From Bacteroidia bacterium (GTDB lineage: Bacteria; Bacteroidota; Bacteroidia; UKL13-3): DNA of 64,000 bases. The position numbers were made by a program, and so were the translations under genes. The stretch lies in contig JALONP010000012.1 in assembly GCA_025454875.1 (NCBI GenBank), forward strand, positions 1 to 64,000. Reading direction: 5' to 3'. Positions 1-64,000 of the stretch are shown piece by piece (positions within the stretch are counted from its first letter, which is position 1; each line of letters opens with the position of its first letter). Under the pieces are notes generated by a model. It searched no databases. It worked only from the letters and a program-made list of their open reading frames with translations, and was not told the origin of the DNA.

Positions 1-1
1 A

Positions 2-766
2 ACCTTAAACAGTTGCAAAGACGAATGCCAAGACCCACGCAATCCTGATTGCGAAAACTACAACCCATGTATTGATGCCAAGCCAACCAGTGCCGCTTTC
101 ACCATTAAAGAGGCTACCGTTCAACAAATCAATTCTCCAAACTTAACAGATTTTTTAATGGATACTGATAGTTGTTATATGAGTAGTATTTTCTTCGAAG
201 CCACACAAGCAGATGCTGATAGTTTTATTTGGCAAATTGGCACCGAGCCACAGCCCAGGTATGGCAAGCAAGTAAATGTGGTGTTTCCAGATAATTTAAG
301 GGGAACCAACTTTAATGTTCGGCTCATTGTAAAACGCAAACCCAATACCCGTTGCTTCCCAACCGATGATGGGATAGATACCCTTACCCGCAGGTTTTAT
401 TTTGTGCGGTATAACGAACCCTTAAGTTGGGAAGGCTCGTATTATGGCAGCGATGACGACAAACCCGATAGCATGTATACCATTGTATTGGGGCATAGTT
501 ATGATGTTGCAGAGGAAGAAGATATCATAAAAGTTGTTGGGATACCTAGGGGGTGTAGAGATACTATTAATGAATGGATTCCTGGGGTTGTAACAACATA
601 TAAAAATATTGGATTTGAGAGAGTTGGTATTGATTGTAGTGCCAAAATAGTCTTAGGAGTGTATAATGAAGGCAATAAGTATAGAATTATTCAAGGATAC
701 AGAACATTTACAAATGGGGTATTGACCAAAAAAAATAGAATATTTACTGGAATTAAAATCAATTAG
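2..766 (+). CDS. Surface lipoprotein, array copy 1 (5' end cut by window)
   Basis: The reading frame is open from base 2 and continues into the ORF listed at 158, so the Met at 158 is internal and the true start lies left of the window. The first visible residues (TLNSCKDECQDP) match the lipobox and mature N-terminus of the copies at 3927 and 4968, so this is an SpII lipoprotein exposed outside the inner membrane. I do not recognise the family. It is rich in Cys near the N-terminus (three Cys within about 20 residues) and has conserved blocks such as EATQADADSFIWQIG and a C-terminal KNRIFTGIKIN. Between these blocks, around KEA..DTDS, SYD..GIPRGC and CRDT..GIDC, it differs strongly from the other copies. 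It is followed 2 nt later by the T9SS protein gene. Function unknown. Confidence 0.85.
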   Translation, partial: TLNSCKDECQDPRNPDCENYNPCIDAKPTSAAFTIKEATVQQINSPNLTDFLMDTDSCYMSSIFFEATQADADSFIWQIGTEPQPRYGKQVNVVFPDNLRGTNFNVRLIVKRKPNTRCFPTDDGIDTLTRRFYFVRYNEPLSWEGSYYGSDDDKPDSMYTIVLGHSYDVAEEEDIIKVVGIPRGCRDTINEWIPGVVTTYKNIGFERVGIDCSAKIVLGVYNEGNKYRIIQGYRTFTNGVLTKKNRIFTGIKIN

Positions 767-768
767 TA

Positions 769-3477
769 ATGATGAAAAAATATTTATTAATCATATTTGC
801 AATACTTTATTTGACCAGAACTATTGCCCAAAATACAGAAGAAAATTCGCCTGATCGCGGGCAAGACCCATGTGAACGAACGGCCCAAATAGAAACCAAT
901 CCATTTAATCCCAAAAATACAGAGTGGTATACCCAACGTAATAGGTTTAACTGGATGGATTATGTGACCCTTCTTAATGGTGGTAAAATGCGCATCCCTT
1001 ACTTTGATAATAACAATCGCTATGGGAATGGGCTAAACAGTATATTTTACTTTAATAATCCTTTTTTTGATGAAGATGAGGACTACTTAAAACACATCAA
1101 TTTATTCTCCAATACCACCAATTTGCAAAACCAACTTGTAGTGGATAATGACTATAGCAATTTTCACCGACTCGTTGATGAAATGGATATTACTAGTGTT
1201 GAGCACGGCTGGGAATTGTTATGGAAATTTGATGGATACGAAGCTGATGGTGTAACACCGGTGAGTGGTGTTGCTGGATCTGATTTTAAATCCATGAATT
1301 TTATCTTATACAACCGATACACGGGCATGTTGCGTTGGTTTATGGCACCTAAAGTAAATGGAAACACTTATAACGAGCTTGAGCCGCTGATTGAATTTAA
1401 AGACAATCAGGTAGCATCACTTTTTCGGAACTATAATGGACTTGACCAAGCTTTGGATAAAACCACTGAGGTGGTGAGAATAGCCTCACCTGCACAAACA
1501 AGTTTTAGTTTACCGTACTTTTCAATGGCCGATTTTAATATTAGTTATGATCCATGTGTATGTTATTTCGATTCTAAACTAAGCTATTCATTAAACGCTA
1601 ACACTACTGCCAATATTGATTTATATGGCAGACTGGAAGGCACCGGAAAAATGCTGAATGAAAGTGATGCTGTCAACACGGATAGATTGTTAAGTTTGTA
1701 TAAGAATGCAGATAACAACTTCAGAGACCAAGTCAAATACGGATTATTGGAATACAAAAACTATGGTAAATTAGTAGATGATTTTAACAAGTTTAATCAA
1801 AAATCGAATATTTATGATGATGTGTACGGTGCCAGTAAAATCGTAGCAGAAATTGCTGATTTGGGTTTAACTGCAGTTGACCCAAGTAGAGCTGCCTATA
1901 AAAAACTTAAAATAATCAGCAAGTTCACAGGATTTGCCAGTATGCCTTTTAAAACCGATAAAAGTACCAAAAGCCCACCCATGCTCATAGAAGCACAAAT
2001 GACTTTAACAGGACAATTGACTTCTACTACAACACTAAATGGATTTAGTTTCGATATGTTTACCCCAGGTAGTTTTAATACACCAAATAGCATAGATCAA
2101 TTAAATTCTGAGAACGAACCCGACCGTTTTGAGTACCCTGTCTATAACCAAGCCTTGGGTTTGTATGCATTGCTTAAAACACCCCAAAAACAAGTTGGTA
2201 AATTGTCTCCTACTGAGGTAAACATAAATGCGGTTGCACAAACACGGAATAACACGGATATACCTATAACATTTAAACTTGTTGATTCAGTACAACGTGC
2301 CTACACTTTTGAACCCCAAATTGGATTTAAGCTCATTGAAAATTTGCAATACACCTTTAACCCTGCTGCTCAAATTAATGCCGAAGCAACCCAAATAGAA
2401 GTGGCTTGGGGAGTAGAAGTAAATAAATTGAATAATCTTGGTGTGATTGGTGGAGACATGTGGAATTTTACATCACCCAATATGAAACGTGCATATGATT
2501 ATGAGTTCGATAAAAATACAAAAGAAAAACGAGCTGTGTTTTTTAGCGAGTTTATGCCAATTGAATGCATCACGCAGTTTGTACCTATTTTTAATTATAG
2601 TGTAAAACCTGAAGCACTTAGAATTTTGAGTACTATTTTTCCATCTGACCAGCAGAACAAGGATCTTATTCAACAGAAACTCTTAGGTGCAATCGCTTTT
2701 CATCGGCAGAGACTTGATGGTAGTAAACCCCAAATAACCAATACGTTTTTAAAAGTAAACATCACCTACAGGTATAACCGCCCTGATGGTAATGGCTTAA
2801 ACGATATTGTGCATTTTCAAACCTTTACCTATTTGGTTGAAGGGAACAATGCAAACAATGCCATTTTAAACAATATCAATACCGCAGCCATGAATGCACC
2901 TTCGGAATTAACTATTGATGGCAAACATTACACAAGCAACGAAACCATTTACGTTTGGGACGAACTCACTTTAAAGGGTAATATTACTGCTGACCCAGGT
3001 GTTATTGTTCAATTCAAATCAGGAGGAACCATCACAGTTGATCCGGAGGCCAACATCGATCCAGAAATTGTATTGATGATTGAAAAACCCGGATATTGCC
3101 AAGCCACCCGCATTTATCCCACAGCTGTTACACGTGAATTTTGCAACAGTCAAGCTACGTATAAAGGCAATCAGCTCTCAAAAGCAGATGGCGCTAATCG
3201 GGTGAACGAGAATAAACTTATCGAATATAAAGCGATGGTTTTCCCAAATCCAGCTTCCCAATATATTAGCATTCAATCGGCTCAAAAGGCGATTATTGAA
3301 ATTACCATAACTGATATCAATGGCAAATTAGTTAAAACACAAACAATTGATACCAAAGATGTTTTTCAATACCAAATGGAAATAGAGGACCTAGACAATG
3401 GGATGTATTTTGTTACCACAAAAAGTGAGGCAGGTACATCTGTATCTAAAATCATTAAAACAGGTAACCAAAATTAA
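769..3477 (+). CDS. Large secreted protein with T9SS type A sorting domain, array copy 1 (full length)
   Basis: 902 residues. An N-terminal Sec signal peptide (about residues 1-20, ending TIAQ) is followed by a long core with no domain I recognise, aromatic- and Asn-rich. The last ~80 residues are a T9SS type A C-terminal sorting domain: VFPNPASQYISI, then a central strand ITDINGKLVKTQ and a final DLDNGMYFV...SKIIK. The product should cross the outer membrane through the type IX system and be anchored or released. The start is ATGATG; the second ATG aligns with the starts of the short copies at 4748 and 5807. It directly follows the lipoprotein gene, so the two are probably co-transcribed and may form a surface pair (inference). 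Just upstream of residue 65 lies the motif NWMDY, where both short copies diverge. Confidence 0.85.
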   Translation: MMKKYLLIIFAILYLTRTIAQNTEENSPDRGQDPCERTAQIETNPFNPKNTEWYTQRNRFNWMDYVTLLNGGKMRIPYFDNNNRYGNGLNSIFYFNNPFFDEDEDYLKHINLFSNTTNLQNQLVVDNDYSNFHRLVDEMDITSVEHGWELLWKFDGYEADGVTPVSGVAGSDFKSMNFILYNRYTGMLRWFMAPKVNGNTYNELEPLIEFKDNQVASLFRNYNGLDQALDKTTEVVRIASPAQTSFSLPYFSMADFNISYDPCVCYFDSKLSYSLNANTTANIDLYGRLEGTGKMLNESDAVNTDRLLSLYKNADNNFRDQVKYGLLEYKNYGKLVDDFNKFNQKSNIYDDVYGASKIVAEIADLGLTAVDPSRAAYKKLKIISKFTGFASMPFKTDKSTKSPPMLIEAQMTLTGQLTSTTTLNGFSFDMFTPGSFNTPNSIDQLNSENEPDRFEYPVYNQALGLYALLKTPQKQVGKLSPTEVNINAVAQTRNNTDIPITFKLVDSVQRAYTFEPQIGFKLIENLQYTFNPAAQINAEATQIEVAWGVEVNKLNNLGVIGGDMWNFTSPNMKRAYDYEFDKNTKEKRAVFFSEFMPIECITQFVPIFNYSVKPEALRILSTIFPSDQQNKDLIQQKLLGAIAFHRQRLDGSKPQITNTFLKVNITYRYNRPDGNGLNDIVHFQTFTYLVEGNNANNAILNNINTAAMNAPSELTIDGKHYTSNETIYVWDELTLKGNITADPGVIVQFKSGGTITVDPEANIDPEIVLMIEKPGYCQATRIYPTAVTREFCNSQATYKGNQLSKADGANRVNENKLIEYKAMVFPNPASQYISIQSAQKAIIEITITDINGKLVKTQTIDTKDVFQYQMEIEDLDNGMYFVTTKSEAGTSVSKIIKTGNQN

Positions 3478-3491
3478 ACACCAAATTCTTT

Positions 3492-3525
3492 CATCGCCCC
3501 AACTGACGAGTCAGTTGGGGCGGTG
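3492..3525. terminator. Bidirectional hairpin terminator, array copy 1
   Basis: The inverted repeat cgccccaactgac/gtcagttggggcg has a 2-nt 'ga' loop. Outer pairs bring the stem to about 16 bp with one G.T wobble. It sits between the T9SS gene on the plus strand and the convergent XRE gene ending at 3536, so it can serve both. A near-identical copy lies at 6094-6127. Confidence 0.75.
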
Positions 3526-3535
3526 TTGTTTAAAG

Positions 3536-3811
3536 CTATTTACTAAACCTTTCCCTCCATTTAGCTTCATCTACTTCGCTTGAGTTTATATCAGTTAAAA
3601 AAGGAATACTGCAACCCAAAGCTTGGGCAATTTTAACAATGGTCTTAAACTTCAAGTCACCCGCTTTGCGTTGGTAACCGCAGTAGGTTGATTGTTCAAT
3701 ATCCAATTTGATTGCCATTTGGTTTTGGGTAATGCCTAAAAACAGGCGAATGGATTTAATACGTCTTGCAAGTAACGGAAGGTTGGGGGATTTGTAAATA
3801 AAATATGACAC
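3536..3811 (-). CDS. Small XRE-family HTH regulator
   Basis: 91 residues. Residues ~15-70 form a Cro/CI-type helix-turn-helix: ARRIKSIRLFLGITQNQMAIKLD, then a recognition segment with IEQSTYCGYQ, then FKTIVKIAQALGCSIPFL. That is the usual five-helix XRE layout, with nothing beyond a short acidic tail, so it is a bare DNA-binding domain. The start is GTG; no ATG lies in a position that keeps helix 1. It is convergent with the T9SS gene and sits inside the lipoprotein/T9SS array, with 115 bp separating it from the divergent lipoprotein copy 2, so it may regulate that unit and itself. That role is inferred from position only. Such short XRE proteins are also common as orphan or antitoxin-like genes; no toxin gene is adjacent. 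Confidence 0.8.
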   Translation of the reverse strand: MSYFIYKSPNLPLLARRIKSIRLFLGITQNQMAIKLDIEQSTYCGYQRKAGDLKFKTIVKIAQALGCSIPFLTDINSSEVDEAKWRERFSK

Positions 3812-3926
3812 TTTACAGGTTTAAGCCTATACAAAAACAAAATAAATAGTTAAATACTTGTAGGTCTAAGTTGATATAGCAGACCGAAATACATGCGCTT
3901 AAACAACAACTTAAACCTTAACGCAT

Positions 3927-4745
3927 ATGTTGCACAAATACCTATTCTTACTTTTACTAGGCAGCAGCGCTGTTTTACTAACCTTAAACAGTTGCAAAGA
4001 CGAATGCCAAGACCCGCGCAACCCTGATTGCGAAAACTACAACCCCTGCATTGATTCTAAGCCAACCAGTGCCGCCTTTACCATTAAAGAGGCTGATTAT
4101 CTAGAAATGATTTCGCCTAACTTAAAAGACTTTTTAATTGATACTGATTCTTGCTATGGAAGAAGTGTTTATTTTGAAGCCACACAAGCAGATGCTGATA
4201 GTTTTATTTGGCAAATTGGTACCGAGCCAGAGCCAAGGTATGGCAAGCAAGTAAATGTGGTGTTTCCGGATAATTTAAGGGGAACCAATTTTAATATTCG
4301 GCTCATTGTAAAACGCAAACCCAATACCCGCTGCTTCCCAAACGATGATGGTATTGATACAGTGATTCGCTCATTTTATTTTGTACGGTTTAATGAACCC
4401 CTGAGTTGGGAAGGCACGTATTATGGCAGCGATGACGATAAACCCGATAGCATGTATACCATTGTATTGGGGCATAGTTATGATGAAGTATGGGATAGAG
4501 ATAAGATAAAGATTATTGGTTTACCAAGGGGATGTAAAGACACTGTTAATGAGAGTTTTTCGTTACCTATAATAAACTACACCAATATTTGGTGTGAACG
4601 AAGGGGACTTGATTGTGAAGGTAAAATTGTTAGAGGAGTATTCAATAACGGTAACAATTACACCATTAAGCAAGAGTATCGAACGTTTATTGATGGTGCT
4701 TTCACTACAAAAAACAGAATATTCACTGGAATTAAAATCAATTAA
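3927..4745 (+). CDS. Surface lipoprotein, array copy 2
   Basis: 272 residues. The signal peptide MLHKYLFLLLLGSSAVLLTLNSC has a clear lipobox (LNSC), so it should be a lipid-anchored envelope protein. It is the intact paralog of copy 1 and copy 3. Identity is nearly complete in the segments CKDECQDPRNPDCENYNPC, EATQADADSFIWQIGTE..GKQVNVVFPDNLRGTNF and the C-terminal KNRIFTGIKIN. It drops sharply in three patches: about residues 55-75, 185-200 and 205-235. The gene starts the second array unit and is followed 2 nt later by a truncated T9SS gene. No enzymatic motif is visible and I do not recognise the family. Confidence 0.85.
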   Translation: MLHKYLFLLLLGSSAVLLTLNSCKDECQDPRNPDCENYNPCIDSKPTSAAFTIKEADYLEMISPNLKDFLIDTDSCYGRSVYFEATQADADSFIWQIGTEPEPRYGKQVNVVFPDNLRGTNFNIRLIVKRKPNTRCFPNDDGIDTVIRSFYFVRFNEPLSWEGTYYGSDDDKPDSMYTIVLGHSYDEVWDRDKIKIIGLPRGCKDTVNESFSLPIINYTNIWCERRGLDCEGKIVRGVFNNGNNYTIKQEYRTFIDGAFTTKNRIFTGIKIN

Positions 4746-4747
4746 CC

Positions 4748-4981
4748 ATGAAAAGATATTTATTATTGCTGACTCTTTGCAGTTTAGTAGGTGTACCAGC
4801 ACAATCTCAAACCACCGAAGAAAATGATACATTAAATACACCTCATAACGGAACTGAACCCTGCGAACGCCCGACACAAATAGAAACCAACCCATTTAAT
4901 CCAAAAAATACAGAATGGTATACCATGCGCAACCGATTCAATTGGATGGATTATATTAAAATTCAAGATGAAAATACTTAG
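4748..4981 (+). pseudogene. Truncated T9SS-protein paralog, array copy 2 (N-terminal 77 aa)
   Basis: Signal peptide (MKRYLLLLTLCSLVGVPAQSQ) plus about 45 residues matching the N-terminus of the 902-residue protein (CERPTQIETNPFNPKNTEWYT..RNRFNWMDY). After NWMDY the sequence leaves the paralog, adds eight unrelated residues and stops. The whole core and sorting domain are missing. Copy 3 of the lipoprotein gene begins inside its last codons (ATG at 4968), so the break is where the next unit joins. It could still be made as a secreted peptide of about 56 residues, but without a sorting domain T9SS export is not expected. Remnant is the likelier reading. Confidence 0.7.
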
Positions 4982-5804
4982 ACACAAATACCTATTCTTA
5001 CTTTTACTAGGCAGCAGCGCTGTTTTGCTAACCTTAAACAGTTGCAAAGACGAATGCCAAGACCCGCGCAACCCTGATTGCGAAAACTACAACCCCTGTA
5101 TGGATGCCAAGCCAACCAGTGCCGCGTTTACGATTAAAGAAGCCACGTATACCCAAATTATCGAACCACGTTTAGCAGATTTTTTAATAGATACTGACTC
5201 AGTTTATTTTAGAAGTCTTTACCTCGAAGCTACACAAGCAGATGCTGATAGTTTTATTTGGCAAATTGGCACCGAGCCAGAACCAAGGTATGGTAAGCAG
5301 GTAAATGTGGTGTTTCCAGATAATTTAAGGGGAACCAATTTTAATGTTCGCCTTATTGTGAAACGCAAACCCAATACCCGCTGCTTCCCAACCGATGATG
5401 GGATAGATACAGTGATTCGCTCATTTTATTTTGTACGGTTTAATGAACCCCTGAGTTGGGAAGGCACGTATTATGGCAGCGATGACGACAAACCCGATAG
5501 CATATATACTATTGTATTGGGGCACAGCTATGATGCGGCAGAACAAGAAGATAAACTTACTGTATTCGGGGTGCCAAGGGGATGTCAGGATACGATTAAT
5601 CGGTTACTTGGTGATTTTGGTGGAGGATTTGTGGGGTATAAAAACGTATTATTTGTATTAAGCGGAACGGATTGTAATGGTAAAATTGTTAGAGGAGTAT
5701 TCAATAACGGTAACAATTACACCATTAGGCAAGAGTATCGAACGTTTATTGATGGTGCTTTCACTACAAAAAACAGAATATTCACTGGAATTAAAATCAA
5801 TTAA
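4968..5804 (+). CDS. Surface lipoprotein, array copy 3
   Basis: 278 residues. It has the same signal peptide and LNSC lipobox as copy 2, but the first residues (MKILR) come from the joined 3' end of the truncated T9SS gene, so the start differs from copy 2. The start codon overlaps the upstream ORF by 14 nt, which suggests translational coupling. Conserved blocks match the other copies. The patches after KEA (TYTQIIEPRLADF), after SYD (AAEQEDKLTVFGV) and after CQDT (INRLLGDFGGGFVGYKN) are specific to this copy. It has lost a Cys that copies 1 and 2 carry (DTDSV instead of DTDSC). Function unknown. Confidence 0.85.
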   Translation: MKILRHKYLFLLLLGSSAVLLTLNSCKDECQDPRNPDCENYNPCMDAKPTSAAFTIKEATYTQIIEPRLADFLIDTDSVYFRSLYLEATQADADSFIWQIGTEPEPRYGKQVNVVFPDNLRGTNFNVRLIVKRKPNTRCFPTDDGIDTVIRSFYFVRFNEPLSWEGTYYGSDDDKPDSIYTIVLGHSYDAAEQEDKLTVFGVPRGCQDTINRLLGDFGGGFVGYKNVLFVLSGTDCNGKIVRGVFNNGNNYTIRQEYRTFIDGAFTTKNRIFTGIKIN

Positions 5805-5806
5805 CC

Positions 5807-6079
5807 ATGAAAAGATATTTATTATTACTGACTATTTATTGTTTAGTAGGTGTACCAGCACGATCTCAAACCACCGAAGAAAATGATGCATTAAATACAC
5901 CTCATAACGGAACTGAACCCTGCGAACGCCCTACACAAATAGAAACCAATCCATTTAATCTAAAAAATACAGAGTGGTATACTCAACATAACAGGTTTAA
6001 TTGTATGGATTTTGTTACCACAAAAAGTGAGTCAGGTACATCTGTATCTAAAATCATTAAAACAGATAACCAAAATTAA
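5807..6079 (+). pseudogene. Internally deleted T9SS-protein paralog, array copy 3 (90 aa)
   Basis: The N-terminal ~65 residues match the start of the T9SS protein through FNCMD. The sequence then jumps in frame to the last ~22 residues of its sorting domain (FVTTKSESGTSVSKIIKTDNQN). The junction uses the similar strings atggattat (N-terminal) and atgtatttt (C-terminal) of the full gene, so about 2.4 kb is missing relative to the 902-residue paralog. The first half resembles copy 2 and the second half copy 1, which makes it a mosaic. Only the last strand of the sorting domain remains, probably too little for T9SS recognition. It is a remnant or a small secreted peptide. Confidence 0.7.
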
Positions 6080-6093
6080 ACACCAAATTCTTT

Positions 6094-6127
6094 CACCGCC
6101 CCAACTGACTCGTCAGTTGAGGCGGTG
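6094..6127. terminator. Hairpin terminator, array copy 3
   Basis: A 16-bp stem (caccgcc..caactgac / gtcagttg..ggcggtg) with one C/A mismatch and a 'tc' loop. It duplicates the terminator at 3492-3525, including the flanking text ttgtttaaagctattt, so it arrived with the array duplication. Compared with that copy the central loop dinucleotide is inverted (ga to tc). Confidence 0.7.
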
Positions 6128-6314
6128 TTGTTTAAAGCTATTTGCGAAATGAATCATTCCAATTAATTCAGATCACGATATAATAGGTAAATTGGAATAC
6201 GACTTCCAACAGTGTTACAAAAGGAGTATATAGTTAAGCGTTTTAATGCGGCTAATAGCAAAAGATAATTTCGATATGATGTTTGTAAAGCCAATTTTCA
6301 TGTTAAAAGTAGTT

Positions 6315-7133
6315 TTATCCTAGCCATCCCTCAAAGCAAACCAAAGATTTCAATTGTTCAGGTAGTTGTGGTTTTTGTGTAAACAAGCCAAATATGGCCG
6401 AGCCGCTTCCGCTCATGCTGGCGTAAGTTGCGCCCTTTGCGTACAACAGGTTTTTGTATTCACGCAACTCAGGGAATGTTTCAAATACCGAATCTTCAAA
6501 ATCATTAAATACATGGTTTTTCCATTCGCTCACAGGTTGGCTTAACCAATAACGAATGGATTCTGATTCAATCCATGTTTCCCTTCTTTTTACATTGCGG
6601 TACGCCAATGCAGTGTTGCTATGCACGTTGGGATACAACAACACCAAATAATATCCAGATAGGTTAATGTTGAACGGTTGCAATTCATGCCCTTTTCCTA
6701 ATAAATACGAAGGTTCGTTTTTGATAAAAAAGGCACAATCACTTCCCAATTGTGCTGCGTAGTTTTCCAATTGTTCAGTAGCTAAACCTAACTCAAATTT
6801 TTGGTTTAATAACTTAAGCATAAATGCAGCATCGCTGCTACCACCGCCAAGGCCAGCTCCCATGGGAACTATTTTGTGCAGATGAGTATGAATAGGGGGA
6901 ATGGAATGCGATTGTTTAAGTAAATGGTAAGCACGTACAATTAAGTTATCTGCTGTATTGCCTGCAATGGCTAATCCACTTGTGGTAAATGTGTCACTCG
7001 TTGCTGGTATTACTTCAAGTACATCAGCAAAGGTTACCGGATAAAAAACGCTTTCTATGGTATGAAATCCATCGGTTCGCCTATTGATTACATGCAAACC
7101 CAAATTGATTTTTATATTCGGGAAACAAATCAT
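6315..7133 (-). CDS. ispE: 4-diphosphocytidyl-2-C-methyl-D-erythritol kinase
   Basis: A GHMP-family kinase that phosphorylates CDP-methylerythritol with ATP in the MEP route to isoprenoid precursors; cytosolic. About 272 residues. The N-terminal FPNIKINLGLHVINRRTDGFHTIES is the typical IspE substrate-binding start. The glycine-rich ATP loop PMGAGLGGGSSDAAF and the C-terminal SMSGSGSAIFGLF motif are both present. The ORF track begins at a GTG (7163), but the internal ATG at 7133 fits the family N-terminus (MICFPNIKIN). A box tagttttg sits just before that ATG. The gene is divergent from the metallophosphoesterase, with a shared short promoter region. Confidence 0.93.
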   Translation of the reverse strand: MICFPNIKINLGLHVINRRTDGFHTIESVFYPVTFADVLEVIPATSDTFTTSGLAIAGNTADNLIVRAYHLLKQSHSIPPIHTHLHKIVPMGAGLGGGSSDAAFMLKLLNQKFELGLATEQLENYAAQLGSDCAFFIKNEPSYLLGKGHELQPFNINLSGYYLVLLYPNVHSNTALAYRNVKRRETWIESESIRYWLSQPVSEWKNHVFNDFEDSVFETFPELREYKNLLYAKGATYASMSGSGSAIFGLFTQKPQLPEQLKSLVCFEGWLG

Positions 7134-7141
7134 TCCAAAAC

Positions 7142-7149
7142 TATATTTG
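7142..7149 (+). promoter_or_regulatory. Putative -7 box for the metallophosphoesterase gene
   Basis: TATATTTG matches the Bacteroidota -7 consensus TAnnTTTG and ends 28 nt before the ATG at 7178. I see no TTG at the expected -33 distance, so only half of the promoter is supported. Confidence 0.35.
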
Positions 7150-7177
7150 CATGCAATTTGCACTATTCTTTTAATAT

Positions 7178-8443
7178 ATGCTTCAATTTAAAATCACCAT
7201 CACTTTAGCTATTATCGCTTTCATTGCACTCATTGATGCATACTCGTGGCAAGGGATTAAAACAATGCTTCGGAACCGATCTGTTAAAGCCTATCAAGCG
7301 TGGAGCAGATTTTATTTTTTGGTAACGCTAGCCTCTGTTCTTGTATTTATAGCTAGTTATTGGCTGCCAGGCTTAGAAGGGAATGCAATATTGCGGGTGT
7401 ATGTTTCAGCATTCATTTTTGTGATTTACTTATCCAAATTTGTTTGGTGCATCTTTTTGTTGGTTGATGATTTGAGGAGATTGGGAAAATGGGTTTACCA
7501 TAAAGTTAATCCTCCTAAAGCAAAAACAACTGAATCGGAAACGCGTATCACCCGTTCACAGTTTATTGCTACTACCGGAGCTTTAGTTGGTGGAGTGCCT
7601 TTGATTGCATTGAGTAAAGGTATTTTTAAAGGAGCTTATGATTACCGCATTCACAGGGTTCCACTGTTTATAAAAAATCTTCCGTTGGCGTTTGAAGGGC
7701 TCAAAGTAGGTCAGCTTTCGGATATCCATACTGGAAGTTTATTTGACAAAGATTCGGTTCATAAGGGAATTCAACTGTTGAATGCTGAGAAGCCAGACTT
7801 GGTTTTTTTTACTGGTGATTTGGTCAATAACCAAACCAGCGAAGCCTATCCATTGATGGATCATTTTGCGCAAGTGCAAGCACCAATGGGTGTTTACAGC
7901 ATATTTGGCAACCACGATTATGGTGATTATATGCGCTGGGAAAACGAAGAAGCTAAAAAGCAAAACCTTGCCGATTTGATTAAAGTGCATCACGATATGG
8001 GATGGCATTTGTTGCGCAACAACCACATCATGCTTGAAAAAGGTGGAAGTAAGATTGGTTTAGTGGGTGTTGAGAATTGGGGAGATCGGGGACGGTTTCA
8101 AAAATTTGGCGACTTGGATATGGCCATGGACAAAATGCAAGATGTGCCAGTAAAGTTATTATTGTCACACGATCCATCGCATTTTGATAGCATCGTTTCC
8201 AAGCAACAACAATACAACGATATCCAAGTAACGTTTAGTGGGCACACACATGGATTTCAATTTGGTATCGAAAACAAATACATCAAGTGGAGTCCTTCAC
8301 AATACATTTACCCACACTGGGCCGGGTTATACACCGAAGGCAATCAGCAATTGTATGTGAACCGTGGTTACGGGTTTTTAGGCTATCCCGGACGTGTGGG
8401 TATTTTACCCGAAATCACCTTGTTTGAATTAAGACGTGCTTAA
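7178..8443 (+). CDS. Membrane-associated metallophosphoesterase (YaeI/YkuE-like)
   Basis: 421 residues. Three hydrophobic segments in the first ~100 residues (starting FKITITLAIIAFIALI) are followed by another hydrophobic stretch near ~130-145, then a calcineurin-like phosphoesterase domain. The metal-binding motifs appear in order: LSDIHTGS, FFTGDLVNN, GNHDYGDY, LLSHDP and FSGHTHGFQFG, so the di-metal site looks intact. Related proteins include the UDP-sugar/lipid pyrophosphatase-like YaeI group, but the substrate cannot be read from the sequence. The catalytic domain is expected on the periplasmic side. The stop codon overlaps that of the convergent esterase gene (TTAA shared). Confidence 0.85.
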   Translation: MLQFKITITLAIIAFIALIDAYSWQGIKTMLRNRSVKAYQAWSRFYFLVTLASVLVFIASYWLPGLEGNAILRVYVSAFIFVIYLSKFVWCIFLLVDDLRRLGKWVYHKVNPPKAKTTESETRITRSQFIATTGALVGGVPLIALSKGIFKGAYDYRIHRVPLFIKNLPLAFEGLKVGQLSDIHTGSLFDKDSVHKGIQLLNAEKPDLVFFTGDLVNNQTSEAYPLMDHFAQVQAPMGVYSIFGNHDYGDYMRWENEEAKKQNLADLIKVHHDMGWHLLRNNHIMLEKGGSKIGLVGVENWGDRGRFQKFGDLDMAMDKMQDVPVKLLLSHDPSHFDSIVSKQQQYNDIQVTFSGHTHGFQFGIENKYIKWSPSQYIYPHWAGLYTEGNQQLYVNRGYGFLGYPGRVGILPEITLFELRRA

Positions 8444-9819
8444 TGCGCACTAACTTGAAATGGAATCGTACTCATTTCATTGGCTTGGTATATGCGTAAA
8501 ACATACCTTGCTTCTGGCACCCACATTACAGATAGCGGTTGCAATGCACTTATGTCTTTCCATGTTTTAACCACCTTCCCTCGTTGATCAATCAATTCAA
8601 TGAATAGTGCTGATTGATTGATGCAAAACGTATCACGAGCGGGATTGGGTATTGCCAATAACGGAGATTGAACATTGGCAATTTGTTTCGCTGTTGTAAG
8701 TGTATTTACAAATAACCAATCATAACAAGCGCTAAATTCCCTTTTCCAAAACCACTCACTATGTGCTCCATCAGCCTTGATTGTTTTTTTGATTAGCCAA
8801 GGTTTGTGCCCTTTGTTTATTAATGTAGCAATGAGGGTATCCATTTTTGATACCATGGTTGCACTTTCATTTAGCCCTGCTACCCAATACCATTTTACAT
8901 CATGTGTTTGATTGGTATTGGATGCAAGTAAAAACAACGAATCGCTGAACCATAAGGCAGGAGAGAATACGCCAACTTTACCAAAAACGCTTGGTTGGGC
9001 AATTGCTGCATATACAGATATCAATCCACCCATTGAGCTACCTGCAATACCTGTATGTTGTTGGTCGGTTAACGTTCGGTATGCAGAGTCGATATGAGGC
9101 TTTAGCGTATGGACTAAAAAATCAAGGTACGCCTCGCCTTTGCCTCCACCATATTGTGGATTTACATAAGGAGAGTATTCGTCTAATCGAGCGCTTCCTC
9201 CGTTATAGATGGCAACCACAATGCAACTTTCAATGCCTTGTTGTTCTTTAGAAGCCAATGTTTCATCAACACCCCATTCTCCTGAAAAGGCTGTAGCAGC
9301 ATCAAATATGTTTTGTCCATCTTGCATATACAAAACGGGGTAATGTTTGGTTGAATCCAATTGGTAATGGCTAGGAGTGTATACAGCAACTGTTTTAACC
9401 GTTTGCAGTTGTGGGGCATAGATGGTAAACAGTTTTACGTTAGGCAACGCTGTAGAAACACCTCCTCCAAGATTTTCCCAACCTGCAATGGCTATTTCCA
9501 CAACCAAGTTAGGTGCGTACGTAAATGTTCGATTACCCGATTGCCCTCCTGTTGCCGTTCCCTCACATGTTGGCCAACTGCCGCGTGTTATTTTGTACTG
9601 CACCGTTCCAACTGCCGCGGGTAAATTAAGCTCATAGGTATTTCCTGTTTTGGTAAATACAAAATGAGTATCGGCAGGATTCCAATTGTTTAAGCTTCCG
9701 GCCAAATAAAAAGTGGCGTTTGCGGGTGTATTCGATGGAATGGATACGATGCGAATGGTAACCTGAGCCTGCAAGCATAGAGTTAAAAAACAAACGAGGA
9801 GTGCAAATAAAAAACGCAT
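8440..9819 (-). CDS. Secreted alpha/beta-hydrolase esterase with carbohydrate-binding-like N-terminus and T9SS tag
   Basis: 459 residues. A Sec signal peptide (~1-18, LCLQAQ) is followed by a β-sandwich of the CBM20/48 type at ~20-110 (FYLAGSLNNWNPAD, then YKITRGSWPTCEG). The esterase D/enterochelin-esterase-like hydrolase spans ~125-375: VLYMQDGQNIFD, nucleophile elbow GSSMGG, and HSEWFWKREF near the catalytic His. A degenerate T9SS sorting domain (IPNPARDTFCIN...ARYVLRIYQ) ends the protein. It is probably an extracellular carbohydrate- or siderophore-ester hydrolase; the substrate is unknown. Its start codon lies inside the hairpin that terminates clpX, so initiation may depend on mRNA folding. 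Confidence 0.85.
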   Translation of the reverse strand: MRFLFALLVCFLTLCLQAQVTIRIVSIPSNTPANATFYLAGSLNNWNPADTHFVFTKTGNTYELNLPAAVGTVQYKITRGSWPTCEGTATGGQSGNRTFTYAPNLVVEIAIAGWENLGGGVSTALPNVKLFTIYAPQLQTVKTVAVYTPSHYQLDSTKHYPVLYMQDGQNIFDAATAFSGEWGVDETLASKEQQGIESCIVVAIYNGGSARLDEYSPYVNPQYGGGKGEAYLDFLVHTLKPHIDSAYRTLTDQQHTGIAGSSMGGLISVYAAIAQPSVFGKVGVFSPALWFSDSLFLLASNTNQTHDVKWYWVAGLNESATMVSKMDTLIATLINKGHKPWLIKKTIKADGAHSEWFWKREFSACYDWLFVNTLTTAKQIANVQSPLLAIPNPARDTFCINQSALFIELIDQRGKVVKTWKDISALQPLSVMWVPEARYVLRIYQANEMSTIPFQVSAH

Positions 9820-9839
9820 ACAACAAATGTATGCGTTTT
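9811..9839 (-). terminator. clpX terminator overlapping the esterase start codon
   Basis: A perfect 12-bp inverted repeat (AAAACGCATACA / TGTATGCGTTTT) with a 5-nt loop, followed on the minus strand by further T residues. This has the form of an intrinsic terminator for clpX, which ends 26 nt upstream. The esterase ATG (9819-9817) is in the 3' arm, and the T-tract encodes its second and third codons. Confidence 0.7.
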
Positions 9840-9864
9840 AAGGAAATGTATTTTTTGATAAATC

Positions 9865-11109
9865 TTAAGCAGCTTTTAAACTTTTAAGTTTAAGGGTTGC
9901 CAATTTTTCGCGTGCGGTATCCAAGGTTACCTGTAGTGTCGCAACTTCTTTTTGAGAAGGCATTTCGTACATGTAATCAAGCATAATGGCTTCACAAATA
10001 CTGCGCAAACCGCGCGCTCCTAGCTTGTACTCAAATGCTTTCTCCACTATCAAATCAATCACAGCATCATCAAAACGCAGATCAATTTTTTCGAGCTTAA
10101 ATAACTGAACGTATTGTTTGAGCAAGGCATTTTTTGGTTCTGTTAAAATATTGCGTAGTGTGGTTTTGTCGAGTGGGTTTAAATGGCAAAGTACAGGCAT
10201 GCGCCCAATTACTTCAGGTATCAAACCATATTGACGTAAATCGGCAGGTGATACATACTGCAGCCAATTTGACTCAGAACTGGTATCAATTTCGAGGTCA
10301 CTGCTGTTAAATCCGATTGCTTGTGTTTGGAGCCTGCGTGCAATGATTTTATCTATTCCTTCAAAAGCACCACCGCAAATAAACAAGATGTTTTCAGTGT
10401 TAATCTGAATCATTTTTTGTTCGGGGTGTTTGCGTCCACCTTGTGGCGGAACGTTGGCTACTGTCCCTTCTAAAATCTTTAACAGTGCCTGTTGCACACC
10501 TTCTCCACTCACATCTCTTGTAATACTCGGGTTATCACTTTTGCGGCTCACTTTGTCAATTTCGTCTACATACACAATGCCTCTTTGAGCGGCTTCAACA
10601 TCGTAATTGGCAGCTTGCAATAACCTTGATAGAATACTCTCTACATCTTCGCCAACATAACCAGCTTCGGTAAGCACGGTTGCATCGGCAATGCAAAAAG
10701 GCACATGCAATATTTTAGCAAGTGTTTTGGCAAGTAAAGTTTTACCAGTCCCTGTTTCACCTACCATTAAAATATTTGATTTTTCAATCACCGATTCATC
10801 TCCATCTGCTTGCTGGTACACCCTTTTAAAATGGTTGTATACAGCAACTGAAAGCACTTTTTTTGCTTCATCTTGCCCAACTACATACATGTCCAAATGC
10901 GATTTAATTTCTTTCGGAGTAAGCAGTTGGTTGGGTTTAGAAAATGCAGCACCATGGGCAGCTGAACGCAATTCTTCGTTTACCAACTTGTGGGCTTGCT
11001 CTATGCAGTTATTGCAAATAAAAGCGCCCATCCCCGAAATGAGGAACTCAACTTCTGATTTTGTTCTGCCACAAAATGAGCATTCGTCTCCTTGTTTGCT
11101 CTTTGCCAT
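9865..11109 (-). CDS. clpX: ATP-dependent unfoldase ClpX
   Basis: 414 residues, normal for the family. It is the hexameric AAA+ unfoldase that feeds substrates into ClpP. The N-terminal zinc-binding domain (CSFCGRT...FICNNCIEQ) is followed by Walker [13 protein letters not shown], the pore loop GYVGEDV, Walker [10 protein letters not shown], and the [19 protein letters not shown] segment. The start codon overlaps the clpP stop as TAATG, so the two are translationally coupled in a clpP-clpX operon driven from upstream of clpP. Confidence 0.97.
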
Positions 11110-11798
11110 TATTTTTTATCGGTAGGTTTGTGTTTAATCAAAACATCATCGATCATGCCATATTCTTTTGCTTCATGGGCAATCATCCAGTAATCACGAT
11201 CACTGTCAGCTTCTACTTTATCAAATGCTTGACCCGAGTGTGTAGAAATAATGGTATAAAGTTCTTTTTTGAGTTTCTGAATTTCTCTTGCGGTAATTTC
11301 GATATCAGAAGCTTGTCCTTGTGCACCTCCCAAAGGTTGATGTATCATCACACGTGCATGGCGGAGTGCAGTGCGCTTACCAGTTGCTCCAGCACACAAC
11401 AATACCGCTCCCATGGATGCGGCTAAACCTGTACAAATGGTTGCCACATCAGGGTTAACCCATTGCATGGTATCATAAATTCCCAATCCAGCGTACACTG
11501 ATCCTCCGGGTGAGTTGATGTACATCTGAATGTCTCTGCGTGCATCCATCGAATCAAGAAACAAGAGTTGGGCTTGAATGATATTCGCAACATAATCATC
11601 AATAGGCATTCCTAGGAATATGATGCGATCTGCCATCAGTCGAGAGAAAACATCTATTTCCCTAAAATTCATCGGACGCTCTTCAATAACTGTACGCGTC
11701 ATGTTTTCCACCGAGCTTTCAATGTAGGTATCTACCTTCATGCTGCTAATGCCGTGATGTTTCACCGCATATTTTCTAAATTCTTTTCCGTCTATCAT
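11109..11798 (-). CDS. clpP: ATP-dependent Clp protease proteolytic subunit ClpP
   Basis: 229 residues from the ATG at 11798. The ORF track extends to 11876, but [17 protein letters not shown] is the usual Bacteroidota ClpP start, and a good promoter lies between the two candidate starts. It is a serine peptidase that forms the tetradecameric chamber. Catalytic Ser ~128 sits in GLAASMGAV, His ~153 in [12 protein letters not shown], and Asp ~202 in [26 protein letters not shown] supplies the oxyanion region. It is co-transcribed with clpX; the ClpX-binding hydrophobic pocket residues are not individually assigned here. Confidence 0.96.
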
Positions 11799-11815
11799 AT
11801 TGAGTTGTATTAAGT

Positions 11816-11845
11816 CAAAAATAGTAAATGCCTTGAAAGCGACAA
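11816..11845 (-). promoter_or_regulatory. clpPX promoter, Bacteroidota -33/-7 type
   Basis: On the minus strand a TTG (11845-11843) is followed by 19 nt and then TATTTTTG (11823-11816). This matches TTG-N19-TAnnTTTG, the primary sigma promoter form of Bacteroidota. Transcription would begin a few bases downstream, shortly before the ATG at 11798, which supports the shorter clpP start. Confidence 0.6.
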
Positions 11846-11886
11846 TAGCTTTGCCAAAATTGATTGCCTGACACAATTGCCATAAA

Positions 11887-11910
11887 AAAAAGGTGCCGTG
11901 GCACCTTTTT
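11887..11910 (-). terminator. Intrinsic terminator of tig
   Basis: aaaaaggtgcc / ggcaccttttt is a perfect 11-bp stem with a 2-nt loop (gt) and A/T tracts on both sides. It lies 34 nt past the tig stop and upstream of the clpP promoter, so it separates tig from clpPX. The symmetry would also let it work in the other direction. Confidence 0.8.
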
Positions 11911-11943
11911 ACATTCTTTAATTATTGTGTAGTAAGTTCAACT

Positions 11944-13329
11944 TTAGTGGTTGTGCGTATGGTGTTTTTCGTTGTGTTCAGCCACAATTTTGAAAAATGC
12001 GTCTGCGCTAACTTGTTCTGTTTTAACCGTAACCTTGGTTTTTAATACCTCCCTTACTTTTTGTGAAACGGCCAAGTTAATCATGCGTGAGCGGTAATCG
12101 TCTTTTTGCAAACTTGGTCCCACGATGCTTTCAAGCATTTCTTCATTTAGGCCCGTGGTCGCGTATGCACCAAACATGCTGCGTGTATAGTTAATGGCAG
12201 CAGCTTTAATATCACTTTCTTCTACTTTTACACCCGCAGTACTCAACACTTTTTCTTCAAAAATATGGTTGCGTAAATACTGGGCTTCGTGCTCGTAATT
12301 ATGATCCACGTTTTCCGGAGTAAATTTATCTGCATGCCTATCCATTAACCATCTTTTTAAGAAAGCATCGGGTAATTGAATATTTTGTTTTGCTACAAGT
12401 GTATCGAGCATTTCGTGTTCAAATAAATGGTCTGCCTGACCACCAAAATAAGCTTGAAGTTCTGTGGTTAGGCGGGCTTTTAAATCTTCAATGGAATGCA
12501 CACTACCATCACTGTACGCTTTGTCGAATAATTCTTGGTTTAACTCGGCTAAGCTATTGCGTTTAATTTCATTAATGGTTAAGGAGAAGTTTTTCCCGAT
12601 ATCATTCACTGTTAGCTTGTTAATGCCTAACGCATGCGAAATTTCAGTTGTATTACCGTCAAAAAGGTCAAATACATTTACATCAATTGATGCGCCTTTG
12701 GTTTTAGCAAGTAATTCATTTTTAATGGCTTCGTTTTTAATCGAAGAAATCAATACCGGTACCGAGTCATTTTGAACACCACCATCTACAGGGTTTCCAT
12801 TGTCATCAAGTTCCACCATTTTGGTGTATATAATGTCATTGTCGGTAACCGTTTCTTCGTCTGTTAATGTTCCGAAACGTCTTTGCATGCGCTCAATCTC
12901 GTCATTTAGCATTTCGTCAGTAATAGCTACTTCATACTTTGTGAATACATCTTTTTCTGAAACAGTAAGCTCAATCTCTGGAGCCAAACCGATATCAAAC
13001 TTGAATGTGTAATCTGCCGATTTACTTAATTCTTCAATCTTGCTGTCATCAGTAAGCACGGGTTGGCCTAGTATGTTTAATTTTTGCGAATCAATATAAT
13101 CGAACAATCCTTTAGAGGCAGCTGCATTTACAGCTTCAAGTAACAGGCTGGTTCCAAACATTTTTTCAATCATTGATTTTGGCGCAGCACCAGGACGGAA
13201 GCCAGGGATATTTGATTTTTTTTGGTATGCTTTAATTTTTTGATCCAATTCAGTTGCATAATCAGCACTTGAAAGATTAACGGCAATGGTTCCGTTAAGC
13301 GCGTCTTTTTTTTCGAATGTAACGTTCAT
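11944..13329 (-). CDS. tig: Trigger factor
   Basis: 461 residues. Ribosome-bound chaperone for nascent chains. The N-terminal domain carries the ribosome-docking signature GFRPGAAPKSMIEKMFG (~residues 42-58). The middle region (about 150-250) fits a diverged FKBP-like domain in which I could not confirm isomerase residues. The C-terminal half is helical and Glu/Lys-rich. The protein ends in a His-rich tail (EHNEKHHTHNH), as seen in some trigger factors. It is a stand-alone gene upstream of clpPX with its own terminator; the clustering of tig with clpP and clpX is common in bacteria. Confidence 0.93.
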   Translation of the reverse strand: MNVTFEKKDALNGTIAVNLSSADYATELDQKIKAYQKKSNIPGFRPGAAPKSMIEKMFGTSLLLEAVNAAASKGLFDYIDSQKLNILGQPVLTDDSKIEELSKSADYTFKFDIGLAPEIELTVSEKDVFTKYEVAITDEMLNDEIERMQRRFGTLTDEETVTDNDIIYTKMVELDDNGNPVDGGVQNDSVPVLISSIKNEAIKNELLAKTKGASIDVNVFDLFDGNTTEISHALGINKLTVNDIGKNFSLTINEIKRNSLAELNQELFDKAYSDGSVHSIEDLKARLTTELQAYFGGQADHLFEHEMLDTLVAKQNIQLPDAFLKRWLMDRHADKFTPENVDHNYEHEAQYLRNHIFEEKVLSTAGVKVEESDIKAAAINYTRSMFGAYATTGLNEEMLESIVGPSLQKDDYRSRMINLAVSQKVREVLKTKVTVKTEQVSADAFFKIVAEHNEKHHTHNH

Positions 13330-13355
13330 GTTTTTTCTCGCTTTCGCTTTAAATA

Positions 13356-13383
13356 AAATAAGACTGAAAAATCAGCCTTATTT
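13356..13383 (-). terminator. Putative terminator hairpin between tRNA-Leu and tig
   Basis: In minus-strand RNA, AAAUAAGGCUGA and UCAGUCUUAUUU pair over 12 positions with one G.U around a U4 loop, followed by a U-rich stretch. The G.U pair is a mismatch on the plus strand, so the structure favours minus-strand transcripts. It could end tRNA-Leu transcription or fold in the tig leader. Confidence 0.45.
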
Positions 13384-13480
13384 AAATTACGTGGTAAAGG
13401 CAGTGATTTTTAGTTGCAACCTTTTAAGCGGCCTTACAACTAAACCGGAAAGCCTTTTTTGTTTCCGGATTGGTTATTTG

Positions 13481-13562
13481 TGCGCATGGAGGGACTCGAA
13501 CCCCCACGCCTTTCGGCACCAGATCCTAAGTCTGGCACGGCTACCAATTACGCCACATGCGC
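13481..13562 (-). tRNA. tRNA-Leu (anticodon UAG)
   Basis: The minus strand folds as a class II tRNA of 82 nt. The acceptor stem is GCGCATG/CATGCGC with discriminator A. The D-stem is GGC/GCC, the anticodon stem CCAGA/TCTGG closes the loop CTTAGGA (anticodon TAG), and a long variable arm (tgccgaaaggc) is followed by a T-arm with TTCGAGT. CCA is not encoded. The ORFs listed across it (13286, 13459) are shadows. Its 5' 18 nt are copied in the adjacent repeat. Confidence 0.93.
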
Positions 13563-13776
13563 AAAATTTATCTTTCATCCACTGAGCCTTTCGGCTACTC
13601 CCGCGCAGCGGGATTGTTCACGTTGTTGTTTTTCAAACAACAGGTTCACGAACAATTACGCCACATGCGCAAAATTTATCTTTCATCCACTGAGCCTTTC
13701 GGCTACTCCCGCGCAGCGGGATTGTTCAGATTGTTGTTTTTCAAACAACAGGTTCACGAACAATTACGCCACATGC
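13545..13776. repeat. 108-bp tandem repeat that includes the tRNA-Leu 5' end
   Basis: Two full 108-bp units (13545-13652 and 13653-13760) differ at two bases and are followed by 16 bp of a third (13761-13776). Each unit begins with the complement of the first tRNA-Leu nucleotides (caattacgccacatgcgc), so the tRNA 5' end occurs once complete, once as 18 nt and once as 16 nt. The rest holds three short hairpins: gcctttcggc, tcccgcgcagcggga and gttgttt-ttc-aaacaac. The unit length is a multiple of three, which creates the repetitive ORFs at 13459 and 13557; I do not regard these as genes. Confidence 0.9.
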
Positions 13777-13969
13777 AATCCTTTGTTTACGAAAAGGTCT
13801 AGGAATTGTTATAACTGTAACAATAGCCGATACTTTTCTTTATAAAAAGGACGGCAAATGTATGTTGTTTTTTCAATTTTCACAATAAATCAAAAAAAAG
13901 AATCCCAAATGGTTATGATAGCAACAAACAAGGGCTTTCTTAACCTATTTAGGGATAGGTAAGAATGAT

Positions 13970-13977
13970 TAGATTTG
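13970..13977 (+). promoter_or_regulatory. Putative -7 box of the Rel/Spo gene
   Basis: TAGATTTG fits TAnnTTTG and ends 20 nt before the ATG at 13998. It lies inside the ORF-track extension (13965), so the longer start would not be transcribed from it. No clear -33 TTG is seen. The preceding ~190 bases hold only AT-rich sequence. Confidence 0.4.
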
Positions 13978-13997
13978 TACACCTGAACCAAAACACC

Positions 13998-16235
13998 ATG
14001 GAGTTGACAGAAGCTGAAATCGAAAACCAACATATTGTAAAAGCTTACCGCAATTTACTAAAGGCCTGCAAGCGGCAATTGGAAAAAGGAGACAAGAAAC
14101 TTATTCGCGAGGCATTTAATTTATCGCTGGATGCGCACAAGAATATGCGCAGAAAATCAGGTGAACCTTATATTATGCATCCGTTGGCAGTTGCGCAAAT
14201 TTGTGCTGAAGAAATTGGTTTGGGAACAACCAGTATTGTATGTGCGCTTTTGCACGATGTGGTCGAAGATACGGATATTTCGCTGGCAGATATCAGGTTA
14301 CAGTTTGGTGAGCGGGTGGCAAAAATCATTGATGGGCTTACAAAAATATCGGGAGTTTTTGATCAGCAAGACAAAAGTATGCAAGCTGAAAACTTTCGTA
14401 AAATGCTGCTTACGTTAAGCGATGATGTTCGCGTTATTTTGATTAAGTTGGCCGATAGGCTCCACAATATGCGCACCCTCGATTCGATGAGTGCAAAGTC
14501 ACAATTGAAGATTGCAAGCGAAACCCAATACGTGTATGCACCATTAGCACACAGGCTTGGCTTATACGCTATTAAAACAGAGCTTGAAGATTTGGCTACC
14601 AAATACATAGAGCCAGATAACTACAATTTTGTCAAAGAAAAACTACAAGAAACCAAAACCCAACGCAACCGATACATTAAACAATTTATTGAACCTATTT
14701 CTGAGGCCTTAACAGAAGCAGGATTTCAATATGAGGTTAAAGGAAGACCAAAATCTATTCATTCTATTTTGAATAAGATGAAAAAACAAAATATTCCTTT
14801 CGAAGAAGTTTATGATTTGTTTGCCATCCGCATCATTATTGATACTGAAGTAGAAAATGAAAAATCAGATTGTTGGCGAGCATATTCGATTGTAACGGAT
14901 TTTTACCGACCAAATCCTGACCGTTTGCGCGATTGGGTTTCTACACCTAAAGGAAACGGATACGAGTCGTTACACACAACGGTGATGGGCCCTAAAGGGA
15001 AATGGGTTGAGGTGCAAATTCGGACATTGCGAATGGATGAAATTGCTGAGAAAGGTTACGCTGCACATTGGAAATACAAAGATAAAGATGCTGCCCAACA
15101 AAGTGCCGATGGACTCGAAGAGTGGTTAGCAAGGGTGCGGGAAATTTTGGAAAACCCAGAATCCAATGCGCTTGATTTCTTAGACGATTTTAAACTCAAC
15201 TTATTTGCAGACGAAATATTTGTGTTTACCCCCAAAGGTGATTTACGCAAACTTCCGGGCAATGCAACTATTTTGGATTTTGCATTTGATATTCACTCCG
15301 AATTAGGTTCCAAATGCATTGGTGGTAAAGTCAATAATAAACTTGTGCCCATTAACTTTAAACTCACCAATGGCGACCAAGTAGAAATTTTAACCTCAAC
15401 CAAACAAACACCTAAAGAGGAATGGCTTGAGTTTGTGGTTACCGCCAAGGCCAAGGCCAAAGTGCGCGACTGGTTTAAGCAAGAAAAATTACGCGCCTCT
15501 GGAATGGGCAAAGAAATATTAGAGCGTAAGTTTAACCAAGATCGTATTCCATTTACCAGCGAAGCGTTAACGGAGCTAATTTATTATTACAAACTGCCCA
15601 GTGTTGCAGAGTTGTATTACCGTGTAGCCAATGGAATGATCGATAAAAAGGATATTGATATTGCAAGTATCCTCGAGCAGATTAAAAAGCAACGAAGCGA
15701 TCAAGTGGCTGAGGCTAGGCTAGCAAGGGCAAACTCAACAGCCAAGCCTAATCCAAATTTAGCATCAGACGCGGTAATTTTAGGTGATGATATTGATATG
15801 CCGTATTCGTTTGCGAAATGTTGCAACCCAATTCCTGGTGATGATATTTTTGGTTTTGTAACGGTTGGTGAAGGTGTAAAAATTCACCGCACCAACTGCC
15901 CCAATGCAATTGGATTAATGAGCAATTATGGTTACCGCATTATTCGAAGTAAATGGGCCAATACAGCAAGTAAAACACGTGCATTTATTACCAATATTAC
16001 CCTCAATGGTATTGATAGTGTAGGTATTGTGAGCACCATCACCGATATTATATCAAAACAATTGCAAATCAATATGCATTCTATTCGAATTGGCTCCAAA
16101 GATGGCATGTTTGAAGGAGCCATTGAGTTAGAGGTGTTTGATACCAACCATTTGGAAGAACTAATGAACAAAATCAAGGCTGCCAGTCCTTTAATAAAAG
16201 TGAGCCGAGAAGATGCTCAGCAGTTGATGAAGTAA
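13998..16235 (+). CDS. Bifunctional (p)ppGpp synthetase/hydrolase (RelA/SpoT family)
   Basis: About 745 residues from the ATG at 13998, chosen because MELTEAEIE fits family N-termini and a -7 box overlaps the longer start. It makes and degrades the alarmone (p)ppGpp. The N-terminal HD hydrolase domain carries EPYIMHPLAVA...LLHDVVEDT, with the HD pair intact. The synthetase domain has RLRDWVSTPKGNGYESLHTT. A TGS domain (EIFVFTPKGDLRKLPGNATILDFA) and a C-terminal ACT domain (ITNITLNGIDSVGIVSTITD) follow. Because the HD residues are retained it is probably SpoT-like/bifunctional rather than a RelA-only synthetase. It lies alone upstream of fur-purA, with 180 bp between. Confidence 0.95.
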   Translation: MELTEAEIENQHIVKAYRNLLKACKRQLEKGDKKLIREAFNLSLDAHKNMRRKSGEPYIMHPLAVAQICAEEIGLGTTSIVCALLHDVVEDTDISLADIRLQFGERVAKIIDGLTKISGVFDQQDKSMQAENFRKMLLTLSDDVRVILIKLADRLHNMRTLDSMSAKSQLKIASETQYVYAPLAHRLGLYAIKTELEDLATKYIEPDNYNFVKEKLQETKTQRNRYIKQFIEPISEALTEAGFQYEVKGRPKSIHSILNKMKKQNIPFEEVYDLFAIRIIIDTEVENEKSDCWRAYSIVTDFYRPNPDRLRDWVSTPKGNGYESLHTTVMGPKGKWVEVQIRTLRMDEIAEKGYAAHWKYKDKDAAQQSADGLEEWLARVREILENPESNALDFLDDFKLNLFADEIFVFTPKGDLRKLPGNATILDFAFDIHSELGSKCIGGKVNNKLVPINFKLTNGDQVEILTSTKQTPKEEWLEFVVTAKAKAKVRDWFKQEKLRASGMGKEILERKFNQDRIPFTSEALTELIYYYKLPSVAELYYRVANGMIDKKDIDIASILEQIKKQRSDQVAEARLARANSTAKPNPNLASDAVILGDDIDMPYSFAKCCNPIPGDDIFGFVTVGEGVKIHRTNCPNAIGLMSNYGYRIIRSKWANTASKTRAFITNITLNGIDSVGIVSTITDIISKQLQINMHSIRIGSKDGMFEGAIELEVFDTNHLEELMNKIKAASPLIKVSREDAQQLMK

Positions 16236-16415
16236 AGTAGATGTGCCATCACTTTTTTAAAGGAGGCGATATACTAGGTAACGCTTCCGTTTGTTAAGGG
16301 GAGTGTTGGTAACCATCTTTTTAATGACTTAAACAATTGGCATCCACAACTTTTCCCCAACCCTTTTTATACACAAGTAAATGGCCTATTTTGCAGCCCA
16401 ATTGAAGCAGCATAC

Positions 16416-16922
16416 ATGCCATCAAATCAAGTTTCAGCAGCAGTTAAAGAAGAGGTAAAAAACCTCTTCATTCAATTTTTGGAGCAAAAGCAACAGCGTA
16501 AAACGCCTGAGCGCTTTGCTATATTGGATGAAATCTATAGCAGCAAAGAACATTTTGATGTTGAAACCTTGTACGTGCATATGAAAAACCGCAATTATCG
16601 CGTTAGCAGAGCTACGGTATACAATACCTTGGATTTGCTGTTGGACGCTGGTTTGGTTGCCAAGCACCAATTTGGTAAAAACTTGGCTTTGTATGAGCGT
16701 TCTTACGGGTTTAGGCAACACGACCATTTAATTTGCAACCAGTGTAGCCGTATTCTTGAGTTTTGCGATCCGCGCATTCAACAAATTAAAAGCACAATGG
16801 GTAATTTACTTGAGTTTAATGTAACAGGGCATTCGTTGCATTTAATGGGTGAACCCAAACGGGATGCAAACGGTGTTTGCCTTACGTGCCATCAACCAGC
16901 TGTTTCAAAACAAAATCAATAA
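16416..16922 (+). CDS. Fur-family metal-dependent regulator
   Basis: 168 residues. A winged-helix N-terminal domain ([24 protein letters not shown], then [18 protein letters not shown]) is followed by the Fur dimerisation/metal domain with HDHLICNQC and a second pair CLTCHQ. Both CxxC structural zinc sites are therefore present. Which metal it senses (Fe, Zn or peroxide via PerR chemistry) cannot be settled from sequence. purA begins 31 nt downstream, so the two may share a transcript. A perfect DnaA-box-like TTATACACA lies 40 nt upstream (16367-16375). Confidence 0.9.
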
Positions 16923-16953
16923 TGAGTATAAATCGAATAATAAACGAATAGCC

Positions 16954-18216
16954 ATGATAGATGTAGTATTAGGATTGCAATGGGGCGATGAAGGAAAAGG
17001 GAAAATTGTAGATGTATTAACGCCTCAATATGATGTAGTGGCACGTTTTCAAGGTGGCCCCAATGCTGGTCACTCACTTGAGTTTAATGGACAAAAGCAT
17101 GTTTTAAACACCATTCCATCAGGCATCTTTCATGAGCATTGCACCAATATTATAGGCAATGGAGTGGTAATAGATCCTGTTACCTTAAAAAAGGAAATAG
17201 AAAAGGTTGCATCTTCTGGTGGCAATCCAAAGCACAATTTGTTTATTTCCCAAAAGGCACATATTATATTGCCAACACACCGACTGGTTGATGCAGCAAG
17301 TGAAGCGCATAAAGGTGAACATAAAATTGGATCTACATTAAGAGGCATTAGCCCGACTTACCAAGATAAAATTGGAAGAAGTGGTTTGCGAATGGGTGAT
17401 ATTTTGCATCCAAATTTTAAGCAAAAATATGAGCATGCGGTGGCCAATCACAAGCAATTGCTTGATCGGTTTAATTATGATTACAACCTTGCAGAATTGG
17501 AGCCTGCGTTTTTTGAAGCGGTAGAGTTTTTAAAGCAATTTCCGATTATCAATTCGGAGTATGTTATTAACGAATTGATGGCAAAAGGCAAAAAGGTAAT
17601 AGGCGAAGGTGCACAAGGAACGTTGCTTGATATCGATTTTGGCTCATACCCATTTGTTACATCTAGTAATACCATTACGGGCGGTGTATGCAATGGGTTG
17701 GGCGTACCTCCTCAAAAAGTAAATAAGGTATTTGGAATCTTTAAAGCCTATTGCACCCGAGTTGGCAGTGGTCCATTCCCAACCGAGCAGCAGAACGAAA
17801 CGGGCGAAAAATTGCGCAAGCTAGGCTTTGAGTTTGGCGCCACAACTGGCAGGCCACGCAGAACAGGTTGGCTTGATTTGCCAACATTAAAGTATGCCAT
17901 TATGCTGAATGGAGTTACCGATTTAATTTGTACTAAAAGTGACGTACTCAGTGGGTTTGAAGATGTGTTGGTTTGCGATTCATACAAAATTGACAACAAC
18001 ATAACCGATGAAATTCCTTTTAATATTGCAGACGCACTCATTGAGCCGCAATACAAATCATTTAAAGGTTGGAGCGAAGATTTAACGGGAATCAGAACGT
18101 ATGATGATTTGCCTGCAACGTTTAAGACGTATATGGATTATGTACAGCAACACATTCAAACCAAATTGAGCATGATCTCAATTGGCCCAGATCGTGAACA
18201 AACGATTTTCCTATAG
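16954..18216 (+). CDS. purA: Adenylosuccinate synthetase
   Basis: Joins IMP and Asp using GTP, the first step from IMP to AMP; cytosolic. 420 residues from the ATG at 16954. The ORF track starts earlier at 16849, but that extension overlaps fur and lacks family similarity. Conserved motifs: VVLGLQWGDEGKGKIVD (GTP loop with the catalytic Asp), FQGGPNAGHS, IGPTYQDK-like ISPTYQDKIGR, EGAQGTLLDIDFGSYPFVTSSNT, and GATTGRPRRTGWLDL. All are intact. Confidence 0.97.
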   Translation: MIDVVLGLQWGDEGKGKIVDVLTPQYDVVARFQGGPNAGHSLEFNGQKHVLNTIPSGIFHEHCTNIIGNGVVIDPVTLKKEIEKVASSGGNPKHNLFISQKAHIILPTHRLVDAASEAHKGEHKIGSTLRGISPTYQDKIGRSGLRMGDILHPNFKQKYEHAVANHKQLLDRFNYDYNLAELEPAFFEAVEFLKQFPIINSEYVINELMAKGKKVIGEGAQGTLLDIDFGSYPFVTSSNTITGGVCNGLGVPPQKVNKVFGIFKAYCTRVGSGPFPTEQQNETGEKLRKLGFEFGATTGRPRRTGWLDLPTLKYAIMLNGVTDLICTKSDVLSGFEDVLVCDSYKIDNNITDEIPFNIADALIEPQYKSFKGWSEDLTGIRTYDDLPATFKTYMDYVQQHIQTKLSMISIGPDREQTIFL

Positions 18217-18480
18217 TAGCGGTGAATCAACCACATGGTTAATCTTAAACCAAGACTTACCTAGCTTGTAATTACCTGCTCATTATTTCTTGGTTTTTAT
18301 TGTTTAATCCCAATTTATAGAATCAAACAAAAGCTATAATATTGACTGAATAAAATAGAAGTACCAGCATATTGAATGAATAGCTAATTTGGCAGAATCA
18401 TCCCTCTTTTTGATACGAATTTGGACTATGTAAAGATAAAGTAAAACTCCCCGGTAGCTTTATTGTTATAAAGGTTAAGC

Positions 18481-18488
18481 TATATTTG
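18481..18488 (+). promoter_or_regulatory. Putative -7 box of the RND efflux operon
   Basis: TATATTTG (TAnnTTTG) ends 9 nt before the ATG at 18498. A TTG at 18463-18465 is 15 nt upstream, slightly short of the usual spacing. The preceding ~260 bases (18217-18480) are AT-rich, with no gene or clear hairpin. Confidence 0.4.
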
Positions 18489-18497
18489 CACCCGAAT

Positions 18498-18812
18498 ATG
18501 AAACATGCCAAATATCTTTTGTTTGCCTTCATTTTATGCCAAGTGTGCGTTGCATATTCAATAGGTCCTAGCCTCAATTCGCAAAATTCGAACTGCAAAT
18601 ACCATAAAACAGTTTCTTACAACGGTGAAGAAGACCAACACAGCGATAACACTTCTGTTGCAACTGAGCAAAATGAAGAGGATGATGCCAAATGCTGTCG
18701 TTTGAATTTATATACTTCACCATTAAACATGGCAATATTGTATTTAGCTGTTGTAGGTAAAACGATAGCCTCCAATCCGAACAAAATTTTGGAGCCTCCA
18801 TGCAATAGTTAA
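18498..18812 (+). CDS. Small secreted Cys/acidic protein heading the RND operon
   Basis: 104 residues from the ATG at 18498; the track's 18486 start is a TTG inside the -7 box. The signal peptide MKHAKYLLFAFILCQVCVAYS is followed by an acidic, polar stretch (EEDQHSDNTSVATEQNEEDD), a KCC motif and a hydrophobic segment (NMAILYLAVVG) near the end. It may be periplasmic with weak membrane association. Its place 145 bp before the adaptor gene resembles the small metal-binding-like proteins often found at the head of Bacteroidota efflux operons, but I cannot assign a family. Confidence 0.6.
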   Translation: MKHAKYLLFAFILCQVCVAYSIGPSLNSQNSNCKYHKTVSYNGEEDQHSDNTSVATEQNEEDDAKCCRLNLYTSPLNMAILYLAVVGKTIASNPNKILEPPCNS

Positions 18813-18957
18813 TCCTTTAACTCCGCATTTTAACCTTCCCAATAAGCATTGGTTCAAACCCAATTAGCCTCTACAAACGTATTGGTTGTATTATCAAAAT
18901 GGTTATTGGCTTGCAGTTTGGCTTTTTTGGCTCAAAATCACAAATTCTTAAAAAAAA

Positions 18958-20073
18958 ATGAAACAATTTCTTCTTATAATAGCTACGTTAGGGGTTTTCC
19001 TTACCTCTTGCTCAAACAAAAATCAAAATGGCGAAGCTAAAGAAACATTTATAACTACCAGTCCGATTGTGATTGACACCAGCTACACCATTGAGTATGC
19101 AGCAGATATTCACTCATTGCAAAATGTAGAAATAAGAACAAAGGTTAAAGGTCATCTTGAAAATATTTATGTAGATGAAGGTGCTGCTGTTAAAACTGGG
19201 CAGCTACTGTTTAGTATTAATAAAGAAGCATTTCAACTTGAATTGTTAAAAGCTCAGGCAAATTTAAAATCAGCTATTGCACAATTGAAAATAAACCAAT
19301 TGGAGCTTGAAAATGTCAAAAAGCTACATGATAAAAATATTGTATCCAAAACCGAATTGGATAAAGCAGCAGCTTTGTTAGACGCTGCTAATGCTAAAAT
19401 TGAGGAAGCCAAATCTGAAGAACAAGTAGCAAAACTTCATTTATCCTATGCAGATATTAGAGCTCCTTTTGATGGTATTATAGACCGTATTCCATTTAAA
19501 AAAGGGAGTATGATTGATGAGGGTTCATTGCTGACTACCTTATCAAATAATAAAGAAGTATTCGCATATTTTAATGTTTCCGAAAAGGAGTATTTAAACA
19601 TACGTTCACAGAAAGCATCCATTGAAAAAAACAAAATAACTTTGTTATTGGCCGATAACCAACCACATCAGTACAAAGGAAATATAGAAACCATAGATGG
19701 CGAATTTGATAAGAGTACTGGCAATATTGCATTTCGAGCCAAATTCGCTAACCCTGATATTTTGCTTAGGCATGGATCAAGCGGTAAAGTGCAAATCATA
19801 AATGAACTAAACAATGCTTTGGTTATTCCACAGAAATCAACTTTCGAAATTCAAGATAAATACTATGTTTTTGTGTTAGATGAAAACAATAGGGTGAAGG
19901 CAAAAAATATTGTCGTTAAGCAAAGCTTGCCTCATTTATTCGTAATTGAAAAGAATCTCTCTACAAAAGATCGAATTGTATTTGAAGGTATTCAAAACGT
20001 AAAAGATGGGGATACGATTACAGGAGAATTTTTAGCAATGGGTAAAATTATTTCAAAATTTAATTCGAAATAA
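18958..20073 (+). CDS. RND efflux periplasmic adaptor lipoprotein (MFP/HlyD type)
   Basis: 371 residues. Signal peptide with lipobox FLTSC. The order is β-barrel, biotinyl-lipoyl half-motif (VEIRTKVKGHLENIYVDEGAAVKTGQLLFSI), a helical hairpin rich in Leu/Lys/Glu (~85-150), the second lipoyl half (LSYADIRAPFDGIIDRIPFKKGSMI) and the membrane-proximal domain. It links the inner-membrane pump to the outer-membrane channel in an AcrA-like tripartite exporter. The pump gene follows after 2 nt. No metal-binding His/Met cluster is present, which favours drug or small-molecule efflux over heavy metals (inference). Confidence 0.92.
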   Translation: MKQFLLIIATLGVFLTSCSNKNQNGEAKETFITTSPIVIDTSYTIEYAADIHSLQNVEIRTKVKGHLENIYVDEGAAVKTGQLLFSINKEAFQLELLKAQANLKSAIAQLKINQLELENVKKLHDKNIVSKTELDKAAALLDAANAKIEEAKSEEQVAKLHLSYADIRAPFDGIIDRIPFKKGSMIDEGSLLTTLSNNKEVFAYFNVSEKEYLNIRSQKASIEKNKITLLLADNQPHQYKGNIETIDGEFDKSTGNIAFRAKFANPDILLRHGSSGKVQIINELNNALVIPQKSTFEIQDKYYVFVLDENNRVKAKNIVVKQSLPHLFVIEKNLSTKDRIVFEGIQNVKDGDTITGEFLAMGKIISKFNSK

Positions 20074-20075
20074 CC

Positions 20076-23000
20076 ATGTTTAATCAATTCATACAAAGGC
20101 CTGTTTTATCAATTGTAATTTCATTGTTGATTACTATCCTTGGAGGGTTAGCTATCACACAATTGCCAATGACGCAATTTCCGGATATTGCACCGCCAGA
20201 GGTTACTGTTACCACAAAATATACTGGAGCAAATGCCGAATCTTGTATCAAGGCGGTAGTTACGCCTTTAGAAAGGGCAATCAATGGAGTGCCTGGAATG
20301 GCCTATATGTCGTCCGTATCAGGGAACGATGGAACCAGCGTTATCAATATTATTTTTAAGGCAGGCACTGATCCTGAAATTGCTGCAGTGAATGTGCAAA
20401 ACAGAGCTGCTTCTGTGTTAGATGAATTGCCAGAGGAAGTAATTAAATCTGGAGTAATCGTAGAGAAAGTTCAAAACAGTATGCTTTTATATTTGAACTT
20501 ACTTAGTACAGATAAAAATCTTGATGAAAAGTTTTTGTACAACTATACCGATATTAATATTTTACCCGAACTTAAACGTATTGAAGGTGTAGGGTTTGCC
20601 GATATTATGGGGCAGCGCGAGTATGCGATGCGGGTTTGGTTAAACCCCATTAAAATGAATGCCTTCGAAATTTCGACAGAAGATGTAGTGCAAAGTCTTA
20701 AAGAACAAAACGTAGAAGCTGCTCCTGGTAAAATAGGCGAAAGTTCAGGTAAAAAAGAGCAGTCATTGCAATATGTAATCAAATATTCGGGTAAATATAA
20801 TACCAAAGAGCAATACGAGAATGTGGTGATAAAGCGAAACTCTGATGGACAAATCTTGCGTTTAAAAGATATTGCGGAGATTGAGTTTGGCTCATTAGAT
20901 TACGATGTGCTCTCTAAAGAAAATGGTAATCCTTCTGCAGCTATTGTTTTAAAACAAAGGCCTGGAAGCAACGCGCGAGAGGTAATTAAAAACATTAAAA
21001 CAAAAATGGAGGAATTGCAAAAAAGCTTTCCTGCCGGAGTGTCTTACACAACAAGTTATGATGTTTCAAGTTTTTTAGATGCATCCATTTATGAAGTACT
21101 CAAAACGTTAGTTGAGGCCTTTTTATTAGTTGCATTAATCGTATTTATATTTTTAGGGGATTTTCGCTCCACCCTCATTCCAGCCATCGCAGTGCCAGTA
21201 TCACTTATAGGTACTTTTTTCTTTATGCAAATGTTTGGTTTCTCTATTAATTTAATCACTCTTTTTGCATTGGTGTTAGCAATTGGAATTGTTGTTGATG
21301 ACGCAATTGTAGTGGTGGAGGCGGTGCATGCAAAAATGGAAGAACACCATTTGGAGGCAAAACAGGCAACGATGCTTGCCATGAAGGAAATAGGAGGGGC
21401 AATTATTGCCATTACGTTGGTTATGTCGGCTGTATTTATACCTGCCGCTTTTTTAAGTGGACCAGTTGGTATTTTCTATCGACAATTCTCGGTTACGTTA
21501 GCCATTTCTATTGTATTATCAGGAGTTTGCGCATTAACCTTAACACCTGCACTTTGCGCTTTACTATTAAAAAATACACATGGACAACCCAAGAAAAAGA
21601 CGATATTAAATGCGTTTTTAAATGGCTTCAATAAAAACTTTAATGTATTAACTGGTAAATACAAAAACACGTTAAGTAAAATCGTCAATAGGCGTGTTAT
21701 AACAACCAGTCTTTTGCTACTCTTTTGCTTGGGTATACTCGGTTTATCCAATATTTTACCATCTGGTTTTATTCCAAACGAAGACCAAGGTACAATATAC
21801 ACTGCAATTACAACCCCTTCAGGCGCCACTTTAGAGCGCACAGAAGATGTATTGAATGAGATACAAAGTGTAGCATCTGAAATTGATGAAATTGCCTCTG
21901 TATCTAGTTTGGTAGGCTATAACTTTATAACAGATGGAACAGGTGCTTCTTATGGTATGAAGTTGATGAGTTTAAAAAATTGGAACGATCGAGATAAAAC
22001 AGATCAACAAATTATTGCCATCTTAAAAGAGAGAACAAACTACATTAAAGATGCCAAAATTGAATTTTTTACACCACCGCCTGTTCCTGGCTATGGTAAT
22101 GCAAGTGGATTTGAGCTTCGAATATTAGATAAGACGGGAAAAGGTGATTTGAAGAAAATAGAAGAGGTGGCTAAAAACTTTGCTGAGGAGCTAAATAAGA
22201 GACCCGAAATAAAGAACGCATTCTCTTCATTTGATGCCAGTTTTCCTCAATACTTAATTAATATTGACAATACCAAAGCTGCGCAAAAGGGAGTAATTAT
22301 TAGAGATGTGTTGGGAACCTTGCAAACGTATTTAGGAAGTGATTATGCAACTAACTTCATTCGTTTTGGACAAATGTATAAAGTGATGTTGCAAGCAGCC
22401 CCTGAATACAGGGCTAAGCCAGAAGACCTCTTAAAACTAACTGTAAAAAATCGAGATGGAAATATGGTTGCAATTTCATCTTTCTTAACTATTCAAAAGG
22501 TATATGGGCCAGAGCAAGTAACCCGTTACAATATGTATCCATCGGCCATGCTCAATGGTGAACCCAATAATGGGTATAGCAGTGGACAAGCAATTGATGC
22601 CATTAAAGAAACCGCAAAACAAAAATTACCAAAGGGTTATGGATTTGACTGGGCTGGTTCATCAAAAGAACAAGCGAATGCCGGAAATGAAGCAATCTAC
22701 ATCTTTTTAATTTGCCTCATGTTTGTTTACCTGATTTTGTCGGCACAGTATGAAAGTTTCATTTTGCCACTTCCGATAATTATTTCGCTACCTCCTGGTG
22801 TCTTCGGAGCGTTTTTTCTATTAACCATACTTGGATTAGAGAATAATATATATGCACAAGTAGCTATGATTATGTTAATTGGATTATTGGGTAAAAATGC
22901 CGTGTTAATTGTAGAGTTTGCTGTGCAAAAACACAAGGAAGGTTTATCGCCATACAAAGCGGCAATTGAGGGTGCAACCCTTAGATTACGACCAATTTTG

Positions 23001-23246
23001 ATGACATCATTCGCATTTATTGCTGGGTTACTTCCATTAATATTCGCAAGTGGTGCAGGTGCAATTGGTAATAGAACTATTGGTGCAGCTTCGGCAGGAG
23101 GAATGCTCTTTGGAACAGTATTCGGTGTACTCATCATCCCTGGTCTTTATTACATTTTCCAAACCATTTCAACAAAATTTATTCGCTCAAAAGATTCAGA
23201 AAATAATCTGGTGACTGAAGAAACTAACAATCATGAAACTGTTTAA
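20076..23246 (+). CDS. RND multidrug efflux permease (HAE1/AcrB type)
   Basis: 1056 residues, typical. The N-terminus FIQRPVLSIVISLLITILGG is the classic AcrB-type first helix. LVLAIGIVVDDAIVVVEAV in TM4 contains the Asp-Asp proton-relay pair. The large periplasmic loops after TM1 and TM7 are present, and the final GNRTIGAASAGGMLFGTVFGVLIIPGLYYIF matches TM11-12. It uses the proton gradient to export substrates through the adaptor and channel encoded next to it. Substrate is unknown; HAE1-like features suggest amphiphilic compounds rather than metals. The last 14 nt overlap the start of the channel gene. Confidence 0.95.
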   Translation: MFNQFIQRPVLSIVISLLITILGGLAITQLPMTQFPDIAPPEVTVTTKYTGANAESCIKAVVTPLERAINGVPGMAYMSSVSGNDGTSVINIIFKAGTDPEIAAVNVQNRAASVLDELPEEVIKSGVIVEKVQNSMLLYLNLLSTDKNLDEKFLYNYTDINILPELKRIEGVGFADIMGQREYAMRVWLNPIKMNAFEISTEDVVQSLKEQNVEAAPGKIGESSGKKEQSLQYVIKYSGKYNTKEQYENVVIKRNSDGQILRLKDIAEIEFGSLDYDVLSKENGNPSAAIVLKQRPGSNAREVIKNIKTKMEELQKSFPAGVSYTTSYDVSSFLDASIYEVLKTLVEAFLLVALIVFIFLGDFRSTLIPAIAVPVSLIGTFFFMQMFGFSINLITLFALVLAIGIVVDDAIVVVEAVHAKMEEHHLEAKQATMLAMKEIGGAIIAITLVMSAVFIPAAFLSGPVGIFYRQFSVTLAISIVLSGVCALTLTPALCALLLKNTHGQPKKKTILNAFLNGFNKNFNVLTGKYKNTLSKIVNRRVITTSLLLLFCLGILGLSNILPSGFIPNEDQGTIYTAITTPSGATLERTEDVLNEIQSVASEIDEIASVSSLVGYNFITDGTGASYGMKLMSLKNWNDRDKTDQQIIAILKERTNYIKDAKIEFFTPPPVPGYGNASGFELRILDKTGKGDLKKIEEVAKNFAEELNKRPEIKNAFSSFDASFPQYLINIDNTKAAQKGVIIRDVLGTLQTYLGSDYATNFIRFGQMYKVMLQAAPEYRAKPEDLLKLTVKNRDGNMVAISSFLTIQKVYGPEQVTRYNMYPSAMLNGEPNNGYSSGQAIDAIKETAKQKLPKGYGFDWAGSSKEQANAGNEAIYIFLICLMFVYLILSAQYESFILPLPIIISLPPGVFGAFFLLTILGLENNIYAQVAMIMLIGLLGKNAVLIVEFAVQKHKEGLSPYKAAIEGATLRLRPILMTSFAFIAGLLPLIFASGAGAIGNRTIGAASAGGMLFGTVFGVLIIPGLYYIFQTISTKFIRSKDSENNLVTEETNNHETV

Positions 23247-24660
23247 AATATATACGATACTTTTTTTGATATGCATACTTTGGTTTAGCTGTAAAACAAC
23301 CCAAGGTGATTTGAATCAAACCAACATATTGTTACCTAAATCATATACGGATAATGCTGACAGCACCAATTCTGCTACTGTTAGATGGAATGATTTTTTT
23401 ATGGATAAAAATCTAGTGGCATTAATTGATACTGCTTTGAAAAATAACCTTGATATTCTGATGACCTTGCAAAAAATTGAAGTAGCTAGAAATGATTTGC
23501 GTTTGAGTAAAGGTGCTATGTTACCTACTGTGAATGCCAATTTCGCTTACTTGCAAAGAAAATTTGGCTATTATACCATGGATGATGCTGGGAATAGGGT
23601 TACTGAGATTACACCTGGCCAGCTCATACCAACCAATTTGCCCGACTACTTTGTTGGATTGCAAGCAAACTGGGAAATTGATATTTGGGGAAAACTACGC
23701 AACAAAAAGAAAGCAGCATTTACCCGATACCTAAGTAGCACCGAGGGTGTTAAATTGGTGCGTACCAATTTGATTGCAGAAATCGCAAATACCTACTACG
23801 AACTCATCGCACTGGATGTTGAATTGGATATTATTGATGAAACGATTAAGATACAGGAGAGTGTTTTGGAAATTTTTGAAGTTCAGAAGCAATCAGGTGT
23901 TACCAATGAGTTGGCCATTAAACAATTTAAGGCGCAAGTGCTCAACTCAAAGAACCTAGAATATGAATTGTTACAAAAAATTAAAGAAAACGAAAATAAA
24001 CTGAACTTTTTATTGGGTAGGTATCCGCAACCTATTGCGCGTGATAAGGTAAACTTTAATTCACAAGTGCCGGCTAATATTAAATCTGGTATACCGTCAC
24101 AGTTGCTTGCAAATAGACCCGATATAAAACAATCTGAATACGAATTGATAGCATCTAACTTAAATGTAAAGTCGGCAAAAGCAGCCTTCTACCCATCATT
24201 TACCATTACTGGCTCAGCGGGATTTCAATCGTTTAACACGGCCTTTTTATTCACTACTCCTCAATCAATTGCTTATAACGCATTGGGTAGCTTAACCACA
24301 CCTTTAATTAACAGAAGTGCCATTAAAGCCCAATTTAAAAATGCAAAAGCAAACCAAATTGAAGCGATGTACAAATACCAAAAAACTATTTTGAATGCTT
24401 ATGTTGAAGTTTCAAACGAGTTATCCAATATTAACAACCTTGAAATGATTTATAAATTAAAAACCGAAGAGGTTTCAACACTTGACTCTTCAATTAGCAT
24501 TGCAACCGATTTGTTTAAGTCGGGGAGGGCTACCTATTTCGAAGTCTTGATGACTCAGCGTTCTGCTCTAGCGTCAAAGTTAGAATTGGTAACAGCCAAA
24601 AAACGCCAGTACAATACTACCGTAAACCTATACAAAGCTTTAGGTGGCGGCTGGCAGTAG
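23233..24660 (+). CDS. Outer-membrane efflux channel (TolC/NodT family)
   Basis: 475 residues. Short signal peptide with a weak lipobox (LWFSC), as in NodT-type lipoprotein channels. Two OEP repeats are visible: WEIDIWGKLRNKKKAA in the first half, and NRPDIKQSEYELIASNLNVKSAKAAFYPSFTITGSAG in the second. Long helical segments form the periplasmic tunnel. The start overlaps the pump gene by 14 nt, giving translational coupling. It completes the tripartite exporter. Confidence 0.93.
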   Translation: MKLFKIYTILFLICILWFSCKTTQGDLNQTNILLPKSYTDNADSTNSATVRWNDFFMDKNLVALIDTALKNNLDILMTLQKIEVARNDLRLSKGAMLPTVNANFAYLQRKFGYYTMDDAGNRVTEITPGQLIPTNLPDYFVGLQANWEIDIWGKLRNKKKAAFTRYLSSTEGVKLVRTNLIAEIANTYYELIALDVELDIIDETIKIQESVLEIFEVQKQSGVTNELAIKQFKAQVLNSKNLEYELLQKIKENENKLNFLLGRYPQPIARDKVNFNSQVPANIKSGIPSQLLANRPDIKQSEYELIASNLNVKSAKAAFYPSFTITGSAGFQSFNTAFLFTTPQSIAYNALGSLTTPLINRSAIKAQFKNAKANQIEAMYKYQKTILNAYVEVSNELSNINNLEMIYKLKTEEVSTLDSSISIATDLFKSGRATYFEVLMTQRSALASKLELVTAKKRQYNTTVNLYKALGGGWQ

Positions 24661-24690
24661 TAGCTAAACATTTATTTAATAATAACAATT

Positions 24691-24921
24691 ATGCGAAAAA
24701 CAATTATGTACTTCACGCTTATTGCATTCTGTTCAGCATGTGGCGACATCACCTCTAAACTTGAAGAAAAGCAACGGATATTGGATGGTAAACTAAATAC
24801 GTTGGACTCAGCACTCAATGCAGAGATAGCTAAGGTTCAACAATTAGATACCTTAATTTCTAAAGAAAAGGCCATGTTAGATTCAATCATAAGTATTGAA
24901 AATAAGGTATTGGGAAAATAA
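24691..24921 (+). CDS. Short coiled-coil lipoprotein-like protein ending the RND operon
   Basis: 76 residues. Hydrophobic leader MRKTIMYFTLIAFCSAC with a possible lipid-attachment Cys at ~17, although Cys at -3 makes the lipobox imperfect. The remainder is one continuous heptad-rich helix (KLEEKQRILDGKLNTLDSALNAEIAKVQQLDTLI). This resembles small Lpp-like or adaptor-binding helices. It lies 30 nt downstream of the channel gene on the same strand and is probably co-transcribed. A role in exporter assembly is a guess from position. Confidence 0.6.
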   Translation: MRKTIMYFTLIAFCSACGDITSKLEEKQRILDGKLNTLDSALNAEIAKVQQLDTLISKEKAMLDSIISIENKVLGK

Positions 24922-25079
24922 GAGGACGCATTGCTTTATGTGGATGTGTGTTTGTAAACTGGAAAGCACACGCAAGTCTGTGTGCCATTTAAGTTATTCG
25001 GATATGAAGGAAGGATTTACTCAAAAAGAATTAACCGATTTATGGGGGCAGAATTTATGCCTTGAACCGACTGTTTTCA

Positions 25080-25787
25080 TTAAACAGAAGTAGTCGAAAT
25101 CTTATGCAGTTTAGCTGCATTCACAATCTTGATTTTTTTTCCTTCCAACTCAACCAACTTGTCGTGTTTAAATTCAGATAACAACCTAATAATGGTTTCA
25201 GTTGCCGTGCCCACAATATTGGCGATGTCTTCACGAGGCAATGTGATATGAATTACAGCATCATCTTTATCATTATAGTTGAAAGTATCGTGCAAAAAAA
25301 GCAACGTTTCGGCCAAGCGTTCACGCACGCTTTTTTGCGCCAAGCTTTGGACACGCTCTTCAACCACTCCCAACTCGTGGCTAATTGATTGCAAGATGTC
25401 TTTGGTAACCGCAAAATTTTTATCTAATAAACCTGAAAAAATGGGTTTAGGAATAAAGCAAGCAATAACATCATCAATGCATATGGCAGTAGCCACGAAT
25501 GGTTCGTTTGCGATTAAAGCGCGGTAGCCAATCAAGTCGCCTTCTTTGGCAAAACGAAGGATTTGCTCTTTACCTTCATTATTGGTGCGTACCAGTTTGA
25601 GAACGCCCTTGCGAACATAAAAAACACCTTGAGGGGTGCTTCCATCGCTAAAAATGGTTTGTCCTTTTTTATACGAAGCACAAGTCATGTTCTGCTGTAT
25701 TTCAAGCAGCTCTTCTGAGGTGCAATGGTTTAAAAAGCGAATTTCTTTAACATCAATTGAGAGTTTGCTCGAATCAAAATGTTCCAT
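25080..25787 (-). CDS. Crp/Fnr-family transcription regulator
   Basis: 235 residues. A cyclic-nucleotide-binding-like β-roll (~20-130; GQTIFSDGSTPQGVFYVRKGVLKLV) precedes a dimer helix and a winged helix with ITLPREDIANIVGTATETIIRLLSEFKHD, the Crp/Fnr recognition-helix pattern. Only scattered Cys occur and there is no N-terminal four-Cys cluster, so an Fe-S oxygen sensor is unlikely. The E-x3-R binding pattern for cAMP is not obvious. It lies 9 nt after the M61 gene on the same strand and convergent with the RND operon. Because it ends the kor operon it may report redox or energy state (inference). Confidence 0.88.
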   Translation of the reverse strand: MEHFDSSKLSIDVKEIRFLNHCTSEELLEIQQNMTCASYKKGQTIFSDGSTPQGVFYVRKGVLKLVRTNNEGKEQILRFAKEGDLIGYRALIANEPFVATAICIDDVIACFIPKPIFSGLLDKNFAVTKDILQSISHELGVVEERVQSLAQKSVRERLAETLLFLHDTFNYNDKDDAVIHITLPREDIANIVGTATETIIRLLSEFKHDKLVELEGKKIKIVNAAKLHKISTTSV

Positions 25788-25796
25788 TGTGGCTTT

Positions 25797-27305
25797 TCAG
25801 TTTTGTTGGTCGAAAATAGGATTTTTTGCAACAGCAGCAAACCGGCTTTGGGTCCATTTGGTAAAATTTCGCATTTGGGTTTCGGTTAATTGTTCATTTT
25901 TATGTAGGCTAATTTCTTCTAAATCAATTGTGCACCCGAGTAAATCCGCTGTTTGGTGCAGCCATTTTTGAAAATGTCCTTTGCCCCAAATCAATTCGGA
26001 AAAGTAGGTGGCAAATGAAATTCCGCTTACTTCTTCGAGCAAGTTTTGGTAATCACTTTCTGTGTATCCTTTTCCGTGTTTGGCAAATCGTTCGTATAAT
26101 GCCCGCATCACAGTGTCGAGCGATTTTGTTCCATTGGTATGGTGTATAATCAATGCATCAGCAACCCAAGCGGCTAACATGCCTTCTATGTAAATAGATA
26201 CTTTACGACCTGGGATGCCTACAGTATAACCATCTAGCCATGTATCGAATGATGATTCGGCAAGTGAGTAATTGTTTCTTCCCAAATTGGTACAATGCCT
26301 TTTGAGGTCACTTTCAAAGCTGCTCTTGTATTCTTCCCAATTCCAAACGCCTGCTGTTAGCAGCAGTAAATCTCCATAATAAGTTGTAATTCCTTCGTAA
26401 ACGTATCCAAGTGTGGAGTAGTTTTCTTTCGTAAAATCATAAGGCAACATGTCTGCAGGTCTAATCCGTTTGATATTCCACAAATGAAACAACTCATGCG
26501 AACTAATGGCAATAAATGAACGGTAAAAATCTGGATCTTCCCAATCTGAATCTGGTCCAATAGTAATTACTGTAGAGTCGGCATGCTCCACACCATGCCT
26601 GAATGTGGTAGGTAAAATATGGTATAAAAAATGGTAATTTTCACAAGGGAAATCACCAAAGATAGCAATCTGTTCTTGGGCATACCGAATGGTATCATCT
26701 ACTAAACGGTTGGTAAAAGGACACGGTTTACCTTGAAACCAAAAATGCAACTGAGCCTCTTGGCGTCCGTTTAGCTGAGGTTTGATGGCAACAACATGAT
26801 GGGTCATATTTTTGCTGGCAATCCACGGGCTGTCTGCCAATTGATCAAAATTTTGAGCAACTAATGTGAGGTTTTGATGAGGTAGTTGGCAAGCAATTGT
26901 ATATGTTTCAGGCAATTCAAGTTTGACTTCATAGGACTCATCTATTCTTCCTTCAACATAAAGCAAACAATTTACCGGATTTACATACATCATTTCATTC
27001 AAAACATAACTGGCACCTGCATCGTATTGATTGGCATAATACTCATAGCTGATAAGTACTTTTCGAATATTTGCAGTTTGAATTTCCCAACGGTCTTTGG
27101 TTATTTTTTGATATGGCAGGTGGTTCCCTTGTTCATCTGTAATGCTTAACGAACGAATGTTTTTAGCATAGTTTTGCAATTCGTACCTGCCCGGTCGCCA
27201 TGATGGAAGTTGTACCACAATGGAATTTTGATGAATATTGGGGATGGTAAAAACCAAGTTTAAAAAATGCGGTTCATTTTGGTTAATGGCAATGGTATAG
27301 TTCAT
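25797..27305 (-). CDS. M61-family glycyl aminopeptidase-like protease
   Basis: About 502 residues from the ATG at 27305. The longer ORF-track start (27485) adds 60 residues that merely overlap the TIGR02757 gene. Zinc motif SHELFHLWNIKRIRP (HExxH with the M61-specific continuation) lies near residue ~260. An upstream HGVEHADSTVI and downstream YEGITTYYGD fit the family. The N-terminal β-rich domain (LVFTIPN...WRPGRYELQNYAKNI) is also typical. Most M61 members carry a C-terminal PDZ domain; here the protein stops soon after the catalytic domain and no PDZ is visible. No signal peptide, so it is presumably cytosolic. Confidence 0.88.
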   Translation of the reverse strand: MNYTIAINQNEPHFLNLVFTIPNIHQNSIVVQLPSWRPGRYELQNYAKNIRSLSITDEQGNHLPYQKITKDRWEIQTANIRKVLISYEYYANQYDAGASYVLNEMMYVNPVNCLLYVEGRIDESYEVKLELPETYTIACQLPHQNLTLVAQNFDQLADSPWIASKNMTHHVVAIKPQLNGRQEAQLHFWFQGKPCPFTNRLVDDTIRYAQEQIAIFGDFPCENYHFLYHILPTTFRHGVEHADSTVITIGPDSDWEDPDFYRSFIAISSHELFHLWNIKRIRPADMLPYDFTKENYSTLGYVYEGITTYYGDLLLLTAGVWNWEEYKSSFESDLKRHCTNLGRNNYSLAESSFDTWLDGYTVGIPGRKVSIYIEGMLAAWVADALIIHHTNGTKSLDTVMRALYERFAKHGKGYTESDYQNLLEEVSGISFATYFSELIWGKGHFQKWLHQTADLLGCTIDLEEISLHKNEQLTETQMRNFTKWTQSRFAAVAKNPIFDQQN

Positions 27306-27307
27306 AG

Positions 27308-28075
27308 TTAGATTGCTTTGTTTACACTGAGGCCAAATAAGGCAAAATCGTATTTTACTGGATCTTTTGGGTCTAATTTTCTTAAGTTCTGGGTAAGTTC
27401 GAGAGCCGCCTTCCAGTCGCTTTGTTTGCGTGTTAACAATCCAAGTTTTAGTGCTGTACGTTGCACGTGTAAGTCGAGCGGGCAAATAAGCTGAGCTGGG
27501 TTAATCTGCTTCCAAATACCAAAATCAACCCCGCTGTTGGAGTTGCGCACCATCCATCGTAGATACATGTTTATTCGTTTGCAAGCCGAATGTTGGATGG
27601 GTGAGGCTATATGCTTATATGTTCGTTTGGGTACATGTGGTAAACTAAAAAACGCTGAACGAAATGCATTCAATCCATGTTCAACTGTTTCATGTTCCGG
27701 TTTTACTCCCAATAAGAAAGCTGTTTCGAGGGAATGGTGTTTACCATACCAATGTTTTAAAAAAGATACCATGTACAACAAGTCAGTATCATTAAACGTG
27801 CGGTGGGCGAAACCTTCAAGTTGTTTTAAGTCAGTATCCGATGATTGGGTAATAAATTGATGCGGATTTCCATCCATGCGGTGGATGAGTTCGGTGCATT
27901 TTTGCAAAATGGTATTGCGGTTTCCCCAAGCAAAAAGTGCAGCAAACAATCCTGCTATTTCAATATTGGGTTTGTCTTGAAATCGGTGCGGAATGGCAAT
28001 CGGATCCGTGGCAATAAAACTTGGTTGGTTGTATTTGCGAACCATCGCATTTAAAAATGTACGGTTAGCCTCCAT
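27308..28075 (-). CDS. TIGR02757 (DUF2400) family protein
   Basis: 255 residues. The N-terminal DPIAIPHRFQDKPNIEIAGLFAALFAWGNR and central RINMYLRWMVRN..GVDFGIWK..LICPLDLHV match the family as I recall it. It is a widespread uncharacterised protein of Bacteroidota and some Proteobacteria whose fold resembles helix-hairpin-helix DNA glycosylases (known only by similarity). No membrane segments. The M61 gene begins 2 nt downstream and korB ends 21 nt upstream, so it appears to be part of the same transcript. Confidence 0.85.
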   Translation of the reverse strand: MEANRTFLNAMVRKYNQPSFIATDPIAIPHRFQDKPNIEIAGLFAALFAWGNRNTILQKCTELIHRMDGNPHQFITQSSDTDLKQLEGFAHRTFNDTDLLYMVSFLKHWYGKHHSLETAFLLGVKPEHETVEHGLNAFRSAFFSLPHVPKRTYKHIASPIQHSACKRINMYLRWMVRNSNSGVDFGIWKQINPAQLICPLDLHVQRTALKLGLLTRKQSDWKAALELTQNLRKLDPKDPVKYDFALFGLSVNKAI

Positions 28076-28096
28076 GGTAATTGTTAATCAAACAAG

Positions 28097-29122
28097 TTAG
28101 TTTACCACCCACGTTTCACGCCCAGCAATCAACTTATCCAAATCTCCTGCGCCATAACTTTCAATGGCGTGGTTTATCTGGTTGTTGAATAATTCATCAA
28201 ACGTTGCTTTGTTGTTATTTACATAAAACACCCCAAACGGGCGAGGGAAATGTCCATCCACACTTGGGTCGTCATAAAAACGAGAGAGGATGGTAGCCTT
28301 TACTAAATCTGTTTCATCATGAATCCACAAATCATTTGCCGACACATCCGATAAATTTACAATAATTGGTTTGAAACCATCAAGTTTAATTCCTTTATCG
28401 TTGTTCTCACCAAACACAAGAGGTTTGCCATGTTCCATCATTAAGGTTTCTTGTTTCTTGGTTCCCTTTTCGGTAAATATTTCAAAGGCACCATCATTAA
28501 ACACATTGCAGTTTTGGTAAATTTCAACAAGTGATGTTCCCTTGTGTTCATAGCCTCTTTTGATTACTGCTTGTTGGTGTTTAGGATCACGGTCCATGGT
28601 GCGTGCCACAAATGTAGCATCGGCACCAAGGCATAAAGCAATTGGGTTAAATGGATAATCAACTGATCCCATTGGAGTTGATTTGGTAATCTTTCCTTGC
28701 TCTGAAGTAGGAGAGTATTGTCCTTTGGTTAAGCCATAAATTTGGTTGTTAAACAACAACACATTCAAGTCGGGGTTTCTGCGTAGCATGTGAATAAAAT
28801 GGTTTCCGCCAATACTCATGCTGTCGCCATCACCTGTGATAACCCAAACAGATAAGTCAGGACGGGTAGCTTTTAGCCCTGTTGCAATAGCAGTTGCCCT
28901 GCCATGAATAGAGTGCATGCCAAACGTATCCATATAATAAGGGAAACGCGAGGAGCAGCCAATACCTGAAATAAAAACAAACTCTTCTTTTGGTCTACCC
29001 AAGTCAGGTAATACTGTTTGTACTTGTTTTAATATACTGTAATCGCCACAACCAGGGCACCAGCGCACCTCTTGATCTGAAGCGAAATCTTTAGATGTTA
29101 ATTTATCGATAGCTATTGTCAT
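28097..29122 (-). CDS. korB: 2-oxoacid:ferredoxin oxidoreductase, beta subunit
   Basis: 341 residues. Binds thiamine diphosphate: [13 protein letters not shown] at the N-terminus, then [24 protein letters not shown], and the TPP/Mg motif [20 protein letters not shown]. With KorA it catalyses CoA-dependent oxidative decarboxylation of 2-oxoglutarate or a related 2-oxoacid, reducing ferredoxin. In Bacteroidota this pair commonly replaces the 2-oxoglutarate dehydrogenase complex. It is separated from korA by an inserted four-helix-bundle gene. Confidence 0.93.
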
Positions 29123-29137
29123 AAATGATAATTTTAA

Positions 29138-29165
29138 GAGTGTTTAGTTTTGAGTGTTTAGTTTT
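29138..29165. repeat. 14-bp direct repeat flanking the four-helix-bundle gene
   Basis: gagtgtttagtttt occurs twice in succession (29138-29151 and 29152-29165). A related motif in inverted orientation (ctcaacactaaaaacttaac) lies at 29538-29557, at the other end of the gene and next to the korA stop. Together they bracket the inserted gene. Confidence 0.6.
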
Positions 29166-29535
29166 AAGTAGATTTATCCTTTGAGTTATTTACTTGAGCT
29201 GTTTTTACAATTGCTGTGAGCATTCTAATCAACTAATCAACCTTATCAAGATAATTATGATAATTGAATACTACAATTTGACTCTTGTCTAAAAGCATCA
29301 ACCAATAACGCGCTTCTCTTGCTTCTTTTGAAGCTATTGACATCTTATAAACAAAATCGGGCTTTGAAAATGCGGCACCAGCCTCGTTGATATTCGCTCC
29401 AATACTGGTAGCGCTTTTCAACAATTGTTTTGAAATCACATACTCCTTTTCATTTAAAAGAACTTTGTATAGGTTGATCATATCAAGCGAAAAGTTAAAG
29501 CTCTTCTCCAGTACCGTTTCATTTTGAGGTGACAT
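29164..29535 (-). pseudogene. Four-helix-bundle (S23/avd-like) protein with an in-frame amber codon
   Basis: The listed ORF (29233-29535, 100 residues) starts MSPQNETVLEKSFNFSLDMINLYK and contains SIGANINEAGAAFSKPDFVYKMSIASKEAREARYWL, diagnostic of the 23S-intervening-sequence/four-helix-bundle family. It stops at TAG after DKVD. Reading on in the same frame gives LIRMLTAIVKTAQVNNSKD and a TAA at 29164, which is the usual family C-terminus, so about 22 residues of helix 4 are cut off by one codon. The truncated 100-residue form may still be made. It is unrelated to 2-oxoacid metabolism and sits between korA and korB, flanked by short repeats, so it looks like an insertion. Confidence 0.75.
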
Positions 29536-29552
29536 AACTCAACACTAAAAAC

Positions 29553-31397
29553 TTAACATTTCGTTTTAATATATTCCACCACCTCACTTGCCATAAATGG
29601 TTGTCCTTGAATTTTGTTATATGCAATGGCATCTACAAAATATTTATCACGAATAATTTTGACCAATTGTCCGTTGTTTAGTTCAGGTACAACTACTGTT
29701 TTAAACTTGCTCATCAGTTCGCCCAAATTTTTAGGAAATGGACTTAAGTACCGAACATGCGCATGTGATACTTTATAGCCTTGTTCAATCAAATCAAGCG
29801 TGGCGGTTTTTAATGCGCCATACGTTCCCCCCCAACCCAAAATTAACAAATCGCCAGATTCAGCACCATTATCAATGGTTTGCTCTGGAATATAATTGGC
29901 AACTAAATCTACTTTTTCCTGACGCAATTTCACCATCAATTCATGGTTATCTGGGTCATACGAAATATTGCCCGTAATGTTCTGTTTTTCTAATCCACCA
30001 ATACGGTGCTCCAAGCCTTTGGTACCTGGAACAGCCCATGGGCGCGACAGTTTTTCATCGCGTAAATAGGGCATAAACTTATCATCGCTTGCTTTGCGTT
30101 CTTTAGCAAATGCTACGTTAATTGGTTCGAGTGAATCAGCATTTGGAAACTTCCAAGGTTCAGCTCCATTGGCAATGTATCCATCACTTAAAAAGAAAAC
30201 TGGAATCATGTGCTGTAAAGCAATGCGGCATGCCTCGTAAGCCATATGAAAACAATCGGCAGGCGATTGAGCTGCAACAATTACAACTGGACACTCGCCA
30301 TTTCGACCATAATACGATTGCAACAAATCCGCCTGTTCTGTTTTTGTAGGCAAACCTGTGCTTGGTCCGGCACGTTGAATATTTACCACAACCAATGGCA
30401 ATTCCAACATGGTAGCCAAACCAATGGCTTCCGTTTTGAGTGCAATCCCTGGCCCTGATGATCCAGTAATGGCTAAATGCCCACCAAAAGCAGCGCCTAT
30501 TGCTGAGCAAATACCTGCAATTTCATCTTCAGCTTGGAATGTTTTGATATTGAAGTTTTTGTATTTTGATAACTCGTGTAATACATCTGATGCAGGTGTA
30601 ATTGGGTATGTTCCATAAAACAATGGTAAGGTTGATTTTACAGAAGCTGCAATCAATCCATAAGCTGCCGCTTGGTTCCCCATGATGCTTCGGTATACAC
30701 CAGGTTCCATTTTGGCAGGTGCAACATTGTATCGTTGTGCAAACATTTCGGTGGTTTCGCCATAAGCCCAACCTGCTTTTAATACTTTAATATTTGCATC
30801 GGCAACCGCTTGATTTTTTTTGAATTTACTTTCGATAAAAGCAACCGTGTTTTCAATTGGGCGATGGTACATCCAGTACAATAAACCAAGAACAAACATG
30901 TTTTTACAACGGTCTATTTCTTTGGTTCCTAATCCACTGTCGGCAAGCGCTGCGCGGGTAATTTTGGTTACATCAATTTCTTTAACATCGTAGGCCGCAA
31001 GGCTTCCATCTTTTAATGGGTTTTTATCTTCAGGCACGTTGGCCAAGCGCATATTTTTGGCATCAAACCCATCAGTATTGGCAATAATAACACCACCTGT
31101 TTTGAGGCCTTTTAAATTGGCTTTTAATGCGGCCACGTTCATTGCTACCAATACATCACTTTGGTCTCCTGGAGTGTGTATTCGAGTAGATCCAAAATGA
31201 ATTTGATAACCCGAAACGCCTGCCAATGTTCCGATTGGGGCCCTGATTTCGGCAGGAAAATCAGGGAATGTGGCTAAATCGTTTCCATGCAATGCGGTAG
31301 CGTTGGTAAATTGGGTACCTGTTAATTGCATCCCATCCCCAGAGTCGCCCGCAAACCTTATGACTACCGATTGAACGGTGGTTTCTGTTGTGCTCAT
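29553..31397 (-). CDS. korA: 2-oxoacid:ferredoxin oxidoreductase, fused gamma-alpha subunit
   Basis: About 614 residues from the ATG at 31397; the track start is a TTG three codons earlier. The N-terminal gamma domain (VVIRFAGDSGDGMQLTGTQFTNA) is fused to the alpha domain, which begins near residue ~220 with GTYPITPASDVLHEL and includes FQAEDEIAGICSAIGAAFGG and TGSSGPGIALKTEAIG. The gamma-alpha fusion is the normal arrangement in Bacteroidota KorA. It forms the enzyme with KorB. It is first in a minus-strand run of six closely spaced genes. Confidence 0.94.
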   Translation of the reverse strand: MSTTETTVQSVVIRFAGDSGDGMQLTGTQFTNATALHGNDLATFPDFPAEIRAPIGTLAGVSGYQIHFGSTRIHTPGDQSDVLVAMNVAALKANLKGLKTGGVIIANTDGFDAKNMRLANVPEDKNPLKDGSLAAYDVKEIDVTKITRAALADSGLGTKEIDRCKNMFVLGLLYWMYHRPIENTVAFIESKFKKNQAVADANIKVLKAGWAYGETTEMFAQRYNVAPAKMEPGVYRSIMGNQAAAYGLIAASVKSTLPLFYGTYPITPASDVLHELSKYKNFNIKTFQAEDEIAGICSAIGAAFGGHLAITGSSGPGIALKTEAIGLATMLELPLVVVNIQRAGPSTGLPTKTEQADLLQSYYGRNGECPVVIVAAQSPADCFHMAYEACRIALQHMIPVFFLSDGYIANGAEPWKFPNADSLEPINVAFAKERKASDDKFMPYLRDEKLSRPWAVPGTKGLEHRIGGLEKQNITGNISYDPDNHELMVKLRQEKVDLVANYIPEQTIDNGAESGDLLILGWGGTYGALKTATLDLIEQGYKVSHAHVRYLSPFPKNLGELMSKFKTVVVPELNNGQLVKIIRDKYFVDAIAYNKIQGQPFMASEVVEYIKTKC

Positions 31398-31579
31398 TGA
31401 TTCCAATTAATAAAGGTTCGAATGTACAATTAATCAACTGAAAAACTAATATGTGTTAGGGTAATGAATTGAAAATCAATTTATCTTATTTGGAAATATC
31501 TTCAACCATTTTTTAAATTGGTCAAACAAAACATACCTGCATGTGTTTTCAAATTTTATCAATATATAAATGCCTGATT

Positions 31580-31909
31580 ATGGAACAACAAGTTGATGTT
31601 TTTGTTAAAAGGGTTTTTGATCAAGGGTTGAGTGAAGAACAGCTAAAGGCAGAATTGGCTCGTATTGGAATAGAAGAAACACGAATGGATGAATGGCTGC
31701 GTACTTGGCGGAATTTAAAGTATGAGCGCATGCGAAGCCGAGGATTTAAATGCCTTGCACTTGGTGCTATGCTGTGTTTAAGTGGTTGTTTGTTTACGTT
31801 TCTGCAAAATGATTATTCTGCTGTGTATGCCGGATTTACACTTTACGGCATGACCATAACTGGCACTGTTTTAGTGTTGGCCGGCTTGGCAATGGTACTT
31901 GGGTTATAA
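31580..31909 (+). CDS. Small two-helix membrane protein, unknown
   Basis: 109 residues from the ATG at 31580 (the track start at 31541 adds 13 poorly supported residues). A soluble helical N-terminus (VDVFVKRVFDQGLSEEQLKAELARIGI..DEWLRTWR) looks like a small helical domain. Two hydrophobic segments follow: CLALGAMLCLSGCLFTFLQ and GFTLYGMTITGTVLVLAGLAMVLG. I do not recognise it. It lies 50 nt before the asparaginase-like gene on the same strand. Confidence 0.6.
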   Translation: MEQQVDVFVKRVFDQGLSEEQLKAELARIGIEETRMDEWLRTWRNLKYERMRSRGFKCLALGAMLCLSGCLFTFLQNDYSAVYAGFTLYGMTITGTVLVLAGLAMVLGL

Positions 31910-31946
31910 ATTTTAACCAACAAGGTACAAGATTGGTCATATCCAA

Positions 31947-31954
31947 TATATTTG
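31947..31954 (+). promoter_or_regulatory. Putative -7 box of the asparaginase-gmd-fcl operon
   Basis: TATATTTG fits TAnnTTTG and ends only 4 nt before the ATG at 31959, implying a very short or absent 5' leader. No TTG at a good distance. Confidence 0.35.
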
Positions 31955-31958
31955 TGCC

Positions 31959-32450
31959 ATGAGCACAGTTCGCATTTTTGTTACCGGAGGCACATTTGAT
32001 AAAGAATACAATGAGCTAAATGGGCAGTTGTATTTTAAGGATACCCATATTCAAGAAATTTTAAAATTAGGTAGGTGCAAGGTGGATACCAGCGTACGCA
32101 CGTTGATGTTGGTTGATAGTTTGGAAATGACAGAAGCGGATCGTACCATTATTTTAGAGAGCTGTAAGCGTGCCGAAGAAAACCGAATTGTAATTACACA
32201 TGGAACCGATACCATGACCCAAACTGCAAAAAGGTTAGCCGAAGAAGTAAAAGACAAAACCATTGTGATTACAGGTGCAATGATTCCGTATAAGTTTGGA
32301 TCAAGCGATGGTTTGTTTAATTTGGGAAGTGCATTGGCCTTTGCGCAAACGCTGCCTTCTGGGGTTTATGTGGCCATGAACGGCCGCTATTTTACTTGGG
32401 ACAATGTGAAAAAAAACAGGAAAACGGGTTTTTTTGAAGAACAATATTGA
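31959..32450 (+). CDS. Stand-alone asparaginase N-terminal domain protein
   Basis: 163 residues. [16 protein letters not shown] carries the first catalytic Thr motif (TGGT), and [17 protein letters not shown] carries the second (HGTDT). Both active-site threonine motifs of L-asparaginases are therefore present, with [19 protein letters not shown] following. The C-terminal half of a normal ~330-residue asparaginase is absent and the gene ends naturally, just before gmd. Short proteins of this type exist as a subfamily; whether they hydrolyse Asn is not known to me. It abuts gmd with 2 nt between stop and start. Confidence 0.82.
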
Positions 32451-32452
32451 GC

Positions 32453-33589
32453 ATGAAAAAAGCTTTAATTACTGGCATTACAGGACAAGATGGATCCTAC
32501 TTGGCTGAGTTCTTGTTGAGCAAAGGATACTTAGTACATGGCATCAAACGCAGAAGTTCGTTGTTCAATACTGATCGAATTGACCATTTGTACCAAGATC
32601 CGCATGAACACAATTTGCGTTTGAAATTGCATTATGGCGACTTAACCGATGCTTCTAATCTTATTCGGATTATTCAAGAAACACAGCCTGATGAAATTTA
32701 CAATCTTGCAGCAATGAGTCATGTGCAAGTAAGTTTTGAAACACCTGAATATACTGCTAATGCCGATGCTTTGGGCACGTTACGCTTGCTTGAGGCTATT
32801 CGTATTTGTGGATTGACAAATCAAACCAAATTTTACCAAGCGTCTTCTTCTGAGTTGTACGGGCAAGTTACCCATACACCGCAAACTGAGGCTACGCCAT
32901 TTTATCCACGCTCACCTTATGCCGCAGCAAAATTGTACGCCTATTGGATTACCGTTAATTACCGCGAAGCTTATGGCATGTTCGCTTGTAACGGAATTTT
33001 ATTTAACCATGAAAGTCCTGTTAGGGGCGAGACATTTGTGACACGTAAAATTACCAGAGCTGCGGCCAAAATTGCATTAGGTATGCAAGACAAACTGTAT
33101 CTAGGCAATTTAAATGCACAACGTGATTGGGGCCATGCAAAAGATTATGTAGAGGCAATGTATTTAATGATGCAGCAGCAAACGCCAACTGACTATGTAA
33201 TTGCTACGGGAGTGAGTACATCTGTTCGCGATTTTGCGCTGATGGCTTTTGCCGAATTAGGGATTGAACTCGCCTTTTCGGGATCGCTCGAAAATGAAAC
33301 AGCGCGTATCAGTCTCATTGACCAAACCAAAATGAAACAGCTGGGATTGAATCCTGAATTGGTTAAAGTGGGGCAAGAAGTAATCGCTGTGGATCCTCGT
33401 TATTATAGACCTGCAGAAGTGCAAACCTTGGTTGGTGATGCCAGTAAAGCTCGCACTCAGTTAAACTGGAAGCCTAAATATGCATTGGCAGACCTTGTTC
33501 GCGAAATGCAAGCAAGTGATTTGATGCTGATGAAAAAGGAAAAACACTTAAAAGACTCTGGCTACAATACCTTAAATAATTTTGAGTAA
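32453..33589 (+). CDS. gmd: GDP-mannose 4,6-dehydratase
   Basis: 378 residues from the ATG at 32453; the track start is a TTG two codons earlier. Converts GDP-D-mannose to GDP-4-keto-6-deoxymannose. Extended SDR fold: [15 protein letters not shown] for NADP binding, [10 protein letters not shown], the active site [24 protein letters not shown] with Tyr-x3-Lys, and [16 protein letters not shown]. It precedes fcl, so the pair makes GDP-L-fucose for surface polysaccharide or glycoprotein modification. Confidence 0.96.
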
Positions 33590-33592
33590 ACA

Positions 33593-34534
33593 TTGAAACC
33601 AACAGATCGTATTTATATAGCTGGTCATACCGGAATGGTGGGAAGTGCACTCGTACGCACATGGCAACAGGCTGGCTATAATGATATTATTACCCGCACA
33701 TCAACTGAGCTTGATCTAACAAATCAACAGGCTGTGGCGCAATTTTTTGAGCAAGAAAAACCCGATTATGTTTTAATGGCTGCTGCCAAGGTTGGAGGTA
33801 TCGAAGCAAACAGAATGGCATTAGCTGATTTCTTTTACCAAAACACAATGATGGCTACCAATACGATACACCAATCGTGGAAGCATGGTGTAAAAAAGCT
33901 ATTGTTTTTGGGGTCTTCATGTGTATATCCAAAATTTGCTTCTCAACCTATTCATGAAAGTGAATTGTTACAAGGAATGTTGGAGCCAACCAACGAGGCA
34001 TATGCACTGGCTAAAATTGCTGGGGTTAAAATGTGTTCGTATTACCGCAAACAATTTGGGTGTAATTTTATTGCTGCCATGCCTTGCAATTTATATGGTT
34101 ACGGAGATCGGTACGATGCTCAGTTGAGCCATGTGATACCAGCCATGATTTTAAAAATGCATAAGGCTAAGCAAGAAGGCGCAAAAGAGGTAACTTTGTG
34201 GGGCACAGGAACTCCTTTACGGGAGTTTTTATTTGTAGATGATCTTGCGTCTGCATGTTTGTTATTGATGCATTCTTACAACGATGATGAATGGATTAAC
34301 ATTGGTTCAGGTACAGAAATCGCTATTAAAGATTTGGCATTGATGGTGCAACATGCTGTTGGATTTACAGGTACTGTTACATTTGACCCAAACATGCCAG
34401 ATGGTACACCACGTAAAGTGCTGGATACTAAAAAACTTCGCGCCTTAGGATGGGAACCTCAGGTTTTATTATCTGACGGGTTGGCTAAAACCTATATTGA
34501 TTTCACTACACGTTTCACAAGCATCAATCATTAA
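33593..34534 (+). CDS. fcl: GDP-L-fucose synthase
   Basis: 313 residues. Epimerase/reductase that finishes GDP-L-fucose. IYIAGHTGMVGSALVR binds NADP, LFLGSSCVYPKFASQPI supplies the catalytic Ser/Cys region, and YALAKIAGVKMC has Tyr-x3-Lys. The start codon is TTG (33593): no ATG precedes the conserved nucleotide-binding motif and MKPTDRIYIAGH is the normal family beginning. It lies 3 nt after gmd. Confidence 0.95.
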   Translation: MKPTDRIYIAGHTGMVGSALVRTWQQAGYNDIITRTSTELDLTNQQAVAQFFEQEKPDYVLMAAAKVGGIEANRMALADFFYQNTMMATNTIHQSWKHGVKKLLFLGSSCVYPKFASQPIHESELLQGMLEPTNEAYALAKIAGVKMCSYYRKQFGCNFIAAMPCNLYGYGDRYDAQLSHVIPAMILKMHKAKQEGAKEVTLWGTGTPLREFLFVDDLASACLLLMHSYNDDEWINIGSGTEIAIKDLALMVQHAVGFTGTVTFDPNMPDGTPRKVLDTKKLRALGWEPQVLLSDGLAKTYIDFTTRFTSINH

Positions 34535-34536
34535 CC

Positions 34537-35364
34537 ATGAAGCAACAGCTTGCAATTGCCACCATGCATGGTAAGGAAAAAGCAATTGGCCCAGTTTGGG
34601 AACCACTTGGATTTGAAATGGTGTTGCCCGAATCTTTGAATACCGATTCATTTGGAACATTTACTGGCGAAATAGATCGCATATTATCGCCTTATGAAGC
34701 TGCCAAAGCAAAGTGTATTTCAGCAATCCAACAAACAGGAACAAGGTATGCCATAGCCAGTGAAGGTTCGTTTGGTCCCCATCCCCAATATTATTGGCTA
34801 CCAGCGGATGAAGAGTGGTTGGTTTGGTTTGATGCTCAAACACAACAAGAAATAAAGATCAAAGTAATTAGCACGGAAACCAATTTTGCTGCAAAAGCCT
34901 GTAATAGTATGGAAGAAGTAACTGCTTTTTGCAAGCAAGTTTTTTTTCCATCACATGCGCTTATTGCAAAACGTTCGCAAACCGATTTTCAAAATATGCA
35001 CAAAGGAATTACCTCGGGCGAGTTGTTGTTTGAGCTTGCATCTACATGGTTGCAGCAATTTGGAAGCATTTATTTGGAAACGGATATGCGTGCCATGTAC
35101 AATCCAATGCGAATGAGCGTAATTAAGCAAGCTGCAGAAAAATTGGCTAAAAAGTACCAATCAACTTGCACTGAGTGTGGCGCCCCAGGGTTTGATGTGA
35201 CACGTGTAATGACAGGTTTGCCTTGTGGTGCCTGCGCAACGCCAACTTCGCAAACGAGGGCTCATGTTTACATTTGTGGAAGTTGCGGTTATGAAACCAA
35301 AGTTGAATTCCCTTACGGCAAAAAGCAAGCTGACCCGCAGTTTTGCCCGTCATGCAATCCATAG
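34537..35364 (+). CDS. DUF6671-like protein with C-terminal zinc ribbons
   Basis: 275 residues, 2 nt after fcl. The N-terminal part (LAIATMHGKEKAIGPVWEPLGFE, then DRILSPYEAAKAKCISAI, and ASEGSFGPHP) matches what I recall of the DUF6671 family. The C-terminus has four CxxC pairs (CTECG, CGAC, CGSCG, CPSC), enough for two zinc ribbons. A segment ETDMRAMYNPMRMSVI sits before the first ribbon. No membrane segment. Function is unknown; the tight spacing to gmd-fcl argues for co-expression rather than a shared pathway. Confidence 0.75.
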   Translation: MKQQLAIATMHGKEKAIGPVWEPLGFEMVLPESLNTDSFGTFTGEIDRILSPYEAAKAKCISAIQQTGTRYAIASEGSFGPHPQYYWLPADEEWLVWFDAQTQQEIKIKVISTETNFAAKACNSMEEVTAFCKQVFFPSHALIAKRSQTDFQNMHKGITSGELLFELASTWLQQFGSIYLETDMRAMYNPMRMSVIKQAAEKLAKKYQSTCTECGAPGFDVTRVMTGLPCGACATPTSQTRAHVYICGSCGYETKVEFPYGKKQADPQFCPSCNP

Positions 35365-36732
35365 TTAGGGCTGCGCATTTTCAAGGTCGAAATGTTCATC
35401 GCCTTTTTGATAAGGGACATACGTAACAATGAGTTGAAACATCTCGTCAGTTGTTTTCATGCTTCCATTTCGCTCCCTAATTTCTTGAGGAGGTGAAAAA
35501 GGATTGTTTGGATTTTGTGCGGTATTGTCAAATACGCCTTCAACATAAATTACAGTGCCACGAGGGAGTTTGAGCAATTGCTTGAATTTGTAAAAATACT
35601 GCCATCTAAAATCCCAGTTGCGAATGCGGATAAGTGGAATGGTATCTCCGCTCGGTTTTACTGCATAAGCCCAAAACGATTTACCAATTAAATGCATATG
35701 CGGTACAATACTGATAAGCGAAACATCTTGAGGAATAGTTGTTTGGATATGAAATGTTTTGGTGGTATTGGCTGGTATAATAAGTTCGGGTACAACAGGT
35801 GCAATACCTAACGTGCCTATTTGAAATTCACTTACAGGGCGCTTGGGTGGAGTTGGTGCAAAGTAAATATTATAGTAGCTGCTATCTGTTGCATTAATCG
35901 AAGTAGGTCCATAGTGCAAATCATTTAAATAAAATGCGCCTTTTTTCGGAAACACATAACCGCCAATTGCTTCAGGGTAAAAACTAAACAATGCACCAGG
36001 CAAATAATTACTCACACTAGGTGTCATGCTTGGATAGGTTCCATCATCGTGCAAAATTCCCAACTCTTTGTGTATGCTTTGGCTATTGGATTGATCTTGA
36101 TTGACATACGTTTTGCCTTGAAAAACATTTTTCTTTTTCGAAGCATCAAATTGTATCAAATGTGTATTGACATGGTGCACCAATCGTTTGTTTCCCGGAA
36201 CATATTCGATTGCTCTAACAAAAGTATCTCTGTCGATTTCGTACGGAATTTTCATCACCAAAAACAAATCTTCGTTGTTTCCTTTGAGTTGTATTGGAGG
36301 AACTTTGATAACCATATCAGGTTTGCCTAAATGCACCTTTTTGATAATGGATGCTGGTGTTTCTAACTGGCTTGTATCTCCTGGCGGCATTCCTGAGTCG
36401 ACCCATTTGCTAATCCATTCAATTTCGCTATCAGTTAACACCATTTCATCGGCAAAGTGCGAGTAAGTGGGGTCTGCTGGCCAAGGTGGCATCAGCCGTT
36501 CAGTTACCATATACTTTATTAATTTCCCGCGCTTAGCAATATCTGAATATGTGACCAATGTAAATGGTCCTGCTTCGCCTTCAATATGGCATTTGGTGCA
36601 TTGTTGGTGAATAATGGGTGCAATATGTTCTGCAAATGTAATTTGACCCAATTGATTGGAGGGCTTCGAGCTGTTTGAGCAAGCTGCAAACAAACCGATG
36701 GCGGCACATATACTGAAAATCCATTTATACAT
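35365..36732 (-). CDS. Heme-binding, copper type II monooxygenase-like lipoprotein
   Basis: About 455 residues from the ATG at 36732, chosen because it gives a clean lipoprotein signal (MYKWIFSICAAIGLFAACS); the track start lies in the upstream gene. An N-terminal cytochrome c-type motif CTKCH (single CxxCH) is followed by a distal MPPWPAD/GMPPGD region. The remainder is β-rich with HMHLIGKSFWAYA and NWDFRWQYFYKF, similar to the copper type II ascorbate-dependent monooxygenase fold. It is predicted to be periplasmic or surface-attached, possibly an oxidase or electron-transfer protein. It starts 1 nt after the redoxin gene. Confidence 0.75.
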   Translation of the reverse strand: MYKWIFSICAAIGLFAACSNSSKPSNQLGQITFAEHIAPIIHQQCTKCHIEGEAGPFTLVTYSDIAKRGKLIKYMVTERLMPPWPADPTYSHFADEMVLTDSEIEWISKWVDSGMPPGDTSQLETPASIIKKVHLGKPDMVIKVPPIQLKGNNEDLFLVMKIPYEIDRDTFVRAIEYVPGNKRLVHHVNTHLIQFDASKKKNVFQGKTYVNQDQSNSQSIHKELGILHDDGTYPSMTPSVSNYLPGALFSFYPEAIGGYVFPKKGAFYLNDLHYGPTSINATDSSYYNIYFAPTPPKRPVSEFQIGTLGIAPVVPELIIPANTTKTFHIQTTIPQDVSLISIVPHMHLIGKSFWAYAVKPSGDTIPLIRIRNWDFRWQYFYKFKQLLKLPRGTVIYVEGVFDNTAQNPNNPFSPPQEIRERNGSMKTTDEMFQLIVTYVPYQKGDEHFDLENAQP

Positions 36733-36733
36733 A

Positions 36734-37282
36734 CTACTCAATAAAACAGCCAACGGCTTTTGTTCGGGATACAGCAATTGTTTGGTTTTGCAAAAATGCA
36801 TTTAACGCATTTTGCAAATCTTTTTCAGTAATCACCTTTCGTTTTTTACCTAATTCATATGCCCAATTATCGATGCGTCCGCTGTATAAAACAGCACCAT
36901 TTTGATCAACAAAAAATGCTTCTGGTGTAATGGTTGCTTTTAGTTGTTTGGTAAATGCTAAGTTGGGGTCGGTGTAAATGCGAATAGGGATTTGGTATTT
37001 TCGTGCAAATTGTTTGATGGTTGCATTGCTGTAATCAGAACCCGGAACAATTCCAATAAATTGAATTCCCTTTTTGCTATAGGTTTCAAATAAATTACGA
37101 ATGGTTAAGGAGTAACTTTGGCATAACGGACATTCAGGTGAAAGAAAAAAGTATACCGTGGGTTGGTGATTGCGAATTTTGGACTCATCCGTTTGATTAT
37201 TGTCGAGTGAATACAAGGCAATGGTTTGCGCCTGAACTAGCAAGTTTGCAAAAAGTATATATAGCAAAAGTTTGTATTTCAC
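36734..37282 (-). CDS. Periplasmic redoxin (AhpC/TlpA-like thioredoxin fold)
   Basis: About 182 residues. I favour the GTG at 37282 (MKYKLLLYILFANLLVQAQ, a good signal peptide) over the TTG at 37297. Thioredoxin fold with PECPLCQSY as the CxxC active site, GIQFIGIVPGSDY, and TPEAFFVDQNGAVLYSGRID around the cis-Pro. Exported thiol reductase or peroxidase. The heme/copper lipoprotein follows with a 1-nt gap, so the redoxin may serve its cysteines or heme attachment (inference). Confidence 0.82.
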   Translation of the reverse strand: MKYKLLLYILFANLLVQAQTIALYSLDNNQTDESKIRNHQPTVYFFLSPECPLCQSYSLTIRNLFETYSKKGIQFIGIVPGSDYSNATIKQFARKYQIPIRIYTDPNLAFTKQLKATITPEAFFVDQNGAVLYSGRIDNWAYELGKKRKVITEKDLQNALNAFLQNQTIAVSRTKAVGCFIE

Positions 37283-37363
37283 TTTACAAATATGCAAAAC
37301 CTTTTTTAGATTGAAACATATCTGAATGGTAAAACCATACGTTATATTAGCTGTTTATAACAT

Positions 37364-38029
37364 ATGAAATTAAATTCTATTTTCGGATTTTTAATGCTGT
37401 TTGCTTTTTGCTTTGCATCGTGCGCCAATCAGCCTGAACCTAAACCTACAACACAACAACCAATGATTTCAACCAGTTTAAATTCTGCAACACTTGATAC
37501 TGCCACCTTTGGCGCTGGATGCTTCTGGTGCGTAGAAGCCGTTTTTCAACAACTAGAAGGCGTGGTAAGTGTTGCTTCAGGCTACAGTGGAGGTAAAGTT
37601 GCAAACCCAACGTACAAAGAAGTATGCACAGGCAATACGGGGCATGCAGAAGTATGCCAAATTGTGTATGACCCTAAAGTTGTTTCGTACAAAGATTTGT
37701 TGCAAGCGTTTTGGCTTAGCCACGATCCAACCACGTTAAATAGGCAAGGCAACGATGTTGGTACGCAATACCGGTCGGTTATTTTTTACCACAACCAAGC
37801 ACAACAATTGCTTGCTGAGCAAATCAAAAAGGAGTTGGATGCTGCCCATGCGTATCCAAATCCAATTGTTACGGAGATCGCTCCGATGGGCACTTTTTAC
37901 AAGGCTGAAGACTACCACCAAAATTATTATAATGAAAATGGCGAGCAACCTTATTGCCAATTTGTAGTCAAACCGAAGGTTGAAAAGTTTCAAAAAGTTT
38001 TTAAAGACAAGTTGAAACAAAAACCTTAA
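37364..38029 (+). CDS. msrA: Peptide-methionine (S)-S-oxide reductase, lipoprotein form
   Basis: 221 residues. The signal peptide with FASC lipobox puts this repair enzyme outside the inner membrane. The catalytic motif GAGCFWCVEAVFQQLEGV is followed by GYSGGKVANPTYKEVCTGNTGHAEVC and YHQNYY, all standard MsrA. It reduces Met-S-sulfoxide using thioredoxin-type electrons. It is divergent from the redoxin gene, whose product could supply reductant (inference). Confidence 0.95.
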   Translation: MKLNSIFGFLMLFAFCFASCANQPEPKPTTQQPMISTSLNSATLDTATFGAGCFWCVEAVFQQLEGVVSVASGYSGGKVANPTYKEVCTGNTGHAEVCQIVYDPKVVSYKDLLQAFWLSHDPTTLNRQGNDVGTQYRSVIFYHNQAQQLLAEQIKKELDAAHAYPNPIVTEIAPMGTFYKAEDYHQNYYNENGEQPYCQFVVKPKVEKFQKVFKDKLKQKP

Positions 38030-38060
38030 ACCATTTTTATTCATTACTTCTAATTATTCT

Positions 38061-38477
38061 ATGTTTAAGTACATTTTAATCAGCTGTTTATTTTTATCAG
38101 TAACTATTTCATGGGCACAACAAGCCGACTCGTTGAGTGCGGTACGCTTTTTTGGAACAATCTACGCAGTTAAACAAGGTGAGGCACTTACCTTGCATGA
38201 ATTAAAACAGATCGTTAGATCGGACCCAGAGGCCTTTGCTGCGTTTAAAAAAGCTAGGCGTTTACAGTGGGCAAATATTGGGGTGACCACTTTGGGTTTC
38301 GTTTCATTGATTATTGGCTTTACTGCCGATTATAGCAATTCTGCTCAGTATTGGGGTGGTATTGTGGGAGGTGGAGTATTGTTTGGAACATCCTATTTGA
38401 TACAAGAAGGACCTTACAGCAGGTATATTTACCAAACCATTACCTTGCACAATCGAAAGTTTCAACAGAAACCATAA
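38061..38477 (+). CDS. Small exported/membrane protein, unknown
   Basis: 138 residues. Signal peptide (MFKYILISCLFLSVTISWAQ) followed by a short soluble stretch (LTLHELKQIVRSDPEAFAAFKKARR) and two hydrophobic segments (VTTLGFVSLIIGFTAD and YWGGIVGGGVLFGTSYL). It is a plain Bacteroidota hypothetical that I cannot name. It lies 31 nt after msrA and ends at a strong terminator, so it is likely co-transcribed with msrA. Confidence 0.7.
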   Translation: MFKYILISCLFLSVTISWAQQADSLSAVRFFGTIYAVKQGEALTLHELKQIVRSDPEAFAAFKKARRLQWANIGVTTLGFVSLIIGFTADYSNSAQYWGGIVGGGVLFGTSYLIQEGPYSRYIYQTITLHNRKFQQKP

Positions 38478-38506
38478 AAAAAACCGACAATTATTGTCGG
38501 TTTTTT
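38478..38506 (+). terminator. Intrinsic terminator after msrA operon
   Basis: AAAAAACCGACAA/TTGTCGGTTTTTT forms a 13-bp stem with a tta loop and a T-run. It starts just after the stop of the small membrane protein gene and abuts the 3' end of tRNA-Val on the other strand, so it probably terminates both. Confidence 0.85.
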
Positions 38507-38507
38507 G

Positions 38508-38582
38508 TGGAGGCTACTGGATTCGAACCAGTGACCCTCTGCTTGTAAGGCAGATGCTCTGAACCAGCTGAGCTAAGCCTCC
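38508..38582 (-). tRNA. tRNA-Val (anticodon UAC)
   Basis: Minus strand, 75 nt. Acceptor GGAGGCT/AGCCTCC with discriminator A, D-arm GCTCAGCTGGTTCAGAGC, anticodon stem CTGC/GCAG around CTTACAA (anticodon TAC), and T-arm CTGGTTCGAATCCAG. CCA is not encoded. Confidence 0.95.
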
Positions 38583-38712
38583 TTTTTTGTTTTGGGGAGT
38601 GCAAAGATATTCCCGGATATGAAAAAGTCAAATCATTCGTTAAAAAAAGTTGAAACTATTTTGTAACCTCTTGAATTTCATAAATTGCTGACCTCATATT
38701 TACTCATTATTC

Positions 38713-41193
38713 ATGGTGCATAAGCGAATATTGAAGGGTGTGTTCATTGTCTTAATGGTTTTGTTAACCATATTGACGGCAGCTGTTGCGTTGGTCTGGT
38801 TTAACCAAAATCAGATTAAGCAGTATGCAGTAAGCCAAGTCAATACCTATTTGAAGGCTCCTGTAAACGTACAAGAAATTGATATTGCTTTTGTGCAACA
38901 ATTTCCAAGGGTAAGCTTGCGGTTTAACCAAGTGCAAATTGCGGATGCACTCAGACCCAAAAGATCGTTGTTTGAGGCCCAATGTGTTTACATCGCATTT
39001 GATTTTTGGGATATTATTACCCGCAAGTACACCATCAAACAAATAGATATTGATAGTGGATATTGCTGGCTTCATACCAATAAGGCGGGTAAAGTTAATT
39101 ACGAAATTTGGAATACAAGCAGTGCAGATACAACTCCTGTTTGGTTGCAACTTAAACAAATTCGATTGCAGAATGTGCGGTTGGTATATGACGATGAACA
39201 AGCAAAACAATGGATTGATTTGCAGGCAAAAGATGTAAAAGTTGGCTTGGCTATTAAGAAAGAAATGCTAGCGCTAAACGTGAGTGGCAATTTATACTTG
39301 CACCAGTTAAAACAGAACAGGTATACCTTGATGGCCAAGCGTGAGGTGAAACTTGAGTCAAGTACAACGTACAATCAACAAACCAAACAGTTTGTGATAC
39401 AAGAGGGTTCTTTTTCAATTGGTGTATTGCCATTGTTGCTAAAGGGCGATTTTACTTTTTTGGCTAAAGGTACGCTTGTGAATACTAGATTTAGCGCACC
39501 TCAGGCAACAATTGGGGGATTACTTGAACTGTTACCCGGCTCATTGTCCCAACAAGTTGCAGCTTATCCAAGCGATGGTAAGATATACGTAAACGGTGTG
39601 ATCAATGGATTGTGGACAGCTACGCGTCAACCCAAAATTACAATTGATTTTGGAATAGCAGATGGCAAAGTTGAAACACCGTATGCAGTCTTTTCTAATA
39701 TTGCAACCAAAGGCAGATTTACGAATGGGGCTCAACAATCAATGCAATCAGCTGCTTTGGTTTTACAAAATGTTGCACTTACCGTTGGTAACGGTAAGGC
39801 TTCGGGCTCATTGGCAATCACTAATTTTAATAACCCATTTCTTAGTATTGAAGCAGATGCACAAGTTGAAGCAGCAACAATGTTGAGTGTATTGCAACAA
39901 AAAGCAGTGAAGGTTGCATCTGGTGATGTTGGTTTTCAAATTAGGTTAAAGGGTTTGTTAAGTGATTTAACCAATAAGCAAGGTTTTAGTCGTTGTGAAA
40001 CAGCTGGTCATATTGCAACAAAATTACATAAGGTAACACTCGAGTCGGGTATAGTATTAGAGCAGTTTGATGCTTCGATGCAAGTAAACGGACATGATCT
40101 GGTTATTGAAGAAATGAAGTTGCAGTTGAATGAAAGTAACTTAGCAGTAAATGGGACACTTCGAAATGCTATTCCGTATCTTCTGTCATCCAATCAATTG
40201 TTGAAAGCAGATTTGGTTTGCAAATCATCTTCTATTGTTTTAAACCAACTCGTAAATACGAGCACTAACCAATCGGCAAATGCCCAGCCTGTTCAGCTAT
40301 CACGAAATATTGAGTTGGGATTACTGTTTGATGTGAACAAACTGCAATGGAATGCATTTAATGCCCAAGATATTTCTGGCAAATTGGTTTGGCGAGGCAA
40401 TAAAATAGATGTGCCAGCTTTAACATTTAAATCAATGGATGGAACATCCAAGTTAATTGGTTCAATTGAGGGGTTATCAAGTGGCGATTACGTGGTTACA
40501 TTGCATGCGGAATGCAAACAAGTGGCGTTGGAAAAATTATTTTTTCAGTGTAACAATTTTGGGCAAGGAGCACTTACGGATAAGCACTTAAGAGGAAGTT
40601 TGACTGCAACGGTTGATATGCTTGGTATTTGGAACCAACAACTTGTTTGCGATTTACCAAAACTGAAAGCTACTGCATCACTCGAAATTAAAAATGGCCA
40701 GCTTTTAAATTATGAACCCCTACACGAACTTTCGAAATTTGTTAAAATGGATGATTTAAAATTGTTGCGGTTTGAAGATTTGAAGAATACCATTTTTATC
40801 GAGAACGAGACCATTCAAATTCCACAAATGGATGTTCGCAACAATGCACTCAATTTAGCGGTTTCAGGTAGCCATACTTTTACCAATATGCTCGATTACC
40901 ATCTTAAACTGAAGTTAAATGATGTATTGGCAAAAAAGTTCAAGCAACGCCAATCAGCATTTGATGAAGAAGTGCTTGATGAAGGAACCTATTTATACAT
41001 TAGCATGAAAGGCCCAATTGATCAATTGGTTTTTGCTTACGATAAAAAGATGGCTCGAAAGCAAATGCAAGAGCAAATGAAACAGGAGCGTTCAGAAGTA
41101 AAAAAGATTTGGAGAGCAGAACTTGGTTTAGATAAAGATTCAATTCCACAAAAAGAATCCAACTCCGATGAATTGGAATTTGAACCAGAGTAA
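38713..41193 (+). CDS. AsmA-family envelope protein
   Basis: 826 residues. One N-terminal membrane anchor (GVFIVLMVLLTILTAAVALVWF) is followed by a long β-rich repeat region. The AsmA start (VSQVNTYLKAPVNVQEIDIAFVQQFPRVSLRFNQVQI) and the conserved C-terminal segment (ATASLEIKNGQLLNYEPLHELSKFVKMDDLKLLRFEDLKNTI) are clear. AsmA/TamB-like proteins span the periplasm and are thought to move phospholipids between membranes. A charged C-terminal tail (QMQEQMKQERSEVKKIW) is typical of Bacteroidota members. Convergent with nadE. Confidence 0.88.
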   Translation: MVHKRILKGVFIVLMVLLTILTAAVALVWFNQNQIKQYAVSQVNTYLKAPVNVQEIDIAFVQQFPRVSLRFNQVQIADALRPKRSLFEAQCVYIAFDFWDIITRKYTIKQIDIDSGYCWLHTNKAGKVNYEIWNTSSADTTPVWLQLKQIRLQNVRLVYDDEQAKQWIDLQAKDVKVGLAIKKEMLALNVSGNLYLHQLKQNRYTLMAKREVKLESSTTYNQQTKQFVIQEGSFSIGVLPLLLKGDFTFLAKGTLVNTRFSAPQATIGGLLELLPGSLSQQVAAYPSDGKIYVNGVINGLWTATRQPKITIDFGIADGKVETPYAVFSNIATKGRFTNGAQQSMQSAALVLQNVALTVGNGKASGSLAITNFNNPFLSIEADAQVEAATMLSVLQQKAVKVASGDVGFQIRLKGLLSDLTNKQGFSRCETAGHIATKLHKVTLESGIVLEQFDASMQVNGHDLVIEEMKLQLNESNLAVNGTLRNAIPYLLSSNQLLKADLVCKSSSIVLNQLVNTSTNQSANAQPVQLSRNIELGLLFDVNKLQWNAFNAQDISGKLVWRGNKIDVPALTFKSMDGTSKLIGSIEGLSSGDYVVTLHAECKQVALEKLFFQCNNFGQGALTDKHLRGSLTATVDMLGIWNQQLVCDLPKLKATASLEIKNGQLLNYEPLHELSKFVKMDDLKLLRFEDLKNTIFIENETIQIPQMDVRNNALNLAVSGSHTFTNMLDYHLKLKLNDVLAKKFKQRQSAFDEEVLDEGTYLYISMKGPIDQLVFAYDKKMARKQMQEQMKQERSEVKKIWRAELGLDKDSIPQKESNSDELEFEPE

Positions 41194-41214
41194 CAAACTT
41201 AACTCATCACCCAA

Positions 41215-42876
41215 CTACGACTCGCTTAAATATTTTGCTACGATGGGCATTCTGCGTCCGGGTCCGAATGCTTTTTGCGAAATGCGCAAAACAGGCGGAG
41301 CCTGCAAACGTTTCCACTCGTTTGTATTAACCAGCCGTAATACTTTTTGCACCAATTGGCTATTAAATCCATTTTTGACAATCTCATCAGGACCTAACCG
41401 CTGCTCAATATACATTTCCAAAATGGCATCAAGTATTTCGTAATCAGGTAATGAGTCTGAATCTTTTTGGTCGGGCCTTAACTCTGCTGAAGGCGGCTTA
41501 GTTAAAATTGATTCAGGAATTATAATTCTGTTGCGGTTGCAGTAAGCACACAAGTCAAATACCTCTGATTTATACAGGTCGCCAATGACCGAAAGTCCAC
41601 CACACATGTCGCCATATAAAGTTCCATAACCAACGGCCAGTTCACTTTTATTGCTGGTGTTTAATAAAATATAGCCAAATTTATTACTCAATGCCATAAG
41701 CAAAACACCGCGACTTCTTGATTGCATGTTTTCTTCAGCAATATTAAAGGGCAAATTGTTAAAGTAAGGAGCTAGTGTTTTTTCGAGTGCTGCAAATGTA
41801 TCTTCTATTGAAATGATATCATAAGGTACACCTAAGTTAATAGCTAATGCAATGGCATCATTTACCGAGTGGTCAGATGAAAATCGAGAAGGCAACAAAA
41901 CGGCTCTTACATTTTCTTTGCCAAGTGCTTCTACTGCTAGCACCAGCACCAATGCTGAATCGATACCACCAGACAAACCCAAAATGGCTTTTGTAAATCC
42001 TTGCTTTAAAAAATATTCTTTGATTCCCAATACCAATGCATTCCAAATGCGTTCTTGTGTTTGTGGTATTTGTGTATTGGTTTCATGTAATGGAACAACC
42101 GTTTTTGTTGCAGGGTTAAATTGGTAGTTTTTGCGGCTTTCTTCAAAATACCCTAGCGTATCTACAATGTCCCCCGTTGCACTTAATACCATCGAACCAC
42201 CATCAAAAATAAGCTGGGTTTGTGCACCAATATGGTTTGTATAAAATAACGGAATGTGATATTTAAGCACATTGTCAACCATTACTTGCCTGCGTAGTTC
42301 AATTTGCTGTTTGTTAAATGGAGAAGCGGCAATATTCACCATCATATCGGGTTTATATTGCATCAACTCATCCATCGGATTTATGATATACATTGGATTA
42401 TCATTAATGTTCCATAAATCTTCGCAAACAGTAAGGGCAATTGTGACATTTTTAACACTTACGGTTTTAAATATTCGATTGGGTTCAAAGTATCGATACT
42501 CGTCAAAAATATCGTAGTTAGGTAACAGTGTTTTGTGAATGATTTCTGCAATTTGTCCATTGGCAAGAACATACGCGGAGTTATACAAGTCCTTTCCTTC
42601 TTTCACAGGATTTACCGTAGGCGCGCCAACAATGGCAGTAATATTGGTGCATGCAGCTGCAATTGCTTGTATGCTTTGATTGCACTGTTTAATAAAATTG
42701 CCAAATTCTAAAAAATCACGTGGAGGATAACCGCATACACAAAGCTCTGAAAACACAATCAGGTCTACTCCTTCTTGTTTAGCAGCTTCAATATTGGCGA
42801 TGATTTTTTGCGTATTGTATTCAAAATTACCTGTGTGGTAATCAAGCTGTGCAATTGAAATAACTAGTGATGACAA
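41215..42876 (-). CDS. nadE: Glutamine-dependent NAD+ synthetase
   Basis: 553 residues, two domains. The N-terminal nitrilase-type glutaminase has catalytic Glu in FSELCVCGYPPRD, the Lys region in LLPNYDIFDEYRYF and Cys in TVCEDLW. The C-terminal amidating domain has the P-loop LGLSGGIDSALVLVL and NTSNKSELAVGYGTLYGDMCGG. It makes NAD+ from deamido-NAD+, ATP and glutamine. The start is TTG (42876); no ATG precedes the conserved N-terminus. It lies 16 nt downstream of the PorT-like gene, so probably co-transcribed. Confidence 0.96.
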   Translation of the reverse strand: MSSLVISIAQLDYHTGNFEYNTQKIIANIEAAKQEGVDLIVFSELCVCGYPPRDFLEFGNFIKQCNQSIQAIAAACTNITAIVGAPTVNPVKEGKDLYNSAYVLANGQIAEIIHKTLLPNYDIFDEYRYFEPNRIFKTVSVKNVTIALTVCEDLWNINDNPMYIINPMDELMQYKPDMMVNIAASPFNKQQIELRRQVMVDNVLKYHIPLFYTNHIGAQTQLIFDGGSMVLSATGDIVDTLGYFEESRKNYQFNPATKTVVPLHETNTQIPQTQERIWNALVLGIKEYFLKQGFTKAILGLSGGIDSALVLVLAVEALGKENVRAVLLPSRFSSDHSVNDAIALAINLGVPYDIISIEDTFAALEKTLAPYFNNLPFNIAEENMQSRSRGVLLMALSNKFGYILLNTSNKSELAVGYGTLYGDMCGGLSVIGDLYKSEVFDLCAYCNRNRIIIPESILTKPPSAELRPDQKDSDSLPDYEILDAILEMYIEQRLGPDEIVKNGFNSQLVQKVLRLVNTNEWKRLQAPPVLRISQKAFGPGRRMPIVAKYLSES

Positions 42877-42892
42877 ATTGTGATGAATAAAA

Positions 42893-43609
42893 TTAAAACA
42901 ATAAACCCATGTTTAATGCGAGTCCGTTTACTTTGGTACGCCAACTGCTTTCGTCATACAAATTGGTGTAGCGGCTATCATATCTTACACCAGCAATAAG
43001 CAAACTGTTGCCAAAAGCATTGTATTGAATTCCTGCACCAAAGATAAGTGATAGCATGAGGTTGGCAACATCATCTTGGTAGTTGTTTGGGGCAAGCACA
43101 TACTCATCGCTTTTATCCGGATCGTTCACATTGATATTGGATACTGAAAATTGTGTGTGTTCGAGGTTAGCTTTAGCCTTAGTTAAAAAAGAAGCAGAAG
43201 TTCCAAACTCACCATAAATACGGGTGCTGCCTATACTTTTAGTACGCATTTTTAACAAAATCGGAATATGGATATAAGTCAATTGGTAATCATATTTTAA
43301 ATCGGAAACAGCAGCGTATGTTTGATTTGTAGATTTAAACGTGAGCGATGTATATTGATTTGCTGGCAATGTTAAGTTGGCTCCCAATGTTTGTACAAGT
43401 ACCTCAGTACCTATGGCATAATTATCTGTAAAATAATAGTCCATCATAAGGCCATAACTCACATTAAGTCTAGTGCCGAATGTGCTGGTGGTTTTATTAT
43501 CAACCACACTCCAGTTAAGTTGAGGCGCTACTTTGAGTCCCATTTTAATTTGGGCAAAACCAGTAACTGAAAGTAGAAACGCGAACAATGTCCAAAATAG
43601 CTTCTTCAT
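42893..43609 (-). CDS. PorT-like outer-membrane β-barrel protein
   Basis: About 238 residues from the ATG at 43609 (MKKLFWTLFAFLLSVTGFAQ, a clear signal peptide). The track start at 43759 runs into gldB on the other strand. β-barrel pattern with alternating residues and glycine turns: IKMGLKVAPQLNWSVVDN, LNVSYGLMMDYYFTDNYAIGTEVLVQTLG, and the C-terminal KVNGLALNMGLLF. It belongs to the PorT/OMP_b-brl_2 group; the link to T9SS is by family name only. Divergent from gldB with 15 bp between the start codons. Confidence 0.85.
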   Translation of the reverse strand: MKKLFWTLFAFLLSVTGFAQIKMGLKVAPQLNWSVVDNKTTSTFGTRLNVSYGLMMDYYFTDNYAIGTEVLVQTLGANLTLPANQYTSLTFKSTNQTYAAVSDLKYDYQLTYIHIPILLKMRTKSIGSTRIYGEFGTSASFLTKAKANLEHTQFSVSNINVNDPDKSDEYVLAPNNYQDDVANLMLSLIFGAGIQYNAFGNSLLIAGVRYDSRYTNLYDESSWRTKVNGLALNMGLLF

Positions 43610-43612
43610 GCT

Positions 43613-43620
43613 TACTTTTG
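43613..43620 (+). promoter_or_regulatory. Putative -7 box for gldB
   Basis: TACTTTTG (TAnnTTTG) lies in the 15-bp gap between the divergent starts and ends 4 nt before the gldB ATG, suggesting an almost leaderless transcript. No -33 TTG is found. Confidence 0.35.
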
Positions 43621-43624
43621 TTTT

Positions 43625-44683
43625 ATGAGATTCAAAAATAAACATGTAGCGGTATTTAAATATGTATTCTTTTCTACATTGGTTATCATCCTGTCCTGCA
43701 ATGGATGCGATAAAGGTTCTCAGCGCGAAATTAAAGTAGCGCAGGAAGTGCCGGTTCACATCTTTCGTTTCGACCGTGAGTTGTTTTCATTGGTTAACAA
43801 ACCCGATTCAATTGAGCTAGGATTGGCCCAATTGAAGCGTAAATACGGTCAGTTTTACCATTCATATGCCGAAGATGTGCTGAATATGCCCTTGCAGCAG
43901 AACGATTCACTTTTTGTAAAACCGATGAAAATGTTGCTTGGTTACAAACCCATGTTGCAACTCCAACAAGCTGTTGATTCTGCTTTTCCTGATTTAACGG
44001 ATGTTGAAACAGTATTGAGCAAAGCTATTTCTATTTACAAACAATCATTTCCTGAAGCGAAGTTACCCACATTTGTAGCGTTTACATCAGAGTTCGGATA
44101 TGCAAATATTGTATTTGACAGTGCCATTTGCATTGGGTTGGATATGTATATGAACAATCGTTTTATTGATTATTACCGTGCATATGAGTTTCCAGAGTTT
44201 ATGATTCGAAAGTTAAACAAGTCGTACATGGCGGTAAATGCCATTAAAGCATTGGGTATTTCAAAGTATGAGCACCAAACCAATAAAGACAAACGCTTTT
44301 TAGCAACCATGGTATTGGAAGGTAAAATTAGGTATTTTATCAAAGCGCTGATACCCGATATTCACGACTCATTGTTGATGGGTTATACAACCGCTCAATG
44401 GGAGTGGAGTAAACAAAATGAAGCCCAAATATGGACCCATTTAATTGAACAACAATTGCTTTATCAAAGTGAGCCATCACAGTTTATGCGTTACTTCAAT
44501 GATGGACCTTTTACTTCTGCACAAGGAGTGCCTCCCGAGTCGGCACCAATGATTGGTACTTGGATGGGGTTGCAAATGGTTAGAGCTTACATGCAAGAAA
44601 ATCCAGATGTTTCGCTCAAACAATTAATGGACGACATGAACCCGGATATGATTTTAAAACGCAGCAAATACCGTCCTCAGTAA
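43625..44683 (+). CDS. gldB: Gliding motility lipoprotein GldB
   Basis: 352 residues. Signal peptide with lipoprotein Cys (VIILSCNGC), then the GldB domain: VPVHIFRFDRELFSL near the N-terminus, FVAFTSEFGYANIVFDSAICIGLDMYM in the middle, GTWMGLQMVRAYMQENPDVSLKQLM at the end. GldB is required for gliding in Flavobacterium johnsoniae and is also kept in non-gliding T9SS bacteria. nadE-gldB clustering is common in the phylum; the usual neighbour gldC is not seen here, the next gene being a YheT-like hydrolase. Confidence 0.9.
   Translation: MRFKNKHVAVFKYVFFSTLVIILSCNGCDKGSQREIKVAQEVPVHIFRFDRELFSLVNKPDSIELGLAQLKRKYGQFYHSYAEDVLNMPLQQNDSLFVKPMKMLLGYKPMLQLQQAVDSAFPDLTDVETVLSKAISIYKQSFPEAKLPTFVAFTSEFGYANIVFDSAICIGLDMYMNNRFIDYYRAYEFPEFMIRKLNKSYMAVNAIKALGISKYEHQTNKDKRFLATMVLEGKIRYFIKALIPDIHDSLLMGYTTAQWEWSKQNEAQIWTHLIEQQLLYQSEPSQFMRYFNDGPFTSAQGVPPESAPMIGTWMGLQMVRAYMQENPDVSLKQLMDDMNPDMILKRSKYRPQ
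43633..43640 (-). promoter_or_regulatory. Putative -7 box for the PorT-like gene and nadE
   Basis: On the minus strand TATTTTTG (TAnnTTTG), 23 nt before the ATG at 43609. It lies inside the first codons of gldB, so the two divergent promoters overlap. No -33 element recognised. Confidence 0.35.
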
Positions 44684-44684
44684 T

Positions 44685-45647
44685 ATGCCCATTGTTGCGT
44701 CATCATTTAATGGTAACAAATGGTTTAAAGGCAAACACGCAGAAACCATTATTCCCGCACTGTTTCGTTCGGTTTCGGTTCAATATACTCGAACATGCCT
44801 CGAATTGGTTGATGGTGATTTTATTGATTTGGATTGGCACCGAATTGGCAATCGGAAACTCATGGTACTGTTTCATGGTCTTGAAGGAAGCGCTCAATCG
44901 CAATACATCAAAGGATTTGTTCGGTACTTTAGCCAAAGAGGTTATGATTGTTGTGCAGTTAATTTTAGGGGATGCAGCGGGCAACCCAACAGGCTTTTGC
45001 GAAGTTACCACAGTGGAGCAACTGACGATATTGATGCAGTGATGAACCATATTGCAAACGAGAAATACGATATCCTCGTTTCGGTGGGTTTTAGTTTGGG
45101 CGGAAATGTGTTGTTAAAGTATTTAGGAGAAAAAAAATATCCTATTCCAACAGCGCTAAAAGCGGCAATTGCTTTTTCTGTTCCTTGTGACTTGGAAGCA
45201 TCGGCATATGTAATGGCGGGTTGGCAAAACAAAGTATATATGCAGCGTTTTTTAAAAAGTTTGGATAATAAAATGCGGCAAAAAGCATTGCAATTTCCAG
45301 AGGCGGTTGACCTATCGGCTTTAGGTACCATCCGTACGTTTCATGAATTTGATAACCTTTATACTGGACCAATGCACGGATTTAAAAATGCCCAAGCCTA
45401 TTACCAAGCATGCAATTCACTTCAGTTTTTAGCAGCCATACAACACCCTGTTTGTTTGGTAAATGCCAAGAATGACCCATTTTTGGCTCCGAGTTGTTTC
45501 CCGATAAGCCAGGCTAAAACCAATCCCTATCTTTTTTTAGAAATGCCTCAATATGGCGGACATGTTGGATTTTCGGAAGGTTTACCTAACCAGCAATATT
45601 GGTCCGAAAAACGTGCTGAAGCATTTATCAATGAGGTAATTAGCTAG
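44685..45647 (+). CDS. YheT-family alpha/beta hydrolase
   Basis: 320 residues. HAETIIPALFR near the start is the YheT/EMB8 signature. KLMVLFHGLEGSAQSQYIKGF holds the oxyanion region, VGFSLGGNVLLKYLGE the nucleophile elbow (G-x-S-x-G), NDPFLAPSC the acid and GGHVGF the catalytic His. It is probably a cytosolic esterase/lipase of unknown substrate. It starts 1 nt after gldB, so they are co-transcribed. Confidence 0.9.
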   Translation: MPIVASSFNGNKWFKGKHAETIIPALFRSVSVQYTRTCLELVDGDFIDLDWHRIGNRKLMVLFHGLEGSAQSQYIKGFVRYFSQRGYDCCAVNFRGCSGQPNRLLRSYHSGATDDIDAVMNHIANEKYDILVSVGFSLGGNVLLKYLGEKKYPIPTALKAAIAFSVPCDLEASAYVMAGWQNKVYMQRFLKSLDNKMRQKALQFPEAVDLSALGTIRTFHEFDNLYTGPMHGFKNAQAYYQACNSLQFLAAIQHPVCLVNAKNDPFLAPSCFPISQAKTNPYLFLEMPQYGGHVGFSEGLPNQQYWSEKRAEAFINEVIS

Positions 45648-45698
45648 AAGGGTGGTTTTTAAAAATTTAAAGTTATATTCGCGCTGCTTTTTTATCGA

Positions 45699-46100
45699 AT
45701 GAAATCATTAATCCTATTTGTATTTAGTATTCTGGCCTTATCTACTGCCTCTTTTGCCCAAAAATCAAACAAAGGTGGAACAAAAGGCTATGATAAGATT
45801 GGTTCGTACAACCGAAAAGGATGGGCCAAGGTTGAGAAAAATGGGAAGGTAGGTTATATTGACCGAAGTGGTGTTGAAGTAATCGAATGTATTTATGACC
45901 AAATTTATCCATTTGATAAAGGCAGAGCCAAGATGATTAAAAATGGAAAGTTTGGTTTGGTAAATGATAATGGTGAAGTATTTGTTGATGCCAAATACGA
46001 TTATATTGGTCCTTTTGTAAACGGATTAGCTATTGTTACAGTCAATAATAAGCGCGGTTTAATTAACGAACAAGGAGAAGAAGTAGTAGAAGTTGAATAA
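45699..46100 (+). CDS. Small secreted WG-repeat protein
   Basis: 133 residues. Signal peptide (ending ASFAQ), then about three to four WG-type repeats: GYDKIGSYNRKGWAKVEKNGKVGYID, then CIYDQIYPFDKGRAKMIKNGKFGLVN, then AKYDYIGPFVNGLAIVTVNNKRGLIN. These ~30-residue β-units form a curved sheet used for protein contacts. It is unusually short for the family, which often has ten or more repeats. Role unknown. Confidence 0.8.
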   Translation: MKSLILFVFSILALSTASFAQKSNKGGTKGYDKIGSYNRKGWAKVEKNGKVGYIDRSGVEVIECIYDQIYPFDKGRAKMIKNGKFGLVNDNGEVFVDAKYDYIGPFVNGLAIVTVNNKRGLINEQGEEVVEVE

Positions 46101-46118
46101 GGTTTTCTCCCTACTTTA

Positions 46119-46667
46119 TTAATCAGTATCACCTAGTTCTTCAATCGCCTGATCAATCATTTTTTCAATTACTGCTTTGTCTTTTTCACTTAAGCTGTTT
46201 CGAAGTTTAGCTTGTTCTTTTAACTTTTTGTAGATGGTTTTTTTACGTGCTTCCAATGCTACCCAAGTAACGTAATTGTTTTGTTTGTTCATGAATACTT
46301 TTTCATCAATGGTTTGCACTTCAACCAATAATTGGCTCATTACTTCACGGGTTAATGATTGAAACCGCTCGTTAAAGTCGCCAATAGATTCATCCACTTG
46401 CCTTTCTCCTTTGTAGTTTTCGGTGAGGTTTTTTATTTCTGTTTGAAAACTGGAAGCTAACCGTTGTTTTGCCAACAGCATTGCTTTGTCTTTGCTTGTT
46501 TCTAGGTTTTGACTCTCACCACTTGCTACAGCACGTACCCAACGTTTATTGCCTTCATATTTACTCCCACTAAATGGGGTTTTAACTTCTGTGAGTCCGT
46601 CCATTTTGGTTTTGCACCCCAGGCCAATCACCATCATTGTGAGTCCGAATAATATTAGCTGTTTCAT
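46119..46667 (-). CDS. Periplasmic lipoprotein, LPP20-like
   Basis: 182 residues. Lipoprotein signal MKQLILFGLTMMVIGLGC. The following segment RWVRAVASGESQNLETSKDKAMLLAKQRLASSFQTEIKN (stress-like Gly-x-Gly-S plus Ala-rich helix) resembles LPP20/DUF-type envelope lipoproteins. The C-terminus is strongly charged and helical. Function unknown. It lies 91 nt downstream of gldN on the same strand. Confidence 0.65.
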   Translation of the reverse strand: MKQLILFGLTMMVIGLGCKTKMDGLTEVKTPFSGSKYEGNKRWVRAVASGESQNLETSKDKAMLLAKQRLASSFQTEIKNLTENYKGERQVDESIGDFNERFQSLTREVMSQLLVEVQTIDEKVFMNKQNNYVTWVALEARKKTIYKKLKEQAKLRNSLSEKDKAVIEKMIDQAIEELGDTD

Positions 46668-46758
46668 ACAATTATTGTTTTATACCCTTGCAATATAAAA
46701 ATTGTGCCAGTATTCTAAGTGTTACGCATACCAATAAAATAGGTTGCATTTTACGCGC

Positions 46759-47550
46759 TCACTCTTCGAATAAGTCTGCATTTTTTTGATACGATTCTTG
46801 CTTTTGTTGTTCAGCTATAATCAAAGCAAGCAGTCCGTTTTTGCGTACGTATGGATCTTGTAAAATACTCACGTCATGCATGTTCGACTCTTTTATGATA
46901 AATCCAGTAAACTGACGTTGAATGAACCAGTCGTCATAGGTAAATGTACTTCTGGAATTTTGAGGGTTAAACATTTTTTGCTTCACCAAAATATCCCTGC
47001 AATCTGTTTCAAGTGTTTTGGGATCTTCAAATTTTAGCCAACAAAGAGGCTGCATTCCAAGGTCAATTCCAGCAACTTGGTATCGAAACAAGGGCGCAAT
47101 GGCAATGATGCGAATTACAGATGTTCCATGTTTTGCGTCAAAAATATGTTCTTCAAGCAATAACAATTGTTTAATACGTTCGGTGGGTTCAAACGGATTG
47201 TAAATGGTATCCATTTTAGTTAGTCCTGGGTCATTCGGGTCGATGGGAGTTTCGATGTATTCAATCTCAACACCTCGATTAATAAAAGATTCTATTGGAT
47301 ATGTTTTAGAAAGCGAGTCACTTGTGTATGCCTTTAGAACACCTGCTTTGGCGTTGTTGTATAATATGGAAACAAGTGGATTGCCAGGCCAGGTGGCTCG
47401 GCTGTTTTGGCGTTCTCGTAAATCAACAACCCGCCAAATACGTTTGCTCAGCAATACGTCTGCTTCTCTTAATGGAGTTGAGGATACGGGTTGTTGGGCA
47501 ACAAGAATGTTTGCCAACAAACAACAAGCAATAAACATAAGCCAACGCAT
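46759..47550 (-). CDS. gldN: Gliding motility / T9SS protein GldN (PorN)
   Basis: 263 residues. Signal peptide (LVAQQ), then READVLLSKRIWRVVDLRERQN, the GldN opening, PTERIKQLLLLEEHIFDAKHGTSVIRIIAIAPL in the middle, and CWLKFEDPKTLETDCRDILVKQKMFNPQNSRSTFTYDDWFIQRQF near the end. GldN forms the periplasmic ring with GldK beneath the outer membrane in T9SS. It is usually the last gene of gldKLMN; here it stands alone, so it may be a second paralog. Confidence 0.85.
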   Translation of the reverse strand: MRWLMFIACCLLANILVAQQPVSSTPLREADVLLSKRIWRVVDLRERQNSRATWPGNPLVSILYNNAKAGVLKAYTSDSLSKTYPIESFINRGVEIEYIETPIDPNDPGLTKMDTIYNPFEPTERIKQLLLLEEHIFDAKHGTSVIRIIAIAPLFRYQVAGIDLGMQPLCWLKFEDPKTLETDCRDILVKQKMFNPQNSRSTFTYDDWFIQRQFTGFIIKESNMHDVSILQDPYVRKNGLLALIIAEQQKQESYQKNADLFEE

Positions 47551-47690
47551 TCTTTGGAATTTTAGTTTATTCGATAATGTAATTGAATTTTAATGTTCAA
47601 TGATACAATTTGAATACAATATTTTGTAAAATTTGAAGTTAGGTAATTTTTTGAATAGGGGAAACGCCCTTTTTGATTGTTTATATATAA

Positions 47691-50039
47691 ATGAAACAAA
47701 TAATCGCGATTGTTTTTACATGCTTGTGCTGTTCTTTGGTAACTGCTCAGCAACGAATGGTATTGAGTGGTTTTATTAGTGAAAAGGGAAGCAAGGAACT
47801 CTTAATCGGGGCCTCAATTGCCATACCTAAGTACAAAACCGGAACGGTTAGCAACGCTTACGGATTTTATTCGATTACTTTACCTGCCGATACCTTCGAA
47901 GTCATTATCAGTTATGTGGGTTTTGCACCAAAGGCATTTCGTGTTGATTTGGTGAAAAATACAACCTTGTCGGTTGAGTTGGAGTCTGCTCAGGCGCTTA
48001 AAGAAGTTGTGGTAAAAGCCGATAAGCAAAACATGCGCTTAGCCGAAGCAACACGAATGAGTGTGATCGAAATTCCCGTAAGCCAAGTCAAAGATATTCC
48101 GGCCTTATTAGGCGAAAAGGATGTGCTTAAAGTAATTCAACTTTTGCCAGGAGTTCAAAAGCCCAGCGAAGGGAATTCGGGTATATATGTTAGAGGAGGA
48201 GGGCCAGATCAGAATTTGATTATTTTAGATGAAGCCACTGTTTACAACGCATTTCACTTGTTTGGTTTTTTTAGTTTGTTTAATGGAGATGCGTTAAAAA
48301 GCATCGAATTAACCAAAGGAGGTTTCCCTGCAAGATATGGTGGTCGGCTTTCTTCGGTTATTGATATGTCGATGAAAGAAGGAAACAAAGAGCGAATTAA
48401 AGGAGAAGCGGGAATAGGTATCTTGGCCTCAAGATTGATGTTGGAAGGACCAATTGTGAAAGGCAAATCTTCATTTTTGATTTCAGCTAGGCGAACGTAT
48501 ATTGATGCACTGACTATGCCTCTAATGCCTGCTACCAACAAAGCGGGCTATCATTTTTACGATTTAAATGCCAAAGCAAATTGGGAAATTAACGAAAAAA
48601 ATAGGGTGTACATCAGTGGTTATTTTGGGCGTGATAAGTTTAGGTTTAGCAGCAAGTTTACTGGGGTAAGTGACGAAGGTGGTATTAACTGGGGAAATGC
48701 AACAGGCACCTTGCGTTGGAACCATTTGGTAAATCAACGGTTGTTTAGCAATTCTTCTTTTATCGTTAGTGATTACAAATTTGGAATTAGGCAACGGTCC
48801 AATTATGGGGGTTCTATTTTTGACTTGAGGTATAATAGCGGCATCCGTGATTTTGCACTCAAACAAGATTTTGACTTTAGGCCCAATAGCAATCACACCA
48901 TCAAATTTGGTGGATTGTTTACCTACCATATTTTCACACCATCGGCCTACGTTCTCAAAGATCAATTCGCAAGTGTAGATACTTCGTCAGAAACCAAGGT
49001 TAATGCTTTTGAAAATGCGGTTTATATTGAAGATGATATCAAGTTGGGTTTAAAGTGGCGTATGAATCCTGGAATCCGAATCAGTCATTTTAATACCCAG
49101 AACCGTAACTACATTAATGCGGAACCTCGCTTGGGTGTTTCGTATAATATTCGAAATGATTTTGCTTTAAAAGCATCAGGCGCAGTCATGAATCAGTATA
49201 TTCATTTATTAACGAATACCGGACTGGGTCTACCTACTGATTTGTGGATTCCTTCGAGTAAACGCATTGCTCCACAACGCAGTTGGCAAGTTGCAGCTGG
49301 TGCGGCCAAAGATTTTATAGACCAAAATTTCAGTATTTCCATTGAAGCGTATTACAAGAAGATGGACAATATTATTGCGTATAAAGAAGGCGCAAGCTTT
49401 TTGGAAGTGAACCCTGAATCCAATACTGACCCATACCAATATGAAGATAATATTACAGCCGGACAAGGTTGGAGCCAAGGATTGGAGTTTTTGTTACAAC
49501 GCAAATCAGGTAAAGTTTCAGGTTGGGTTGGTTATACGTTATCATGGACTCAATGGCAATTTGATGAACTTAATTTTGGTGAAAAATTTTGGGCTCGTTA
49601 TGATAGAAGACACGATGTTTCTGTTGTGCTCATTTATGAAGCAATTAAACAGAAGGATGATCAGAATGGCTTAAAGCTTTCAGCAACATGGGTATATGGA
49701 ACAGGTAATGCCATTACCCTTCCTATAGCTCAATTTTATGCTCCTGTTCATTCGCCAACAGGTAATAACCAAAATTCTTATTACGGCACCGAGGCTTCGC
49801 AATACACGAGTAGAAATGCATTTCGGATGGCGGCTTACCACCGACTGGATTTTGGTGTGCAAGTTACCCGCAAAATGAAGTGGTGGATACGTACTTGGGA
49901 GTTTAGCGTATACAATGCGTACAACCGACTTAATCCATATTTTTATTACACATCAACCCAGTTAAATGGTGATGTGGTGCTCAGGCAAATTACCTTATTT
50001 CCAATTATCCCTTCAGTATCATGGAATATCAAATTTTAA
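47691..50039 (+). CDS. TonB-dependent outer-membrane receptor
   Basis: 782 residues. Signal peptide (LVTAQQ), then a carboxypeptidase-like regulatory domain (SGFISEKGSKELLIGASIAIPKYKTGTVSNAYGFYSI), the plug domain (PALLGEKDVLKVIQLLPGVQ...GIYVRGGGPDQNLIILDEATVYN) and a 22-strand barrel. Energised uptake through TonB is expected. The overlapping downstream DUF4249 lipoprotein gene is the usual partner of this receptor type. Substrate is unknown; this is not the long SusC form with its SusD partner. Confidence 0.93.
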   Translation: MKQIIAIVFTCLCCSLVTAQQRMVLSGFISEKGSKELLIGASIAIPKYKTGTVSNAYGFYSITLPADTFEVIISYVGFAPKAFRVDLVKNTTLSVELESAQALKEVVVKADKQNMRLAEATRMSVIEIPVSQVKDIPALLGEKDVLKVIQLLPGVQKPSEGNSGIYVRGGGPDQNLIILDEATVYNAFHLFGFFSLFNGDALKSIELTKGGFPARYGGRLSSVIDMSMKEGNKERIKGEAGIGILASRLMLEGPIVKGKSSFLISARRTYIDALTMPLMPATNKAGYHFYDLNAKANWEINEKNRVYISGYFGRDKFRFSSKFTGVSDEGGINWGNATGTLRWNHLVNQRLFSNSSFIVSDYKFGIRQRSNYGGSIFDLRYNSGIRDFALKQDFDFRPNSNHTIKFGGLFTYHIFTPSAYVLKDQFASVDTSSETKVNAFENAVYIEDDIKLGLKWRMNPGIRISHFNTQNRNYINAEPRLGVSYNIRNDFALKASGAVMNQYIHLLTNTGLGLPTDLWIPSSKRIAPQRSWQVAAGAAKDFIDQNFSISIEAYYKKMDNIIAYKEGASFLEVNPESNTDPYQYEDNITAGQGWSQGLEFLLQRKSGKVSGWVGYTLSWTQWQFDELNFGEKFWARYDRRHDVSVVLIYEAIKQKDDQNGLKLSATWVYGTGNAITLPIAQFYAPVHSPTGNNQNSYYGTEASQYTSRNAFRMAAYHRLDFGVQVTRKMKWWIRTWEFSVYNAYNRLNPYFYYTSTQLNGDVVLRQITLFPIIPSVSWNIKF

Positions 50040-50920
50040 AACAACGTTGGTTTATATTCGGTATACTATCTAACTTGTTATTGTTGTCTTTAACAGGGTG
50101 TGATAAGTTAGCAGATGATGTTGAACCACCTAAAGTTCCGTCAAAGCTTGTATTGTTTGCATTTTTATCTCCAGAAGAGCCATTGGTGAAAGTTGAAGTT
50201 AGCCGCAGCAGGCCAATTTTTGGCAAACAAACACCAGGCAATCCTTATGGGTACATAGCGGATGCAATTGTAACCATCATCAATCAAAATGGGCAAACTG
50301 TTAATATGCCATACGTGGATTCGGTAAGTGCATATTTGGTAGACCAAAATCAGTTCCCAATTGAACCTGGACAAACGTATAAAGTCATTGCACAAAGAGG
50401 AAATGACTTGGTAACTGGTGAAACAACAGTACCCGTTCTTAAGCCAGCTTTTACAAGTGTTACATACCAGAATATTGCCGTTCCAGATCCGAATGGTTCT
50501 TATTTTGGACCTGCTTATATATACACTTATAAATGGCAGGATGAACCGGCTAAAGGCAATTTTTACAGGGTATCTGTAGACTCACGAATATTTTCTTTGA
50601 TTTTCAAAGGTCCAAATGATTTTGACTCCACAGAAAGTTATTACAATATATGCAACAGCATTTGGGAAGATGCTACCCAAAATGGGCAACAACTAACTGG
50701 AACTTGCGAGGATTATACATATTATGGTATCGAAGGTGATACGATTGATTTTACTTTGCTCAATACAGATATTCATTATGCCGAATACCATAAGCGCAGA
50801 TTGAATTATTTTGGAGAAGACCCGTTTAGTGAACCCGTTCAGCAGTACAGCAACGTAAGTACTGGCTTGGGTGTTGTATCGAGTTTTCGTAAATCAACGC
50901 AGCGGGTGTTGGTGAAATAA
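50021..50920 (+). CDS. DUF4249 lipoprotein, partner of the TonB receptor
   Basis: 299 residues. Lipoprotein signal with LSLTGC lipobox. KLVLFAFLSPEEPLVKVEVSRSRPIFG and the PGQTYKVIAQRGNDLVTGETTVP segment fit DUF4249, a β-rich surface-lipoprotein family found next to TonB receptors. The gene starts inside the last 19 nt of the receptor gene, so the two are translationally coupled and probably form one outer-membrane uptake complex. Confidence 0.85.
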   Translation: MEYQILKQRWFIFGILSNLLLLSLTGCDKLADDVEPPKVPSKLVLFAFLSPEEPLVKVEVSRSRPIFGKQTPGNPYGYIADAIVTIINQNGQTVNMPYVDSVSAYLVDQNQFPIEPGQTYKVIAQRGNDLVTGETTVPVLKPAFTSVTYQNIAVPDPNGSYFGPAYIYTYKWQDEPAKGNFYRVSVDSRIFSLIFKGPNDFDSTESYYNICNSIWEDATQNGQQLTGTCEDYTYYGIEGDTIDFTLLNTDIHYAEYHKRRLNYFGEDPFSEPVQQYSNVSTGLGVVSSFRKSTQRVLVK

Positions 50921-50922
50921 TC

Positions 50923-51894
50923 TTAATACCCAAGTTGGATTAACTCATTTTTGAGTTTGTGTTTATCAATGGGTACTACACCCACTTCTTCGCATACAAG
51001 ACCGCCAGCTAAATTAGAAATGGCCGCAATTTTTGATAAATCCATTTTGAGTGCTAAACATAAAGCAGCAACGCTTACTACAGTATCTCCTGCGCCACTT
51101 ACATCAGCTATTTTACGTATGTGAGCCGGTATATAGTGAAACTGTTTTCCATCTGTAATCATCACGCCTTTTTCGCTCATGGTTACCATGGTATTTTCAA
51201 TTTTCATGCGTTCCATCATTTGCGAAATAGCCAACTCAAATTGTGTTTTGTCTTCTGTATCTACATCTATTTTTAAGCCTTCTCTTAACTCTTTTAAGTT
51301 AGGCTTAAACAAACTTGCGCCATGGTATGCATTAAAATTACGTTTTTTCGGATCTACCACAACCGGAATTCCAAGTTCTTTCGCTTTACGTGTAATGGCT
51401 TCGATGTTTTGAGGAGTAAGTACGCCTTTATCATAATCTTCAAAAATGAGTACATTGGCATTCGGTAACAGCGAAAAGATACGTTGTGTTAAAGCATTAC
51501 TTTCTTCAGGAGATATTGCATGTGTATCTTCTGTATCAATGCGCAACATTTGGGTTGCTTGAGAAATGACACGTAGTTTAACGGTAGTTGTTCGTTTGGG
51601 AGATGTTACAATACCTGATGTATCAATACCTGATTGTTCAAACAACTCCACAAGTGTTGCTCCTTCTGTATCGTTGCCTACTACACTGCACACAGTTGGT
51701 TTAGCCCCAAGCGATACCAAGTTTAAGGCAACATTAGCCGCTCCTCCCAACCTGTTTTCTTTTCGTTCAACGGCTACCACAGGAACCGGAGCCTCAGGTG
51801 AGATGCGGTCTACTTTTCCAAAAAAGTAAGCATCAATCATCACGTCTCCAACAACAAGTACTTTGAGTTGGTTAAATTGGTCAATTGTATTCAT
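50923..51894 (-). CDS. hldA: D-glycero-beta-D-manno-heptose-7-phosphate kinase-like protein (PfkB family)
   Basis: 323 residues from the ATG at 51894. PfkB-type sugar kinase with the RfaE-domain-I signature: VLVVGDVMIDAYFFGKVDRISPEAPVPVV, GGAANVALNLVSLGAKPTVCSVVG, and the anion-hole motif DVSGAGDTVVSV. It makes heptose-1,7-bisphosphate for LPS core. The cytidylyltransferase half (HldE domain II) is absent, so this is the split form; no partner adenylyltransferase gene is seen in the window. Confidence 0.88.
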   Translation of the reverse strand: MNTIDQFNQLKVLVVGDVMIDAYFFGKVDRISPEAPVPVVAVERKENRLGGAANVALNLVSLGAKPTVCSVVGNDTEGATLVELFEQSGIDTSGIVTSPKRTTTVKLRVISQATQMLRIDTEDTHAISPEESNALTQRIFSLLPNANVLIFEDYDKGVLTPQNIEAITRKAKELGIPVVVDPKKRNFNAYHGASLFKPNLKELREGLKIDVDTEDKTQFELAISQMMERMKIENTMVTMSEKGVMITDGKQFHYIPAHIRKIADVSGAGDTVVSVAALCLALKMDLSKIAAISNLAGGLVCEEVGVVPIDKHKLKNELIQLGY

Positions 51895-51930
51895 TAGCAC
51901 TTTAATTGATTGATTAAAAATGATGAATGG

Positions 51931-53121
51931 TTATTGAAGTTGTTCCAATGCTTGTTGAATACGATGCATGGCTGCAACAATATTTTCATCACTAGTAGCA
52001 TAACTGATGCGCACACAATGTGGTGCTCCAAAAGCTTCTCCAGTAACCATACTTACATGTGCGTGGTGCAAAAGATACATGCAAAAATCTGTAGCATTTT
52101 CAATCGTTTTGCCATTTGCTTTTTTACCAAAATACCAACTAACATCTGGAAACAAATAAAAGGCACCTTCAGGATAGTTGCATTTCCAGTTCGGAATGTG
52201 TTTAACCGCATCTAAGATTAAATCCTTTCTTCTTTTAAAGGCGTTTACCATTTCAGCGGTGGGTTTTGAGTCGCCTAACAATGCGGCTATGGCTGCTTTT
52301 TGTGTGATGCTGCTAGTAGCAGATGTAAATTGGCTCTGGATTTTTTCGCAGGCTTTGGCTACAGCAGTATTAGCTGCCATATAACCAAGTCTCCAGCCTG
52401 TCATTGCGTATCCTTTCGATAATCCATTGATGGTAATCACCCGTTCTTTAATAGATTCAAATTGGGCAATGCTTTGGTGCGCACCAACAAAATTGATAAA
52501 CTCATAAATTTCATCCGATAAGATGTATACATGTGGATGTTTTTCGAATATAGCTACCAGTGCAGCAAGTTCTTCTTTTGCATACACGCTTCCGGTTGGA
52601 TTGCATGGAGAAGAAAACATAAACAATTTGGTATTTGGCGTAATGGCTGCCTCAAGTTGTTCGGGTGTAATTTTATATTGTTGTTCAACAGTAGTATTGA
52701 TAAAAACAGGTTTGCCTTCAACCAGTTTCACCATTTCAGAATAACTTACCCAGTAAGGAGTTGGGATAAGTACTTCATCATTTTTATTTACCAATGCCAT
52801 GATTGCATTCATAATGCTATGTTTGGCTCCGGTAGATACAACAATTTGTTCAGGTGAATAGGTAAGGTTATTATCACGTTTTAACTTATGAGCTATTGCT
52901 TCACGCAATTCTAAGATGCCAGCAACGGGGGTGTAATACGAAAAGTTTTCGTCAATGGCTTTTTTAGCCGCAGCTTTAACATGCTCAGGCGTTGTAAAGT
53001 CCGGTTCTCCCAAGCTCAAGCTAATAATATCATGGCCAGCAGCAATGAGTTCCCTGCTTAGCTTTGCCATGGCTATGGTTTGTGGTTCATTGATAAAAGT
53101 TACCCTGTGTGCTAAATTCAT
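51931..53121 (-). CDS. Aspartate aminotransferase-like, PLP class I
   Basis: 396 residues. Fold-type I aminotransferase: LSLGEPDFTTPEHVKAAA, NPTGSVY, DEIYEFINF, the PLP-lysine motif INGLSKGYAMTGWRLGY, and HCVRISYATSDENI with the substrate-carboxylate Arg. This is the Iγ/AspC-like group that usually transfers amino groups between Asp and 2-oxoglutarate, though specificity may be wider. It lies upstream of the hldA-like gene on the same strand. Confidence 0.93.
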   Translation of the reverse strand: MNLAHRVTFINEPQTIAMAKLSRELIAAGHDIISLSLGEPDFTTPEHVKAAAKKAIDENFSYYTPVAGILELREAIAHKLKRDNNLTYSPEQIVVSTGAKHSIMNAIMALVNKNDEVLIPTPYWVSYSEMVKLVEGKPVFINTTVEQQYKITPEQLEAAITPNTKLFMFSSPCNPTGSVYAKEELAALVAIFEKHPHVYILSDEIYEFINFVGAHQSIAQFESIKERVITINGLSKGYAMTGWRLGYMAANTAVAKACEKIQSQFTSATSSITQKAAIAALLGDSKPTAEMVNAFKRRKDLILDAVKHIPNWKCNYPEGAFYLFPDVSWYFGKKANGKTIENATDFCMYLLHHAHVSMVTGEAFGAPHCVRISYATSDENIVAAMHRIQQALEQLQ

Positions 53122-53511
53122 GTTTGCTAATTGAGGTGCGAATATATCATTAGTCTCGTTGAATTCTTGATTTTGAATGCTAAATTTTGCCGTTTATGAA
53201 CCTCTATATTTTTAAGTACTGAGTACCTAAGATTGATTATAATGTTAGTTGAAACAATCCCTTATGTTGATTAGCATCATCAAGTGTATGTATACTCATT
53301 GTATTTCAAAACTTGTATATAAGCTAAGGAATTCCATTTTAAGTTCAAACGGTTTTACGTCTTTTTGTCTTAAAATCAACTATTCCGAGTTGGTTTATCA
53401 TTAAGTTCAAGCCATCTTTTCATTTATAGCAAATCTACTGCGTCAAAATTACTGAATAGCAGGATTGGACTTGATATTGACGGTTAGTTGCTGTTAGAAA
53501 AACCTAATACA
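53122..53511. other. 390-bp gene-free region between divergent aminotransferase and clpB
   Basis: AT-rich sequence with stops in all frames and no RNA gene I recognise. A weak box tatattcg (one mismatch to TAnnTTTG, minus strand, ~53139) could serve the aminotransferase. I see no CIRCE-like inverted repeat and no clear clpB promoter. Confidence 0.5.
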
Positions 53512-56112
53512 ATGAACCTAAATCAATTTACCATCAAATCTCAAGAAGCCATACAACAGGCCCAACAAATTGCTGCTGAATTCACACATCAGTCAATCGA
53601 AACGGGTCACATTTTAAAAGCATTATTGGAAACAGATGAAAATGTCATTTCTTTTTTATTAAAAAAGCTGAATGCGCAACCTCAACGAATTGAGCAAGCC
53701 GTGGATGCTATTATCAATGGTTATCCAAAAGTATCAGGTGGCAATGGGCAATATTTAAGCACAACAGCGAATACGGTTTTAACAAAAGCACAATCATACC
53801 TCAAAGAATTTGGCGATGAATATGTGGCAATTGAGCACTTGCTGCTTGCCTTAATTCAAGGTAGTGATGCTGTTGCAAATTTGTTAAAAGATGCTGGATT
53901 GAATGAAAAGGATTTGAAAAAGGCCATTTATGAATTGCGTGGAGATAAAAAAGTAACCTCACAAAGTGCCGAAGCCCAATACAATGCATTGAATAAATAC
54001 GCTAAAAATTTAAATGATTTAGCCAAAGATGGCAAGCTTGATCCTGTTATTGGTCGTGATGAAGAAATTAGACGCGTATTGCAAATATTGAGTCGTAGAA
54101 CTAAAAATAATCCTGTGCTGATAGGAGAACCAGGTGTGGGTAAAACAGCCATTGCCGAAGGATTAGCTCACCGAATTGTAAATGGAGATGTACCTGAGAA
54201 CTTAAAATCTAAACGTATTTTTTCGTTGGATATGGGCGCACTTATTGCCGGAGCAAAGTACAAAGGTGAGTTTGAAGAACGATTAAAGGCAGTAGTAAAA
54301 GAAGTGATGGATAGTGCAGGAGAAATAATTTTGTTTATCGATGAAATACATACCTTAGTTGGCGCAGGTGGTGGGGGAGAAGGAGCCATGGATGCGGCAA
54401 ATATCTTAAAACCAGCATTGGCTCGTGGCGAGTTACGTTCTATTGGTGCTACTACTTTAGCTGAGTACCAAAGGTATATTGAAAAGGACAAAGCATTGGA
54501 GCGCAGGTTTCAAAAAGTATATGTTGATGAACCCGATACCGAAAGTGCTATTTCTATTTTACGTGGTTTAAAAGAAAGATATGAGGTGCATCATAAAGTG
54601 CGTATCAAAGATGAAGCAATTATTGCTGCAGTTGAATTATCACAACGGTATATAAGCGATCGGTTTTTACCCGATAAGGCAATAGATTTAATGGATGAAT
54701 CAGCTGCCAAATTGCGTTTGGAAATTGATTCTGTTCCCGAAGAGCTAGACCAGTTAGAGCGTAAAATAATGCAATTGGAAATTGAACGTGAAGCCATTAA
54801 ACGTGAAGGCGATGATGGTAAAATACAATTGTTAACTCAAGAAATTGAAAATTTACAGGCCGATAAAAATTCACTGAGGGCGAAGTGGCAAAGTGAAAAA
54901 GAAGTTGTAGATGGCATACAAACAAGCAAGCAACAAATAGAGCAACTTAAACATGAGGCAGATTTGGCAGAACGCAATGGCGATTTCGCAAAAGTTGCTG
55001 AGATCCGATATGGAAGAATCAAAGAAGTTGAAAAGAAGTTGCAAGATTTTAAGCAGCGATTGATAGAACAACAAGGCGATAGCGCAATGGTGAAAGAAGA
55101 GGTAACAAGTGAAGATATTGCTGATGTGGTTTCGCGGTGGACAGGAATTCCTGTAACAAAAATGTTACAAAGCGAACGCGAAAAATTATTGCATCTTGAA
55201 ACAGAACTGCACAAAAGGGTAGTAGGGCAGCATGAAGCCATTGAAGCTATTAGTGATGCAATCCGTAGAAGCAGGGCGGGATTAAGTGATCCTAAAAAAC
55301 CCATTGGCTCTTTCATCTTTTTGGGTACTACTGGTGTTGGTAAAACGGAATTGGCCAAGGCACTTGCGGAGTACTTGTTTAACCAAGATACGGCCATGGT
55401 TCGCATCGACATGAGTGAATACCAGGAGAAACATACGGTAAGCCGTTTGATTGGAGCGCCTCCAGGTTATGTTGGCTATGAAGAAGGAGGTCAGTTAACA
55501 GAAGCCGTGCGCAGGCGTCCATATTCAGTTATTTTGCTTGATGAGATTGAAAAAGCACACCCTGATGTATTTAATATTCTATTGCAAGTATTAGACGATG
55601 GTAGGCTAACCGACAATAAAGGCCGAATTGCCAATTTCAAAAATACCATCATCATCATGACCTCTAATATTGGGTCTACCATTATTCAAGAAAAATTGGA
55701 AGACTATAATGAGTTTAACAAAGAAGATAAAATTGCCGAAGCCAAAGTTGGGGTAATGGATTTGCTTAAACATACCATCAGACCAGAGTTTTTAAATCGG
55801 ATTGATGAAGTGATTATGTTTACACCACTGAGCAGAGAAGATGTGAAGTCGATTGTGGGATTGCAGTTCGAATCCATTAAACGGTTGTTAATGGAACAAG
55901 GATTTGAGTTGAATGCTACAGACGAAACAATTGACTGGTTGGCTCAACTTGGATACGATCCTCAGTTTGGCGCACGGCCTTTAAAGCGTGTTTTGCAGAA
56001 ACGAATCTTAAATGAATTATCAAAGGCAATTTTAGCGGGAACCATCCAAAAAGAATACCCAATTTTAATTACCCTAGATGAAAAAAACCAATTTGTTTTT
56101 AATAACCAATAA
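53512..56112 (+). CDS. clpB: Disaggregase ClpB
   Basis: 866 residues from the ATG at 53512; the track start adds eight unsupported residues. Hexameric AAA+ disaggregase that acts with DnaK. N-domain (1-145), NBD1 with Walker [16 protein letters not shown] and [23 protein letters not shown], the coiled-coil middle domain ([15 protein letters not shown]...[19 protein letters not shown]), NBD2 with Walker [17 protein letters not shown], and the C-terminal dimerisation part. The middle domain separates it from ClpA/ClpC. Confidence 0.97.
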
Positions 56113-56193
56113 GAAACAGTAAACAAGCACGCTCGGGTGTTCTCTGAAAATAATTAGGTGAAAAGATTATCTTCGATGGGTAATCATTCATTT

Positions 56194-56847
56194 ATGAGAT
56201 TTTTACCGTTTATGCTAATAGGCTTTACGTTTTTATCAAGCCAATGCAAAGAAGAAGAACCGCAAAAGCCGGATCCTATTATTCCAGCGGATACGATTGA
56301 ACAAATTATCCGTATACGAACCAATTTTGGAGATATGCTCATGTGGTTGCATCCCGAAACACCTTTACACCGCAACAACTTTTTACAATTGGCTTCACAA
56401 GGATTATACAACCAAACTACCTTTCATAGGTGTGTTCCAAATTTTGTAATTCAAGGTGGTGACCCCAACAGCAAAGATGCCGATTCAACAAATGACGGTA
56501 CAGGTGGACCTGGTTATACCATTGCTGCCGAAATTGACAGTGCTAAATTTAAGCACATTGCGGGCGCTGTTGGAGCCGCCCGTTTATCGAATAATGTGAA
56601 TCCAACACGCGCGTCTAACGGGTCTCAATTTTACATTGTATTGCCACAAAATGGTACACCATTTCTTGATGGTGAATACACCGTTTTTGGACAAATTTTT
56701 AATGGGTTATCGGTGGCACAACTCATCGTTAGCCAACCTAAAAATCCAATTACTAATAGACCTTACACAAATCAAACCATGCTGGTTGAAGTGATGCCAA
56801 TGAGCCGTGCGTTGTTGCGGGAGCAATATGGATTTGAGGTTCGGTAA
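56194..56847 (+). CDS. Cyclophilin-type peptidylprolyl isomerase, lipoprotein
   Basis: About 217 residues from the ATG at 56194, which gives a sound lipoprotein signal (MRFLPFMLIGFTFLSSQC). ATG 56176 and the track's GTG 56158 are alternatives. Cyclophilin fold: TNFGDMLMWLHPETPLHRNNFLQLAS, TTFHRCVPNFVIQGGDP (catalytic Arg in FHR), GSQFYIVLPQ, and VFGQIFNGLSVAQ. Predicted to assist folding in the periplasm. Confidence 0.9.
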   Translation: MRFLPFMLIGFTFLSSQCKEEEPQKPDPIIPADTIEQIIRIRTNFGDMLMWLHPETPLHRNNFLQLASQGLYNQTTFHRCVPNFVIQGGDPNSKDADSTNDGTGGPGYTIAAEIDSAKFKHIAGAVGAARLSNNVNPTRASNGSQFYIVLPQNGTPFLDGEYTVFGQIFNGLSVAQLIVSQPKNPITNRPYTNQTMLVEVMPMSRALLREQYGFEVR

Positions 56848-56949
56848 CTATTGTGATTAAGTGCAATCACAATTTAACAATCCTACTTTTTTAATTTCTA
56901 GAGAAGTTCAATTTTTAGTTACTTTCGAATGCTATTCAATTTAACCAAT

Positions 56950-58350
56950 ATGAGAAAAGAACATGATTTTTTAGGCGAGCTTGAAATCCCGCAAGACGTA
57001 TATTATGGTGTGCAAACATTTAGGGCCTTGGATAACTTTAACATCACCGGAATTCCGATTTCAAAAGAGCCGCTGTTTATCCAAGCTTTTGGTTACGTTA
57101 AAAAGGCAGCAGCATTGGCAAATAAGGATTGTGGTGTACTTGATTCAAAAATTGCCGAAGCAATTTGTTTTGCTTGCGATGAATTGATTGCTGGTAAATA
57201 TGTAGACCAATTTGTGAGCGATATGATCCAGGGAGGTGCTGGAACCAGTTGCAATATGAATGCGAATGAAGTAATTGCCAATATAGCACTTGAGTATTTG
57301 GGTCATCCTAAAGGAATGTATGATATTGTGCATCCTAATAACCATGTGAATTGTTCGCAGTCGACTAACGATGCTTACCCAACTGCTTTTAGGTTGGCGT
57401 TGTATCGTAAAATGGATGTATACATTTCAGTATTGGATCAATTGCAAAATGCATTTGCGGCTAAGGGTAATGAATTTGCCAATGTTTTAAAAATGGGACG
57501 AACACAACTTCAAGATGCTGTACCAATGACATTAGGTGAGGAGTTTAAAGGGTGGGCAACCACAATCGGAGAAGATATTCAACGCCTAAAAGAAGCGCAG
57601 CGGTTGGTGTGTGAAGTTAATATGGGGGCAACAGCAATTGGAACACGCATTAATGCTCCCGAAGGTTATCCAGAAAAATGTGTGGCCTACTTAACTCAAA
57701 TTTCAGGTATTCCGTGCACACTAGCAGAGGATTTAATTGAGGCGACTTCTGATACAGGTGCCTATGTTCAAATTTCGGGAACCTTAAAACGGAGTGCCAT
57801 TAAAATATCCAAAATTTGCAACGATTTAAGGTTGCTGTCTTCTGGCCCTCGCACTGGTCTCAATGAAATCAATTTACCAAAATTACAGCCTGGGTCAAGC
57901 ATTATGCCAGGTAAAGTAAACCCTGTAATGCCCGAAGCCGTTAATCAAACATGCTATTATGTAATTGGTGCTGATGTAACCATTAGTATGGCTGCTGAGG
58001 CTGGTCAGTTGCAATTAAACGTAATGGAACCTGTTATTGGATTTAGTTTGTTTACCTCATTAACCTATTTGTCGAATGTACTAACATCGCTTATTCATAA
58101 ATGCATCAACGGCATTACTGCAAACGAAGAAGTAAGTAAAAACATGGTGATGAACAGCATTGGGATTGTAACAGCACTGAACCCTATTTTAGGGTACGAA
58201 CAATGCGCTGCCATTGCCAAAGAAGCCCTTGAAACGGGCAAGTCTGTTCACCAAATCGCTGTTGTTGAAGGCAATTTGGTAACACAATCCAAATGGGATG
58301 AAATCTTTTCGGTTGAAAATTTAATCCATCCTAAGTTTATCAATAAATAA
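56950..58350 (+). CDS. aspA: Aspartate ammonia-lyase
   Basis: 466 residues from the ATG at 56950; the upstream 7 codons lack support. Converts Asp to fumarate and ammonia. Fumarase/aspartase superfamily: QDVYYGVQTFRALDNFNITG, GGAGTSCNMNANEVIAN, GRTQLQDAVPMTLGEEF, and the signature loop PGSSIMPGKVNPVMPE with the catalytic Ser. The QDVYYGVQT..NF start and NMNANEV favour aspartase over fumarase. Confidence 0.93.
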   Translation: MRKEHDFLGELEIPQDVYYGVQTFRALDNFNITGIPISKEPLFIQAFGYVKKAAALANKDCGVLDSKIAEAICFACDELIAGKYVDQFVSDMIQGGAGTSCNMNANEVIANIALEYLGHPKGMYDIVHPNNHVNCSQSTNDAYPTAFRLALYRKMDVYISVLDQLQNAFAAKGNEFANVLKMGRTQLQDAVPMTLGEEFKGWATTIGEDIQRLKEAQRLVCEVNMGATAIGTRINAPEGYPEKCVAYLTQISGIPCTLAEDLIEATSDTGAYVQISGTLKRSAIKISKICNDLRLLSSGPRTGLNEINLPKLQPGSSIMPGKVNPVMPEAVNQTCYYVIGADVTISMAAEAGQLQLNVMEPVIGFSLFTSLTYLSNVLTSLIHKCINGITANEEVSKNMVMNSIGIVTALNPILGYEQCAAIAKEALETGKSVHQIAVVEGNLVTQSKWDEIFSVENLIHPKFINK

Positions 58351-58461
58351 GGTTGCTTCGATAGCAAAAAATAGTAGGTTAACATTTGTTTCGAATAAGA
58401 GTTCAACAGAACTTAAAAAATCACATCGTGAATTGTTTGGACAGCTGATGTATACTTAAAG

Positions 58462-59169
58462 ATGGTTGTATTTTTTCAACAAGAATTGACAGCAGGTTTC
58501 ATCACGTTAAGTGAAGAAGAATCAAAACATTGTATTCGTGTATTGCGGATGCAGGTTGGGGATAATGTGCATTTAACCAATGGTAAAGGATTGGTGGCCA
58601 CGGCTGCCATTGCTGATGCGCATCCTAAAAAGTGTGTGCTTAAGGTGATTTCACTTGAACAAAAAGAGCATAACCGTTCATACCAATTCCATTTATATAT
58701 TGCTCCAGCCAAAAACAATGAACGCAACGAATGGCTTATCGAAAAGGCGGTTGAGGCTGGAATTGATTCGATTACATGGATAGAAACGCAACGGAGTGAA
58801 CGGATTAAGATTCCGATGGAGCGTTTTCAAAAAGTAGCGATTGCCGCTATGAAACAGAGTAAACAATGGTATTTGCCATCACTTAAAGGAGTTACTCAAT
58901 TGGATAATGCCTTTCAAGAGGCTGCAACTGCTCATGCGGCTTTGATTGCGTGGTGTGAAACCACTCCTGAAAATTGGATTGGAAACCAACTTCAAAAGGG
59001 AAGCCAACATATTGCCATCATTATTGGTCCGGAAGGTGATTTTACCCAAGCTGAAATTGACAAAGCAAAATCAGTAGGCATCAAACCAATATGGTTGGGT
59101 AATTCTATTTTACGCACCGAAACTGCAGGATTATTTGCATGCATGGCTGTTAAAACAATTTGTTCGTAA
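58462..59169 (+). CDS. rsmE: 16S rRNA m3U1498 methyltransferase
   Basis: 235 residues. SPOUT-fold methyltransferase: N-terminal PUA-like part (HCIRVLRMQVGDNVHLTNGKG), then APAKNNERNEWLIEKAVEAGIDSITW and the knot motif IIIGPEGDFTQAEID...WLGNSILRTETAGLFA. Uses SAM to methylate U1498 of 16S rRNA. Its 3' end lies 10 nt before the DUF4159 gene start. Confidence 0.95.
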   Translation: MVVFFQQELTAGFITLSEEESKHCIRVLRMQVGDNVHLTNGKGLVATAAIADAHPKKCVLKVISLEQKEHNRSYQFHLYIAPAKNNERNEWLIEKAVEAGIDSITWIETQRSERIKIPMERFQKVAIAAMKQSKQWYLPSLKGVTQLDNAFQEAATAHAALIAWCETTPENWIGNQLQKGSQHIAIIIGPEGDFTQAEIDKAKSVGIKPIWLGNSILRTETAGLFACMAVKTICS

Positions 59170-59179
59170 TATTGCACCC

Positions 59180-59833
59180 ATGAATCGAGTAGGAATAATA
59201 CTGTTATTATGTTTTGCTTTTGTATGCTGGGCTCCGCCTGCTTCGGTTAAAATAGCCAAGTTAAAATACAACGGTGGTGGCGATTGGTATGCAAATAAAA
59301 CGTCCCTTCCAAATTTAATTCGGTTTTGCAACCAACAATTAGGCATGCAACTTAATCTCGAAGAAGATATTGTAGCAGTTGGAAGCACTGATTTATTTAA
59401 CTATCCGTTTGTGCATTTAACGGGTCATGGCAATATTGTATTTTCGAACCAAGAAGCCGAAAACCTTCGCACTTACTTAATTGCTGGTGGATTTTTGCAT
59501 GCGGATGATAATTATGGGTTAGATGTGTTTTTTAGAAGAGAAATGAAAAAGGTATTTCCGGAATTGGAGTTTGTAGAGCTTCCTTTTTCGCATCCTATTT
59601 ACCATGGTCCATTTGCATTTGCAACAGGGTTGCCCAAAGTGCATGAGCATGATGGCAAACCACCACAAGGGTTTGGTTTAATTTACAAGGGTAGGCTTGT
59701 TTGTTTTTACTCATACGAATGTGATTTGGGTAATGGATGGGAAGATCCTGATGTGCATAATGACCCAGAACCAGTAAGACGTAAGGCACTTCAAATGGGA
59801 GCGAATATTTTACACTTCGCATTTACACAATAG
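59180..59833 (+). CDS. DUF4159 exported protein
   Basis: 217 residues from the ATG at 59180; the ORF-track start at 59135 lies within rsmE. Hydrophobic leader (IILLLCFAFVCWA). IAKLKYNGGGDWYANKTSLPNLIRF, FVHLTGHGNIVFS, GGFLHADDNYGLD and VCFYSYECDLGNGW match DUF4159, a glutamine-amidotransferase-like fold common in Bacteroidota. No assigned activity. Confidence 0.85.
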   Translation: MNRVGIILLLCFAFVCWAPPASVKIAKLKYNGGGDWYANKTSLPNLIRFCNQQLGMQLNLEEDIVAVGSTDLFNYPFVHLTGHGNIVFSNQEAENLRTYLIAGGFLHADDNYGLDVFFRREMKKVFPELEFVELPFSHPIYHGPFAFATGLPKVHEHDGKPPQGFGLIYKGRLVCFYSYECDLGNGWEDPDVHNDPEPVRRKALQMGANILHFAFTQ

Positions 59834-59853
59834 CTAGAAAACAAGTCAAAAAA

Positions 59854-59874
59854 AATCCCGCTTGAAGCGGGATT
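59854..59874 (-). terminator. Intrinsic terminator of dnaA
   Basis: AATCCCGCT/AGCGGGATT, 9-bp stem with a TGA loop. The A-run on its plus-strand left side becomes a T-run for minus-strand transcripts, so it ends dnaA (stop at 59885). Confidence 0.85.
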
Positions 59875-59884
59875 GTGAATGAGG

Positions 59885-61321
59885 TTAAACCAAATTGATT
59901 TTAATGCGTTTTCCGATTTCTTCGATATCCGCTTTAAACTTCTTATCAGTTTCAATCAAGTCATTTACTGTTTGGCAAGCATGGATTACGGTTGAGTGAT
60001 CGCGGCCTCCAAAATGCATTCCAATGGTTTTAAGCGAAGACTTTGTTAAATCTTTTGCATAGTACATTGAGATTTGACGTGCTTGAACAATTTCACGTTT
60101 GCGTGTTTTTGATTTTACCAAATCAACCGGAATGGTGAAGTAATCACAAACCAATTTTTGGATAAATTCAATTGATATTTCGCGTGACGAATTTTTAACA
60201 AAGTTTTTCAATATCTGTTTAGCCAAATCAAGCGTAACTTCTTTACGGTTAAGCGATGATTGTGCCAGTAACGAAACCAAGGCACCTTGCAATTCACGCA
60301 CGTTTGTATTGATATTGTGTGCTACGTACTCAACCACATCGCGGTTTAAATTAATACCGTCAGCATACATCATATGCTCCAAAATGGCCAGACGCGTTTC
60401 GAAATCAGGAGCTTGCAAGTCGCATGAAAGGCCCCATTTAAAGCGTGACAACAAACGCTCATCCATTCCTTTTAAGTCTTTGGGGGCGCGGTCACTGGTT
60501 AGTATAATTTGTTTGCCAAGTTGGTGTAAGTGGTTAAAGATGGTAAAAAATATTTCTTGGGTGCGTTGTTTGTTTTCGAGGAATTGCACATCATCTACAA
60601 TCCAAACATCAACATGCTGGTAAAAATTGATAAAATCTTGGTTGGAGTTGTTGCGAATCGAATCAACAAATTGGTTGCAGAATTTTTCAACAGGCACATA
60701 CAATACAATTTTGTTTTTGTTGTTCTGCTTAATCATGTTACCAATGGCTTGCACCAAATGGGTTTTACCCAAACCAGTTTCACTAAATACCATCAAAGGG
60801 TTAAATGAGGTACCACCTGGTTTGTTAGCAACTGCATAACCTGCTGAGCGGGCAAGTCGGTTGCATTCACCTTCAATAAAATTATCAAAAGTAAGATTCG
60901 GGTTTAAGTTCGAATCAATATTGATTTTTTTCAACCCAGGAATGATAAACGGATTTTTGATGTTGCTGCTTAAGTTAAGCGGCACGTTCACATTTTGGGT
61001 ATCAGATTTTGCAGTTGTGCTGCCAGGTAAATTCACAACATATGGGTTTGTATTGTTTGTTGAATTTTCTACTATGATATTATACTCTAAACGTGAACCA
61101 GTTCCCAACTCTTGTTTTAATGTTTTTTTGAGTAGGGTTACATAATGTTCCTCTAACCATTCATAAAAAAATTGGCTAGGTACTTGAATCGTTAATACTT
61201 TGTTTTCCAATTTGATTGGTTTGATAGGCTCAAACCAAGTCTTAAAGCTTTGAGGCGATACGTTGTCTTGAATCAGTTTCAAGCAATTGTTCCATACATT
61301 GTCGGCTGTTTTTTCACTCAT
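59885..61321 (-). CDS. dnaA: Chromosomal replication initiator DnaA
   Basis: 478 residues. AAA+ initiator that binds DnaA boxes at oriC. Domain I (WNNCLKLIQDNVSPQSFKTWFEPIKPIKLE) is followed by a variable linker and the ATPase domain with Walker A TGLGKTHLVQAIGN (the usual GGVGLGKT reads SETGLGKT) and Walker B VDVWIVDDVQFLENK. Domain IV has the signature GGRDHSTVIHACQTV. It is preceded by a region with DnaA-box-like sites, so autoregulation is likely. Confidence 0.97.
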   Translation of the reverse strand: MSEKTADNVWNNCLKLIQDNVSPQSFKTWFEPIKPIKLENKVLTIQVPSQFFYEWLEEHYVTLLKKTLKQELGTGSRLEYNIIVENSTNNTNPYVVNLPGSTTAKSDTQNVNVPLNLSSNIKNPFIIPGLKKINIDSNLNPNLTFDNFIEGECNRLARSAGYAVANKPGGTSFNPLMVFSETGLGKTHLVQAIGNMIKQNNKNKIVLYVPVEKFCNQFVDSIRNNSNQDFINFYQHVDVWIVDDVQFLENKQRTQEIFFTIFNHLHQLGKQIILTSDRAPKDLKGMDERLLSRFKWGLSCDLQAPDFETRLAILEHMMYADGINLNRDVVEYVAHNINTNVRELQGALVSLLAQSSLNRKEVTLDLAKQILKNFVKNSSREISIEFIQKLVCDYFTIPVDLVKSKTRKREIVQARQISMYYAKDLTKSSLKTIGMHFGGRDHSTVIHACQTVNDLIETDKKFKADIEEIGKRIKINLV

Positions 61322-61551
61322 CTTTGTTATACTCTTTTCGTCCCGAAAGGTGATACAAAAAATGTGAATAAAAAAATTTTTAGGACAATAAATTTTAATA
61401 GTAGAACAGCTAAAAAGTTAACTGCTTCATGTTCATTGAAGTTTCGATTTTTTGAAATTCGAACATCGAAATTTTAATGTGGAATACCCTGTGGATAGCT
61501 TGCTTTTTTCAAAAAAAATACAAAGCGCTGTGTATAACTGATAAGTGGTTG
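61322..61551. other. dnaA upstream region with DnaA-box-like sites (possible oriC)
   Basis: AT-rich, 230 bp. Three sites resemble the DnaA box complement TGTGGATAA: tgtggaata (61478-61486, two mismatches), tgtggatag (61490-61498, one) and tgtgtataa (61529-61537, matches TGTGnATAA). A/T-runs flank them. The cluster is small and could serve only dnaA autoregulation. Confidence 0.4.
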
Positions 61552-62496
61552 TTAACATGCTTCGGGACAAATGTCTAAAACTTGGGCGCTCATCGAAATA
61601 TCCTTATTTTTCAGGGGTTTAAAGGTGTAATCAATTCGCCCGAGTTGCAATCCTGCCCAACCTACTTGGTTCACCAACACGTCTTTACCAACTAAATTTT
61701 GAACCACCGAGGGTTTGGGTAAAAAGGTATGTGTGTGGCCACCAATAATTAAGTCGATGTATTGGCTTTGTGCCGCCAAGGTTACATCATCTATTTTTGT
61801 GTTTTGGTATTGGTACCCCAAGTGCGATAAACAAATGATCAGATCACATTTTTCTTGTTTTTTAAGTGTTTTGGCAACGGCATTTACATAAGCAACCGGA
61901 GGCAAATAGGTAATTCCATTGTAATTGGCTTCTGGTACCAAACCATTTAATTCAATTCCAACCCCGGTAATGCCAATTTTAAGGTTTCCTTTTTGAACAA
62001 TGGTGTATGGTTTTACAACTTTAGCCAATTCGGTGGTTCCGAAGTCGTAATTGCAATTCACAAAACTAAAATTGGCATGCGGCAATTGGGTTAAGATTCC
62101 AGATATTCCATTATCAAAGTCGTGGTTGCCAAGCGTTACAGTATCGTATCCCATAGCCGACATGAGTTTGTATTCAAGTTCACCCTTGTAGAAGTTAAAA
62201 TAAGGTGTGCCTTGAAAAATGTCACCCGCATCAAGTAACAATACATTGGGTGTTTCGGAGCGAATTTTTGCAATCAATGCAGCTCTGGCTGGGGCACCAC
62301 CTAAGCCTGGGTATTGGCTTCCCGATTTTGGGAATGCCTCAATACGGCTGTGCCAATCATTGGTGTGCAATACGGTTAGTGTTTGCACTGTATCCGCAGC
62401 TAAATCGGCAAATACAGATTGATGCAAAGGTGCCAGGGCACCGAGTGTACTTATCGTTTTGATAAACGACCTACGGTTTACGTTTAATTCGTCCAT
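61552..62496 (-). CDS. 5'-nucleotidase-type metallophosphoesterase, catalytic half with Tat signal
   Basis: 314 residues. Tat motif NRRSFIKTISTLGAL for export of a folded protein, then the UshA-type metal centre: LHTNDWHSRIEAFP, DAGDIFQGTPYFN, TLGNHDFDNG, and GGHTHTFL. The metal ligands are all present. The C-terminal substrate-binding domain normally fused to it is encoded by the preceding gene (62471-63208), with a 26-nt overlap. Likely periplasmic hydrolysis of nucleotides or related phosphates for phosphate and nucleoside salvage. Confidence 0.9.
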   Translation of the reverse strand: MDELNVNRRSFIKTISTLGALAPLHQSVFADLAADTVQTLTVLHTNDWHSRIEAFPKSGSQYPGLGGAPARAALIAKIRSETPNVLLLDAGDIFQGTPYFNFYKGELEYKLMSAMGYDTVTLGNHDFDNGISGILTQLPHANFSFVNCNYDFGTTELAKVVKPYTIVQKGNLKIGITGVGIELNGLVPEANYNGITYLPPVAYVNAVAKTLKKQEKCDLIICLSHLGYQYQNTKIDDVTLAAQSQYIDLIIGGHTHTFLPKPSVVQNLVGKDVLVNQVGWAGLQLGRIDYTFKPLKNKDISMSAQVLDICPEAC

Positions 62497-63208
62497 CAGT
62501 TTTGATTAATAAAGGTGAGTTTTGTTGGATGTATTCCATAATGGCATCACGTACAGTTGTATTGACTAAAAAAGTAGCGATTGGATTTTTAAGCATCTCT
62601 GCTTTATCACCACCATTTGCTAAATAATCAGAAGTAGCCAAAACATAGGTTTGTGTAGTATCTAAAGGCGCATTGCGAATGGTAATGGAATCGGCCTTGC
62701 CATTTTGCAGTTGGTAGCGTATTCCAGCAATGGGCCAACCATCAGCAGCGGCTGTTAGCTGAATAAGTTTATTAAGCTGACTTCCGTTAATTTCTAACAC
62801 GGCTATTTGGTTGTCAAAAGGCATCAGTTCATACACCTGGTTTAAGGTAATGAGTCCACTGTCAATTGCAGCGATGCGAATACCACCATAATTAAACACA
62901 CCTGCATCAATCGGTTTGCCATAACGTTGAGCAGCTTTATTCATTACAGCCTCACAAACAAGGTTTCCTAAGGTGCTTTCAGGTTTGGCTTTGGTTAATT
63001 TGGTTTGTGTAGAGCCTACTACCGTATTCATTTGTGAATCGAGCTTGGCTTTGTATGGCATAATTAATTTAAACAAAGCCGAATCAAATAATTGCAGGCT
63101 ATCAGCATTTACTTTAATGCTGTTGGGTTGGGTTGATACCAATTGGTACTGCTGCTTGCAAGCGATAATCAAAATAACAAAAACAGCAACCGTCCATTTG
63201 TATTTCAT
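62471..63208 (-). CDS. 5'-nucleotidase C-terminal domain lipoprotein
   Basis: 245 residues. Signal with a lipid-attachment Cys (VILIIACKQQ). Contains the substrate-binding signature of 5'-nucleotidases (NYGGIRIAAIDSGLITLNQVYELMPFDNQIAVLE) and TSDYLANGGDKAEML. There is no metallophosphoesterase motif. It is the missing half of the adjacent Tat-exported protein: domains that are one chain in UshA are here two genes in reversed order, with different export routes. Confidence 0.88.
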   Translation of the reverse strand: MKYKWTVAVFVILIIACKQQYQLVSTQPNSIKVNADSLQLFDSALFKLIMPYKAKLDSQMNTVVGSTQTKLTKAKPESTLGNLVCEAVMNKAAQRYGKPIDAGVFNYGGIRIAAIDSGLITLNQVYELMPFDNQIAVLEINGSQLNKLIQLTAAADGWPIAGIRYQLQNGKADSITIRNAPLDTTQTYVLATSDYLANGGDKAEMLKNPIATFLVNTTVRDAIMEYIQQNSPLLIKTDGRIKRKP

Positions 63209-63288
63209 GCTTGCAAGATGATGAAGTTTCAGGTGAAATGGAAATGAAGTTTAGGAAATTAATGCAATGGTATGGATTGTTAAACGAA

Positions 63289-64000
63289 TTATTCGGTTAC
63301 CGTTTTAACAATAAAAAGTCCATACAAGCTAATAAACATGAGACCTTCCCATATTGATATTTTTTTGTCTTGCGTTAATAAGTAAAACAGCAATCCACAT
63401 GCAGCCATTACTGGCAGTGAAAACTGCAATAAGTTATCGGTAACGTTAATTGGCCCAAAGAAAGAAGCAACCGAAGGAATCACACATGTGTTAAAAATAC
63501 ACGAGCCTAAAACATTTCCAATTGCCATTTCGGCTTTTCCTTGTTTAATGGCACTGATATTTACAGCTAACTCAGGTAGTGTTGTACCTAATGAAAGTAG
63601 CGTTAAAGCAATAATTGATTTTGGAATAGATAAATCGGTTGCAATGGTTTCAAGAGAAGAGATCGTGAAATCGGCACCAAAATAAATTCCAATCGCAGTT
63701 GCAGCTAACATGGCAAATGCAGAAACAGGAAAAGACTTTGTTTCTATTTTTTGGTTCGGATTATTGGTAGTTTCGCCTCTGATTAAATAGATGCTGTAAA
63801 AAAGGAACATCATCATTCCGAAAAATGCTTCTAAACCGCCAATCGTGCCATCATACGCAATGATGTAAAAAAAGAAAAAGCTACCAACAAGATAGTGTAG
63901 GTCTATATACATATAGCCACTGCTTAATGTGATGTTTTGTTTATTGAGCACAACTGCCAAGCCGGTAATTAATAATATGTTTGAGATATTGGCTCCAATG
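63289..64000 (-). CDS. CaCA-family Ca2+/Na+:H+ antiporter (5' end beyond window)
   Basis: The frame continues past the track start (63960, a TTG) to the window edge: the plus-strand end encodes IGANISNILLITG, so the gene begins to the right. It is the C-terminal two thirds of a YrbG-like exchanger. The second α-repeat is clear: IALTLLSLGTTLPELAVNISAIKQGKAEMAIGNVLGSCIFNT, holding the ion-binding Glu and Asn. About seven hydrophobic segments. Exchanges cations across the inner membrane. Confidence 0.9.
   Translation of the reverse strand, partial: IGANISNILLITGLAVVLNKQNITLSSGYMYIDLHYLVGSFFFFYIIAYDGTIGGLEAFFGMMMFLFYSIYLIRGETTNNPNQKIETKSFPVSAFAMLAATAIGIYFGADFTISSLETIATDLSIPKSIIALTLLSLGTTLPELAVNISAIKQGKAEMAIGNVLGSCIFNTCVIPSVASFFGPINVTDNLLQFSLPVMAACGLLFYLLTQDKKISIWEGLMFISLYGLFIVKTVTE

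Follow-up and report, generated by a model that had tools for sequence, protein, structure and literature searches.

In front of an intact tRNA-Leu(UAG) gene, the stretch of Bacteroidia DNA analysed here (the window, 64,000 nucleotides) carries two tandem 108-bp units that re-create the 5' end of that gene. We consider it fairly likely that this array consists of two copies of a non-autonomous mobile element, and that the element belongs to a homing-type family parasitising the loops of tRNA genes in Bacteroidota. A unit of this family comprises the part of the tRNA from the loop to the nearer gene end, a hairpin insert that replaces or interrupts that loop, and a short spacer; presumed autonomous versions carry a small GIY-YIG nuclease gene besides.

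The tRNA-Leu(UAG) array and its orthologous loci

TRF reported a repeat at 13545-13776 with a period of 108, 2.1 copies and 98% matches, which bears out the preliminary description of 108-bp repeats re-creating the tRNA-Leu 5' end upstream of the gene. There are two full units, a minimum count if the assembly is a short-read one, and these differ from each other only at unit positions 1, 2, 49 and 50 (Table 1). The hairpins described at the same time are equally real: 199 of 200 shuffles fold less stably than the + strand of the unit (z -2.5), and the minus strand gives a moderate fold relative to shuffles (z -1.5). In the RNA sense a unit runs from tRNA nt 1-18 through a 54-nt insert of two hairpins to nt 19-25, a 29-nt leader and the next tRNA start, the insert site in both units being exactly the D-loop (18^19). 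The earlier outline, tRNA start followed by hairpins, was correct in both parts and missed nt 19-25 (GTAGCCG) after the hairpins. Since the tRNA sequence resumes there, each unit in the window is a truncated tRNA copy interrupted in its D-loop.

Table 1. Features of the tRNA-Leu(UAG) locus (positions in the window)
Feature	Position	Strand	Evidence or remark
Intact tRNA-Leu(UAG), the re-created target gene	13480..13562	-	ARAGORN; Rfam RF00005, 55.2 bits
Proximal 108-bp unit	13563..13670	-	TRF; covariance model (built from these units), 101.2 bits
Proximal unit, copy of tRNA nt 1-18 (GCGCATGTGGCGTAATTG)	13653..13670	-	Exact match
Proximal unit, 54-nt double-hairpin insert between tRNA nt 18/19, without loss of tRNA bases	13599..13652	-	
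Proximal unit, copy of tRNA nt 19-25 (GTAGCCG)	13592..13598	-	Isoacceptor-specific: GGTAGACG before Leu-CAG in G010
Proximal unit, leader-like 29-nt segment, joins tRNA G1	13563..13591	-	
Distal 108-bp unit, first two tRNA bases altered	13671..13778	-	TRF; covariance model, 94.9 bits
Distal unit, 54-nt double-hairpin insert	13707..13760	-	
Putative Bacteroidota promoter box TACATTTG, upstream of the array	13855..13862	-	Sequence conservation only

The genes on either side of the tRNA are, as we presume from reading their sequences, tig (11944-13329) and a RelA/SpoT gene (13965-16235). Sequence comparison showed that TACATTTG and TTTGCCGTCC are conserved across the orthologous loci, an empty one included. 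Because the array lies between this putative promoter and the tRNA, it is probably transcribed as a leader, and the competition for RNase P suggested in the preliminary description would be conceivable for the 5' type of unit alone, which stands in such a leader. We found no integrase in the window units, which at 108 bp are too short to encode one and which re-create the 5' rather than the 3' end. Rfam at its gathering score returned only two tRNAs from the 64-kb window, and the units match no RNA family. Elsewhere in the window there are short tandem repeats of 14- and 15-bp units (29138-29169 and 51602-51641), unrelated to the array.

The same locus is occupied in several relatives. Within the family, 113-bp units with 77% identity to those of the window stand there in two genomes from another genus, in tandem rows of at least two or three; in one of the two genomes the outermost unit has decayed. 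One of these genomes (G010) also has a 114-bp unit before tRNA-Leu(CAG), with the CAG tRNA's own 5' end and GGTAGACG; a single unit family thus stands before two isoacceptors, each copy in its host tRNA's own sequence. Leu(UAG) of the sister species UKL13-3 (CP012155.1) has a different type of unit, 99 bp long and present in seven identical copies, with the palindrome TCCCGATAGCTATCGGGA in the D-loop. In the relative L042 the site is empty, and the distance from the putative promoter/TTTGCCGTCC box to the tRNA is 40 nt, as against 241, 296 and 708 nt at loaded loci. One site therefore exists in both allelic states, as is expected of a homing element, empty in L042 and loaded in the window, G010, G021 and UKL13-3. 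Four further candidates (L046-L048 and L052) were rejected as unit loci, being true tandem tRNA-Leu genes. Contigs C1, C16 and C29 of G010 stop within or beside arrays of this kind, and assemblies from short reads are probably interrupted at tRNA genes by such elements.

A BLAST search for the 108-bp unit found no further copy in its own genome and almost only chance matches beyond the genus (g10), and a covariance model search added weak matches only. Such searches perform poorly across genomes because the sequence of the unit varies while its architecture is shared. The spacer had been proposed as something to look for near other tRNAs; the unit itself is unique by BLAST in its genome, but split copies of Leu(UAA), Leu(CAA) and Arg(CCU) there contain related double hairpins. 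The fallback of a one-off duplication, with no other copies and no length variation, can be discarded, since related copies exist and unit number varies, sister species having 2 vs 7 units at Leu(UAG) and 1 vs 11 at Asn.

Interrupted tRNA copies in five genomes and across Bacteroidota

We collected the stretches around tRNAs from five genomes (142 tRNAs) and scanned the flanks of each tRNA for insert-split copies of that tRNA. This returned 91 split copies in the sense orientation, 3 in antisense and 0 in a control with swapped tRNAs. The inserts interrupt D- and T-loops: with two exceptions they follow tRNA nt 10-24 (D-arm) on the 5' side, most often nt 13-18, and with one exception they lie in the T-arm on the 3' side. 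D-loop units rebuild tRNA 5' ends and T-loop units rebuild 3' ends. Between 17 and 37% of the tRNA genes are affected, namely 8/30 in the window genome, 5/29 in UKL13-3 (a count without its Leu-UAG array, which was seen separately) and 11/30, 8/27 and 8/24 in the others. Those of the window genome include Leu(UAA), Leu(CAA), Arg(CCU), Asn, Pro and Gly, to which direct reading added Lys and Met. In several arrays the units distal to the tRNA are the most diverged, as expected if arrays grow at the tRNA side; other arrays have no gradient. Anticodon loops are evidently used sometimes, since tandem tRNA-Ala copies at one locus (L173, G108:C122) have an anticodon-loop palindrome (CCCCGAA..TTCGGGG) and a Met copy (L091) has one likewise.

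The inserts are of two types, short palindromes of 16-32 nt that replace 3-6 loop bases and long double hairpins of 54-87 nt that are inserted without base loss. Nine long double hairpins from Leu, Lys, Phe, Ala and Arg sites covary, with pairing in 98.4% of cells (no more than 55% when slid) and 31 double changes vs 10.2 on shuffling; this set leaves out the 54-nt insert of the window, which aligns poorly with the longer double hairpins, so that a joint alignment failed. As long hairpins occur both in D-loops and, at Ala, in a T-loop, one hairpin family serves both ends of the tRNA.

Ordinary partial tandem duplications of a tRNA and its flank, since decayed, would be an alternative origin for the near-perfect head-to-tail arrays of variable number, the hairpins arising by template switching, which hairpins favour, and the numbers by slippage. 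We consider this unlikely, because one covarying hairpin family recurs at different tRNAs and in different genomes, because the restriction to the D-arm on the 5' side and the T-arm on the 3' side has almost no exceptions, and because nuclease ORFs lie within units. Slippage of a structured leader, as first suggested, fails on its own to account for related hairpins in the loops of different tRNAs, and slippage or recombination may still alter unit number.

Signatures of the two kinds of unit extend well beyond these genomes. The D-loop signature occurred in 18 of 296 Bacteroidia genomes, with 24 matches vs 3 in the control. Of these 24 loci, 18 have a tRNA on the same strand 21-107 bp downstream (Val, Met, Phe, Thr, Ala, Gly, Trp or Asn), and most carry the adjacent tRNA's own acceptor sequence. 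Phylum-wide, 29 of 393 genomes had the T-loop signature (46 matches vs 3 in the control), usually just 3' of a tRNA where the fetched stretch contained one. Many Bacteroidota families have such signatures. The earlier idea of a small dispersed repeat aimed at tRNA 5' ends was thus essentially right and far too narrow, the target being the tRNA loop. We found no description of such tRNA-loop elements in the open-access literature, and the family appears to be undescribed so far.

GIY-YIG genes beside tRNAs and a possible mechanism

Several units carry an ORF of ∼75-95 amino acids with a GIY-YIG domain. The tRNA-linked proteins match the GIY-YIG family PF01541 (Pfam E 2e-11 to 2e-15), and Y5, Y16, R26, H30 and E64 are invariant in 8 sequences, giving an intact predicted active site and the features by which the GIY-YIG superfamily is recognised. 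The clearest example is in UKL13-3 (G001), where eight tandem units of ∼410 bp lie 3' of tRNA-Asn (L075, 2287-5447). Every one of them contains an intact 94-aa GIY-YIG ORF, has a palindrome in the T-loop and restores the 3' end of the tRNA; 5' of the same tRNA there are eleven 80-bp D-loop units. At Asn the window genome has one GIY-YIG gene and one 5' unit. Its tRNA-adjacent GIY-YIG ORFs are this one, in which the Tyr of the YIG motif is replaced by Cys, and a broken one at Met; no nuclease gene is linked to the array in the window. ORF-bearing units contain GIY-YIG alone and no integrase. Across seven genomes at least 16 of ∼33 stand-alone GIY-YIG loci lie within 300 bp of a tRNA (∼0.3 expected), about half of these stand-alone genes having no detected adjacent tRNA.

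A second group of stand-alone GIY-YIG genes (L158, L159, L165, L166 at 882-1150 and L172, with the motif GEGANHTKKHLP and similar) is not linked to tRNAs and was set aside; some of its members adjoin other repeats, such as the 69-bp tandem repeats in L166. In the window genome an 81-aa GIY-YIG ORF (L164, G000:C11 ∼9165) lies between two direct repeats with terminator-like hairpins, and a tRNA was not found there. Another GIY-YIG gene, at L187 (G391:C2), lies near a tmRNA with short direct repeats; other structured RNA genes may also be targets.

From these associations we propose that the nuclease would cut the loop of an intact tRNA gene, and that a unit with tRNA fragments matching the two flanks of the break would serve as the repair template, so that a copy of it would enter the gene and the end of the tRNA would be restored. 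The hairpin would render the copied loop uncuttable. Units would pile up in tandem beside the gene because the rebuilt gene is a target again and the neighbouring unit an ideal donor; tandem growth could also proceed by ordinary unequal recombination. Units without an ORF, such as those of the window, would be mobilised in trans by a nuclease. The phage enzyme SegB, also of the GIY-YIG type, cuts within tRNA genes and drives tandem amplification via homologous recombination, with a preference for RAWTSGAAC (PMC13096335). By our reading of this published motif, its reverse complement, GTTCSAWTY, would fall in the T-loop; the strict motif fits some of the targeted T-loops and not all. In their presumed way of working the units strongly resemble free-standing homing-type elements, a resemblance that falls short of proof. 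A broader proposal, on which we are almost evenly balanced and which we advance tentatively, is that they are unrecognised minimal mobile elements that pair a loop-specific GIY-YIG nuclease with a loop-plugging hairpin, insert into an essential tRNA gene, rebuild its end at once and stack their copies, the hairpin-only units being non-autonomous parasites.

Alternatively, the GIY-YIG enzyme would be SLX1-like and cut the cruciform of an interrupted copy rather than an intact loop, and breaks there would drive recombination between unit and tRNA. The solved structures nearest to these proteins by sequence are UPF0213 proteins and, weakly, SLX1, and the inserts are strong hairpins with conserved pairing. 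This scheme leaves the first insertion into an intact tRNA unexplained, and SegB prefers a sequence found in the T-loop; we hold it to be improbable.

The short palindromes invite comparison with REP-like sequences that are moved by a Y1 (RAYT) transposase with a preference for the hairpin loops of tRNA genes, tandem copies being secondary. REP-type insertion can favour structured DNA, the palindromes are dispersed (63 in UKL13-3 and 16 in the window genome, G000, against 0-3 in the control), and four of the five genomes have Y1 transposases. Canonical palindromes lie near the fetched tRNAs in only 3 of 16 cases in G000, which counts against the homing-type reading. In G021, however, which is 94% complete and has no Y1 transposase, 7 of 8 palindromes adjoin tRNAs, contrary to what is expected of a REP/RAYT pair; moreover, the linked gene is GIY-YIG and not Y1, and simple insertion neither re-creates a tRNA end nor explains units with both loop flanks, which makes this origin quite improbable. 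That the leader units are host regulatory RNAs (tRNA decoys, or RNase P or T-box-like control of tRNA-Leu) accords with their folded structure and probable transcription between promoter and tRNA, but is very unlikely given the empty site in L042, the dissimilar units that the sister species has at this locus, the counterparts located past the terminators, 3' of other tRNAs, and the many different tRNAs involved.

Comparison with known systems

The homing-type reading that we favour shares features with several known systems. Like REP/BIME sequences with their RAYTs, the elements include short dispersed palindromes; they differ in having no linked Y1 gene here, one loaded genome lacking such genes altogether, and we know of no REP/BIME in tRNA loops or re-creating tRNA ends. 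The double-hairpin elements of fungal and algal mitochondria likewise have two adjacent hairpins and are apparently mobile; these are organellar, and the likeness drawn here is one of architecture. The 178-bp repeats of E. coli tyrT (rtT RNA) also follow one another in tandem next to a tRNA gene and each contain part of that tRNA, but they concern the 3' end of one tRNA and have neither loop hairpin nor nuclease; Rfam gave no rtT match to the window.

Genes for tRNAs are classic targets of mobile elements. In genomic islands, too, the tRNA is the target and its end is restored, typically the 3' end and by tyrosine or serine integrases, whereas here both tRNA ends are affected and the unit contains no integrase. 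This classic picture includes neither the re-creation of 5' ends nor loop-specific hairpin inserts that flank many tRNAs on either side. If our reading is true, 17-37% of the tRNA genes in these genomes bear traces of a parasite with units of ∼60-410 bp, a selfish element would be seen to live in essential genes with little harm, and the small stand-alone GIY-YIG proteins of Bacteroidota, mostly unassigned, would gain a testable role. The elements may also account for tRNA-like fragments and for assembly breaks near tRNA genes.

Closest in enzymology are SegB and the free-standing GIY-YIG homing endonucleases of T-even phages, which are likewise small GIY-YIG enzymes encoded beside tRNA genes (PMC13096335, PMC2988022). 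Those systems differ in being phage-borne and in amplifying whole tRNA genes, and loop hairpin inserts, re-created tRNA ends or ORF-less units are not described there. If the proposed homing is correct, the tRNA-loop elements would link bacterial chromosomes to the amplification mechanism of phage SegB.
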